A DNA stretch of 64,000 bases from Phlebiopsis flavidoalba (Eukaryota; Basidiomycota; Agaricomycetes; Polyporales; Phanerochaetaceae): contig JAOCPU010000039.1 in the NCBI GenBank assembly GCA_035772785.1, forward strand, positions 1 through 64,000, in the 5' to 3' direction. The translations under genes were made by a program, and so were the position numbers. Shown here piece by piece: positions 1 through 64,000 of this stretch (positions are counted from its first letter, which is position 1; every line of letters begins with the position of its first letter). The notes below the pieces were generated by a model that was given only the letters and a program-made list of their open reading frames with translations, made no database searches and was not told where the DNA came from.

Positions 1-41
1 GCTGACGTCCTAATATCACCACATCACTATCTAGGCGCCCA

Positions 42-275
42 ATGCACAGACGCAAAAAGGAACGGAGGCCAGAGCACAAGGCAACAGAGCACGTTCCCGT
101 TTCCCCACGCTCTCCCACTTTCGGGACGACATTCTCTGGCTCTCCTCCTGCGCCACAACCTCCGCCCGCAAACCAGGCACTACGCCCCCAGTTGGTTCCA
201 CAACCGCCGAGCGCCGCCCAGACAAGCGCCGCCATCGCGCAGGGCGGGGGTGTGCGCAGCTATTTCGTCGACTGA
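42..275 (+). CDS. Possible proline-rich C-terminal exon, unidentified
   Basis: An open frame of 77 codons is rich in Pro, Ala and Gln, has a basic start (RRKKERR) and ends in GGGVRSYFVD before a stop. The composition resembles the disordered tail of a fungal protein. It may be the last exon of a gene entering from the left edge, because nothing upstream can be seen to confirm its start. No domain is recognisable and no function is proposed. A chance ORF in GC-rich DNA is a real alternative. Confidence 0.25.
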   Translation: MHRRKKERRPEHKATEHVPVSPRSPTFGTTFSGSPPAPQPPPANQALRPQLVPQPPSAAQTSAAIAQGGGVRSYFVD

Positions 276-2340
276 TGCGCGCAAATGTCTGCTCGCATCA
301 GCGGCAAGGACAACTTGCGCCTCTGGCACGGTCCCGTCATGGAAACCTTAACCCTGGCGGGCGGTGGGAACGCGTCCGGCGCAATATGACCTCCCTATGG
401 CCCCCCGTGTCCTGCTCCTCGGAGAAGTACACACTGGAGCGGTGCGTGCGCCGGGGCCATCCCGCCTTCCCACGGCCGGGCCATCTGGCGTGTGGCTCTG
501 GCCCATCCTGGTACTATCGTCCTCCACCCCCCAGCCTTTCTTGCACCTCGCGTATTTTGCTGGTTGCATCACGGCAAGTGAGAGTATTTGCAATGGTCTG
601 GGCGATATTGGACGAGTGCGTGTGGTCCCTCGCGCATGTCCCGGCGTGCGGGCTTTATAAGAATTACATTGGGCCGCCCGCGTGGTGGAGAAGCGGGACG
701 TGGGGTCGCATCTAGCCTAGGTATGAGCCATCTAATCGCGGTGGCTTGGGCTCACTGACGGGGGGGGACGCTGGAATCGAAGCCCAGTGAACGCCGCCTT
801 CTTTTCGCGTTCGTCGGTGCGCGGCGATACGGCCTCCGTAGATTTGAAGCTGCTTTGTCGTGCGATACACGCGAGAAAAAAAAAAAGGCCTGTCCGTTAC
901 CATGCGCCCCCCCCCCCTTTCCCGGGAAATCTACTTAATACGTCGGCAATATACGGCTAGATTATCATCCTCTGCGGGTGTCTCGAACGCACCTATAATC
1001 CAAATTATCCTAACCAGCTTTGCGCTGCACTGCCTCAGGCGCCACCATCTGCCTCCGTCCGTCCACCATCCAGGTCCAGCTGACAGCTCCGAATTCCCAA
1101 CGCGAAACCTTTCGTTTGATGTAGCACACAGGGTCGGCATCGGGTTCGCACACCACGGCCGCACGAGCAACCGGCGCTGGAGCTCGCCATGGTATCGGGC
1201 TCCATTTCCAAATCCGGCTCCTAGGAAGCCTGGAGGGTTCGCCTCCAGCTGTCTATCCCGTAGCTGCGATGAAAACTTCAACTGTCCCGCGCATGCGTTC
1301 ATGTCGTCCGTGGGCTCCCTTTCGTATGATAAGCTCATCGCGTCAAAAATGGGGATGGGAATGGGTGATTTCGACCGTACAAAGTACACGGGGGGGACAA
1401 TGGAGGGCGGGACAAATGCAAGAGTGCTATGCGTACAGCCGTGTGCTGGGGAGGACCAGGGCGGGGGGGACGGGCTGTCGATCGTCCAGATCCGTTGACC
1501 TCTTCCTGTAGCAACAGCGGACACATTCTGTGGATACCTAGGCTATCCATGTGTCGTCCGAGAAATCGTTTCAATGTGAGCGGGAGCTCAAATCCACCGT
1601 GACCGTTTTCGTTATGGTCGTAGCGATGACGACGGACATCCAAAGGTGAGCAGAATCCAGCAATCTCGCTCCCAACCTTGAGAACCGCTCACCTGAACCG
1701 TCCACTAGTGCTAGCAAGGGAGAACCCCCACCGACATGACACCCCTCCTACATGTGCAAGTGGCGCGCAACACACACAAAGGACCTCCTCAACTCGTCAC
1801 GCCGCCCTACCACCCCATAGACCCCCTCCCGCCCGTCTCCCACATCGACCAACTCCACCTCCTGCACTCTCCGCTAACCCCGCCACACACAAAACTACCA
1901 CAAACAAAACAGGGCCGGCCCCCGGCACGGCATTTCGAATGCACGCAGGCACGTCTCAAAGTGGTCCAAATATGGCTATTTGGCGGCGAATTTGCTAACC
2001 GCGCGAGGCGGGGAAGGTGGGTGCGTGTGTGTGGGGGCTGCGCATGTGGTACATAATGGCGGGGAGGTATGAGTAGCTGAATGAGCGGGTGGGAGTGGCG
2101 TGGGTGAATGGGGTCCTTTGAGTGGTGACGGGCGCTGCGAGGTGGGACAATGGGGGGGTTGTTTCCGCGCTGCTTTGTCTTCGAAAGACACCGCGACTAC
2201 TTGGAGGCTGGTATATCCGATCGAGCAGCGTAGGTGATGGGACCACACCCAAGTCCATCAATCGCCTCGATTTTTCTCGCTCGATTACTTGCAGCGACCG
2301 CCCTAGCCATTATTACTCGACCCGCCGAGCAAACACTGCA
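276..2340. other. Unassigned region with weak overlapping ORFs
   Basis: Several ORFs of 60-212 codons overlap on both strands. The longest are 860-1498 on the plus strand and 931-1524 on the minus strand, directly antisense to each other. None shows a domain, a convincing intron pattern or a family I recognise. The stretch at 1680-1900 is CA/CT-rich and resembles a promoter or UTR. I see no supportable gene here. Confidence 0.4.
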
Positions 2341-2349
2341 GGGTAACCC

Positions 2350-2383
2350 ACCCCCCCCCCCCCCCCTCCCCCCCCCACCCCTT

Positions 2384-2430
<47 letters not shown>
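2350..2430. repeat. Poly(C) low-complexity tract
   Basis: About 80 bases are almost entirely C, interrupted only by single T and A bases and one TTT. The last part, about 2388-2429, is an uninterrupted C run. ORFs crossing it become polyproline or polyglycine and should not be trusted. The exact length is probably unreliable in any sequencing technology. Confidence 0.95.
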
Positions 2431-2431
<1 letters not shown>

Positions 2432-2432
2432 G

Positions 2433-3247
2433 CTCGGAGCATCTCCACCCCGACCATCATCGCCACATCCCTACACAACCGCATCTCAGCAGCCCCCGCA
2501 TCTCAGCCTCCCGCATCTCAGCCCCCATCACCCCGCGTAGTATCCAACCGCGTATCCAACCGCACATCGCACTCCACAGCCCGTCGACCGCATCCAGCGA
2601 TCCCCGCGCCTCGACGGCGATAGCGGCGGGGCTCGTCCGTGACGGGGCCTGAGGCTGTGCCGTTGGGATGTCGATTGCCGCCTCCGTTCACCGGGGGGTT
2701 TCGTTTGAGTTTGCGTTGCTTGTCGGGTGTATAGTCGGCGGGCTACCACGGGGTGTTTTGCGCACCGACGGCTCTTGGGCTGGACTAGCTACGGGATTCG
2801 AAGGACTCCGAGTCGCTCTCGGTAGAAACTACGTTCTGTGGTTCTGGAGAGATCCACTCAGCCGTGTCAGCAGTGAGATCGTAAACTGTCGGCAGTGAGA
2901 CCGTAAACGTCTACTGCTGGTCGTTTTCTCCGTCGATTGACACTTATTTGGGTGTCTACTACCCGGCCGCCCGCCACTCGGCCAACCTGACTCAAGTCGC
3001 CTGATACTACCTATTAGTTCGCATTTACTTACGCCACCGTGCCACCGCGGATTGATCTCGTCAGAACGGAGAGCGAACACCAGTAGCGCACAACAAAAAC
3101 GGCGCTATTTCTCATAAACACAAATCGTCTCGCAGTGCTGTGATGCATCGAGTTACTCCGAGTCCCCACTTGCAGGCATTTCCTATGTCATGCCTCAGTG
3201 CGTCGTTCCCAAACCATCATGATGAGGCTGGTGGCACGGATTAGCAA
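2433..3247. other. Intergenic region, nothing recognised
   Basis: Only short ORFs (about 75-130 codons) with no family resemblance are present. A near-duplicate of about 13 nt (GTGAGATCGTAAACTGTC followed by GTGAGACCGTAAACGTC) occurs at about 2873-2911. The segment lies upstream of the tRNA gene, and no promoter or RNA feature could be supported. Confidence 0.4.
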
Positions 3248-3319
3248 GTCCCCGTAGTTTAATGGTTATGACGTCAGACTTCTAATCTGAAGGCTGTGGT
3301 TCGAGTCCCACCGGGGATG
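3248..3319 (+). tRNA. trnR-UCU: tRNA-Arg (anticodon UCU)
   Basis: A cloverleaf can be drawn. The acceptor stem is GTCCCCG paired with CGGGGAT. The anticodon stem TCAGA/TCTGA encloses the loop CTTCTAA, which gives anticodon TCT reading AGA. The T loop TTCGAGT is intact. The gene lacks an intron and the encoded CCA, as expected in a nucleus. It is 72 nt including the discriminator base, one short of the usual length. The missing base is in the T stem, where GTGG stands opposite CCCAC instead of the expected GTGGG, so a one-base G deletion (sequencing error or mutation) is likely. Confidence 0.9.
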
Positions 3320-3399
3320 GTACTATGCATTGCTGTAGTTTTTTGACTTCCATGAAAGCTAAAAACATCTCATGATTTTCATTAGCTTTTAAGGCTCCA

Positions 3400-3482
3400 A
3401 CTGTTTAGTTTATGTTTACGAAAATCTTGTAAAATAAACAGTAAACAGTTTACAGCGGTTTATAAACAGTAAACTAAACAGT
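3400..3482. repeat. AT-rich inverted repeat downstream of the tRNA
   Basis: ACTGTTTAGTTTA at 3400-3412 is perfectly repeated in inverse as TAAACTAAACAGT at 3470-3482. Between them are further AAACAGTAAAC and GTTTAC motifs that also pair. The segment is much more AT-rich than its surroundings. It could be a small hairpin, the remains of a tRNA-associated insertion, or part of a transcription end region. No coding content is seen. Confidence 0.6.
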
Positions 3483-3905
3483 ATATGTTGCGCTTTGAGT
3501 AACGGGCTCTTCAGGCACTTTGAAAGCCTTTTTTGGTCGCACACCAAGCCAACCAATGATTGAAATCGCCCCTCCATCGTGCCCAGGGCGACAGCGTAGA
3601 CGGCTGGCCAGCCAGCCTTGTCATAAGCGCTGATGATGCATTCGCGGATGCTTCACCACGGGATGGGCTCGAGCAAAACGAGCAAAGTCAACATAAGTGA
3701 TGGTCAATAAATATATATCAACAAGTGGTCAACACGGTGGCTCACCGAGGGCTGTGAGAGTGGACAGCGAGATGCTCAGCTTGAAGCTACTTAGAGACCC
3801 CGGCGCCGGTTAGAGGCCTTCTTGGTGTCCTGGCCTCTGGGAGTGCTATGATGAAACAAGGAGGTTCTCTGGGCTACTTGTAAGCTATATATTATACCTT
3901 CCTGG
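3483..3905. other. Intergenic, nothing recognised
   Basis: No ORF above about 60 codons and no RNA motif is visible. The segment is ordinary mixed composition with one ATAAATATATAT stretch near 3706. Confidence 0.4.
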
Positions 3906-4568
3906 TTGCTTCAAGGGAAGTGCGCACAAGACTTCATTCTGCAACGAGATATGCGACGCGTGTGTATGGACAGCTCACATGGAAAGGTCGTGCTAGAAAT
4001 ACATCATCAAAAATCAATGTCGTCCACAGTCATCACCATCGTCCCCAGTCGTAAAAGCAGAGAGCACCCTCAGCTAAAACTCAGCGTCGCCAGCAGCGCA
4101 AGCAAACACACGCCCCCAGACATGCACTCGCAAACGCCGCGACAGCCACCAGGCAGCGCGCTCCAACGCAAACGCGAGGATGGGCCCAGCAGCGCAAGCA
4201 CAAACCCCGCGACCGATGCCATCCACACCGACAAGCGTGTGGCAGCGCGCGAGCAGGCGCACGGCGGCTCCGCCGCCGTCCCGTCGCGGCGTCGCCCCCC
4301 GCCGACGTGCGCCGCGCGAACAGCGTGCCGCACGGTGTGCACGTACACGCGGCACTCGAACTGCGCGAGCGTGTCGGCCAGCTCTGCAAAGCAGTGCGGC
4401 CGGCGGCCGAGCGGGTGTGGCGAGCGAGCTCGGCAGGTGCGGCGTGGTCGCTTGCGAGGAGATTTTTCCAATTGGCGGGGGAGGGCATGCGTGGGCGGAG
4501 GTGGTGTGCAGTCGCGTCGACTGTGTTGTCGGATGGCGGGTGAACGTGCGAGAGAGCGGAGAAAGTAG
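3906..4568 (+). CDS. Uncertain ORF preceding the poly(A) block
   Basis: A 220-codon frame rich in Ala, Arg, Ser and Cys is open here, but the opposite strand is also open over nearly the whole length (about 4070-4600). The GC-rich sequence gives long frames on both strands and no domain is recognisable. It is placed immediately upstream of the A-rich and poly(A) block, so the two might together be the 3' end of a polyadenylated, retroposed transcript. I saw no obvious target-site duplication around it. Low confidence that either strand is a gene. Confidence 0.15.
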   Translation: MLQGKCAQDFILQRDMRRVCMDSSHGKVVLEIHHQKSMSSTVITIVPSRKSREHPQLKLSVASSASKHTPPDMHSQTPRQPPGSALQRKREDGPSSASTNPATDAIHTDKRVAAREQAHGGSAAVPSRRRPPPTCAARTACRTVCTYTRHSNCASVSASSAKQCGRRPSGCGERARQVRRGRLRGDFSNWRGRACVGGGGVQSRRLCCRMAGERARERRK

Positions 4569-4698
4569 CAATACAGGGTGCGTCGGGTCAGGTTTGTGCC
4601 CGGCGTAAGGTCGGCGGAGTAAGAAAACGTACAACACAAAAAACAAACAAAACCAAAAAAACAACACACAAAAAAAAAAAACAAATAACAAAAAAAAA

Positions 4699-9475
<4,777 letters not shown>

Positions 9476-12400
9476 TCAGTACAGGTCGTGATCGTAATCA
9501 TAATATCCACAGTCATAAACAAGAAACGCTAGTCCATTCACTGATACCCGCCCCCTCTGCGAACTCATATACGACAACGCGTCCGAGCTCCGATTATTAG
9601 GCGGGAGACCCCCCATCTGCGCATTCGCCCGCGTATTCAGCTGCGTATTCGGCGAAAACGGCATCGGCAGCTCCTCCGAGCTCGCAAGGAACGCGGGGTC
9701 GACATACGCCTGCGGCTCGTAAGTGCGCATACTCCTTGCGCGACGCGCGCGAAAAGCCCGACACAGCGCGCTGGTCCATCGACCCGTCCGACGGCACGCG
9801 CCGCAGCGCAGGCGGCGGCGCAGTCGACAGCGGGCGGTTCGGCGCGCCGGGCGTCGTGCCCGCGTACATGCTGCGCGTGCGTGTGTGGCCCGACAGCTTC
9901 GACGTCGTTGATTGCGGCGTGCCCGTGTCGGCTCTGCTTGGTGCACGTACGGGTGGGCCCGGCGCCGCGGGGTATGTCACGCCCGCGGGGATGGGCGCGG
10001 CCTGGTAGATCGACGGTCCGCCGGACGACGAGGCGCGGAAGGGCGCGCGCGCGACGGCGGGGGTCTTGGAGCGCAGCCCGAGGCTCTCGACGCTTGCTTG
10101 GCCTGCGGAGGTCGCGAGCGCGAGTGCATGGCCTTGGGGTAGTTTGCTCGGGGCGGAGGAGCCAGAGGAGACGGAGCGCTGGACCTCGGGGACGGCCATT
10201 GGCGGGGGCTGGCCATAGATGTTTGGTGTGCCTGACCGTGACAGCGATGGGCCAAGTGGGGGGTTGAGCGCTGCACCGGGTGGCGGCGCTGGAGAAGGTG
10301 GGGCACTTGGCATAAAGCCCGGTGGAAGCGCGTTGACTTTGTGTGTCGATGGCGGCCCGACGGGGGTCCATAATAGCACCCATGGACTGGAAGCGCCCCA
10401 TCTCTGACGGAGAGTTGGGTACGGTGGGAGCGACCGGCTGATGTTTGTTGCGGAGGGAGTTCGATGACGGAGCCGGCTAAAACAAGGGGAGAGCATACCC
10501 GCAGCCTGGTGTTGAGGTGAAAACACGGAGGATGGCGTGCCGGACTACATAGAAAGAAGATTGAGAATAGCTTGACCGGATGAGCTAAATTTAACCTTAC
10601 CGCGGGCTCAACGTGGATCGTGATTTCTTGAGAAGAGGGAGGGAGCGTATCTGGAAGAGCTATCGGACCGTTGAGACATCGCGGATCTAGGGCGACGGTG
10701 TCCACCAGCCGAGCTAGGTGCGAGGGTAGTGGATGCAGCTGTGGGCGAAAGAAAGTCTTGTGGCGCAACTACTTGCTGCACCGGGATACCAAGAGGTGCA
10801 GGCGTCGTCAGACGGGACGGCGTCTTAACACGGCTTCTCATACTGCCCATAGGAAGGGTTTGAACGCATCTTACGTAGATATCTTATTAGCAACGTGTAT
10901 TTTGAGCTTATCAAGTCGGACACACCTCTGACGCGCTACGCCGTATCCCCTCAGCCACGTCTGGGTTACCATATCGTAGTGAATCAGACAAGGCCTGGCT
11001 CTGAGCGCGACTTCGAGGGCTGTAGGTAACAGTTGGAGGCTCAGTCGACTGCTGAGGCATCTGAGGCACGCCCGGGAACACGACCGCCTCCGGCATACTC
11101 GTGCGCTGACCAAACCCCGACGGAGGCCGGTCGTAGCGGTGTGAGGGAGGAGATCTGGCATCGAAACTCGGTTGCTTACTGACACTTGGACTGTGGCGAG
11201 GCGTGAAGTCGGACGCGCTGGCAACCTCGTGGATGGTGCTGAGCTTGCGATCGCTGTTGCTGAGACTACGATGCCCCTGCCGCGGCGAGTTGACCAGGTC
11301 AAACTGAGACATGGTAGTCGAAACTGATGTTGGAATGGAGTCGATAGAAGGAGTCGATGGCTTGTGGTGCGCATAGTCCTCGGGAAATAAACTGGGGTGG
11401 TTCTTGCTGACGCGTAGCAGAAGGTGGGGGAATAGGTACGCGCTGCAGGGGATGACGGTGTTTTGTGGGCGCTGCATCTCGTGCGGTGGGGGTAGATGTA
11501 TGCGGTTGATCCTCGCCCATCTCGGGGGACCCAGCCTTCTGGGGGGATGTGCATCTCGGGGGTGATGTGGCGAGGGTGGTCTGTTATTCACAGACACGGG
11601 ACGGATAGGCTGATCATATGGAGCATTCGCACTGTTCAATGTGGCATTGGTGGGGGCGGGGGGCTTATACCAATACCATGCTCGTGGAACCGCGTTTGTG
11701 GTTCTGGCTGTTCCAGTACAGGCGGTACCATGGAACGGTCTTGGAGCGGGTGATTCAAGTGGTATAGTCGGTGCCGGGGATACAAAATTACGGACAGGGA
11801 GATCGCCAAGTGGGTCTGCGCGAGAGTCAAGCGTCGCGGTGCCGTCGTCCGGAAGAGAAACAGTCCCATCATTGGGGGGGAGGGAGTTCAGGCTCGTTCG
11901 TTTCATCGTCCTCGATCGTATGCGTTCTACGCGAGACTGTTCCATCCCCTCGCCGCAAGCCCCCTCTTGATACCCTGCTTTACGACCTTCCTCCCGAGCC
12001 TTCAGCACAAGTTGTTGTTCCTTGAGTCTACGGGCCGTCGCTTTCTGGCTCTCGCAGCAGAAGCCTCAGCGTCGTCTCGTTGTAGTTCCATATCCTTGAG
12101 AATCTCCTGGCCTCGGATGATTTCCCGCTGGGCATTTGTCATACTGAACCTTGTATAGCCGTAGCTCTTCATTAACGCGCTGGAGCTCCTGCTGTGCCTT
12201 CAGCCGCTCGTCATTCACGAGCTTGAACCGTTCGGCTAGTTCAAGAGCACGCCGCTCAGCCTCCTGTGCTCGCAAGGTTTCGTTATCCAGCCTGGCTAAC
12301 GCGGACCGGAGGAATTTACGCGTCTGCTTCGCTTCCAACTCCTCGCTCACAAGAAGCTTCATGAACTCTCGATTTGTACTGCTGCGATGTTTGTCGCGGT

Positions 12401-12530
12401 GTGACTTCCGCGGTCGATCATGCATGGTGAGATGCCCTTCTTGCAACGAGTAGTCATCTTCGGGAGGTGGAGTTCGCGAGGAAGGCGGTGTAGGAGATCG
12501 AGTGAGTGATACGGATGAGTGGGTCAGACC
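9476..12530 (-). CDS. Coiled-coil, serine/proline-rich protein, unidentified
   Basis: The N-terminal part (12066-12520) has a basic patch (RPRKSHRDKHRSS) and then about 80 residues of heptad-rich helix (ELEAKQTRKFLRSALARL, ERFKLVNDERLKAQQELQRV) typical of a dimeric coiled coil. Later exons (10911-12008 and 9597-10526) are disordered Ser/Pro-rich sequence with many S-P and R-x-x-S sites, which suggests a phosphorylated cytoskeletal or polarity scaffold; that is inference. Introns separate the blocks near 10530-10620, 10870-10920 and 12010-12065. The frame slips by one base near 9727, where the sequence after SRASRKEYA continues as YEPQAYVDP in another frame. The exact start is unresolved, because the frame stays open upstream of 12446 to an AG at about 12524. 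The gene faces COQ10 across a shared upstream region. Confidence 0.6.
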
Positions 12531-12930
12531 TGAACAGGCTTAAATACATATTCGAGACCATGTACACAACATCGTGACTGCTCCTCACCCGTCAGATATG
12601 TTGGAATATTTGTGTGCCGTCCATGTGTGTGAGAGCAATTGATCCAATTATTAGTTCCGTCCTGGAGTAGAATCAAGCAAGCACTGTATTGTTGAGATAG
12701 TCAATATATTGTATCTTCTGCGGATATAGAACTACAGGGATATTCAGCAAAGCATAACGAAAGCGAGGCGGGTGGAAGAGTGGATGAGAGTTGGGCTCCC
12801 AAGGCGGGGCGGGGAATCGAACAAGACGTCCGTAAGCGCGCATGCGCACATGTGGGCGTTAGTATGGCGCCTATCATTTCTTGCCGCTCTTGTGGGCGTC
12901 TGTGTGGTTCTCTCCTCTGGCCACCGACAA
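12531..12930. promoter_or_regulatory. Divergent intergenic region between the coiled-coil gene and COQ10
   Basis: About 400 bp separate the 5' ends of two oppositely oriented genes, so both promoters should lie here. Small ORFs are present but unconvincing. TATAT-like stretches occur near 12540 and 12700. No specific factor site is claimed. Confidence 0.4.
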
Positions 12931-13744
12931 ATGTTTTCCCCGCTCAACGCACTTACCGCGGCGAGGCATTTTGACGAAAGCAGGCTGCTACAGAGCTTGT
13001 AGAAGGACATTCTTTACGCCACCTTCTCTACCTTCCTTTCTATCGTCGCCTCCTGATGAACCTCAGACTTACCATGAGCGCAAGGTCTCTTTCCGTACGT
13101 CATATGTTTGCTGTTGCTGCTACGGAGTCCATATGACCTCTAACTCCCTTCCTAGGTATCGTCCTAGCCAACTCTACAAAGTCGTAAGCGACGTGAAATC
13201 TTATCCGAAATTCATTCCATACTGCACCAATACGCGTATATTATCCCGCACCGAGGAGATCACGGGCAATGCGCCAGTCACCAAAATGACGCCGAGATGA
13301 CGGTGCGTTTCATGGCATTCGAGGTATCGTATATCAGCAATGTCACATGCAAACAAATGAATACGTGGAGGTACGTTCTGCAATTTATGTCAGTCATTCT
13401 CCTGCTGAGCACATACCAAGGCCGTCGCCGCATCAACGAGCCCATATTCAAGAGTTTAACCACGACATGGCGCTTTCAACCGGCCTCGCCGCGTTCGCCG
13501 CATGCTAGCAACGCTACTGCTCTGTCGTCCCCCGTACAACCTACTGGAACACCTGGGGCTCTCTCTGACAGTGACTTGTCATCGGACCTAGGCCCCACCC
13601 TGGTGTCACTCGATCTCTCGTTTCCTGTTCGCCCATGCGGCTTATGCTGGAGCATCACAAATGTTCTTTGGTCAAGTGTCCAAGATGATGGTCTCCGCAT
13701 TTGAGGAACGCTGCTTAGAGCTGTACGGGCCTGGAAATCGGTGA
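12931..13744 (+). CDS. COQ10: Coenzyme Q-binding protein COQ10 (START-like), mitochondrial
   Basis: COQ10 proteins are mitochondrial START/polyketide-cyclase-fold proteins that bind ubiquinone and are needed for efficient respiration. Family blocks are visible in order: DEPQTYHERK, YRPSQLYKVVSDVKSYPKF, then IPYCTNTRILSRT, TVRFMAFEVSYISNVTCK, IFKSLTTTWRFQPASP, SLDLSF and a C-terminal FGQVSKMMVSAFEERCLELYG before the stop. Introns lie at about 13095-13155 and 13373-13430. The chosen ATG opens a short leader suited to mitochondrial import. Three one-base frame slips interrupt otherwise conserved codons: near 13288 (a lost G restores TAEMTV), near 13437 (a lost C in a C run) and near 13626. These look like sequence errors, though a very recent pseudogene cannot be excluded. 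Identity is confident. Confidence 0.88.
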
Positions 13745-13849
13745 CGCCTGACGAGCCCTCTTCCGCACCGAGGACAGCGAGGCCCCGAGTAACCTACGCA
13801 TCTTTTATTCCGATACCCATCACAAATGGACCCCATACATAATATAGTC

Positions 13850-14560
13850 CCCTTTCAATGCCTTTCAATGCGCGATCTCGATTGTGCCTCATGCACATGT
13901 ACGTCTGCACACTCACACACTGCATCTCCCGCGAAGCGTCGTCGCGGCCAACGTCACGCAGGCTGATGATCTGGCGATCGGCTGCTCTCAGCGTGTCCGC
14001 TTACGCATCGCAGAGCACAGATGACACGCCCGGACCCGATAGACCCTGAGAGTCTTTCCGATTAATAGTCACTTGATACGGTAGCAAAGATACATGTAAT
14101 GACAGGGAGGGAGGTGGATTTTCCACTTGAATATACGCAAGGGTAGGATGAGGCTCTAGTGACGCTGAACCTAAGAGAGAAGTCAGCGCGATGTTTGAAA
14201 CGGGCCGTAGAGTAACTTGCCCCATGTCGGGAGATCACCCGCGACTGCGTACGTTCTCACTTCGTGAAAGGCTGGGCAAGGAGCTCGCGACAAGCATCAG
14301 CGACACATCTGGCGCGATCGATGAGACTGCTCCCTAGTGTGGTGTTAGCAAAAATCCTCAGCCAAGTCCAAAGGCAACGTACTCCAGGCGAGGCCGTCGA
14401 GCAGCCTTACAAGAAGCGGATGGAACGGACGAAAAAGAGGGGGATGCCGGACGGACACCAGGAAGAGCGGAGCGAGGGCTAAACAATGGAATGTTAGGAA
14501 TCGCAGGCTTCATGAATGTAGGATGGTACGCACGATGCGGGTGCAGAAAGGAAAGGGACT
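13850..14560 (-). CDS. Unidentified minus-strand exons
   Basis: Two plausible exons are visible on the minus strand. One encodes SLIDRARCVADACRELLAQP and ends at a GTGAGAACG donor near 14265. The next follows a TCTCTCTTAG acceptor near 14170 and encodes EPHPTLAYIQVENPPPSLSL and then HVSLLPYQVTINRK. The hydrophobic pattern and splice signals look genuine, but I do not recognise the family. The gene would converge on COQ10. The 5' part (14300-14560) and the 3' end are unresolved. Confidence 0.35.
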
Positions 14561-14599
14561 GGCTGCTTCAAGTACAGTAAGCCTGATATTTATACTACC

Positions 14600-15580
14600 A
14601 CTCCGGGATGGCGTCCCGCTTCACCCTCCATCTATGGGAGCCGTCAAAGATTTCCCGAATAGCCAAACACGAGTCAACTGGTCCTGATGAAAAGAATTAG
14701 GGCCAGACAGAACACCATGATTCAATAGGCCACGCATTACGAGATATGACTGATCCTGTCAGACCGAGACCCCCCTCTTTGGCCATGGGTTGCTTTATGT
14801 GTGGGAAACTGTGGCCGCCTGAATAATGTCCACACGCGAAGTTGCCAGTCTGCACGACTTGGAGAAGCTTGGAGAAAGATGTGCATCGGCGTCTGCCCCG
14901 CCATACTGGAGGGCTGCAGCGTTGCAACCGCCTAGATTCCAGCGAAGACTCACTCTTCTATCTGCAAAATTAAGAGCTGCGCGTTCCAAACGTGGGCGGA
15001 GTTCATTAAGTAGCATCGTCGTTGCCGCGAAGCTTCACCATAGAGAAGGCAACATTTCCTATGATATTCCGGAGCACTTCATTCGCCGGTCATTGGACAT
15101 ACCTAGACGGGCCCGCAGAGGTATGCGCAGCTTCCGAGTGGCAGCCGGAAAGGGTCATCTCCAATCCCATGCTGCGCGTGCCTGCAAGACCGCGTTGCAA
15201 ACCCATCGGGGAGAAATATCCCCAGGGGTTGATAACCATCGATTCCCGTAAGTGGTCCGTCGAAGTTGACAGCATCCTTCCAGGGGTGTGCCATCAATGA
15301 AGCTAACTTGACCGTACAAGGCAGCCGTGAGGTCGACAGACGGTACGCCGCCAGTAAAGCACGAGTCTGGCACCCCGGGACGGTGTCAGGGTGAACGCCA
15401 CCCTCGGAAGATTTTCGACTGGATAGAGGGCATCCGGAATGCGGTGGCTGTGGCTTCGTCGAACGGCGCCGGAAGCGTGGTGTGTGTACTGTTCCATTCA
15501 TATGACTACTTTCGCATGAGTAGGCCCAGCAATCGTTCGCGAGGATCCATCCTGGCCTTAGTACCCTAGTTTCCATTGGC
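14600..15580 (-). CDS. Uncertain minus-strand gene, unidentified
   Basis: Overlapping minus-strand frames at 15103-15576 and 15155-15373 share a region with protein-like stretches such as FDGPLTGIDGYQPLGIFLP and PSVDLTAALYGQVSFIDGTP in different frames, as if the real frame switches. No family is recognisable. It may be a frameshifted gene or chance. The plus strand across 14826-15300 is also open. Confidence 0.2.
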
Positions 15581-15599
15581 TGTCATGCTAACAATCGGC

Positions 15600-16655
15600 G
15601 GAAGAGTCTGCGACGAACCCTTCTGCATCATTACTCGAAAGGGGAGTCTAGAGCGTCGACCCGGTCAGTAGTATCACGAACAAATCCCACATGACGTACG
15701 AACGGTCCTGTTGGAAACCGGAAGCAGGTCGCGTGAGCCCCACAACTTTTTTTCTAGTGACAATGCTTGACTATTTCGCAGACCTGCGGGCGAAGTCGCT
15801 CTGCGGTGCGCCCAAGATTCAAACAAACGCTCCGATCTTTTTTCGGGGCCATGTGTTCACATGAAAATTCGCCAGCGACGAATAGGTGGCTGAAAAAATT
15901 TACTGTCACGACCGGGTAAACTCGCAGCGGGATGTTCGCTGAACATCTGACGGGTGTTGTCGTAGGCAGCTCATTTCGTGGCGTATCTGCTTACGAGTGA
16001 CGCTCACTTCTGGAGAAAGGGTCAGCATGATACATAGCAGGAATGCTACGCTACTGAGGACCTATCTGATGTTCTTCTCATTGCATGAGTAATGTATCAT
16101 ACAGTCGCCATCTTGCTGACCCACCATCCACACGGCCGACCGATACCCAGTTCGCGTTAGTGCGTGGTACCTGAGGATAGAGTTGAGCCAAGGACACCCC
16201 GCCTCGTTTCCTAGAACCCTATCTCACCTTTGGAAATGGCTGGGCCATTCAATCAGTTTTCGCTTCTTAGCGCATAGCAGCAGGTCAGAACTGCAGCCAT
16301 TCGCCGACCTTTTGTGTGGCAGTATGCAGCATATTAAGGTTTAGATTAAACGTCATATCTGCGTTGAGTTCTCTAAACGAAGCTATAACGACGCGTAAGC
16401 ACAGAAGCGACCAATAGACTAGAACCAACCTACGTCCAGAAGACTGAGTTTCCCTCTACCACTCTTCAAAACAAAAGTCACGAACCGCTAATTTTCAGCA
16501 GGTTCTTCTGTAATACACACTCATAGTATCGTACACGTTCGGCGTTGATACATACGACAATGGTTAGCGACGATAGAAGCTCGAAATCGTGGAGTCGGGG
16601 GCTTCCCGCATAACTAAGCGACCGCACTGTCCAGGTCGTGAACAGACATCACATG
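15600..16655. other. Intergenic, nothing recognised
   Basis: About 1 kb of mixed-composition DNA without any ORF of note on either strand and without an RNA or repeat signature. It separates an uncertain gene from the 3' end of the zinc-knuckle gene. Confidence 0.5.
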
Positions 16656-16659
16656 ATCA

Positions 16660-17457
16660 AATGACGGCCTCGATGTTCTCGCGGACAGTCTCTGGCAATC
16701 ATAGAGCGCGAATGAGATGTAAGGAACTGGAAACGGGAGAACAACGCTTACGATGACCCTCCTGCTGACAACTTGTAGCAGGTCTTGTTCTTGTTAAAGG
16801 GGTTGCCGGCGGGGCGCGTCTGACACCGTAGTCACCGGGTGCAGCAAGGCAGTCCCTAGTCGGAATTTATTACCAAGAGAGCGGAAAGTAGCGTGTGGTG
16901 AAGACGGCCTACCCTGGCCATAGTGTGTGATTGTGGGGGGCCTGTCCGCAGCGGTAGCATTTGACGGGAGGCAGCGTGGAGGTGTTCAGGAGAACGACCA
17001 GGAGGAGGTGCGCGGGAGGCGAAGCCAACAGCAACCGCCTGCATCGGGGCAAGCACGCGCAATGTGACCGGAAACGACCACAGCTCTAGGTACACGAAGG
17101 CGTGAATATCAATGCGACCTTCCTTTAACAAAAAAACAACCTTGTAACGTGAGCACCCACGTAGCACTTTTGGCCACCGCCTCCAGACTGGACCCGAAGG
17201 CTGGGGCATTCGGCCTGAATGTGGCCTACTCCGCCGCATGAGTAGCACTGCTTGGCTGCGACCGTACGTGGAGACGGGCACGCCGCCGATTCATGGCCCG
17301 GGCTGGCGGCAATTATAGCGAGACGCTGCTCCGACGTGCAGTTCTCCGCAATGTGGCCCACTAGGCAAAGTTGAGGACATGAGACGAGGAGACTCGACGA
17401 TCGAACGCACAGTTGCCACACTTGAAGCAGCCCTTCCTCGATAAACTGATACGCCAT
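16660..17457 (-). CDS. GIS2: CCHC zinc-knuckle protein, GIS2/CNBP-like
   Basis: Proteins of this family are small nucleic-acid-binding proteins built of tandem CX2CX4HX4C knuckles. They bind mRNA and act in translation and stress-granule biology. The sequence shows successive knuckles: GCFKCGN, a degraded LVGHIAENC unit, PGHESAACP, KQCYSCGGVGHIQAECP, KCY followed after an intron by a CGRF/GHIARACP segment, PPVKCYRCG with PNH-like continuation, and CYK/CQQEGH with RDCPRE. Gly-rich linkers (SGGGGQK) are typical. The ATG at 17457 starts the run. Frame slips are needed at several knuckles (for example near 17420, 17320, 17064 and 16776), yet Cys and His spacing is retained when the frame is followed. 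About seven knuckles fits the GIS2 family. Confidence 0.72.
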
Positions 17458-17469
17458 CCTGACCTAACT

Positions 17470-18520
17470 AACTACGATGATCCTGGAATCGTCGACGAAA
17501 TGAGCAGGCACGCAAAAAAGAGGCGGGTTGAGATTGCATACCCTTCTACTTCCCTCAACCGACTAACCCTTTTCCTTCCCACCTCCTTCGTGAGGGTTGT
17601 GTGGACTGCTGCTATGAGCGAGATGGGTGTTGTTGAATGGATAAGGAGAGCACGGCCTAAACGCTGATCTAAGCGGGGAACGCCGGATCCTTGCCATATA
17701 AGGTAGTGGTAGTTTAGTATTCGTCGGCTGAGCCCGTTTTGCTCCCTTTCTCCACGCATCAAACCCGGACTCATCTTCTGCGCACGGTGGTTGTCATAGT
17801 CGATAGATTGTCTACTGCCAACCGGGGCGAACAGGGACTCTGCCACCGGCGGCGAGGACAGCTTCCATTTTTCATCGGAAACTCATAAACGCTCCATCCA
17901 CGATTCAACATGAACAGAACATCCCATTTACCATCGCGGACCCTAAACTATCCCCTTGGAAATATCGCCGCGTCGGAGTCGGTGGATTTCGCGAGCCACA
18001 AGCACCTATAAGCAGGGATGTCTCGTTCGCACAAGCAACTGCGCTGTCAGCTCCTCGCGTTCCTGGCCGAGCCCACTGGCTTCTGCTAACCATCTTCGCT
18101 CGGGCCAATGGATCGTCTGTCGTGCTGTCATCGCCTGGCCTCTCTATCTTGGATCTGCCCCGCCGCGTTTCTCCGCTAGCGCCTCGTGGCCCTCTGTTCC
18201 GCTGAGCGCGTCGTAGAACATTTATCTTGATCCGATCGACTGGGAGCAATAAAAGAGAGCGAATTGGTGAATTTCTTCCGACGGGATTGTTCGCTCCCCA
18301 CCAGGGGGAGGTTGTGTAACGGTGTGTGGCGGCGTCATTTGCTCCCTTGACAAACACCTGACTACAGTCCATAGACCTTCTGCTTACCTCTTGGCGGACA
18401 GTCGACCCTCCCTGCGCGCATTGGCATCCATCGCGCTTCTTGTTTGGCTGCAGATTTGCTTCACTTAGGGTGCGTTTTGCTCCATACGCTCGAGTATACA
18501 TCCACTGACACCAGCCACAG
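17470..18520 (-). CDS. Unidentified minus-strand gene
   Basis: A frame starting at 18501 (MYTRAYGAKRTLSEANLQP) reads through a possible small intron (GTAAGC to CAG near 18360-18390) into an Arg/Ser-rich region with protein-like segments (DDSTTDDPLARAKMVSRSQW). A second minus-strand frame at 17472-17846 follows. Splice-like signals and a clear start make a gene plausible, but no domain is recognised. It would be tandem with, and upstream of, the zinc-knuckle gene. Confidence 0.3.
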
Positions 18521-19380
18521 ATGTGTCAATCTTCTGTGAAGTATTTAAACAGCCTCACAAGACGCGTAGGTCAGTGAAAACGATGTGCGCGAAGTACGGC
18601 TCGCCGTGTAGGAGGAAGATGGTTGTTTTCTATGAGTTGTTGATGTGATGCGCCTCAAACGAACCCTTGGTATGTTCCGCCATCATGAAGACAGTATTCA
18701 TATCCTCACGACATTGCTTCTAGTGCCTGTACTTGCTCCTCTGTACCTGTTCTTGTCCAGATGTGTCTCGTCTTTTCCGTGGCCAGCTTCTCTTGACGCG
18801 CGGTTGTTTTTCGTTGTACTCAATTAACCGGCTTGAACCCACGTTATTTTTGTGACCTGTGAGATGTCAGATGAGTCCTCTACAGGCTCTCCTGGTTCGT
18901 TACACGTTCTGTGGCGATTGACTTCGGTAAATAAATCGCGCGGGGGCGGTCTGGGTGGCGTTATTGTGGTGTGGTGTGGCGTTAGACTGTCAACAGATCA
19001 CGTCTTTCTGCAAGCGAAGCACGAATCGCATGTCGATCATCCTCCGAGCTAGACGGCCACCGCCTTAGCGCTCCTGTCCGCCTCCGTCTTCGACCTCATT
19101 GACTATAACGCTTTGCTCGTCGTTTCACCGCGTCCCGCAGGGCCGTATAGGGCACTTATCTCGATACGCAGCATGTGTCTCAACGTTATCATGCTGAAGC
19201 GGGACGGCCGCTCTCACCGGAAGCGCTCCAGCCTTAGTCATCTCCCGCTGCCAATACATATATGGTGTCCGCGCAGGCAAGACTCAGGCAACCCTTCTTG
19301 CTTCCGCACGCTCTCTCCGCCAGCTGCGAGGCACTCGACAAGTACATCCTTGACTCGCCAGACGAATTCTAGAGCTAGCC
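18521..19380. other. Region upstream of ARO8, no supported gene
   Basis: Short plus-strand ORFs (18645-18827, 18852-19052 and 19113-19412) have no recognisable content. The last part must hold the ARO8 promoter and 5' UTR. No further feature is supported. Confidence 0.4.
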
Positions 19381-21526
19381 ATGGCGTCCGAAAAGCAACA
19401 CAAGGCGATTGATCTCTCGCACCACTTGTCTGACCTGTCGCGCCGCAGGCAGGTGTCGCCGTCTGAAGGGTCTGGCGAAATACATGGGAAACCCGAACCT
19501 GATTGCTCTCGCTGGAGGTACGCATGGCTCCCAAGGTACAATAACCATGTATATCAATCAATGACCTGTAGGCATGCCTCATCCTTCGTACTTTCCCTTC
19601 GCCGACGTCTCGGCTAATGGTGAGTCGTCCTGTAGCGCGATAGCTGCGGTTGAGGAGATTGATAGCGTGCCGCAGCTCTGATTCCTGACTCTTTCTCGCT
19701 GGACCCCGCCCAGTCCCGAGAGGAGTCCTCTTTGTCGTGGGTATGGAAGCTCTTCGGTGCCGGCACACGGAAGGAGAAGACTACCTCCATTACCATTCCC
19801 AAGTACGCCGAGGACCCCATGAACGATATTAACCTTGCGGTCGCCCTTCAGTATGGCACCGCACAGGGTATCCTTCCCCTTCAGAAGTTTCTCAAGGAGT
19901 TCTCGGGCAAGGTGTACCAAGCCTGCGTACTCAGACTTCACTACGCTCGTTCACAACTGGCAACACTGACGGATGGGCACGGGCTGTGCTGACTCTTTGC
20001 AACCCCGGCGAGATGATCCTCACCGAGGAGTGGACATATCCCTCTGCTGCATGTTTCTACTATGCCAGCCATATGGCATCTCGCCTGTGCCCATCGCTAT
20101 GGACTCGGAGGGTATGCGTGCGGATGACTTGTACACCACCCTTGCTGAGTGGGATGAATCCGTTCGTGGTGCCCCAAGGTAAGATTGTCGTCTCCGAGGC
20201 AGATTCCTAGCTAACATAATCTGTAGGCCCCCATGTTCTATACACGGTCCCAGTTGGCCAGAACCCTAGTGGCGCGGTTCGTCACCACTCTGCATTCCGT
20301 TCCACACATGTCTAATCTGTATGTAGACCATAAAGGGCGAGAAGCGCAAGAAGGAGATCTACGATGTTTGCGTCAAATTCGGTATGTCAATCAAACTCAC
20401 GTTCTGAAAGCTCTGCTAATGGCATCCGCCAGACGTCATCATCTGCGAGGACGATCCGTACTACTTCCTCCAGCAGGGCGAATACAAGCCCAAATCGGAG
20501 CGGAGCTCCGTGACCGCCAAGTACAACGACGAGAAGTTTTTGGCTGCCCTTTCACCTTCGTACTTGAAGTGTGATTATCAGGGACGCGTCATCCGTATGG
20601 ACACGTTCTCCAAGGTCGGTCACTCAATGCCATCGAACTGATCAATCGCTCAAGTGCATGCGTAGTATGTGGCGCCCGGCTCCCGGTTGGGTTGGTTCAC
20701 ATGCTCCCCTCAACTTGCCGAACGTCTCGACGTCAAGGAGAGACCACTACCCAGGCGCCATGCGGCTTCGGCCAGGTGGGTCCTTGTGGGCGTACATGGC
20801 TCATGCATACCGTTGACACATTATGTAACACACTAGTCTATCGTCGCGCAACTCCTCAGCACCTGGAAGCAGGATGGCTATGTCAGATGGCTCCACGGTA
20901 AGACTACTATTTTATGACATCCGAAATGGTTGAATGTACCAATGCCACCTAACAGGTCTGGCGATCGAATACCAGTCGCGCCGTGACTACTTCATCGACG
21001 CACTGCTGGACGAGTTTGAGGTTAAGCAAACCGTCTCCAACAAGTCACTCTGGCAGGGACTCGACGTCTACGAGTGCAGCATCAAGCCGACAACCATGGT
21101 CGAGAAGGCCAGCTACAGGAAGATCTTCAGCTTCGTGCCACCCTCATCGGGCATGTTCCTTTGGGTGAGTGCGTTGATCATCACAACGCGAGACTTTTTG
21201 CTGATGGCGTTTGCAGCTCGAGATGCACTTCGAGAACCACCCCGCTTTCCGTGAGGGCGATGAGGAGACACTCGAAATGCAACTTTGGACCAAGATCGCC
21301 GAGGCCGGTGTCCTTGTCGCACCCGGATGGTTCTTCGCGGCCACTGACGAGATCAACGATGCCGGCAAAAGGGTCATTTCCGGATGAGCTTCAGCAACGC
21401 CGAGGTATGTGACTTGTTACAGATGGTATATTGACCTTGCTAATCATTGTCTTTCAGTTTGCTACCATGAAGAAAGCTGTCCAGATTTTCGGCAAGATTG
21501 TGAAGGAGTTCTACAACGAGCAATAG
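19381..21526 (+). CDS. ARO8: Aromatic aminotransferase (ARO8/KAT-AADAT type)
   Basis: This is a PLP-dependent class-I aminotransferase of the fungal Aro8 group, which transaminates aromatic amino acids, 2-aminoadipate or kynurenine. Blocks in order are: MASEKQHKAIDLSHHLSDL; NPNLIALAG joined over an intron (19518-19571) to GGMPHPSYFPF; LALQYGTAQG-like INLAVALQYGTAQGILPL; CNPGEMILTEEWTYPSA; GISPVPIAMDSEGM; VLYTVPVGQNPSG; VIICEDDPYYFLQ (PLP-contacting Asp and Tyr); MDTFSKYVAPGSRLGW (Schiff-base Lys and phosphate-binding Arg); then PPSSGMFLW, VLVAPGWFFA and a C-terminal KKAVQIFGKIVKEFYNEQ. At least seven short introns are evident. One-base slips occur, for example near 19472 and 19665. The start and stop fit the family length (about 520 residues). 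The next gene is tandem, 250 bp downstream. Confidence 0.9.
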
Positions 21527-21775
21527 GGTAATGGTTACATGCTTCATTTTCTGTGGAATGTAGATTTTGTAAAACTAGAGCAGCTTGGATATAGTAACTA
21601 CGGATATAGTCTTCACTTTAAGTTACCTGTGTCCCTTGGAAGTTGAAAGTGGCCTCGGTGCGCCTCGGCAGACTCCGAAGAGCATTTCGCTGGGCGCTCT
21701 CTATGGCGCCTAGTCTAAACCTGCTTGACTAGTAACTTGCCCTAAAGACTTCGCGCCAGGCGAATTTCCCTGATT

Positions 21776-24194
21776 ATGGCCGAAGACCTTTCCGACGACA
21801 TCCAGCGTGCGCTGCCAGCTTACCCCAGCCGACGCTAGAGACGATGCAGGACCTTCGAAGAGGAAAGGAAAGGGAAAGCGATCAGTCAAGCCGAGACAGA
21901 TGCCAGCCCGCGGACGAGCAGGTGAAGCGGAAGAAAAAGAAGAAAACGCGCGAGGTAGCAGAGTCTACTGAAGCGCTCCCCGAACTTGCACCTACACTGT
22001 CCCAATAGATCCTGCTCTCGTTGAGGATGTCGGGGAGAAGAGGGGAAAGAAGAAGAAGAAGGATAAGGGGAAGGAACGAGCTGTGGCAGCAGCAGACACC
22101 GAGAGACCCACTGGCCACAGCCTGCCCCAGGGTCTCGTTCCTGATGAGCCCCTTGACGCGTCGTCTGCGGACTTCCTGTCTGCGGTAGTCGCTGCGGCAT
22201 CTGCAACTTCACAATTCCAGGATGCAGTACCCCCGGGGTACCCTCACCCCATGCCGCATATCCTGCCTCCGTATCCAGACCATCTCGTGCAATATCCTCC
22301 GCCGGAGTTTCCATATCCTCCCCCCAACATCCCCATCCAGTACCCTTCGGCCCCTCCCGGGATGTATCCTGACCTGCACACGATCCTCACCGGACCTCAA
22401 TCTTGCGTCGAGCGAAGAGCTCCTTCGCACGCGCTGAATCGCTACAGGACATGGACAAAAACGACACTCGCAACGGTCCTTCGCACGCTCAGCGAGGCTG
22501 GTGTGCCCCACACCCACCGCCGGCCCGCTCATGATGCAGCCGACTTTCGTCGTCCCGCCGCCGCCGCCTCCCGGTCCTCCCCCGGTGAACCAGGTATCTG
22601 CAAAGTCCGTCGCGATACTCGTCGCCACCCGAAGCAGGTGAAGGAGTCAGGGCAGAGCACGCGAGCCCTACCACCACCCGCTCATGTGCCCTCCCCCCGG
22701 CCTGCGGGGAGGAGAATCCCGATCATGCGCATATGCTGGCTAATGTGTGGATGAATGCTAGCAAGTTGGCCGAGATGGTCAGGACGCAAGGTGAGTTTGT
22801 GCTGTCTTCTCTGGTGCGATCTTGAACACCGACAGTTGTCTAGGTTTGGTGTATAAGAAGGGTAAATTCTCCGCACTGGAAGACGCCCAACTTCGGGCAG
22901 CCATCGAGAATTACCGTATGGTAAGAGCTTGTTCTACCACGCGATCATATTGCTGATCTTGCTACAGACAAAATCTCTAACCAACGAAGACGTTACCAAC
23001 CTTATATTCTCGAAAGACCGTGGTCGTGGAGAGGCATTCTGGCAGGAAATCACTTCTGCGCTACACTTGCGCCCGATCACTGCTGTATATCATCACGTAC
23101 GCCGACTATGGCATCCGATGAGAGGCCAGGGGAGATGGGGTACCAGCAGAGGATGACTCTCTCCGCGAGTAAGCACACGCCCATAGGTCACATCTCCACT
23201 CTCTCATTGTTACCTCGTAGAGAGCTGTTGCGCATCTTGGCCAACAATGGGAAAAGATTAGTGAACGCGTCGGGCGGTCAGCCTCAGATTGCCGCGACCG
23301 GTGGCGCAACCACCTCGAAGGGCAGGAGGTGCGGCAGAGCGGACACTGGACGAAGCAAGAAGAAGAGGAACTCACGAGAATCGTCACCGAGCCCTGGATC
23401 ACTGTTCTACAGGGCAAGGACATGGACAGCGAGATTCTTCTGGGGTGCAGTTAGCCAGCGCATGGGCGGGCGTCGCGGGCGACAACAGTGCCGTATCAAG
23501 TGGTAAGTGCTGTTGCTAGTGGTGGAATGTGTATGTTGGGGCTAAGTTGTCTACAGGACGGATTCCTTGTGTACGCAAATAAAAAATGAGGGCTCTAAAC
23601 CTCGGTGGAGTCAGTTGGATGCGTATATTCTAGTCCACAAGTGCGTACATCCTGAGGACAACCCAGGGCTGTGGAAATTGATGCGTTCATAGGATTGACT
23701 CGTTGAAGGTCAATGACGACAGTGAGATAGAATTGGAAGAAACTACTTCTGACGAACATTGGAATATCTGGAGCGCACACACGCTGCAGCGGCGATGGCT
23801 GACGATGAAGCGCAGCGTCAAAGGCCATTACGACATGACCCACGCGGGTTGGTATTCCACAATACTGTCCCCGCACTGGTGAATCTGACGTCGTTTTGTA
23901 GAACTTACCATGGACATTCTGCGGACGAAAAAAGCCCACAACACCGCCTCCTCAAAAGGAGTCACGCTCGCGAAACCCAAGCAGCCTCGCAGTGCAGAGA
24001 CCATTGCTGATTTCCGAGGCTGAAGAGGATGAGGAGATGCACACTGGCGGGCAAAGAATGCAATCTGCTCTCTTGTCTAGGTATATTGCTTTTTTTTTTT
24101 GTGACACACTTTGCGTTGTCCTCGGTACTCTGCTGCAATTGATTTCTGTTTACTCCACCAGCGTCCTGGGAAAATGCAGGAGCGTGAAGAATAA
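21776..24194 (+). CDS. REB1: Myb-domain DNA-binding protein, Reb1/TTF-I-like
   Basis: Reb1/TTF-I proteins bind rDNA terminator sites, stop RNA polymerase I and block replication forks. The start at 21776 gives MAEDLSDDIQRALPA, then Lys-rich nuclear or nucleolar stretches (SKRKGKGKR, KRGKKKKKDKGKER), a Pro/Tyr-rich region (PPEFPYPPPNIPIQYPSAPP) and a helical segment (LASSEELLRTLQDMD). The DNA-binding half follows: KLAEMVRTQ, KGKFSALEDAQLRAAIENYR, FWQEITSALHLRPITAVYHH and VRRLWHP; a second repeat with LGQQWEKISERVGRSASDCR/DRWRNHL; a third ending RGRQQCRIKW; and a fourth with PRWSQLDAYILVHKIDSL. The acidic tail ends after an intron at about 24082-24161. Frame slips occur near 22650, 23440 and 24020. 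Ortholog assignment is moderate; the Myb class is firm. Confidence 0.8.
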
Positions 24195-24403
24195 CCCACT
24201 GATACCATCGCATTTCGTATCTTTGATCCCTACTGCGTTTGACCAGCAACTTGGCCACTTGCCATGCTCTGTTGTCTGCCGTGAGAGGCTGGGGCCGTAC
24301 ACAGCATACTAACTGGGCGCCTTCGGGGCCACACCGTACCTTTGCAGGATAGGATAAAAAGAAAGAAAGAGCCTCCGCCGATCCATCGACGGACCCACGC
24401 GCG

Positions 24404-25836
24404 ATGCACCTTCTCAACACTCTGCCACAAACGCTCGAAGAAGCCGACGCGCGCTCGAGGTGCTCGAGATCGACGCCCATACCGACCACGGCATCACCGA
24501 CAAACGACCTCGCCGTCGTACTGCCCTACTGCCCGAACCTTGCCGACGCGCGCTTCCGCGGCGTGCCCAACCTCAGCGACCGCACACTTGCACTCCTCGG
24601 CGCGGAGACGGAACGACCTCGTCGGGCTCGACGTTACGCGTTGCACCCATCTCTCTCCCACAGGCCTCCGCGCACAATCGTCCGAGCCACCGCGCATCGC
24701 GCCTCCAAGTGCTCCGCGTGCGCGGTGTATACGCGCTCACCGACGACGCGCTTGTCAACGCACTACGCGGGCTCGGCCACCCTCAACGGAGCTCGATGCG
24801 CGCGAGCTGCCTCTGCTCACAGCACGCGCGGTCCGCGAGGTATGGAGCACCGCTCCCGCACTGCGCACTTGAGGCTCTCTGGGTGTCCACACCCTTGGCC
24901 CCGCGGGGTTCCCTGCCCACACGCAAGTGGGCACCGCGCGACGGAGAGGATAGAAGCTCACGGATGGGCTACCACCCCTCTTACTGCCCCGGCACCATAC
25001 GATGCACAACCTGCGCGTGCTCTCGCTACGCGAGCTTCCGCCAGCTCAACGGACAGCGCTGTCGTTGGCCTGTTGCAACACGTCCCGCGGCTGCTCGAAC
25101 TGGAGCTTGGTGGGTGTGCGCGTCTCACAGACGAGATCATACCCGCATTGAGTACAACAGGAGAGCCTTGAAGTGCTTGACCTCTCGTTCCTCGACACAC
25201 TAACTGATGGCGCCCTATTCGCATTGGTACGGAGCCTCTCCCACGACTCACAGAAATCAATGTCTCTCGTACGCTATCCCTCTCATCCCTTGACACGCAA
25301 AACTGACCAAGTGCAAGACTGCACACAACTGACAGACCTGACGCTCCTTGAGCTCGCCGCGCTCCCACGTTTGCGCCGCCTCTTCATGAATGGCCTCCCG
25401 CGTGCGACGGACGGCGCGCTGCACGCCCTTGCTGCAAATGCGCCGCGGTTAACGCACCTCAATCCTTCTTTTCTCTGGCTGCAATCGCGTCTCGCTCGAC
25501 GCGCTGCATCTGCTCCTGCGCGCGGCACCCGCGCCTGGTACGACTCGGCGCCAGCGTCCCCCGCCGTCGTGCGTCGGGCTGGCGTCGCACGGTTCTCGGA
25601 GCCCCCCACCGCCCGTACGTCTTCCCGCTACTTTCCACGGCTGTCGAGCGCGATGCTGATGAACGGTTTGTGTAGGTGGGACGAGAAAACTGCAGGGCGT
25701 GTACCGCGCGTTCCGCGGGACAAACGTACATGCGCTAGTGTGCGTTTCTCGACAAGGAGGATACCGGCGGTGCGAGCAGAGCAGCGCTGTATTCCGTTTG
25801 TGCCGCGCGCGGATGATTAGCGTGGATCTGTATTAG
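24404..25836 (+). CDS. Leucine-rich-repeat (GRR1/AMN1-like) protein
   Basis: Cysteine-containing LRRs follow one another: LPYCPNLADARFRGVPNLSD, LVGLDVTRCTHLSPTGL, LQVLRVRGVYALTDDALVN, LNELDARELPLL-like, LLELELGGCARLTDEIIPAL, LEVLDLSFLDTLTDGALFAL, CTQLTDLTLLELAALPRLRR and LFMNGLPRATDGALHALA. The L-x-x-L-x-L-x-x-C-x-x-L-T-D pattern is that of RNI-like F-box/LRR proteins such as Grr1 and Amn1, which recruit substrates to SCF ubiquitin ligases or antagonise mitotic exit. No F-box is evident at the N terminus (MHLLNTLP), so the first exon may be missed. The coding frame changes repeatedly (near 24610, 24690, 24790, 25160 and 25470), consistent with indel errors. The end is either 25820 or 25836, depending on the frame. 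Confidence 0.72.
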
Positions 25837-26220
25837 GTGCTCTGCGGGGGCCGTTGGGCCATCTCACATGGTCAACACCGTTGTGACGTGCCCGATCTTC
25901 CGAATTGTGCTGTCATCGAGACACACGCTTAAACGTTTCTTGTCTTTCAGTGCTGTGGTTTCCACTCTGACACGTTCAGGACAATTACTATGAAGTTATA
26001 TTCGCTAAATTCCGGTTATTAATGCAGTAACATCGATACGAACGAAGTTTTGTAAACCTACAAGGCTTATAGACATTTATTGGAGAAGCTTTAAGCATTT
26101 TTTTTTGCGAAGGCTTCACGAGTGTGGAAGCAAAGAGGACCAGTGGTGTTGGTGACAGGCGAGCGCGGAGATTCGGCAAAAGAGTCAAGCACCCCGCCTT
26201 GCATGAATAGCAAGGTTAGT
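25837..26220. other. Intergenic
   Basis: No gene is seen between the LRR gene and the first copy of the dispersed repeat. A T-run occurs at about 26099-26106. Confidence 0.4.
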
Positions 26221-26224
26221 GGCG

Positions 26225-26840
26225 CTAGGTGAAACGCGTCGCGTCGCGACGCGTCGAGAAAGCGTGACACGCGGGCTGACGTTGATTCGCACAAACAAGC
26301 AAAACAAGCAAACATTGCATATATAGCACGACCAGCCTCCTTCGTCTCCTTCACCTGCCCCTCAACACTCCATATCTCTCTCAATGTTTCCTGAGTCGCC
26401 TCGCGACGCAAGCTTGACAAACAGAGGCTGCAGTTGGTGTACCAGCCATACAGCCATCTCTGTCTTCGGGTCACTCTTCCTACGAGACCTCGGCTTCAGA
26501 CACCGGTAGCCGTTGCTCTCGTGTCTAGCGAAGGTTCGCAGAGCGGTGGCGGGGGTTTGCATTCGCACCGAACCGTCGCCGTGCAAGATCTCGCAGGGCG
26601 CCTACGCCTTCACCGCCCCCGTGCTGGACCTGGTGTGCTCATGCGTTGTGTTGTGTTTTTCTCTTTGTGTTGGAGCGCGACGAAGGACGGCGGTAGGGTG
26701 CGTGATCAGACTCTCTTCCAGCGTCATACGAATGGCAGAGAGTCCCTCCAAGACCGCACACCAGACGCAGGTGAGTGTGTGAAGGGCGCATCGCTCCTTG
26801 GCCACGAGGGTAAACCAACACATACCTGGATACGATGATC
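26225..26840 (+). repeat. Dispersed repeat, copy A (promoter/exon-like unit)
   Basis: This is one of four related units in the window. It opens with a CGCGTCGCG-rich box containing the perfect palindrome ACGCGTCGCGACGCGT, then a TATATAGCA-like box, a CT-rich stretch, a conserved TTTGCATTCGCACC segment and a conserved GGCAGAGAGTCCCTCCAAGA block. It closes at a CAG|GTGAGT splice-donor-like site near 26769-26776. It resembles a promoter plus first exon more than a transposon. Copy A lies at the 3' side of F-box copy 1 and is most like copy B. Confidence 0.7.
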
Positions 26841-27030
26841 AAGAGATATGAAGCCTCAACCAACACCAACTTGAACTGCAAAGCATCCTTGTCTCAGCGA
26901 TAGCATACGACAAGACGCGTCACGCGATTGCTACAATCATCACCGCTTCAATTGTGCAAGAAGATCTAAACGAGGGCAGAAAGAATAGTAAACAAGTCAT
27001 GACTTGGAAGTTACTGGTTCTGTCTTGCAA

Positions 27031-28020
27031 CTACATCGTCGTCAGTCGCCCACTATAACGATTCAATAAGTCAATGATGAGAGAGTAGGTAGCGGCGTAC
27101 TCATTCCATGCACCATCGTCGAATATTATGAGCTCCCGTGTCTTGTCTGGAAACTGACAGGCCGTCGTCATAGCCTTGAACAAGGCACTCCTGGAAGTAA
27201 GCCGAGCAGTGTACTTTGCGTATCGACGGTTATTCAAAGCCTCCTGAAATTCCAGGTCGAAGGAATCATGCATGGTGTTTATAATCGACACGCCGTCTAA
27301 CCAGAGTTCTTCTAGGACAGGTGCTGCTTTCAGTGCCAGCAACGTTGATGGGGGTGATCTCAAAGCTGGGATTATAGTGCACGTATCTCTTGATCGGCGG
27401 ACATGAGTATCGCACAGGTATCGCATGATGTCAAAGGGGGGACATGCTCCCAGCGAGCGCCATTTACCCATTTTGGGCGTACAGCAGCTCGTGTAGCTGT
27501 GAGCTCTGTTTGTTCAGAAACCATCTTCGCGGTCTCTCCTCGATGCACAGCCTGGTAGGGTTAAGGAGGGAAGCGCCTTTTTGATCCCGCAATTGCTGTC
27601 AGAAACGACGCGACCGATATGTTTAGGAATATGGTGTGGAGGTTGGGAGTTGAATTTATAATGGCAGGAAGGTCGCGACCATACCCTCGGGGGTAAGACC
27701 CTCCGAGTAGCTTGAGCTTCTGTACGGCTCGGCCTAACCAGGGTTATGTTCGAAGAGTTTGGCGACGGTCTGTACGTGCGTGGACGGTCCGGAGGGAAAT
27801 TGACTCGTACAGTAGTGGCGAGCCCACGCGCAACCAACGTTTTGAGACTAATAAAACATTATCGCAGCGCTCTGGGCTAGCTGGCTTTGTTTTTTTTTCC
27901 GTGCTAATCGAGGAGGGAGAACGCTAATGGGAAATCTGCAAAAGACATCGTGTGGTACGGCAAAGGTGTACGTGAGTATTTTTCGCGTAACAATTCTTCT
28001 GGCAGCTTCTGTTCTGACAT
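27031..28020 (-). pseudogene. F-box-like protein, decayed copy 1
   Basis: The N terminus MSEQKLPEELLREK at 28020 matches the start of the paralog at 52963 (MSEQRLPEELLREILAYHF), an F-box-type helix. Downstream frames contain the paralogous LGRAV/KLLGG/NLxTI blocks (27514-27837, in shifted frames) and a C-terminal frame (27031-27471) with LKAAPVLEELWLDGVSIINT, matching SALEELWVDSFSMMITLS of the other copy. F-box proteins recruit substrates to SCF ubiquitin ligases. The frame is broken soon after the F-box and again before the C-terminal part, more severely than in copy 2. I therefore call it a probable pseudogene, although sequence errors could contribute. Confidence 0.6.
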
Positions 28021-28122
28021 GGTGGGTTGGCGAGAATGTTGGTGTCGAGTTGAGGTGCGTTTGGGTGTGGTGGAGGCTCCAGCCATGGATGTGAATGACG
28101 CTTGAGAGAGCAGGGGTTTGCT

Positions 28123-29025
28123 CAGGCCCCCTGCATATCCCCTCAGAGGTCCGATCGCCATTTTCCGGTTTGTACCCGGATGATTTGGTCCCATTTGTAC
28201 CCGGATGGGTACTCCAGGGCACCCCCCCGAAGGGACCGATTTGTACCCGCAGACCGCATATATCCCCAAAAAATCGCCAGTATAGGGAAAATCAAAATTA
28301 TATCAGAAAAATCGCCGAAAATGATAGAAATATTCTTATAATTGCCGAGAGGCATTATATACTTGCTAAGGCCTCGGGGACAGCCCTCGAATGCATATTG
28401 AGGCATTTACTGAGTTTTTCAGCAAGCTTGCCAAGTACTAGTGACTTGCGAGTACTGCTCACACTATGACTGTGCATTTCCTCTGCGCCTTTATGGCATC
28501 CTTGAAAGATGGGAGAAAGCGTGAGACATACTTGGGTCAATGATATGTGTATGAATGAGAAGTGGCTGTTGTATGCATGCTGCACTAGAGGAGGGGAGGC
28601 CTAGGCTACAAATATCCTATGAAAACATGAGAGCAGGATTACGATTTTCACACCCGACTAATGCCATCACATGCCTAATATGGTCAGCCACGGTCTGCAC
28701 GGAGAGTAGATTTACACTAATTCTCTCCCAAGATGGGTCGGTTGATGTCAAGAACAACACCGGCGGCCGCCCCGGGGTTGCCCGTGCTGGTGCTTCGGTT
28801 ACAAGCGCCGGGAGCTTGCCTGCCCAAGGCGGCTTGTACCCGGACCGACGCAGGACCTCTCGCGGCCGGGTCGTTTGTAGTATGTACCCGCCGAAAAAAC
28901 ATCGGTCCTCGAGCCAAATTTCGGCCGTTTGTACCCCCCATAATTTTCGGAGGGCCGCCCTCCGGGCGGCCGGTTTGTACCCGCATCCCCATACACCCCC
29001 GTAGCGGGATATGCAAGGGGGCCTG
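28123..29025. mobile_element. Terminal-inverted-repeat element with tandem TTTGTACCC motifs (MITE-like)
   Basis: The left end CAGGCCCCCTGCATATCCC is repeated in inverse at the right end (CAGGCCCCCTTGCATATCCC when read on the minus strand), enclosing 903 bp. Both subterminal regions carry several direct copies of TTTGTACCCG (for example near 28171, 28194, 28240, 28928 and 28972), a pattern seen in transposase-binding subterminal repeats. No transposase ORF is present, so it would be non-autonomous. A target-site duplication is not clear: the 8-bp flanks GGTTTGCT and GTTCTCTG are only loosely similar. The element sits upstream of F-box copy 1. Confidence 0.65.
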
Positions 29026-29404
29026 GTTCTCTGGGTTGCCCCCGAGTCCCGGACGCCCGAGTCACGTGAACGGCTCAGTGTGCAACTGACGGCTGTAGTC
29101 TGTAGAAAACATGATTTTGTCCGAGTCAAGCACATGGATGGCCATCTGTGCGCGTGTAGAGCTCCCTACTGTAGCAGGCATGGTACTCATCTGGCACAAG
29201 GGAGCGCAGACAGAATACTGTGACGGCGCGGCCGAGCTCTTGGACCCGTAATTGGAATCTTGATGGTGCGATGTACACGCTTCAACTCTCGCCATTCTCG
29301 CTAGCAGTATTGAGGCTCCGTGCCATTGGTTACAATAACAATGACAGGCGTACTCCACTACCTGGACTCTACAAGTCTCTAGTACTACCCGCGAGCGGAG
29401 TTTA

Positions 29405-30020
29405 AGCGCCTAATCAAACACGTCGCGTCGCGTTGGCGTCGCGTCGAGAAAACGGGCTGGCACGTTGATTTGAAATTTGAAACTGCAACAGATAAATCAA
29501 GAAGCGCACGCTATAGCGCAACTGACCTTGTTCGCCGCCCTCATCCCCCCGTACGACCCCAAGCCACTTCGCGGCCCACCCTCAACCCCGCGTCGTCTCC
29601 TTGCAGCAAGAGTATGGCCTGCGGCACGCCGCTGGGGTCGCCGTCGCTCTCTAGTTCACAGAGCGGTCCACTGGGTTTGCATTCACACCTCGCCGCCGCG
29701 GTGCGGGGTACTTCTGGACGTGTATACCTTCGCTGCCTTCGTGCTAGACCCGTTGTAAATAACAGATCATTTGCTCACGGTATTACGTCGTTTGCAACGG
29801 TAGGAGCAGCGTGGCTCAGTGTCTCTTCAAGCGTGACCGAGAGGGGAGATACCAGTGTGGATTCTCTTCTTGGAGCCCAGGTGAACGACCACCAGAAGGA
29901 CGTACGTCGTTTATGGGGGCGGCGACTGTTCTTGTGGCGGACTTTGACGTGGTTTTGGGGGAGATAAACACCCTTTCTTGTACACGAGGGGAAACCAACA
30001 CACACACAATCAAACACTCA
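29405..30020 (+). repeat. Dispersed repeat, copy B
   Basis: It is related to copies A, C and D by its CGTCGCGTCGCG box, the CTGGGTTTGCATTC segment, the GTATACCTTCGCTGCCTTCG block and a terminal ACGAGGGGAAACCAACACA that is nearly the same as the end of copy A. The ACGCGT palindrome is degraded. Copies A and B are direct repeats about 3.2 kb apart and bracket F-box copy 1 plus the TIR element. Confidence 0.65.
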
Positions 30021-30049
30021 AGCTCGAGATATTGCGTTCAAGCTTAGTA

Positions 30050-30893
30050 TACCTAGAAATCATAGTTACATTAATTCTTTTGCTCACTATCCCTGGGTGT
30101 GGCGCACCGGAAGCTTGCACAGTGGTATTTTTGCCCAACATCTTGTGTGGTAGCATGCTTTTTCTGAGGGCTGAGGATGAGACTGATTCACAGCATAGAA
30201 CGCCGTGCTCAGACCCGTGTAAATACATGAGTAGATACCTTCGATTTCGACATGCTTCAGGGATTGTCTGGCGACTGCGTGGGACCGTGGGTACAATCCA
30301 CTACACTGTGGCGGCCTTTGATGCACGCGCGTCAGCGGGTTTACGCGACTTTTTCCTTCTTCTCACCTTGCCTCAGATGATCTCAATACTCCTCTCACCC
30401 ACCGCCTAGAGTAGCCCACAGTCACGTTCAGGTATGCTGGCAACAGCTCTCCTACGGACGCACCAGGTAGTCAGGTTAGAAAATATTTGCCAGAAATCAA
30501 AACCGCCACACTCTAATATACGAACAGACCTTGGCTAACACACTCTAGTCGTAACAAACTATGCCACGAATCCTGAATACCATACCCTGAGGCTGGGACA
30601 TCTCCAGCAGGAGGGACAAGATACGCGAACGTAGAGGCGGCATTTTGACACCCCTTGATGGAGCTCTGTAAGTCAAAAATGTCAGTAAACTGTCTCGCAA
30701 AGCTTGGCTCACGCGCAGTGACTTAGGTGAACGCCCCGCACATCCGGCTGATGGCTACAGTTGGGCTGATTGGGGGCAGTGAGAAACAAACAACAGCGTG
30801 AAGCCGAGCGTGGAAAGAATATAGCGATGTGAGTAAGCGAGCTATGTACAATTCGTCCTCTTCAGCAGTTACTTACTGAACTAACTTGTCTGG
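30050..30893. other. Intergenic, nothing recognised
   Basis: A plus-strand frame (29978-30409) crosses this region without recognisable content. Mostly AT-balanced sequence leads into the small minus-strand gene. Confidence 0.4.
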
Positions 30894-31215
30894 CTAGTTG
30901 TCAGATGTAACGCGTTCGCTGTCATCAATGGAGTTGTCTATGAATGGATCTGTGTTCAGCCACCTTGGTGTCCAATTAAAGGAAGCAATCTAAATTTACC
31001 GCCTCACCAATCTCAGGGAGGCGCATTTCACCACCCCGCGTCGCAATAGCCGGTGCCTCAGGTCCGTCGCACTCAAATTCGCCGTCATAGAACGAGGCAG
31101 CACTTTGCGAGACGGTCATGTCCGACCAAGGTCGACCCATGGACATGTCCTCGCAGATATAATTCAGATGAATGCGCGCTCGAACGCTACAACGAATTGG
31201 ATTGACAGAAGACAT
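30894..31215 (-). CDS. Small two-exon protein, unidentified
   Basis: An ATG at 31215 opens MSSVNPIRCSVRARIHLNYI, and the exon runs to EMRLPEIGEA. A GTAAAT donor near 31000 and an AACACAG acceptor near 30951 join it to DPFIDNSIDDSERVTSDN and a stop at 30894, giving a protein of about 95 residues. The acidic tail and the clean splice join support a real gene. I do not recognise the family. It points away from the membrane-protein gene, so the two share an upstream region of about 630 bp. Confidence 0.4.
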
Positions 31216-31845
31216 CGCTCCACAAGGCTCGAAGGACAGTATTCAGACGCGCTCAAGGCCAATCTCACTGATCAAGAAAATCGTTGAGATCGACAATCAA
31301 TGAGAGGAAGAGGAATAGCTGACATTACAAAATGGTCGACGATCGCATCGTCGTTGCTTTGGACGTAATGGAGACATAAGGCCAATCTTCAAGTTCCTGA
31401 TGTTCCGACTGTAATGAAGATATGGGAAGTCTGATGGGGTGGATGGGTGTGGGTAGGGAGGCATATTTGGCTCATGTATATTCAAATTATGGCAGACACA
31501 ACAAGTAGAATCATGTTTTGCATGCATGTTTATCCGAGCGAAACTAATGATACTTCATACGCCGGGTGGTGGGGGTTTTTTCTCAGTATTTGCTCGGTTG
31601 TGGGTCCCCCTCCCCCAGTCTCTTCCCCCGGCAATCAACTTTACCACGGTTGAAACGGTATATGAGGGCCCGTCCTCCTCTCTTACCGTCTGCTCTTCCG
31701 ACGGCCTCGACGTCCATCTTCCGGTTCGACGACGACACGAAGGGCTTACGCCCAGCCACGCTAGTCCAGCACACGACGCTCTCTGCATGCGGAACGACTT
31801 CTGATTAACGCTCTCAACGCTTCTACGACATTCAAGCACCTCATC
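31216..31845. promoter_or_regulatory. Divergent upstream region
   Basis: This segment separates the 5' ends of the small minus-strand gene and the plus-strand membrane-protein gene. Overlapping short ORFs exist on both strands (31526-31839), but none looks coding. Promoters for both genes are expected here; no specific motif is claimed. Confidence 0.35.
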
Positions 31846-34800
31846 ATGTTACCTCTCGTGCCTACACTTGTTCTCGCTTTTGTTTCATTCATATCATCCG
31901 CCTTCGTTATACTTCGAATTGTCATTCCTATCCTTCCTCCACACCCCCTCAGCAGGCGGGTTCCTCCTGTATGTCCATCACTGTCCTCGTTGGTATTCTG
32001 CTGACTGTTCTGTAGTCGGAGTTTGGGCTCCCAAATTTCAAGACCCTTTCACCGGCAGACAAAAGCCACATTTGGCTGGCCTCATTGGATATAATCGCCC
32101 CTCGCCGTCTTTGTGTGGCAAGCTCTTTCCGAGTATTTCGGAGGAACGTCCGGTTACGATGTCGTCAACGACCCCGGTTCAGCAGTGCGAACTATGGATT
32201 GCTACGACGCTGAGACAGTCTTGCCTCCTCACCATCGCCACTCTCACTTTGGCGCATGTTCGTATGGGTCAACCCGTCGCCTTTGGAAGACGCATTGGAT
32301 GCTCTGGGCCCCCACCTTACTCTTAGCGGCCACCTCAACTGGCCTTGCTGGAGTTCTCGCCGGTGCAGGTGTAAGGGGAAAGTTTCTTCTGGGGTCTCTT
32401 TGGCTACTCTTTTGCACTCGCAATCACAAGCACGATTTCTTTCGTCTGCCTGATTGGCACTCTATTCATCATTCGCCGTAACCTCGCCGCTCTCAACGAC
32501 ATACGGAACCCGTGGCCCCCAGTTGAAATTGAGAACAAAATCCGGTATTCGTTCTCCACGGAAGACATCAACGCTCTCAAGGATGGGAGCTCATGGATTA
32601 CTTCGCGAGCAAGTTCTCGCTGCGAGTCCCTTTCTGCCTTTTCTTTCTCAACACACCACACCCGCGCGCCCTCTAATGCCAGCTCTCATGTCCAGATACA
32701 CCCCCAACCTCGCCTCTCACCCTTCCATTCCGCCAAAATCTTCGTTCTGGTTTAACCCCGCCACTCCAAGTGGTTCCAATGGTCGCGAGTCCCCAATCCC
32801 GCCTGTCCCTCCTCTACCCGCTCCATACCGTCCTTCAACCCCGTCGACCTATAACGTCAACGACGACCCTGACCCTTTTAGACGGGTAGATCCCCACATT
32901 CGTCTTGGGTCGCAGTCGTCATGGCTTACTGAGAACCCCGGTTGGCAGTATGAGCGCAGCATGTCCGAGTTCTCTTTTCCTCCTTCACCAAGCCCTTGTG
33001 GCAAAAATTCCTCATTCCCATCCAGCCCTGACTTGCGAGCCGACCTTCTGACTGTGACACCTGTCCCCTCGGCCGACGTCTCGCGCCCTCGATCCATCGT
33101 CAGTCCGGATGTTTTGGGTGGATATGGATACGCTCCTGATGCTGTCCAAGCGGAGAGTAGCGGTATTACCACCTCAATCATGGCGGGAAGCGAAGTTGAT
33201 CTTTCCATCTATCGAGCTATTAGTTGGATGGTCTTAATTTGGATCCCCACAGTGAGCAGTTTTTATAGGTTGCGTAGACATCCTCTCACCATATCCTATA
33301 GGGCCTAGTCCTACCATACGCTATCGCGACTGAGCTCTTCGCAACCTCCAACATCCAGTCACTTCTTTTGGTGTTGTCTGTAACACTCTCGTCTCCCATC
33401 TTGGCCGCCAACATTCTGCTTCGTTCTCCCATCCCGATTCCTACCGGCCTCTTTGATTCTCCGTCCAAACCTCCGTCGGTCGTCATGCGTGCACCATCTC
33501 TCCGTCTAGCTCTACTCAGAATGTCCGTGGATTCAAGCTCAGTGGCAGCACTACTGTCGTCGAAGATCGTCGCAGTGGTGACGTGTGGCTTGCGCAAGGC
33601 GATGCTGTCGAAGGCAAAAGCAAGATCGCTCGTGCTCTCACTTTGTTACAGCCCAAGCCGAAGTTGTCCGTATTACCTTCGCAAGAGGAAAAATTCTCTA
33701 GCGGAAAATCCTCCATTTCGCCTTCGATTCAAGACATAAACGAAGCGAGAGCCGCGCCGTGTACCAGAGCCCATACTCACGCGGAATCTGGTATGCACAA
33801 GGAGATGGGAACACGCAAGAAGGATTCCAAAGCTTCTTCGTACTACTCCGGCACCGATGACAGTGTGGCCTGTGCCACCAGAATTATGATTGCTCAGCGC
33901 CACTACTCTACTCTTGCCACCAACATTGGTCCTTCCGCCTTCTCCAGATCGCAGGCCAGCGCCGGAGACTGCTGCCACGAACTAACCGCTGTCGACGTCG
34001 TCGAAGCCAGCATTCCTGATCGCAAGCGTCACAGCCACCTCCGTGCTCGCTCTGTCTCGTCGATCCACTCGATCCCCCGATCTCCGATCAGCTTACCACC
34101 GGACTCGCCTCTGCCACCCTACTCCTCCGACACTGAAGAACTTCAAGGCTGCTTCTGCATCCAGACGTTCTGGCCCACCGCAAGTCTTACTCGTCAACCG
34201 CCGACGAGTTCTCATTCGGCCCCATCGATAGCGATTATACCAAGGAGAGATTGACGCACTCTCTGCTGGTTTACTACCGTTGCTCATTCCTGGACTCACG
34301 ATCAGCCCAAGACATGAAGATCACCGAGGGTTGGAAGACGTCCCCACTTAGATCCACGTTGAGTAACAAGCAGCGAAAGAAGCCCATGTTCCCACAGAGC
34401 TTGGTGACATATCCCTGGATTTCCCGTCACTTCAAACACCACTCGACGCCTCGCCACAACACTCAGGGACCACAAACTCAAAAGGGACCAGGAAAACATC
34501 GTCTCATAAGACACAGCAATTTCAGTCTTTCAAGGTGCGTTTTAAATCGGCTCATGTTGGTGAAGTGCACCCGCTGATCGTTAGTTTAGCCTCGGTCTCG
34601 ATGAAAGCAGTAGCAGGCTTTCGACGTCATGCAGCGATTTGACCCACGCCTCTGACACAAGGCGCGGTCGGCGGGCTACTGTCGGCAATACAGAAAATCG
34701 CAAGACGGCATCAGTTGTGAAAACGGCGATGGTCCTTCCCACTATCTCATGGTGGTGACCGAGGAAGATGAGGGCAAATCGTTCGGATTCCCCCCAGCCA

Positions 34801-35550
34801 TACGTCCGGGGCTTACTTGGTGGTCTTGACGCGCCCACGAATGTCGACAGCTCAATCGTCACCCTCATCTCTGAACTCGACCAGGAACTCCAAACTACGC
34901 CCCCTTTTCCGCCAACTCGGAGGTCACTCTGTTCGAGTTTCGACCCTCATGCAGGACGGTGTTCTTGAGAGTACTCCCCAGGAGTCCAAGATCCAAGCAA
35001 GGCGTCACTCTAGGAAATCTGAGGTTACCTCTCTTGTCCCAACATCCTCATCGAAGGCTTCGCGGTCCATCGGTCCGGCATCATGTATTTCAAGTCTGAC
35101 GAGGCCACATTGACATCTGGTTTCATGACGACGGACCTTTCAGGCCGCTCCTCGCCGATCATTCGACCCCTCGCTCCCAAGCGGAAGGGTAGCAAGGAGA
35201 CCGCCTCAAGAAGACGGCCTGATCAAGAAAACGTCGCCCCCGCTTCCAAAGGCCTCCGTCCGCTTTCGTTGCTCAAAGACCGGGATTACAACGCCATCCC
35301 AGTCCCAGAGACGAGGCCTCTGTCCCTTGGCAAGAATTCGAAGAAGGCGCGTGCGGCAGACAGCGAGAACGACGAATCCTTGAGCCACGCATCGAGCTCC
35401 AAGCGTGCAATCAAAACCCCTCAAGCTGGCCCGCAACGAGACCACGAAGCAGCGCGCCATCCTTCGCGAAAACGAGGCCCTGCCAGACGTCGTGGTCCGC
35501 CCACCCTCTGACGGCCAGCACATCGGGCTTTCATACAAATTCCGGTAAAC
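31846..35550 (+). CDS. Multipass membrane protein with long Ser/Pro-rich tail
   Basis: The ATG at 31846 opens a hydrophobic helix (VPTLVLAFVSFISSAFVILR). After an intron the sequence PNFKTLSPADKSHIWLASLD leads into further membrane segments: DIIALAVFVWQAL, HWMLWAPTLLLAATSTGLAG and FLLGSLWLLFC with FVCLIGTLFIIRRNL. A disordered Ser/Pro-rich segment follows (32650-33150), then another helix pair across an intron (SWMVLIWIPT, GLVLPYAIATELF) and LLLVLSVTLSSPILAANILL. That makes about six transmembrane helices. The remainder to SYKFR and the stop at 35550 is a long basic Ser/Pro-rich cytoplasmic-type tail with SSADEFSFGP and KRKGSKETASRRR stretches. It resembles unnamed membrane proteins common in Agaricomycetes; function is unknown. 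Several frame slips occur (for example near 33510, 34130 and 34900). Confidence 0.65.
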
Positions 35551-36022
35551 GATGACGACAACGTTTTTTATGTTCTATATTGTTTAATGTTCGTTGTTCA
35601 TATACTCTGTTAATCGCGCTGACTTTCTTGGCCGGATGTCGCATGCCGTACTCCCATCTCCGTTGCATTGCTGTTTATATGCTACTAATAGTCGAAGTCC
35701 CAAACATGAATTCGTTCGCACCACATAGGTTTATTCTTGTCGATTATGCTTGTTTTGCCCCTGCTGTTCTTTGTCGATATTGCTCTCCTAGTCGTTGTTG
35801 CTTTCCTTGTCGATACTGCTTTCCATGTCCATACTGCTATCTAGTCCGCTCACATGTCTTTGTTCACACGAATGCGCCCGCTAGTAGGGCGTGGCTAATG
35901 TTCTCATGATATAACGAATACATACTTGCCTTAGAATACGTTGACTTGACTTCATGCACGCAACGTGGGCTACGATCCGAGCACGTGCAATAATAACTGG
36001 TATATGAGATGTGGGCTAACGT
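35551..36022. other. Convergent intergenic region
   Basis: It lies between the 3' ends of the membrane-protein gene and THOC3. A T-rich stretch with repeated TTGTCGATAYTGCT-like units at about 35735-35835 is present. No gene is seen. Confidence 0.5.
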
Positions 36023-37400
36023 CTACGTCGGCATCCCTGGACCGAAGAGGGATACATATGCGGTGGGAATGGGTGGTTGGTCCGAACGTTGTGCTGTTTG
36101 AAATAATGCCCGCAGTAGGCGATAATGTATTTTGACGGGTGCCACGCGTCGACGGTCGGTGACCAGCGGAAAGTGGGTATACGATGCAGTGGCATGCCTG
36201 TTTCTGTAGCACACTATTGGCCAAGCGATCAGAGATTTTATTACCCCTACCTGGAAAACACGTACAATGTCAATGTATTTGCCCTGGCTGGATATTGCGA
36301 TATATTCCCCGTCGTGTGAGAAGCTGAGTGCAGTGATAGAATGACTAAGAGAGCATTAGCATAACAAAGTGTATGGGAATGTCAGTACGTACTCGCAAGA
36401 CGTGATTGTTTTCGAGCATATCCAGTCGTTCAGATCGAATAGGTTTATGATGGAAAAATCATTTCCGGCTGATGCTAGGTAACTGGTCAAAACGTATAAT
36501 CATGAGAAACAAGAGATAGCAGAAACCAGGGTATATGACGTACTTTCCCCGTGGATCCAACCCAACGGCGGAGCATCCCCCGACATGAGCCGGGACTGCA
36601 TGTATTTGCTTCAAGCTTGGATATTCCAGGACTTTCAACGTATGGTCTGTCATATTTTGTGTTATGACTGCCTCGCCAGATTATGGGCTGAATAGAACGT
36701 TTTGTGGCAAATAGCTTTGTATTGACTGATCAGGACAATTATTTCGCGGATGAAGGATGTAGGATCAAGAAAGAAAACATACCGGCTGCGACAGGTTTTG
36801 CGACGTCCAAGAGTCCGTGTCCTCTCCCTCCTTACGACCATGTCCTATGACGTATATTGGGCGGGCTTGCCAGCGCTTCGACCATAAGACCGTCTTCCCG
36901 TCCGGTGACACACGTAGCGACATTGGCATAATGCCTTAGAGAACTGCAACATACTGAGTAATAGCGAGACTCTGTTATATTGTCGTAAGTGCGACCTAGA
37001 ACGTCTGTAGAAAGAATTATACTGACGCCGTTGATCCTGTGTCCCAAAATACTACTCTCTTGTCCTTTTGGCTTGAAGTAACAATATATCCGGGTGCACC
37101 GGGTTCCACGACATGTAGGTCGACGTCTTCAACCATGTCCGCCCGTCCCAATTAGCTGCTGGAGGGCGGAAGTCAGCTCCCTAGTCATCATTGAGCTTCA
37201 CAGTAGCATTCTATACGAAGTCGGTAACGACCGTACTCACTGTCTTCTCGGGAACCAAACACGCCGTCGTTTTTGTCTATGCCGTCCTGCGCCGAGCTTC
37301 TCCGGCCCATCGCAATTCCAGGCGACATGGGTCCCGGGAGTCTGGTTACTGTTACTTTCGGATAGTCGCGTGCGGCTTGGAATGCGGAGAAGTTAGGTGG
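36023..37400 (-). CDS. THOC3: THO complex subunit 3 (WD40), THOC3/TEX1-like
   Basis: THOC3/Tex1 is a WD40 propeller in the THO/TREX complex, which couples transcription to mRNA export. Characteristic blocks in order are: HVAWNCDG (first blade), VTSSQKDKRVVFWD (second blade), then NHTLKVLEYPSLKQIHAVPA with HVGGCSAVGLDPRGKY. An intron follows, then LASAGNDF/DLNDW, ITALSFSHDGEYIAISSQG, KYIDI, a second intron, ETGMPLHRIPT, VDAWHPSKYIIAYCG and the C-terminal VSLFGPGMPT before the stop at 36023. The last motif matches the VKLFG ending of the human protein. The order and spacing are as in THOC3. The N terminus is not fixed, and frame slips occur near 36455, 37100 and 37290. Confidence 0.78.
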
Positions 37401-37750
37401 CTAGCATGTTCTCGTAAAAACGCAAGGTTAACCAAGGTTCAAAGAATAGGAGCGGACGAGACGAACATGCATTCCTCGAGCCGTGAAGGTCCGTGTGCAG
37501 AGGAGGCGAAGGTGGTCGCTGGGGTGGAGGGATCTCGTCCTCCTCCTTGCCTCTATTAGCATTGAGACATCCCTCTCCCTGTTTGCTACATTTTGAGGAA
37601 TTAGGAGAGAGTTGTATACGCGCAGATCGGGGGGACGGTCAAAGCGAGAGGCATGGTGCAGAAGCGCCCCACGAAATGCACGCGTTCGGTAGGGGATCTG
37701 GTTGTGATCGAGATCCAGCGCTTAGTGGCCTATGAGATCGCCCCGTAGAC
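37401..37750. other. Intergenic between THOC3 and the RING gene
   Basis: This region holds the divergent 5' ends of THOC3 and the RING gene. Short plus-strand ORFs (37493-37735) are not convincing. Confidence 0.35.
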
Positions 37751-38970
37751 ATGCTTCGCATGAACGGCGACCCCTCTTCACGACCGGACTCGCACTACTT
37801 ATGGGACCCACTACGCGCAGCCAACGCGCACGACGGTTCCGCAGTCAGACACTGGAGGACCTCAATGGACACGCAGATCAGGGCATCCAAGATGAGAGGC
37901 GGGATGTAGGTCAGAGGGTTGATACGGACATTATTGCGGTCGAGGTACGGTAAGTTCTAGGGCTTTTGAGGTCGCATTCGCGGCGACGGTGGATTCTTAC
38001 AATGATAGTAGATCAAAAGATGCAACTATTGAGGTCTATGTACTTACAGCCCATCGTAATATAGAAATTCATGTTTCAACTTTCAAAAGTCCCTGGGGAA
38101 CCTGCGGAAAGATGCCGCCTCTCATGCGGAAGGAGAAATAAGCAGCTCAGAGAGGACCTCAACGAAGCGCATGAAGACATAGAAAGTCACTCTCAACCAA
38201 AGAAAGGACCACAAGGAAGGACCGACTGCAAAACAACTGCAGAAGAAAGTGGAACGCACTGAGGCAGCAGGTTGACGCACTGGAGCAGGTGCGAAAGAAT
38301 ACTGCGTCACATAGTAAGCCTCATTAAAGGGGCACTTTGCAGAGACGAGAGCGTGATAGAAAGAAGATTGCTCAGGTATGTACGTCTATGCCCCTCCTAA
38401 ACGGCTGTCGCTGATGCGTACATTAGCTGCGGGCAAAGGAAATACGGAAGGATGCAGAAGATTTGCAAGAACAAGCCGACTTTGAGATAGGTGATAATGC
38501 CCACCAGATGCGTAAAGTGAGCTTACAGCATCCATGTAATATTGCCCCTGACCAACATCACGCCAGCTGTTGCGTAAATTCCACGACACCATGCTCTCAA
38601 ATTCGATCGCGGACGACGAGGAATGTGCAATATGCATGATGAAGTTAGAAGTTGGTAATGCTCTTAGGTACGTAAATATCTAACACAATTCATTTTCAGA
38701 TTTATGAGTAGCGGAACAAGCTTCAGTTGCGAGCACACGTTCTGCAAATCCTGCACGGCAAAGTTGGCTCCCGCGTATGAAGAGTCCGTCAGCTGCCCCT
38801 CTTGTAGAAAGGATATTCCAAGGGAGGATATGGACAGTGAATTGTGAGTTTACAGCGTCGCAGCAGTGGGAATATGCCCTGTTAGAAGTTGCTAAGCGTT
38901 GGGCCACAGATTGACCGCGAAAGAGAACTGGAGACTAGCGATGAAGAAGAGGAGAGAAAGGCTTATATGA
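37751..38970 (+). CDS. RING-finger protein with coiled coil (putative E3 ligase)
   Basis: A C-terminal C3HC4 RING is clear: EECAICMMKLEVGNALR, then after an intron (38669-38699) FSCEHTFCKSCTAKLAP and ESVSCPSCRKDIPRED. The Cys/His order C-x2-C, C-x-H, C-x2-C, C-x2-C binds two zinc ions and would recruit an E2 ubiquitin-conjugating enzyme. Upstream exons encode charged helices (QLREDLNEAHEDIESHSQPK, KQLQKKVERTEAAG, LRAKEIRKDAEDLQEQADFE), a likely coiled coil. After the RING an intron joins to LTAKENWRLAMKKRRERLI and a stop at 38970. The ATG at 37751 is tentative. Frame slips affect the coiled-coil exons. Substrate and role are unknown. Confidence 0.65.
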
Positions 38971-40650
38971 TGACGAGAACGGGGACCTCCGACGGTACAT
39001 GGTGAGCTGCCTCGCTGCCTTGACCGCGATTGGGCTCTATAGTCGCGTGCACGAAACCTTAATCACAATACATGGACTTCCCCAAGCAACTGGAACAGCA
39101 ACGGCCAAGTACCAAAAAAGGGCCAATTGCCATCCTGCAGCTTCGCCCTCCACCCTGAAACGAGCAGCGAGATTGAAACCCGTCGTGCACCCACACAGCC
39201 TGTCTCTACACAAGTACGGCCCCCACCGGCGCTCGGCTTTCATGGCTTCAAGCCTAACAAAAGTGACCTTACGTATCGGTGCCGACGTGAGGGCCTGTGG
39301 GACACTCGTCCGGTGCCTATGGGATGATAATAGAGACTCCATTGAACTCAGAAAATCCGCCCGCCCTGGCAAGGACGCGAGTGATGTAGGACCGACTGAT
39401 CACGAGCGCGGTCAACAGCTGAGAGGTCCGAAGTCAGACGCGAGGGGAGTCATAGCGCAACCTCGGACCCATGACGGCGATGGTTTCGACCACCTGCGCT
39501 GAACCTGAGGCCTCTCAAGCTGGGGCCTGAAGCTCCAAGCACACCGGGGTATTCCTTCAGTCCACGCCAGCACCGAGAAGAAACGCACGACATTACAGGA
39601 GCTTGCGGATAACGATCGAAGAACCGCAGTACTGTAGCACCGTCATGCGTCATTCATCTTGTGGCGCTGCCCCAGTGTTTTAGACCGCGAGCATCCGGCC
39701 GTTTGAAGTTTGCGACACGATCAGATGTCGTCTCCGTCGTCTCTGCACACAACGTTTTCATGTGGACGCTTTAAATCCAATCTATGGAGATCGACTTTTC
39801 TGTGCGTAGACATTCGATCTTACACCTGGCACCGGGACGACGCTAATCCAGATATGGCCTGCATCCATCCGTATGACGGTTATCTAACTTGGTTCAGAAC
39901 ACGTCATCCGCCTACATACAATTGGAAAGGCTGGGCTGGGAGCTGTCTACATGTGTTACTAGTTTGTGTTCGTTTAGAAACAGACTGAGACGTTCGGGCT
40001 CAATGACTTATACCGTTTGTACCATCAGCGCGATAGAGTCCATATTATTCCGGCCTGGGATTAAGCAGTCGGATATGTGTGGACCTGGAGTCAATATCTA
40101 TCCCCTGCCCCCACAATCAGCATACGAAAAACTTCGTATGTTCAGACATTCCCATACCCATTCGCCACTTTATTCCTACCGCCTCATGGCCGTGGCGTCG
40201 ATTGTTCCACCGTATCGCGTCTTCGCAAGAGACGAGCACGTGCATTGTCCCCGGGAAGCGTGCGACGCCGAATTGGGGTGTGCTCCAGTTGTCAGGCAAG
40301 GGACCCGGACGGACGAAGCAAGGCCGCATCCATTTGGGGACAAATTTGTGGCGGCGGCGGCCGCCACGGCAGGGTCTTCTCCATGCTCCGAGCCTCCGAC
40401 CGACGAAGGAATATATTTCGCCCGACGGGAGGCGCAAACGTCTCTCGCTCCGAAAAGGGCCTCGAAAATACGCAGTAGGACGAACGCACCGGTGACCGAC
40501 TCGCTGCGCGTTCGAAGGCCCTGCGCTAGCCGCGTTTTCTGAACGATGGCGATAGGAGGCTGGGAGGGAAGATCGGTCATATATATACGGCGTGATGATG
40601 CATGATGTTAGCGACGCCTGAGGCATATGTTGCGGCGCTGCAACCAACAA
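38971..40650. other. Unassigned region
   Basis: Frames such as 38999-39502 (plus) and 39037-39372 (minus) overlap. A Pro/His-rich plus-strand frame could extend the RING gene, but no stop-free exon series is certain. The region 39500-40650 has overlapping GC-rich ORFs (39889-40542 plus, 40117-40842 minus) without recognisable content. Confidence 0.35.
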
Positions 40651-40658
40651 TCCCAAGC
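40651..40658. repeat. Target-site duplication, left copy
   Basis: TCCCAAGC directly abuts the left end of the transposon and is exactly repeated at 41181-41188 on its right side. An 8-bp duplication is the hallmark of hAT-superfamily insertion. Confidence 0.9.
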
Positions 40659-41180
40659 AGGACCCCTGGACAATAGGGGGGGAACCCATCCCGGCGTCCG
40701 TATAAATTTGGCGGCCGCAGGCCCCGCCAGCCGTCGCCCTCATCCGCATACGGAGGCCAAATTTTGGTCCGGATGCCAACCCGTCCGTCCGTATACGCAT
40801 GGCTGGCCCTGGGCGGAGGCCGACCCCAAGTCCGTACGGCACTCAGGTCGTCGGCGTCCGAATATGAGCTGGGAGAAGTATTGCGGTTCTTCATCTGACT
40901 TTGAAGGAATTGGAACCAGATTGGAGCAGCGCAATGCGAGGCCTCATCGCGCGCGCTGATGGGTAAGAAAATTGGTGATGGGAGTAAGTAAATTAGTAAT
41001 AGGGTAAGTAAAGTGGTACTGACAACCCGTCGCCAAAGTCCGTAGATTGGTCCGGCCGCAGGCCGGACGCCGTCGAAAATCCGTACAAATCTGGCCCAAG
41101 TCGCGCGATTTCCGTCCGTATATCTGGGACGGTTTTGAAAAATCTTCGGGATGGGTTCCTCCCCTATTGTCAGGGGTCCT
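40659..41180. mobile_element. Non-autonomous hAT-type transposon (MITE), complete
   Basis: The 522-bp element begins AGGACCCCTGGACAATAGGG and ends with its near-perfect inverse (CCCCTATTGTCAGGGGTCCT). The inverted repeats extend about 35 bp to GGAACCCATCCC on both sides, with one extra base in the left copy. It is flanked by identical 8-bp TCCCAAGC duplications, the size made by hAT transposases. The interior has many GTCCGTATA/GTCCGTACG-like motifs in the subterminal regions, likely transposase-binding repeats, and no transposase gene. ORFs spanning it, including a 249-codon minus-strand frame, are artefacts. The intact ends and duplications suggest a fairly recent insertion. Confidence 0.92.
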
Positions 41181-41188
41181 TCCCAAGC
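41181..41188. repeat. Target-site duplication, right copy
   Basis: TCCCAAGC follows the last base of the element and matches the left copy exactly. Confidence 0.9.
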
Positions 41189-41530
41189 TGGCGCGCAAGG
41201 TCGAGAGAATTTGGATGGTCGTGAGGTTTGTTTCTGGAAAGACAGGCGCACATCCCCTAACAAATAGGAGTTGTTGTTTAGGTGTGGGCGGGACATCCGA
41301 GGACGACGGAGGTCAAAGGCGGTCACTTTGGCGTTGCCTCCGCGCGTTTTCGAACCGCGTACCGGTTAGCATGGACTGATGGGTTATGTTGAGCGTGCTT
41401 GGTAGATCTGTTTGTTGCCCTAGTGCATACGTAGAATGTTGCTTAAGCCCGGTATGTTTTCTGTTTCAGATGCTCGTGAGGGGGATGCCGCGCGTGCCGA
41501 TACGTGGCGTACTAAGACTAGGGTAATTGG

Positions 41531-42465
41531 CTATGAAACAAGGTTGCTACACCGATAAATGGTGTCATTGGGCTGGCACGGTGGGATGAGACGGTGTGAG
41601 GTTGCCCCGACGTGCATGGGCTTCAACTTGAAGATGCTAGTTCGATGCCTATTGTTTTCCGCTTCGTTAACGCGCGATTTGTTGACGACCTCGGTAGCAC
41701 ACGGTTGGACAGGGTCAAATGACAGGAAAATGAAGGGGGAGTCTACAAAGAATGCATAGGTGATGGGTTTTGCAAAGGAGAACAGAAACTCATGATGGAA
41801 GGATATCGTTGTCAAATCCGGTTCAACAGGGTTGATTGCGAGTGAGTATTGGAAGGAAAGAATCCTGTAGAGAGCGTCGCCAAGAGTATTTAAGGCGAGC
41901 TCAAACGACGCCCACGCCGAGGAGGCCAGCGCCGGCTTTGATACCTCTCCCCCCCCGTGCCGCAGCCAGCGATATAGCAAGGCAGCTCAGGATAAAGCCA
42001 GTAAACCTAGGTAGTAGTGAGCCTTCGTGTTGCAGTGCGAGAGATATCCTGCGCACCTGAAGAAAGCAACGCGAGACAAGGACCGCTCTTCAAGAATGGT
42101 GCGCGAAGAGGCAAAGATGGATCGTAAAACGGCGGGTGTGACGGGTATGCGGCTCGAGGACGTGGTGGGTGGCGGTGGCGGGTAGTGGCCGCGCGCGTTG
42201 GCTGCGGTGATCGTTGGGGTGGAAGAGTCGGAGGTCGTGGATGTGGGGCATGGTCGTTGTGTGCAAAGCGTCGGGCGACGTGCCTGGCCGTGAGGGTGTG
42301 ACCCGGGCACTCGGCGCGCCCATAATGAGCTGGGCGGGGCGTCGGCCGGCGAGGACGGGGGGCACGGTCCCGTGACGTCAATGACGGGGATATGCGCGTC
42401 GGCGCAACCAAAAAACGTGGCCAAATAACAGCGGGAGCAGTTGATATATGCTGTGCGTCTCCCAC
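41531..42465 (-). CDS. Uncertain minus-strand gene, unidentified
   Basis: A 149-codon minus-strand frame (41531-41980) contains hydrophobic, protein-like stretches (YRILSFQYSLAINPVEPD, FLFSFAKPITYAFFVDSPFI) and ends in a stop. A second frame upstream (41987-42424) is Pro/Ser/Thr-rich. They could be exons of one gene divergent from the RhoGEF gene. No family is recognised, and chance is possible. Confidence 0.3.
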
Positions 42466-42604
42466 ATAAATGTTCGATTATCCGTTCGAGTCCAGTGTTC
42501 GTTTATCATCGTTCCCTCACCGACCCCCGCTCCGCCCCTCCCCCGCCGTCCGCGCGCCACGGCGCCGCCGTTATACCCATCCCCTCAAGAAAAATACCCG
42601 CTGC

Positions 42605-45600
42605 ATGGCCCTCAGCGCATCCCCTCGCAGCAAGTGCCGTCCCTCTCGCAACAGGCGACGAGCGTCCTTCATCAAGGTTGAAATCATCAATACAGCCGCT
42701 ACTCACAAGACGTGTCTTCTTTTGCGGAGTAGTTGTAGAGAATGCAGAGCACGGGCAGGAACTTCCCCCAGGTGTGTCTCATGCCTATTAACTAAACGCG
42801 CAGGGTAATTCACTTGGCCAACTAGATGTACAAGACCTGGTAGCCAGCCTCGGCGAACCAGTAGATCTGGAACCAGAACCAAATGACATACCTCCCAACG
42901 ACAACTCCAGTACTGACCTATCACAAGGGGTAAGTACACTCTGTTCCTGTTACCCATTCTAAACACCTGCAACTTGTTTATAGAGCAACGAACCTCATAA
43001 ACGCAAGCGCGCAACAACCCTGTCTACTTTCAGTGATCAAATAACCAACAGCGGTCTCTTTACGCGTAAACGATCGAACACAGTCTCCAAACGCGCTCAT
43101 CGACATCGTGAACGAACTAGTCTCAACGGAACGATCCTATGTAAACCGTCTACGATCTCTCAAAGGGGAATATGCGGACCCTCTCAGGACTTTCTCTAAG
43201 AGCAAAGAGACCGCCATAATACCACGATATAAAGCAGTAACTCTATTTGGCAACATCGATCAGCTCCTCCCTGTAAACGAAGCGTTTTTGGCCGACCTTG
43301 AGCGGATGGCTGGGCCAGACGGACAAGAGTTGGTGGAGGGGTGGGCGATGTTGCGCTGAAGCATTTTAAGGAGCTCAAAGGGTTCGAGAACTATAAAACC
43401 TACTACGCAAAGCGAGAACAGGCCCAGCAAATTTTTGAAGAGGAGCTGGAGCATCGAAGCTTTGCGAATTATATTGATGTATGCATGCACATCTGGTTAC
43501 CCCTGTTGGTTTACGAACTACTCTTATCACTCGCGTTTCTAGCACGTCAAGTATTCTGGAGATGCTCGCAATCGCATCGGACTACGCGAACTGCTCATGG
43601 AACCCGTCCAACGGATACCGCGTTATACTCTTATGTTCCGGACCATGATCAAGCACATGGCGCCACACGACCCCCAACGGCAGAAGCTCATCGAGGCCGA
43701 GGAGATCGCGAGCAAGATCGCGTTGGCGGAAAACGGACGAGCAGACAAAGCGGGCGGCGACCATGTACTGTTTATCTTCGACTGTAGACGACATACCACC
43801 GAATCTCTTCTCCCACGCGCGCAAGTTCATTGACTGCATCGACGTTGAGGATGTGCTTGGGTCGCCGCTGTCCGAGGTTTTCATCTGGCTTCGTCTTCCT
43901 CTAGCGCTCCTGGCTCGTCTACTGGCGCTCTGCACTGCACTCTGTTCTTGTTCGACGACAGACTTGTTATCGTGAAGCGGCCTGGTGACAAGAGCGGCCG
44001 CACTCTGACGGGATCGACGAAGTGGACAAAGTGGTCATTGGCCGGAGTCTCTCGATACACTCGAAGCGGAATAGCCTTTCCTTCAAGGGCATGGTTGAAC
44101 TGGTGGATGTGGCGGCGACTGATATTGGTGGCGCAGGTGAGTGCGCTCTCTGGTGCGCAACCCAGGAATGATTCGGCGCGCGAGAAGCCTAATTTGACTT
44201 AATACAATTCATAGACTTTCATCTATACTTTGAAACACCGCCCGCGGACCAGACGGACAAATGGAGCGGCCGACCATTTCGCGCCATGTCGGTCGTGTTC
44301 CCCCCTTCACCTGTCAATCTGGATCCCACGCGTACGGAGGCGGAAAAGAAGCGGTTTCTTGAGAACTTGTGGGCCGCCCAAGCAAGGTATCGGACACGCT
44401 TTGGGGCAGTCGGTTATTTTGAGCGCGGAGGAGCGGGAGGTCGAGAACAGGGGAGGCAGGGTCACAACCGCGAGGACGTACTTTAACGTGTACCAGCGGA
44501 CTGCCTACCTCAAAGAGCCTGCCAAGGTCCGTCTCCCAAACCTTTCGCGATAGACTAATGCTCATCAATGCAGATGAAAGCAGTGGTTCACATTGATGCT
44601 TCCGGTGGCGCCGATCGGTTACCGTTCGGAGGCCGCGGCGGACCATTTGTGATTATACGAGTGCAACCGATGGCGGGGGAGTTGTCACGGTATACTGTTC
44701 GTTCAAGTGATCCTAACGACGAGGGCGAGGAAGACATTCTGCACACCGCCCGAGTGCGGGAAAAGGCCCGATGCCCGGCCGTATTATTCAAACTGGTTTG
44801 GTTTAATTTACTCATTCCGTTCTGTGAGGGACACTGACTCCTGGTACAGTGCACCAATATGGACTGTTCAAGTTCGGCACAGGTCTACAGTCTATACCGT
44901 CCACCCCCACTATCAGCCGTTCCAGAGCAGCTATCTTTGGTCTCGACGCCATCTCACGGAACCTCTTCCACGCACGAGCTGGATCCTCTAAGGACAACAC
45001 ATCTTTGGTGGTTCATAAATACACACAAACGGTCCAAGACGGTCGCGAGTCGTTCATCAACGGCCTCGCAATCGACTGTCCACAGCGGACAGCAGTCTCT
45101 CACGTTTCTCAGCGCGTTCACGCGGGTCGACGACGCTTACTATGGCGACGTCCCTTGAGGACGAGCACGAGTTTTCTGGAGGGATGTCGGCGGACACTGG
45201 CAGTGCGAGCTCGCGACGGTCACAGTCGTTACGGATAGGAAGCCGAAGAAACTCATCAAGAAGCGACATCTGTCGCCGAGTGGGTCAGGGAGCGAGCACG
45301 ACGCATCCCCTGGGAACAGGAGCTTGACGCGGGGTCGGTCGCCGTCCTCGGATTGGTACACAGATAATGAGGATGAACATGCCTGCGAGGCCTCGACAGA
45401 GCCATCAGGATCAGTCGGAGAGGGACTTGTCTGCGCGTTTGGAACTGGCAAGACAGAATAGTCGAAGCCAGAGTGACGCTCTCCCGGATGACATTCTGGA
45501 TCCCAGAACCTTCGAGGTCGGCGACGACATGTTTGACGATATGTACGAGGGTGAGTCGTTGTGTTCATCATCAGTCGCTTTGTTTGTACTCATTTGATGC

Positions 45601-47336
45601 AGAAGACGACCCACCACCACCAGTAAGACCCCTCTCGCGAGCTTCAAGACCACCGACATCATTGTCAATGCGCGACCTGCCAGAGATCCCGAGCGAAATG
45701 CCCGTAGACTCTCGGCCAGCAAGCGCAATGAGTCGACACTCTGTGCCACACCAAGATCATCTGACAGACAGCGAAGAGCGAGGGGGCGCGGCCATCATCT
45801 ATGATACACTCGTCAGATCGTCCGCGTGGCCCTCGAAGTGCTTCGCCCCTGCCGCCCAACGGACGAACGCCAGAAATCCGAATACACGATCTCCCTTCCG
45901 AAGAGGATGTCACGATATCGGAGGACACGATCATCAAGCAGATTGCGGGCCTGAGCCTCACGCCGCGCCATCGAAACGGATGTCGTCGATACCGCGGAGC
46001 AAGCGGCAAATGTTCGACGGGGGAGGCGCCGCGGACACCTGGCGGGCAGTTTGACGCGAAGCCACTCGCGACGGTCGAGCCCTTATCGATCAAACGGAAA
46101 GCCTCCGCGGGCGTACTCGGCGGGCACCGTAGGCGTGTGCACAATGTAGGACGGGGTTCGCCGATGTCGAAACCCACGGGCCGGGTCACCTCGTTGTCTA
46201 GACGGACGTCTTCTCAACTCAAACAGCTACGTGGGCCTTCCAACATGTTGGTTGAAGAGGCGCAGCAGCTTGTGAGACAGTCCGAATCTGCGAAAGAAGT
46301 GGTGAGGCCCTCTGTTTACGTGTCTTTCAGCGCCCCCGACTAATCCCCTTGCAGATCGAGAGCGCGCGTCGGTCGGTGCGCCAGCTGCGAGCCCACTATG
46401 AGCAGCTCACGACGTTCTCGACCATCGCGGCACGCCCTTCGACGCCGCAGCCCGACGAACGCGCCATGTCTCCGTCCGGCTACGACTGGGCTCGCGCGCC
46501 ACTCCCTCACCCGTAGTGCGTACAACGGTACGAGCCGTCTACAACCGAGCGCTAACCGCCGTGCTACAGACCCGCGAGGCGCAGGCGCGCATGGAGGAGA
46601 TGCAGCGCCTGATCGGGCGACGCGCGGTGGAGTCGCGTCCACGTCCGATGAGCGTCGCGACCGAGCCGATTGTGACCGTCAAAGGCCCCGAACCCCGGAC
46701 GCGTGGAGGACGTCGCACGCGCTATGGACGAGCTGGCGGCGCATGTGGACGGTGACCTCGACCGTGCCGCGCAGAGCGTTCAGCAGGTGCACGGCGAGAT
46801 CGAGCGGCTAGCGGCGACGCTCGTGGACGTGAGTCTCTGTGTAACCTATGTGTGCGAATACTGTTGCTGACTTAGTCCCTTGCATAGAAATCTGGCGAGC
46901 TCGATCGTGCGAATAACGAGCTTGCGAACGTGAAGCTACCAGATCTCGCTCGTCAAGCAACTCTACGACGACAGCAACGGCCGAAAGGACGCGCTTTACG
47001 ATGTAAATATCTTCCAGCATACTTTGTTTTGCGCGTAGCTGACTGGAATACGCAGGGGCGTTCAACGAGGAGCTCGACGGATGTTCACCGAGGCCTCACT
47101 GCCGGAGGGACGAGGACCTGGGCGGCGCTCACTCAGGACCTGACCGAGTCCAAAAAGGCACGCAAACGAGGTCGAAAGACAGTAACCTGTACGTCATATC
47201 TTTGCTTGTCTCTTTTCCCCTTGCATTTACACTGTATCGCACACAGGGCAACTCCGTCGCGAGCTCTCCGAGATCGAGCTCCAGAAAGAGTCGTACACAC
47301 CGCTCTGCTGCGCGCGCAAACGGCCTCCTACCGTGA
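42605..47336 (+). CDS. DH-PH guanine nucleotide exchange factor for Rho GTPases (1)
   Basis: RhoGEFs load GTP on Rho/Cdc42 GTPases at the plasma membrane to control polarity and wall synthesis. After a leader with basic Ser-rich sequence and an acidic stretch (LVASLGEPVDLEPEPNDIPP), the DH domain starts at about 43105: NELVSTERSYVNRLRSLKG, NIDQLLPVNEAFLADLE, VGDVALKHFKELKGFENYKT and RIGLRELLMEPVQRIPRYTL (the CR3 signature). The PH domain follows (LFLFDDRLVIVKRPGDKSG, with an insert FPPSPVNLDPTRTEAEKKR). A long Ser-rich region and C-terminal coiled coils (EMQRLIGRRAVES, AHVDGDLDRAAQSVQQVHGE, ELSEIELQKE) end with LLRANGLLP and a stop at 47336. Multiple introns and one-base slips (near 43338, 43757 and 44010) are present. 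The start is approximate. Confidence 0.8.
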
Positions 47337-48118
47337 TACCTCCCCACCCGCGACACACAAACATCCTTTTCTCTTTCTTTTTAACCTTCCTTTATACACT
47401 TGCTTGATCTCTGCTGTGCCGTTTTCTGTACCGTTCCGGACGCATCTGTACTCTTATCTTTCTCTGCGACACCTCGACGCTCTTGGGCTTTAGCAATCCG
47501 CTTCCTCATCCCTCTCTTATTGCTTTTTCTCTTGCTATCAGTCTTATATTCTCTTTTATTCCTGCTCGGACTCCTTGGAGGGCAATCAACAAGTCCCGGA
47601 TCTTTCCATGCGCACACACATCAAACAGACATTGGGACTCTTGTTTTTGTCTGCCAACCAAAGAGAAGTAAAGCAATCAAAGCAGGCTCCGTAGTCCTGA
47701 AATGTACAAGAAAGACAGCGTAGCAAGGGTAGACGCACTACGTGGAGTTATCATAAATGTTATAAATGAATGTCCACTATCGTGAAGCGCAATTCTAGAC
47801 GACTTTCCCCTGTGGTGAACACCATGCTCGCCCAAAATCACAAGTCTCAAGAGGGTGCGAAAGGTGGTTATTATAGAGATGTTGTATAAAGAAAGGAGTA
47901 TATCCCGAAATGTAAATTAAATGAGAAAGAGGTTGTATGGTAATCTACTCAGCGATTCATAATATCCAAAAGGTTCATTAACAATACGTAGAACATGCGT
48001 TCAAGAGAATTCCAAGATCCAAGAAAAACAAATCAAGCATCTACGGGCCCGCAAAGTCCATACTAGATTATATCACGGGGCTTTGTGCTAGGTCTGAGTT
48101 CTAGTCAAATGATATGGA
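47337..48118. other. Convergent intergenic region
   Basis: T-rich sequence (47370-47560) probably forms the 3' UTR and terminator of the RhoGEF gene. The rest is AT-richer spacer before the 3' end of the first AT-hook gene. No gene is seen. Confidence 0.5.
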
Positions 48119-49040
48119 CTATCGAGAGACTTTGGGCTTTTGTGAAGTCCCACCGGCAGTCTTGCCCTTTCTCTTCCCTTTTGCCACAGGTGGAGGCACT
48201 GGATCTATCGAACCGTTGAACCAACGCTTTCCGCATATACTATCATTTCACAAAGCTAGAACTTACCTCGAGGAGGAGGCGGCACATACTGTATAATCCT
48301 CATCCTGACCCAGGCGCCGCCCCGCGAGGAAGTGTAGGCGGAGGATCCGCCACAATCATTATCTCGGCTTCCTGGGGTTGTACGTCAACTACTAGAGTCC
48401 CTCGTCAACTGTCACGGCAACACTAATCGTAAAGCAAAGAGCGCATGTAACCCACCCCTGGGCCTCACAGCAGACCTCATGACCCGCGTGGAAGGCTCAA
48501 CAGGCTCGGGCGACCGCGGTTGTCTTTTCAACCACGGCTTGGTGCCCTTCGTGAGGTTCCGCATCTGTTGCTTCATCGTCGGCTCCTTGCGCGGGCGGCC
48601 GGGGCGTCCTGGATTCGTTCCTAAAATTTTATCAATATCAGTGGTTGCGAGAGGGAGTGACGCGTACGATTCTGCGGCGGCCAGGTCTACATATCATGAG
48701 GGGGACTCGGAGGTGGAGGGAGAGTCTGTGTGCGAGGCGGGGCTCTGGTTTTCGCTGGGATCATGGTCTACTAGCATTGGCTCGAGTTCGTGTTCAGGCT
48801 TCACAGGGGCGTACAGCCCCGACGCCGCGTCCGCGTCTGCATCGCACTCCAGTTTGACTGCCTCATTATCTCGCTGCATGCCCGCCGCGGAGTCGAGCTC
48901 TGAGGGCTTCACACCGTTACACAAACTCCGAGCTCGCGCAGATGCGACCATCCGCGTCGATTGGCGTCGTACCGGACAGTGTGTGGTGGTTGTAGACAAC
49001 GCAAATTATACAATACACTGTCCATGGTGGTCTCAGATGG
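48119..49040 (-). CDS. AT-hook/SUMO-motif family protein, copy 1
   Basis: The first visible exon (48694-48999) carries VASARARSL, then two SUMO-consensus sites (AVKLECD and PVKPEHE) and a Ser/Asp-rich tail. The next exon, after a TTTTAG acceptor near 48626, encodes NPGRPGRPRKEPTMKQQMRN followed by LTKGTKPWLKRQPRSPEPVE and STRVMRSAVR. GRPGRPRK is an AT-hook-like minor-groove binder. A last exon, joined over an intron with donor near 48270, is basic (PVAKGKRKGKTAGGTS, KPKVSR) and stops at 48119. No frame slip is needed through the AT-hook exon. It is tandem with copy 2 (same strand, about 600 bp apart). The 5' end is not fixed. A nuclear, chromatin-associated role is inferred; no known family was recognised. 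Confidence 0.6.
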
Positions 49041-49059
49041 AGTTGGTGCCGCGTCCAGT

Positions 49060-49640
49060 GAGCGAGCGCGCGTGGTTGATAACCAGATCTAGTCAGCGTA
49101 GGCACGAAACCACTCCGCGCTAAGTACAATTGAACTTGATCGTGGTTTAAAACACACAACACAACAGAAAAAAAGCCTCGCTTCAAAAGCTAAAAAGTAC
49201 ATAGACATAATTATGATACAACTTAGGCAAAAATACCAGGGGGGGGAAAATCATACAAAAGGCACTAAGAAAAAAAAACAAAAATATTACAAAAGAACAC
49301 AATAAGATATACAGGCAAACTGACACTCAAAAAAACATAAAAACAAACACAAACATAATCACAAATAAAAAAAAAAAAAATTCAATACAATTAATAAAAA
49401 ATGGATAAACATTACCACTTTAATAAACCATAATAAACAACAATAGGGGCAACACAACATAACCACAATATAAAAAAATAGCCTCTCGCTTTAGTCGAAA
49501 CACATCCGGCAATGTCAACGAAAAAACACGGGAATGGACTGGTATGGGTGTTCTAACCTGCGATTCATTGGCAAGAAATTCAAAGGTTCAATTAACAAGA
49601 CATCATGAATTCAAGAAAATCACACAGTTTTTGAAGTAAG
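49060..49640. other. Very AT-rich spacer
   Basis: About 500 bp dominated by A with scattered A-runs (for example 49270-49280 and 49367-49380), far richer in AT than the rest of the window. It separates the two tandem AT-hook genes and has no ORF of note. It could hold promoter and terminator sequence for the pair. Confidence 0.7.
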
Positions 49641-49653
49641 AAACGTGAATTCA

Positions 49654-50830
49654 TCATCTACCCGTGAAGCTCAATGGATATCCTGTCGGGAGTATTCCCA
49701 CAAGACCTGAATACTGGGGCCCCCAGTCTCTGTTGATAGTTGGTGGACTGGTTGGACTTTCGCCACAGCAGCTTTCATGCTCTTTGGACATCCTCTGTTC
49801 AGCGACATAGGCGCAGGCGATGGATTCTGCTTGCGCTTGAAGCTTGAACAACCACGCCGAGCACTGTTAATTAAAACTAATACTTACCTCGAGAGGGCGG
49901 CGTGATATATTGGTTGATTCAATTGTAGCAGTCACTTCATGAGGCAGCATGGGAGAAGAAGCATACCGCCACCGCAATCCGATCTCCTGTTTCCTGAGAC
50001 TCTGCGCTGACTGTCAGAGCGTACAACTGATGATTGTGGCGGTCCAATAAAAACACAAATACGCATGCTTACTTCTCATAGCAGATCTCAACACCCGTGT
50101 GGAAGCCTCAACAGCCTCTGGGGACTTCGGTGGTCTCTTCAGCCACGGCTTTGTACCTTTCGTGCGGTTCTGAATCTGCTGCTTAATCGTGAGCGCCTTG
50201 CGTGGGCGACCACGCTTCCCAGGAACCCGCTCCTAGAATTATTTCAAACGCCGGATGCTTACGCTAGCGGCGAGAATACGCACTATTCTGCGTCTGCCGC
50301 GTATGGGCACGATCTCAGGGTGTGGGGCGGAGCTCTTGCCCTGGGGCTCAAGCTTCGCTGCGTCCGCGACAGGCTCTGCCTTCGCCGCATAGTCTAGCGG
50401 TGTCAGAGCGACTGGTTCCAAGTCGGGCTCGGACTTCACCGCGGCATGGTGGAGCTGTGGCAGAGTTTGGCCAAGTCCCGCCTGTGGCATGGGGAAGAGC
50501 GCGCTGGAGCACGCTGCTCTCGTGCTTGTGCTTGATGATGTAGGCAGTGTGGGTCTCGCTAGAACACTGGGCAGGTCGAGGCTCCGTGTCCGCGTCAGGC
50601 TCTGATTTCGCGGTGCCATAGTCTGGCTGCGGTGCCGCCAGGTCGATTGACTCGAAATCAGAGTTCTGGTTTCGTTGTGACACGGGCGTTTTGTGCATTG
50701 CGTCGCGCCTGCGCGAGGAAATGTACTCGCGAGCGCGGGCCACGGATTTGTGCGCTGCGTCGTAGACTGTGACGCGCCCATTTATCAGCTTGCGGCGTCG
50801 TGGTTGCTGTCGCGGTATCTGAATTTACAG
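49654..50830 (-). CDS. AT-hook/SUMO-motif family protein, copy 2
   Basis: From the 5' side the exons encode IPRQQPRRRKLINGRVTVYD, RAREYISSRRRD, TAKSEPDADTEP, then AVKSEPDLEPVALTPLDYAA, KAEPVADAAKLEPQG and PEIVPIRGRRRI. The VKSE site fits the SUMO consensus, and the AKSE/AKAE/AKLE sites are weaker variants. After an intron comes VPGKRGRPRKALTIKQQIQN and RTKGTKPWLKRPPKSPEAVE with an ideal AT-hook core (KRGRPRK). The last exon ends GPQYSGLVGILPTGYPLSF followed by TGR and a stop at 49654. The same order occurs in copy 3. A frame change occurs within the first exon (near 50470), probably an indel error. Its 5' end faces dispersed repeat copy C. Function is unknown; nuclear DNA binding is inferred. 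Confidence 0.65.
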
Positions 50831-50954
50831 TGTTGTGCAGGTTGCAGTAGTACGCATGCAGCTAGCGTAGCCAGTTCGTGGAGTCAGTACCTCGCGCACA
50901 CGTCTGCGTCGAGCTGGAATCAAGTAAGCGTGATGGGGGCTCTGGTCGAGGTGC

Positions 50955-51795
50955 GAATCGTGAGAGGCGCTCCAAGTGGCAATGTCCGCCTCTATATACC
51001 GCGCGTGGATATAAGCGCCAGATCAAACGCGTCGCGTCGCGTCGAGAGAACGTGACGCGCGGCTGACCCGCTGATTCGCGACAAACAAACCAGGGAGGCC
51101 GACCCAGAACCAGCATAAATAGCAACCACCAGCCTCGTTCGCCTCCTCCATCTCCCCCCTCACCTCTCTCCTCCACCCGCTGCCTACCCTTACCCCTTCC
51201 TGCAGCGAGGCGCTTTCTGCCAACGAGAGCACGGCTTCAGCCACCGGTAGTCGTGCTCTCGGGTCCAGCAGCGGCTCGAGCGCGTCACTGGGATTGCATT
51301 CGCCTCGGGCCGCGTGGCCGCGAGGGATGTCGCCGGGCACACACCCCGCCGTCCATCGTGCTGGGCCCATTCATCACGCCGCGTCTTACAAGGATCCCAG
51401 GTCAAACAACGCAGAGGCGTCGAGGCGTATACGCCTTCGCCGCTCTCGTGCCAGGCCCATTTCTATGTCTGCGCTTTTCATCATATTTTCACTCAACATC
51501 GCAGGGCATATACACCCTCGGTGCCCTTGTTCTGTGGGCTTGGCTCGCTGTGCTTATGTCATGTGCTGCTTTCCCTTTGAGGTGTCGGAGCAACAACAAG
51601 TTTGGTGGTCGGGTGCATAGTCGGACTCAACTTAAGCGCCAAATGAAAGGCAGAGAGTTCCTCCAAGACCGCACCCGACGCAGGTGAGTAAACCCCGAGA
51701 GGGCGGGTGCGCCGCTGCTGCGGTGACTCTCCTGGTGCGGACCTTTACGACGGGTCTTGGGGATAAGTACCCCTCTGGATCTTTGGACTCGGGGG
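50955..51795 (+). repeat. Dispersed repeat, copy C
   Basis: It starts at GAGAGGCGCTCC and has a TATATACC sequence, the AAACGCGTCGCGTCGCG box with an ACGCGT core, a CATAAATAGCA TATA-like box about 80 bp later, a pyrimidine-rich tract and the CTGGGATTGCATTCGCCTC segment. The conserved GGCAGAGAGTTCCTCCAAGA block then leads to CAG|GTGAGT near 51685, and the unit ends in GGGGATAAGTACC. It is closely similar along its full length to copy D in the opposite orientation. It sits between AT-hook copy 2 and F-box copy 2. It resembles a promoter plus first exon; no protein family was recognised in its frames. Confidence 0.8.
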
Positions 51796-52043
51796 TGGGA
51801 AGCCGACACGCACCTGAAATCCATCACACAGACGCGGCCTACCAGCATAAATATTATAGCACACCCACCAAGAAAACATTGTGGTTGCTACAATTACACC
51901 TTCAGTCCTGCGAAGAGGGTCATAACGAGGCGAGGAAACAATGAACGAGTGATGACCTACTAATTTCACATGAATGCAGGCTGGATTGTCTTCAATATAA
52001 GGATTCAATAATTTAACAAGGAGATAGTAGTAAGGTGGCGTAC

Positions 52044-52963
52044 CTAGCGTTCTATGTAGTGTTTTTGGTCGTATACTATCAGTTTCTGTACTAGCTCTTT
52101 GGGTAGCTGGAGGTCTGGCAACCGTCGAGCAAGGAATTCAGAGGACTGGCGGACCTCGTAATCCAAGCAGTGTACTGTTTTGCGCAATGATGGTTTGGCC
52201 AAGAGCTCCCGCAGCTCCACGTCGTCGGTGCTCAAAGTGATCATCATTGAGAAGCTATCTACCCAGAGTTCTTCCAGGGCAGATGCTTTCTGCCCAGCAC
52301 CTGCATCATTGGCTTGAGGCGGCAGTCGGGGCCGCAGTGGAGGTATTTTCTTCATTGGTGAGCGTGAGTGTTGCGTGATGTCATTGACAGCAGGACGGAG
52401 AGATGGTTGTGCGCACCAGCAAAGACCATTTGCCTATGTTTGCATCAAGCAGCTCATGCATCTCCAGGTTGTCACTGTACCGTCTCTCCACTCTCTCTTT
52501 TCGATGTACAATCTGGTGGGGTTGAGGATGGGAAGCACCTTCTTGAGTCCGACGATGCTGTCCGACGGCGCCACTGCCATTTGTAAGTAGACAGTGTTGA
52601 GATTGGGAGTGAATGTAACAAGCGAGTAGAGGTCCTGTCCATAGCCTCCGAGTAATTTGAGCGTCCGTACGGCTCGTCCCAGAGCAGGGTTATGCTCAAT
52701 AATGTTGGCAACGGTTTTTGCGTATGCGTGGGAGTCCGGAGAGAAACAGACTCGTACAGCAGTGGCGAGCCCACGCGCAGCCACCGCTTTGAGACCAACA
52801 GAAGACTGTGGCAACGCAGGTCAGCTGGCTCTTGCGTGGTCAAGGCTGCATCTTCTACAAGCCAAAATGGCGCAGCGTATGCGCAAAACACCTCGTGCGA
52901 TATGGCAAAATGGTACGCGAGTATTTCGCGGAGCAGTTCTTCTGGCAGCCTCTGTTCCGACAT
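52044..52963 (-). CDS. F-box-like protein, copy 2
   Basis: The ATG at 52963 opens MSEQRLPEELLREILAYHFA, an F-box-type motif, followed by LLLVSKRWLRVGSPLLYESV, a common post-F-box region. In a shifted frame the protein continues NPALGRAVRTLKLLGGYGQD, YSLVTFTPNLNTVYLQMAVA and LKKVLPILNPTRLYI. A C-terminal frame (52044-52355) has ALEELWVDSFSMMITLSTDD and ends LIVYDQKHYIER. At least one slip near 52745 and one intron or slip near 52440 are needed. It would act as a substrate receptor of an SCF ubiquitin ligase. It is a paralog of the decayed copy at 27031-28020. Better preservation suggests it may be functional, if the indels are errors. Confidence 0.6.
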
Positions 52964-52969
52964 GGCGTG

Positions 52970-53740
52970 TCAGCTTGGATGGCGGTCTCGAGATGGGACG
53001 CGGTGAGTTCTGGTCAAGATGCGAATGGAGACTTGATCGTCCGCCGCCGCCGTGACGACGCCACCTAGCGCGCAGATGGCCATGCTGTGACTAGCTGTGA
53101 CCCTGCCAGACCTGCTGTCACACTAGTCTCATCCCCAGACTCTCTGCCGCCTATGTTTCTGCGCGATAGCGATTCTGTGTGTGCGCTGCGAAGCCTCTCC
53201 CTTGGACCTTGGATGCAAACCGCAAGACGCGGCGGTGGCTTCGTGGCGCAGCTAAAGACCAAGCGCCACGCTCCCCGAGGTATTCCCCGAACGTCTCTCG
53301 TCGAGGGCCCTGCCGTCGTAAAAATCCATTTATTTATGAAAGTGAGTATTTTGACTAATACACAACAAGCGCACATAGGAGCTCCACGCGAGGATCTTTA
53401 CATCGTCAACCGAGACTCTTGACCGCATAGAGTTCAGAGATGTCCTGAGATGTCCTGTGGGATGCTCACGAGGAGTCGCTCGGCAGGCACGGCGCGGCGC
53501 GTCCGAGGCGTGGCGTGGAGTGGGAGCCACAGAAGGCGTCGCGCCGTTCTGTTCGTGCCTGGCGCATACAGTCAGTACACATGGCTGGCAGTGGCCGGGT
53601 GAATTGATTCAGGGGATTTCTGAGGGATTCTGGCTGCAAGGTTTCGTGGCGTTTATACATTGTGTTTTGTGGGTATACAAAAGGGGCGTGGTAGGGTTTG
53701 ATTGGGCACTCGAGAGTGAATAGAAGGAATGGGCGGTGCG
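52970..53740. other. Unassigned region downstream of the F-box start
   Basis: A plus-strand frame (53087-53422) contains a possible intron (GTGAGTATTTTGAC to ACACAACAAG) between VEGPAVVKIHLFMK and IGAPREDLYIVNRDS, but no family is recognised. The remainder has only overlapping ORFs. Confidence 0.3.
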
Positions 53741-53749
53741 TTTGGAGAA

Positions 53750-53880
53750 GCGTGAGCTTGTGGCTGATGCGCGTACACAAAGGCTCCCAGGGTGCGTTCG
53801 AATTCGCCGTGTGTGTGTTGACTCGTGAACTTTGGCGGTCGAGCAAAGCGGAGAGGTATGCACCACGGTTTACGTCGCGG
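53750..53880 (+). repeat. Short dispersed repeat, copy 1
   Basis: The sequence TCGCCGTGTGTGTGTTGACT followed by GGTCGAGCAAAGCGGAGAGG and CACCACGGTTTAC is matched on the minus strand at 59785-59945 with a few substitutions and gaps. No coding content is apparent. Confidence 0.65.
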
Positions 53881-54029
53881 CGAGGTGCCATTACCTGTCG
53901 GAAATGCGGGAGAACCTGTATATAAAAGTCCACAGAGGGGCACGAATTCGCTGAGGTGGGTGGAGGGGAAGGACGAGTTTTCCCCGCGCGTCATTCGCAC
54001 AGGTTCGCACACATTAAAAAAACATCACG

Positions 54030-54645
54030 TCCGCCGATAGAAGCCCACCCACGCGCAACTCTGCGATGCGATGCTGATGCGCATGGAGTACAACACACGT
54101 TCTCGAGCCTGGGTCTTCGCTGAATCGCTCTTGCGCCCTCGAACTCAGGCGGCCGAGCGAGGCGTCCCCCGCGCCCCTCGACGAGTGAATGGAATACAGG
54201 TCCTGTGCGTCCCCGCCGATCGAAGTTTATGCGCAAGAGGGGCGTTCGGCTTCCCCTCGCGTAGGAAAGTTCGCTCCTGGAGCAGCGAGTGCGTGTGGCG
54301 ACGCATCGAAGAGCCTACTCCGTGACGACGAATAGGGGCAGCTTCAGTGTAACCACCTTCCGCGGCAGAGCGGAACAGAGCATAGATAGGCACCGTACAT
54401 TCTTTTCGTCCTCGCGATAGAAGCCTGCGCATGAAATGGTGACCTCCCATCGCGTAGATGAGTTTCCCCATTATCTGCATCCTGGGGCGGCCAGTACGTG
54501 TACCGACCTGCTTCGCGGCGACGAACAGGGGCCGTCGCGTTCCGCGGGAGAGCGGAACAAGAGCCTAGATAGGCACGTACGTTCTGTTCGTACCCCCCGC
54601 GATAGAAGCCACCCCGCGGGCGCGATGCTGATGCGCATGCACTCG
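54030..54645 (+). repeat. Tandem-type repeat array, three partial units
   Basis: Units at about 54030-54095, 54325-54430 and 54515-54645 share CGATAGAAGCC, and two of them share GATGCTGATGCGCATG. The second and third also share GACGAA(T/C)AGGGGC, AGAGCGGAACA and TAGATAGGCAC in the same order. It looks like a degenerate tandem repeat of about 190 bp. No gene is seen in it. Confidence 0.6.
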
Positions 54646-54775
54646 TGTAGCGGTGGCCGGGCTCCCATGCTCCCCCGCCGTTCGTCTTTCCGGCGAGTAG
54701 GTGGCCACACAGACTATATAGGGACGTTGAGAGGATGTGTATTCGGCAGTTTGAAAGCCAGCTTCGTGGCGGGGA

Positions 54776-55740
54776 TCAAGGCCCGAGAAAGAAGAGGCTA
54801 AATATGGCGCTAAGGGCAACAGGTAGCTTGGGCGGGCGAGCGGCGTACAGCAGGCGGAAGTCGGGCATCTGCTTTCGCGCGTGATTAATAGGGCGTGGGA
54901 GCAAGATACGAGGCGCACCTCGAACGCCAGCCGTTCCGTGCGGGGTGTCATGCAACATTTGAACGTTGGGGGCGTCGGCGCGCGCAGCGGTGGGACGCGT
55001 TTCGCGTCGTGGTCGTCCGTACGCGACTCGGACGCGCTGTGTGGGCCAGAACGACGCGCGCGCAGGCTTGCGACGACACGCGTGGCTGCGCGCCGATCGT
55101 GCTGGCGAACGCGGTGTGCGTCGTGGCCGCTGCGATGAGATCTGATCGCCGCCGCGCGGCGTGCCTCCGCCTCGCGCGCGATACGTTGCGTGCTGGGCGT
55201 TGCTTCCAGGAATGGTCGCGTTATGTATCAGCCCTCGTGCCAGTGCTGTGAAAGCTGGCTTGGAAGTTGTACAGGGTCCTCGCAGCGCAGAGATACGGTC
55301 GTGGGCGTGTTTGCGCACGTTCGCGGGGTGGCCAAGCACGCTCGGGGCGCGGTGTCGTCGGCGACGAGTGCGAGGGCGACGGAGGACGAGGGCTGCCATT
55401 GCGGGACGGGCGTGTTATCTGATGAGGATCCGTGCCGGGGGGGTGGAAGCACAGCATCAGAGCTGGCGTCAGTGGCGTTCAGCAGGCGGCCAGCGCGTAC
55501 GGCGCACTCGACGAGGGCCACAGCCTGCAGCGCTCCGAGGCGGCCACAGCCGTGCATGTACGTACAGGCCAGCGCGAGGGAAGAGAATGCGCATCGTCTG
55601 AATTGTTTCGGCGAGCAGTGAAGGCAGGGGTGGGAACGGGATCAGTGGGCGTCGGCCGGGAACACGGCGCGAGAAGTGGGACGTTCTCGGACGCAGCCAC
55701 CGTCTGCGGCCATGGCCTCTGAGAGAGCAAGCAGCTGCGA
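54776..55740 (-). CDS. Uncertain GC-rich minus-strand gene
   Basis: Two adjoining minus-strand frames look mildly coding: 55479-55730 (SRPTPTDPVPTPAFTARRNN) and 55228-55557, which begins with a helix-like segment (GRLGALQAVALVECAVRAGR) followed by a disordered Ser/Thr region. The frame 54776-55399 overlaps. The GC content keeps all six frames open, so this evidence is weak. No domain is recognised. The plus strand (55190-55621) is a comparable alternative. Confidence 0.2.
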
Positions 55741-56290
55741 GCATGCGCCCTTCTCTGATTTTTTCGCCACCCGCCTCGCCATCACCGCAGGAGGCTGCCA
55801 CGCTCACAGCCGTCCTCGGCATCGCGCCCACCCACATCGCCATCCACTCGTCCTGCCTCCCAACGCACCTTGGCTCCTGCCCCCCACCCCAGCCCGCCGC
55901 GACGATCCCTCCTCAACCTCGCTGCCCGCAGCGTCGATCGCACGCGTATCCGTTTTTCTTGCACCCTGAGCAAAGCGACGTCCATAGCCTCTGTCCAGGC
56001 CTCGCCTGAGCCGTCCTACCCTAAGCGTCACCGACCGCACCGCACGTGCATGGCTGCCTGAACGCCCTCCTGGTGCGTCAATTTCCCGAGCTGCCAGCCT
56101 GCTTCTGCCGGTCGGACGCACTCACTGACTCTTCTCTCATCCTCCCCCCTCCGTCTCTGCGCAGGTCGCACCAACGATTCTCTCCCCCGTCGGGCACACA
56201 CCCTCTCCTCGGTGAGCCTCCTACCAGACCCGCCAGCCTCCCGCAGGGCCCTCCTACCAATTTCCTCCCGAACCCGAACACCTTATCACA
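55741..56290. other. Upstream region of the second RhoGEF
   Basis: A pyrimidine-rich plus strand (55790-56290) with many CCTC and CACC runs is typical of a fungal promoter/5' UTR. No separate gene is supported. Confidence 0.4.
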
Positions 56291-59200
56291 ATGCAAGTCC
56301 TCCCGCAACCCGCCCTCCCATCCCCGCGCCGCCCCGCGCCCTCGCTCCTCGACCGGCGCCCCTCGGCCCAAAAACTCCTCGCCCCGCCGCCGCCGCCCGC
56401 CCCGCGCACGTTCGTGCCCCTCACGCCCATCATCGCCTCCCCGCGCATGACGCCGCCCCTGCGCGTCCTCCCCTCCTCTTCCTCCTCTGCAATCGTCGTT
56501 ACCCGCGAGTGGTAGTAGTTGGGAGTGGGAGTAGTGGAGGGGGAGATTATTTGACGCGCGCGGTACACCCTTGTGGACGTCACCTGAACCCGCCGACGCC
56601 CCCGCCGGCGCGCGCGCCTCGTGCTCCCGCCGCGGGAGAGGCGCACGCGCGTGCCGAGTGTGTCGCTGGAGGATGCGAGGGGTGTGGGGGAGTGGAGGGG
56701 GGGCGTGAAGAGGAGGAGGACTATGCCGGAGGGGTTGGTTGCGGAGGTTGCTTCTCTCGTCAAGCAGGAGCAAGAGCAAGAGCAGAAAGGGGAAGAGGAG
56801 GAGGGGAAGGAAGAAGAGGAAGGGGAGGGAAGGGAAGGGGGAGAAGAGGAGAGGAGGGGAGAGGAAGGAGAAGGATTTTATGCTTGGGGACGAGGAGGAT
56901 GAAGATGAGGAGAGCGCGGTGTCTACGCCTCCGGTGAGCCTCGATGCGGAGGCGCGCGCGAGCGTGCGGCGGTATCATGCGCTGCTTGAGCTGCTCACGA
57001 CGGACGGGGTTGGGTATGTGCTCGATTTGGCGGGTGCTAGTCTCGGTGCGTACTATTTCTTACTCCTCACCTTTGTCAATCCCTTTCATTTCTTCTACCC
57101 TTGTCTATCCCGCATCTCGCTTCTACACCTCTCATCTCCCGCTTCGTTTATTCCCGCGAATATATGCGCATATACTGACTCCGTCACCAGATATACCTCG
57201 CCCAGCTAGAAACATAACAGCCCCACCACCACCACTCTCCGCCCCTCGCCTTCCTCACTCGCAATATCTACGCTCTCCCACATACGCGAGCGCCCGACGA
57301 GCGTCACGCACGTCCGCCTGACGCCTCCGCACTTGCGGACGCTACCAATACCCACGCCGCCGCCAATACGAACCACGACCGAGAAAAAAACACCACGAAA
57401 ACACTAAAGACAGAGAGAAGGAGAGGGAGCGCGAGAAGGAGAAGGGATAGGCCGCTCTTCCCGCCACCCGTCCGCGCCACTATCGCGCGCAACGCGCCTG
57501 CGCTGCTCGCGGCGCACGAGCGGCTCGCACGGCGTCTCGCGCGCGCCCTCAAGGGCGCGGGTACGCGTCGCTCTTCCGGCCACTACACTCACCCTCGGAG
57601 CCCTCGGAAGCCGAACACGAACACGAAGACGAGGACCGGCGGATCGGCGAGATCGATGAGGCGCTCGCGGCGGTGGTGGGCGTGTACCTCGGCGAGGTGG
57701 AGGGCCTGCAGATCTACGACGCGTACTGCCCGTTCCAGACCCGACGCGGCGGACGCGATCCGCGCGGTGCAGGACGCGCACCCCGCGGCGTGGGACGCGT
57801 ACGAGGCGCGCTGCGCCGGCCTCGCCGTGGGCCTCCTCTCCCCCGTGTCCCTCCCTTCTCCCCTTCCTCGGAGGGAGAGGGCGGGGAAGGGGAAGGGGAA
57901 AGCGAGCAGCACGCACAGGCGCGCCGCCTCCGCGCGCTCGACTACCTCATCAAGCCCGTGCAGCGCCTCTGCAAGTACGCGCTGCTCCTCGACGGCGCGG
58001 GCGCGCGCGGCGCGGGGGACGTGTTCCGCGCGCTGGTCGAGCGCGTAAAACCGCGTCGGCGCGACGGCGGTGCTGGCGCGCGCGGCGCGGCGTGTGCAGG
58101 AGCGGCAGCCTGGTCCTTGCCGGAGGCGCTCCCCGTGGAGTACGTGGGTGCGCTCGGTGCGTGTCTCCTCGTGGGGCCGTTGGAGGTTGTGTATGCGCAG
58201 CGGACGCGGTATCTCGCGGCGTTTTTGTATGTTGGGGGGTATGTGCTTCTTGCGAAGGTGCCCAAGGGTGGGAGGTATGAGGTCCGGCATTTGGTTTTTC
58301 GCTGCAGGGGGCTTGTCGTTGCGGATGAGGCCGAGGACGAGCATGGTGAGTGCCCTGCACATCTCTCAGAGCTGAGGCTGATAGTGAACAGCGGAGCTCC
58401 CCGCACGCGTGTCCACCTGTACAACGCCGCACCCACATCCACCTCGCCGCCTGCAGCGCGCCCGAAAAAGCCATCTGGCTCCTCGCCCCTCCGCAGCGCG
58501 CTCTCCTCGCCGCCTCCCGTCCCGCTCCCTCTCCGCTCCCCCTGTACGACACCGATCCTTCCCCTCGTCCTCACCATCGCCCTCGCCAGACGACCCGCCC
58601 ACAGATACCCCCAGCCGCCCCCTCGCATTAGCGCGGTTCGACCCGCACAATCCGCGCCTCCGTCAAGGCCTTCTTCACGCCGCACCACAAGCCGCGCCGG
58701 CGCCGCCCGCCCGCGCAGGGCGTCGGACGCCGCGCTCGCCGACGTGTTTCTCCGAGCCGATCGCGGCTGCTGCCGTGCGGAAAGGGCGCCGCCCGCGCCG
58801 CGCCGTGCGCTCAAGGCCTTCGCACCCCGGAGGCGACTTCGAGAGTCTGGTGCCCGAGCGGAGTGGGCGACGGAGCCGCCGCCGCCGCCGTCTTCCCGCG
58901 CCGCCGAGTGCGCCGCCGAGTCCGGGGAAGGGAGGAGGACGCCGCAGAGGACGAGGAGTCTGGTGGATAATGTGCGTTTCGTTGTTCCATGTGCGCGCTC
59001 CCCCGCCGAGCCGGTGTCGGCGGGCAGCAAGCAGTCTCGCGCCGTCCCCGAGTCCGAGTTTGGCTGCCCTCCGGCCCGAGTCCCGAGTTGTCGCGAGTGC
59101 GGCAAGCGGAGAGCGCTGGTGGCGGAGAGGCTCGCTCCGGCGCAGGGTACAGAGCTCGCCGGACGTGCCGCACGGACGAGGACGAGGACGAAGAGGCGAA

Positions 59201-59614
59201 GCCCCCGTGATGCGGCGCCGCTCGCTGTTCGTGAGCTCGCTCTCGGCGGCGGCGCTCGAGGGCGGGGCGAAGGTGCAGCGCCGCCGCTCGTTGTGTTGTC
59301 AGTTCGCGTCGGTGGGTGTGTGGAGGAGCAGGTAGAGGCGAAGGTGCGGAGGCGCGGGAGCGTGTTTGGTGCGGTGTCGCAGGGAGGGGAGCAGGCGACG
59401 CTGGGGCGGAGGGGGACGTTGCGGGGTCTGTTGGGGCTGCAGGAGGGGCAGCTCGGCGTCGTCGTCGCCTACGTCGGCTCTCTGCCTCTTCCGCCGCGTG
59501 AGCCTCCACTCCATTCTTTTATCTCGATTCTTTTCATATATTAGCGTTGTAATTACATATACGTCTGTCTGTGTCTTTTCTCTCTCTGATATTTCTTTCA
59601 TAGACTATTCGTAG
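56291..59614 (+). CDS. DH-PH guanine nucleotide exchange factor for Rho GTPases (2)
   Basis: The ATG at 56291 opens a Pro/Ser-rich leader (LPQPALPSPRRPAPSLLDRR). A Glu/Lys-rich stretch (56760-56890) precedes the DH domain: SLDAEARASVRRYHALLELL, then after a long intron (about 57044-57185) segments with ARNAPALLAAHERLARRLAR, RIGEIDEALAAVVGVYLGEV and AVQDAHPAAWDAYEARCAG. The CR3 signature is ALDYLIKPVQRLCKYALLLD. A PH-like region follows (YLAAFLYVGGYVLLAKVPKG, IHLAACSAPEKAIWLLAPP), and the C terminus is Arg/Ser-rich with repeated RRRS/RRGS motifs. A small last exon (DYS) after an intron would end at 59614; otherwise the frame stops at 59542. GC-rich codons and several one-base slips (near 57720, 57850 and 58045) obscure the frame. 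It is a distinct gene from the RhoGEF at 42.6-47.3 kb. Confidence 0.72.
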
Positions 59615-59784
59615 CATTTTTTGTGTATTTGTATGCCACATCGCGTCCCGTTTGTGCATCCAGAAGATTACTAGATATACCCACTCCCGCATGTACCACT
59701 ACAAGTTTCGGTTCTGTACACGATTTGCACATACATAATATCTCGTTTCCGGTCTCTTGCATATCGTTGTCCGCGGCAAGGTGT

Positions 59785-59945
59785 TCTCCAGTGGCGTGCC
59801 GTGCTTCGGTAAATCGTGGTGTGTGCCTCGCTGCTTTGCTCGACCGGCCGCAGTTCACATCGAGTCAATACGCACGGCGACTGTACAATAGAGGGACCGA
59901 CAGAAAGACACATGCAGTAGGGGCGCGAATGAGCCATCAGCCAAT
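59785..59945 (-). repeat. Short dispersed repeat, copy 2
   Basis: This is the inverted counterpart of the repeat at 53750-53880, sharing TTGACTCG, GGTCGAGCAAAGC and CACCACG(A/G)TTTAC in the same order. The surrounding 59615-60100 holds no recognisable gene. Confidence 0.6.
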
Positions 59946-60149
59946 AGAAGCACAGCGCTAATGGCGCGGAGGTCCCGCTCGGCAACAAGCGGAGCGGGCG
60001 AGAAGGAACCCCTAACGGTCTCCGTTCTTGATTGAAGTTCAACTTTTGTAGCTGAGATCCTCCAAACCTTTGGTCAGTGACCCGCGTGCGAGGTACTAAC
60101 CGTATAGCTGATTATGCTAATCACACACATAGTGATATACTCAGTGCCT

Positions 60150-61342
60150 ACACAACCCGTGAATTCAAACACGCCGCGGCAACAACCACGACGCCGCGAG
60201 GCTGGCAAATGGGTGCGTCGCAGTCTACATCGCAACGCACGAACCTGTGGGCCCGCGCGCGAGCACATTGCCCCACGCAAGCGCAATAAATGTACAAAAT
60301 GTCCTTGTTATAACAAAGCCAAAACCCGACTCCGAGTCAGTTGTCCCGACACCGCATGCAGACGGTGGCACCGTGAAATCAGAGCCCGACACGGATACCA
60401 AGCCTCGGCTGCTCAGTGCTCCAGCGAGGCCCGCGCTCTCTGCATCACCAAGCACAAGCACGGGAGTAGCACGCTCCAGCGCTCTACCCGATGCAGGCGG
60501 AACGTGGTCAGACTCTGCACAATTCCACCGTGCCGCGCGGTGAAGCCCGAGCCCAACTACGAACTCGTCGCCCCGACACTGCCAGATCACGCAGTGAAAC
60601 CAGAGCCTGGCGCAGACGCGGGGCTGCGACCGCTCGCCGCCGTAGTGAAGCTTGAACCCCAACGCGAGAGCCCCGCCGCATACCCTGAAATCGTTTCCAA
60701 GCGCGGCAGACGCAGAGTAGCGGGTAATTTCATGCCAGCGTAAGCACTATGAATTGAGATGATATTAGGAGCGGATTCCTGGGAAGCCCGGTCGCCCACG
60801 CATGTCGAGGCCCACCGTTAAGCAGCAGATTAAGAATCGCACGGTAGGCACAAAGCCGTGGCTGAAGAGACTGCCGAAATCTCCGGACGCTATTAAGCCT
60901 TCCACGCGCGTGTTACGGTCTGCTACGAGAAGTAAGCGTGTACATTTTATGTTCCTTTTTCGAAAATATTAGCAGCGGGACCGCTCTGACAGTCACGCAG
61001 AGTTGCAGGAAACAGGAAATGAAACTGCAGGATCGGATACTTCTCCGCCCAGGTCGTCTTACGAAGTGACCTCAGAGTCTGAAATAGGAACAGCACAAGA
61101 TATGACATCTTCGCCTCAAGGTCAGTCTCACTTACATATAACAGTGCCCCTCGCGGTCGATCAAGCCTAAACAGAATCCACTGCCTACAATGTCGGTGAA
61201 GCGAGGACGGCCAAAGAAGAAGACCACCGTAGCGAAAGTCCAACCCAGTCCACCAACCATTGACAGAGACCGGGGCCTGCAGTATTCAGGTCTTGTGGGG
61301 ATCCTTCCGACAGGATATCCGTCGAGCTTCACGGGTAGATGA
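60150..61342 (+). CDS. AT-hook/SUMO-motif family protein, copy 3
   Basis: A conserved intron precedes the first visible exon (donor near 60096 in GTGCGAGGTACTAAC, matching copy 2). The exon starts TPRQQPRRRE and carries TVKSEPDTD, AVKPEPNYEL, AVKPEPGAD and VVKLEPQRES, four canonical VKxE SUMO sites, then PEIVSKRGRRRVAG. The next exon has IPGKPGRPRMSRPTVKQQIK, NRTVGTKPWLKRLPKSPDAI and STRVLRSATR. The third exon is acidic Ser/Thr-rich (SYEVTSESEIGTAQDM). The last has a second AT-hook (SVKRGRPKKKTTVAK) and ends RDRGLQYSGLVGILPTGYPS with SFTGR before the stop at 61342. The organisation parallels copy 2. A slip or frame switch near 60540 is required. Nuclear, chromatin-related function is inferred; the family is unrecognised. 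Confidence 0.68.
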
Positions 61343-61734
61343 TTGATTCGCGTTTTTCTTCGAGAACTGCGTGATATTCCGGAATTTATGCTCTACATTA
61401 TCTTGTTAATCAGCTTTCCGCACTCTTGCCGGTGAATAGTAGCGGAAGTGACTATTCCACCCTCTTCTCACACAGAGACAATCGTCCCAGCACGAGGGCG
61501 ACAAAGGCGCATACGCACGACAATATTGGATGAAAGATGCCAGGCTCAGGTGAAAGGAGCGAGCCCAGCGCGAGGGCGGTGGAGGTCTACCACGCCGAAC
61601 GACATGCCGCATCTCACTGCACATGTCAACTGCTTCAGCTGGGCGCGGCCCAGAACCTAGACGTGATATGTATGCTAGGTTGCGCTGTCCGTGTAACGAA
61701 TTCAGGCGCGTGTTGGTTTCCCCTCGAGTCTAAA

Positions 61735-62550
61735 GACCCAAAGGTACTTATCCCCGGGACCACGTAAAGGTCCGCACCAGGACAGTCATCGCCGCAGCGA
61801 CACCCGCCCTCCTCGGGGGTTACTCACCTGCGTCGGGTGCGGTCTTGGAGGAACTCTCTGCCTTTCATTTGGCGCTTGAGTTGAGTCCGACGATGCACCC
61901 GACCACCGAGTTCGTCGTCGTTCCGACCTAAAGAGAAGACAACACATGACATAAGTACAGCGGGCCAAGGCCGGAACAAGGACACCGAGGGGGTGTATAC
62001 CCTGCGATGTTGAGCGAAAGGTAAAAAGCGCAGACATAGAAATGGGCCTGGCACGAGAGCGGCGAAGGCGTATACGCCTCGACGCCCTCTGCCTTGTTGG
62101 CCGAGTCGGATTCTTGTAAGACGCGGGTGTGATGAATGGGCCCAGCACGATGGACGGTGGGGGGTGTGCGCCAGAGACATTCCTCACCGCCACGGCCCGA
62201 GGCGAATGCAATCCCAGTGACGCTCTCGAGCCGCTGCTGAGCCCGAGAGCACGACTACCGGTGGCTGAAGTCGTACTCTCGTTGGCAGAAAGCGCTTCGC
62301 TGCAGGAAAGACAAAGGATAGGCAGCGAGGTGGAGGAGAGAGGTGAAGGGGAGATGGAGGAGGCGAACGAGGCTGGTGGTGCTATTTATGCTGTTTCTGG
62401 ATCGGCCTTTCTGGGTTGTTGGTTGCGAATCAACGGTCATCAGCCGCGCGTCACGTTTTCTCGACGCGACGCGACGCGTTTGATCTGGCGCTTATATCCA
62501 CGGCGCGATATATGGGTGGCGGGGAGCGCCTCTCCTGAGCTCTCTCCACT
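61735..62550 (-). repeat. Dispersed repeat, copy D
   Basis: Read on the minus strand it repeats copy C almost segment for segment: GAGAGGCGCTCC, the AAACGCGTCGCGTCGCG box, CATAAATAGCA, the pyrimidine tract, CTGGGATTGCATTCGCCTC, GGCAGAGAGTTCCTCCAAGA, CAG|GTGAGT near 61826 and GGGGATAAGTACC. It lies just downstream of AT-hook copy 3 in the convergent orientation. It is presumably a promoter/first-exon unit, or a transposable element of unknown class. Confidence 0.8.
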
Positions 62551-62559
62551 CGCATCAGA

Positions 62560-63408
62560 AAGTCCGGAAATCCAAGAGTCTGAGCGCGCGTCTGTGCGTC
62601 TGTTCGTCTGAGCGTCTGTGCACTGTGCAGTCTGGGGCAGCGGGCCGCCCGGGTTAGATTAGATAACACAGGCTTATCTGTGGTAACTATATCAGGATCG
62701 CTGGGCTGCTCGATATGGAAAGCTGAAGACTCTTGTCCCTCCGCTGCTCATCGCATACACTCCCCCACCAATGTCATTGACACTCTGTCGCCTCCTTGAC
62801 CTCACACTTCAACTCGCGTCTCGCGCTGTCTTGCACTCACGCCGTCGCGGCCTCTCGCCTCGTCCTACCCACAACCTCCAAACTGTGGAGAACGGTACGC
62901 GTCCCTCTCACGTTCTATCCTCGCCCTCGCACCCTCGACCTCAAGATGTGTTGGCACCGCCCTCACTTTACAACATCTGCGGGCACCCTGCCCTTGCCCT
63001 TTGACCTCGCGCGTGATACCGACGTGCCAGCAGATCGTGCTACCCGTCTTGCCGCCGCTGCCCACTTGGCCGCGGGCGACCGGCGCGGCCGTGGAACGGC
63101 ACGACCGAGACGAGAATCGCGCCCTCGACCTCAACCTTGGTCTCATGCCGTAGGACGTAGGACGCTGTCGCAAGTACGAGGCGACCCTCGCGCGCTCTAC
63201 ACCGTCATACTGCGGCAAACCCCGCCCTCTCACTGTCCCACTCTCCGCCTCACGCCCACGCGCACGCTGCCCTCGCCCTTCGACCTCGCACTCGATAGGG
63301 TTCTCGGCTATGGGTTTAGGGTGAGGAGAGATCGATAGACGTTGTCTGGGGACGCTTGACAGGTGAGTACGAGTACTTCTGTATGTGACGAACAACTTAC
63401 CAATACAG
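62560..63408. other. Unassigned region upstream of TAF13
   Basis: Plus-strand frames at 62771-63004 and 62796-63338 include two related segments (TLPLPFDLARDTD and TLPSPFDLALDRV) about 100 codons apart, hinting at an internal repeat or duplicated exon, but no family is recognised. The TAF13 promoter and 5' exon may lie in the last 100 bp. Confidence 0.3.
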
Positions 63409-64000
63409 CGCATACCACCCCGCCACCACAGAACAACTATTCGACTTCACACGTACAGACACCCGGCGCATATCCTACATCTGCTTACAAAACACCTCAC
63501 GGGGGCATGAGCGAGAAGAAGTCGACATTCAGAGGGCTCTTCGCCAAAGAATGCGAGTACCATTGCTTCGCGAACCATCTTTGTGCTAGCTAACGTTGTG
63601 TTGTGCAGCTTTGGTGACGACCGCAACCCAGCCAATGACACTGTGAATGTCATGAAGGAAATCCTCGTAGAGTACGTTGTGGATGTGGTACGTCGGATCT
63701 CCATCCCAGTGCAGTATTCGATTAACGGACGACTGCCTGCTGAGTGTCAAACAGCCCTTGCACACGGCAAAAAGTTACAGTTATGTATTGAAGACCTGCG
63801 ACAAGCATTGTCGAGACCGGCAGATTACTGTCGCTAGCCAACACGGTGACGCGCCTGCCGAGTTCGTCCTCACGAATACTTCGTTGTAGGTGAAGCGGCC
63901 AAAGGACCGTGAGTACACATAACCAGCCATTCGTAGTAGTGAGTCAATACGCGTCGTACTCATGTCTTGGCGCATTTAACAGCGAAATGGCCTGAGATCC
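63409..64000 (+). CDS. TAF13: TFIID subunit TAF13 (histone fold), partial
   Basis: TAF13 pairs with TAF11 through a histone fold within TFIID, the factor that recognises core promoters. An exon after an AATACAG acceptor at 63408 encodes a Pro/Tyr/Thr-rich leader (VQTPGAYPTSAYKTPHGG) and MSEKKSTFRGLFAKE. After an intron comes the hallmark SFGDDRNPANDTVNVMKEIL, then VEYVVDV. A second intron (63688-63744) separates CQTALAHGKKLQLCIEDL and RQALSRPAD. This is the helix order of TAF13. The C-terminal helix expected after RPAD is not resolved and may lie past the right edge, or after further introns (possible exon at 63891-63919). The start codon is uncertain. Confidence 0.82.

Follow-up and report, generated by a model that had tools for sequence, protein, structure and literature searches.

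Three clustered paralogues with a common AT-hook exon and paired K-x-E motifs: a candidate orphan protein family in Phlebiopsis flavidoalba

Introduction

High-mobility group A (HMGA) proteins are small and disordered, carry multiple AT-hooks, and have an acidic C-terminal tail. Among SUMO motifs, the synergy control (SC) type follows the spacing rule P-x(0-4)-[IV]KxE-x(0-3)-P. SC motifs are presented as a feature of transcription factors in two articles (PMC3554661, PMC3373386).

Here, we analyze three clustered paralogues (copies 1 to 3; Table 1) in a 64-kb window, that is, the whole stretch of DNA under study. We read them, with a probability of about 0.45, as an orphan family of short, mostly disordered AT-hook nuclear proteins with a pair of SUMO-acceptor KxE sites. 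It would be a small, fast-evolving, and possibly lineage-restricted family. A preliminary description of this DNA had reported AT-hooks and repeated SUMO-consensus motifs in the three copies; that observation largely holds, but the motif frames and the interpretation as a SUMO array need correction.

Results

The three copies have in common an exon of ~53 codons (exon B), in which an AT-hook is followed by KQQ..N.T.GTKPWLK and then by STRVxRSA. A protein search of the 36.3-Mb assembly for this exon finds just three places: 48463-48618 and 50071-50232 on the reverse strand and 60769-60933 on the forward strand (three of three candidates scored; counts are lower bounds). A DNA scan for the GTKPWLK pattern with at most one mismatch returns the same three places, all exact, against one match for the reversed-pattern control. 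The alignment has 31 invariant columns out of 55, among them KQQ, N, T, GTKPWLKR, STRV, and RSA. Together with the assembly searches, this confirms the earlier claim of three copies with a common AT-hook/GTKPWLK exon. The AT-hook cores ascribed to every copy can likewise be read in exon B, as GRPGRPRK (copy 1), GKRGRPRK (copy 2), and GKPGRPRM (copy 3), each a GRP core with basic flanks. We also find an additional canonical AT-hook of this kind in copy 3 (KRGRPKKK, about 61199-61222), absent from the preliminary description; its position is degenerate in copy 2 (RGCPKSMK) and copy 1 (GKRKGK). A structure model of exon B contains short helices only (mean pLDDT, 65.2; pTM, 0.25), which is consistent with disorder, and a fold search with this low-confidence model gave no PDB match at E ≤ 10.

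Table 1. Features of the three gene copies and of the neighboring X element. Coordinates are positions in the window.
Copy	Feature	Position	Strand	Remark
1	Exon B: GRPGRPRK, KQQ..N.T.GTKPWLK, STRVMRSA	48456..48620	-	Ends from candidate introns
1	Open segment with two VKxE sites (V codons 48858, 48804)	48700..48939	-	
1	Candidate intron 1: GTACGC..TTTTAG, 47 nt, branch-like TTGAT	48621..48667	-	Consensus scan
1	Candidate intron 2: GTGGGT..CCCCAG, 84 nt	48372..48455	-	Consensus scan
2	Exon B: AT-hook GKRGRPRK and GTKPWLK module	50073..50232	-	
2	Segment with AVKSEP, AAKAEP, AAKLEP, ending RGRRRI at GTGCGT donor	50284..50442	-	
2	Candidate intron 2: GTAAGC, branch CTGAC, four possible acceptors	50002..50072	-	
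2	C-terminal block, SPPTINRDWGPQYSGLVGILPTGYPLSFTGR-stop	49654..49749	-	Frame differs from sequence just upstream
3	Segment with AVKPEP, AVKPEP, VVKLEP, ending RGRRRV	60537..60719	+	
3	Fourth motif TVKSEP	60370..60387	+	Frame differs from other three
3	Exon B: AT-hook GKPGRPRM and GTKPWLK module	60769..60931	+	
3	Candidate intron 2: GTAAGC..ACGCAG, branch CTGAC	60932..61000	+	
3	Last-exon ORF: AT-hook KRGRPKKK, then C-terminal block ending QYSGLVGILPTGYPSSFTGR-stop	61142..61342	+	
	X element	50994..51854		
	X element	61666..62513		
	X-like pieces	26222..26776		

Candidate introns were taken from a consensus scan with a branch-site rule, written for this analysis; they are based on sequence, not on RNA. 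One such intron follows exon B at a nearly equal aligned position in all three copies. The ORF that contains the copy 2 VKxE segment extends from an ATG at 50781. In none of the three copies did we find a reading frame that continues cleanly from the VKxE segment to a stop codon. A repeated element, here called X, lies near two of them (Table 1); joint duplication of X and the AT-hook gene as one unit was considered and rejected, as the gene order differs.

Exon B is conserved at the protein level. Its observed identity was reached in 0, 1, and 31 of 2000 neutral simulations for copies 1/2, 1/3, and 2/3, with omega values of 0.19, 0.23, and 0.40, respectively. Copies 2 and 3 further share a C-terminal block, QYSGLVGILPTGYPxSFTGR, which runs to the stop codon, included at 61247-61342 in copy 3 as at its copy 2 location, and which was not seen in copy 1. 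This block is probably coding, judging from an omega of 0.14 and from the 17 of 2000 neutral simulations that reach its identity. It was located in both copies for which it had been described, but in copy 2 it is out of frame with the preceding sequence. For the VKxE exon of copies 2 and 3, identity is 0.608 against a neutral mean of 0.592 (51 aligned codons; P = 0.43), and omega over the whole exon is 0.59. A candidate alternative N-terminus in the same two copies, MGASQST(T/S)QRTN(P/L)W, differs mainly at third codon positions (2,1,7), with P = 0.038 in a short block and P = 0.156 in a longer one. A frame-by-block scan of the 24 aligned blocks 20 nt or longer, in three frames (72 tests; five shorter blocks excluded) gave three tests at P < 0.05, no more than expected by chance: exon B, the C-terminal block, and the VKxE exon in another frame. 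It is therefore mostly the comparisons involving copy 1 that support coding.

These frame relations bear on the possibility that the copies are decaying duplicates, in which exon B would have been selected in the past, the present copies (at least copy 2) would be pseudogenes, and copies 2 and 3 would carry their VKxE arrays as relics. The following observations point this way: the alignment of copies 2 and 3 has several single-base gaps, both in the N-terminal region and in exon C; the C-terminal block of copy 2 is out of frame; the VKxE exon shows no whole-exon constraint; and no splice phase consistently joins the KxE segment of copy 1 to exon B. However, exon B is open in three of three copies, whereas 56-68% of neutral simulations at equal distances gain a stop codon. 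Furthermore, the highly conserved ubiquitin repeats of a polyubiquitin gene in this assembly contain a frame switch, and the window contains a 693-nt run of pure poly(A), so the single-base gaps seen here may be assembly errors. On balance, we consider decay doubtful, and frame breaks in this assembly should be verified before a copy is taken for a pseudogene.

Counted in any frame, psi-K-x-E motifs number four in copy 3, two in copy 1, and one in copy 2, which also has three AKxEP motifs. The counts given in the preliminary description are borne out in this sense, but of the four copy 3 motifs, the one at 60373 does not share the frame of the others (60540, 60594, and 60645). This motif was not accepted as an established fourth tandem SUMO site: like its copy 2 counterpart, it is out of frame with the rest, and the branch-site scan places no intron between them. 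Across six frames of the 64-kb window, all five psiKxEP matches and all eight [VA]KxEP matches fall in copies 2 and 3. Shuffles within each segment reached the observed psiKxE count in 0 of 100,000 cases for copy 3 and at frequencies of 0.0007 for copy 1 and 0.078 for copy 2, whose count is not significant by itself.

We find that a pair of KxE sites is conserved, 54 nt (18 residues) apart in all three copies; when the copy 1 segment is shuffled, a KxE pair with such spacing arises 7 times in 200,000. Seven of the 30 columns in the block around this pair are invariant, including five of the six V/K/E columns, and four of those five show synonymous codon differences. At three sites, the K, E, and P codons are kept in nine of nine cases, compared with 22 of 42 elsewhere (P = 0.0066). 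To judge from the sequence, the VKxE motifs are not random. The SUMO acceptor consensus psi-K-x-E is matched at two sites in copies 1 and 3, while the second site of copy 2 has alanine at psi. A tandem SUMO-site array, as had been proposed, is not supported as a family trait: all copies have just two sites in common, three of the four copy 2 sites have alanine at psi, and the VKxE exon overall is without protein-level constraint between copies 2 and 3.

The same residues could instead mark a charged, proline-rich disordered tail, such as an activation or linker segment, with the AT-hook module alone having a defined function. Copy 2 keeps K, E, and P where psi is alanine, so that conservation covers K-x-E(-P) and not the full psi-K-x-E, and the whole-exon omega fits such a tail. 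Against it, K and E, the residues that define an acceptor, are precisely those kept, and V is retained at five of six paired sites across the three copies. We regard a tail of this kind as unlikely.

Searches for relatives support the claim that the family is unrecognised: no Pfam model scored above its cut-off for eight ORFs or three hand-spliced proteins, and none names the module as a known domain. The Pfam AT_hook model (PF02178) scored best on the copy 2 ORF (13.3 bits; cut-off, 17.4) and did not match copies 1 and 3 or the hand-spliced proteins. Genome-wide, this 13-position model gave no match over its cut-off and two below it, both outside these genes; the test is therefore insensitive here. 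In a large protein collection, 561 entries shared words with a 227-aa hand-joined query, one with its exon B region, and 593 with the three-ORF alignment; none was a match at E thresholds of 0.1, 1, and 1, respectively. The fungal coverage of this collection is not established, and from these negatives it does not follow that the family has no members elsewhere. Scans of viral and prokaryote contigs (72 and 152 pattern matches, respectively) gave no relative, as expected for a eukaryotic family. Literature searches on AT-hooks with SUMO or basidiomycetes, and on HMGA in fungi, showed no such family among the matches listed, by title and start of abstract. As for SUMO machinery, one MIZ-finger match in the genome is over its Pfam cut-off, with PIAS2, PIAS3, and SIZ1 (SUMO E3 ligases) as nearest PDB chains. 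Rad60-SLD has ten genome matches: those on contigs C5 (four), C6 (two), and C62 (one) look ubiquitin-like, that on C35 is nearest to ubiquitin in the PDB, and the remaining two are on C43 and C19. SUMO itself was not identified among the eight examined (C5, C6, C62, and C35).

Discussion

The three genes probably encode small chromatin proteins, a plausible but unproven reading. We infer that they are transcribed and spliced and that their products are nuclear, bind DNA, and are sumoylated to some effect; they might act as the "multivalent chromatin hubs" of the preliminary description. That the genes are instead cargo or remnants of a mobile element including X is very improbable: X copies with 86% identity adjoin copies 2 and 3, and X-like pieces recur elsewhere in the window and at two places on contig C18, but gene and X do not follow each other in the same order at these two places, and exon B is found at none of the three other X places.

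If these are AT-hook nuclear proteins, the AT-hook would anchor each of them in the minor groove of AT-rich DNA (with two GRP hooks in copy 3, plus the basic RGRRR ahead of exon B). The KQQ..GTKPWLK..STRVxRSA stretch probably provides a short, helix-forming surface for contacts. The two N-terminal K-x-E sites, spaced by 18 residues in all copies, probably act as SUMO acceptors. Three sites of copy 3 have prolines on both sides and so resemble SC motifs; conjugation there would be predicted to dampen activity, or to concentrate it, on DNA that is occupied by several molecules. More speculatively, and with low likelihood in our view, this might be a lineage-specific chromatin family in which a few conserved short motifs (the AT-hook, a new GTKPWLK contact module, and a bivalent SUMO handle of fixed spacing) carry the function in otherwise drifting sequence, with several bound copies forming a SUMO-dense platform on AT-rich DNA. 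If real, the family would provide a clean test of how an AT-hook and paired SUMO sites can persist in a disordered chromatin protein that drifts everywhere else, and its three paralogues, one with alanine at most of the hydrophobic positions, would be the test set.

The family resembles HMGA in being small and probably disordered, and copy 3 has more than one AT-hook (GKPGRPR and KRGRPKKK, plus the basic RGRRR). Unlike HMGA, it has a GTKPWLK module and N-terminal KxE sites, and its C-terminus is without an acidic tail, ending ..GILPTGYPxSFTGR in copies 2 and 3. As to the multiple hooks of HMGA, a single canonical hook is present in each of copies 1 and 2, and two are present in copy 3. The GRP core with basic flanks is as in the AT_hook family, although scores stay below the cut-off. 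Unlike SC-motif transcription factors, the family is without a nuclear-receptor or other known DNA-binding domain, its sumoylation is predicted, and the fit to the SC motif is poorer in copies 1 and 2. The closest likeness is in copy 3, where three VKxE sites each have a proline 4-5 residues upstream of V and another right after E.

A conserved AT-hook exon in three neighboring paralogues

The preliminary description had proposed a trio of AT-hook paralogues with a GTKPWLK module at 48 to 61 kb, and this held: their common exon (exon B) aligns in all three copies, with 31 of 55 columns invariant. The window is C39:1-64000 of an assembly whose 129 contigs total 36,283,335 bases. Short apparent introns, together with ORFs resembling F-box and RhoGEF genes, point to a fungal, probably basidiomycete, genome. 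Queried against all contigs, the copy 3 exon B found at least three places, all within the window (three of the three candidates scored). A degenerate GTKPWLK DNA pattern, allowing one mismatch, recovered the same three places, all exact, against a single match for the reversed-pattern control. The segment with candidate SUMO motifs upstream of exon B (the KxE segment), taken from copy 2, and the last exon of copy 3 each matched copies 2 and 3 and nothing else up to an E-value of 5.

Neutral simulation reached the observed amino acid identity of exon B in 0 (copies 1/2), 1 (1/3), and 31 (2/3) of 2000 runs, and NG86 omega was 0.19, 0.23, and 0.40, respectively; a codon inserted in copy 3 and the copy 1 codons before PG were excluded. 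A slightly different first alignment gave omegas of ~0.24, ~0.26, and ~0.34. Judged from its sequence, exon B is a genuine, conserved exon. Its AlphaFold model, built from the three sequences, is a low-confidence one (mean pLDDT 65.2, pTM 0.25); it places helices at residues 16-24, 29-32, and 46-52 and is consistent with a mostly disordered peptide.

The AT-hook cores reported for exon B were borne out, while that list lacked the canonical hook KRGRPKKK of copy 3; at the aligned position, copy 2 has RGCPKSMK and copy 1 has GKRKGK. This hook shares an open frame with the C-terminal block, which, as had been described, occurs in two copies (2 and 3). The block comprises 31 codons ending QYSGLVGILPTGYPxSFTGR-stop. 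Eight of its 12 differences lie at third positions, omega is 0.14, and its identity was reached in 17 of 2000 neutral simulations.

Positions of the AT-hook trio and surrounding features
Feature	Location	Positions	Strand	Remark
Copy 1	window	48119-49040	-	exon B 48456..48620
Copy 2	window	49654-50830	-	exon B 50073..50232
Copy 3	window	60150-61342	+	exon B 60769..60931
X element	window	50994-51854		adjoins copy 2
X element	window	61666-62513		adjoins copy 3
X, partial copy	window	26222-26776
X, partial copy	contig C18, L010	~3649-4707
X, partial copy	contig C18, L011	~4253-5809
F-box-like paralogue	window	27202-28052
F-box-like paralogue	window	52162-52998
F-box-like paralogue	same contig beyond window, L012	1228-2049		~65.2-66.05 kb of contig
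A-rich stretch	window	~49150-49480		between copies 1 and 2; 49300-49599 has GC 0.31, AT skew 0.44
RhoGEF-like ORF	window	57451-59541		near cluster; below Pfam cut-off
MutL C-terminal domain exon	L012	5714-6196		near cluster; above Pfam cut-off
tRNA gene	window	3248-3319		Rfam tRNA
Poly(A) run	window	4701-5393		693 nt, pure

Conserved spacing of candidate SUMO motifs

Repeated VKxE motifs had also been described. We find them to be non-random, with a pair conserved in all three copies, although the fourth site of copy 3 (60373) lies in a different frame from the other three, and its copy 2 counterpart is likewise out of frame. The psiKxE count of copy 3 was reached in 0 of 100,000 within-segment shuffles and that of copy 1 at a frequency of 0.0007; for copy 2 it was 0.078, not significant taken alone. 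A six-frame scan of the 64 kb gave 35 psiKxE, 5 psiKxEP, and 8 [VA]KxEP matches. Copies 2 and 3 hold every match of the last two kinds; since they are duplicates, the eight [VA]KxEP matches count as four sites rather than eight independent ones.

Between copies 2 and 3, the K, E, and P codons at the three in-frame sites are conserved in 9 of 9 cases, versus 22 of the remaining 42 aligned codons (P = 0.0066; 2 codons in copy 2 and 10 in copy 3 lacked a partner and were dropped). The hydrophobic psi position is conserved at one of these three sites, and A replaces V at three of the four sites of copy 2, the fourth site included. Comparison with copy 1 is the most telling result on these motifs. 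Sites 1 and 2 are spaced by exactly 54 nt in all three copies, and only 7 columns of the 30-column ungapped block covering them are invariant, 5 of which are among the 6 V/K/E columns, a conservation somewhat overstated because the block is anchored on the motif. Four of those five columns show synonymous codon differences. When the copy 1 segment was shuffled 200,000 times, two such motifs 18 residues apart arose 7 times.

Reading frame and assembly quality

Under the splice rules applied, none of the three copies yielded an uninterrupted spliced frame running from the KxE segment to a stop. Each copy has a candidate GT-AG intron with a branch-like site after exon B, at almost the same point of the alignment. 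Upstream of exon B, the scan gave a candidate intron in copy 1 alone: copy 2 does have a GTGCGT donor there, but no site that satisfies the branch rule, and the donor in copy 3 is weak. Several single-base gaps separate copies 2 and 3 in the N-terminal part. In copy 2, the C-terminal block and the sequence immediately before it are in different frames, and the match of the copy 3 last exon to copy 2 falls into two pieces, each in its own frame (second piece, E = 0.034).

Some evidence runs against coding. Over the whole KxE exon, protein identity between copies 2 and 3 shows no excess (0.608 versus 0.592 under neutrality, P = 0.43), and another frame scores better in its second part (P = 0.017). 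When the 24 aligned blocks of 20 nt or longer were scanned in all three frames (five shorter blocks excluded), 3 of the 72 tests had P < 0.05. This is the chance expectation, and thus the copy 2/3 comparison alone is no proof of coding.

Frame breaks of this kind might suggest decay. However, in a polyubiquitin gene on contig C5 (L021), reached via a Rad60-SLD search, ubiquitin matches also change frame within repeats: residues 1-38 and 33-65 are matched in different frames, residues 44-64 match at 100% but off-frame relative to a longer 71% match spanning them, and in one ORF the in-frame ubiquitin pieces flank an off-frame stretch. Introns could account for some of these switches, but hardly for the 44-64 case; a decayed gene copy is a further possible source. 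The switches suggest indel errors in the assembly, and the poly(A) run is probably an assembly artefact. Both are what uncorrected indels would produce, and frame breaks in the AT-hook copies are therefore no proof of decay, with no claim as to which bases are erroneous.

A cluster of duplicated genes

Copies 2 and 3 adjoin low-copy X elements (~860 bp, 86% identical), in inverted orientation and with permuted gene order. At one end, X has a conserved stretch that includes ACGCGT and CGCGTCG repeats, a TATA-like sequence, and a pyrimidine-rich leader; a conserved donor-like site (GCAG|GTGAGT) lies near the other end, and the interior is variable, containing repeats on C18. We noticed no coherent coding frame in X elements, and the window copies had no Rfam match; X may represent either a non-autonomous repeat or a non-coding RNA that is spliced. 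Three F-box-like paralogues (DNA ~69% identical) lie close to X elements; the two scanned with Pfam scored below its cut-off. Duplicated genes cluster locally in this region, in keeping with fast turnover of the AT-hook trio.

Likely function and relation to known SUMO motifs

We conclude that the trio are genuine orphan paralogues that share a conserved AT-hook exon and KxE pair, nameless within the collections searched. They are probably ordinary in kind, and their motifs suggest small chromatin-binding proteins. AT-hooks bind the AT-rich minor groove, and those of the trio are predicted to do likewise. A putative SUMO acceptor role for the KxE sites is supported by the conserved K, E, and spacing.

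Domain searches of the genome gave a single MIZ-finger match above cut-off (nearest PDB entries PIAS2, PIAS3, and SIZ1) and 10 Rad60-SLD matches. Of the latter, the C5 and C6 matches resemble polyubiquitin, that on C62 matches ubiquitin at 60%, and that on C35 has ubiquitin as its nearest PDB entry; SUMO itself was not identified among the matches compared, those on C5, C6, C62, and C35, and the others lie on C43 and C19.

Synergy control is associated with an exact spacing rule. Synergy control motifs are SUMO motifs with flanking proline or glycine that limit activity at promoters with several response elements (PMC3554661), an effect also seen for steroid receptors (PMC3373386), while the NDSM is a SUMO motif dependent on acidic residues (PMC3395311). 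Copy 3, with three KxE sites that have proline on either side, resembles the former, and the acidic residues following site 1 in copies 1 and 2 may resemble the latter.
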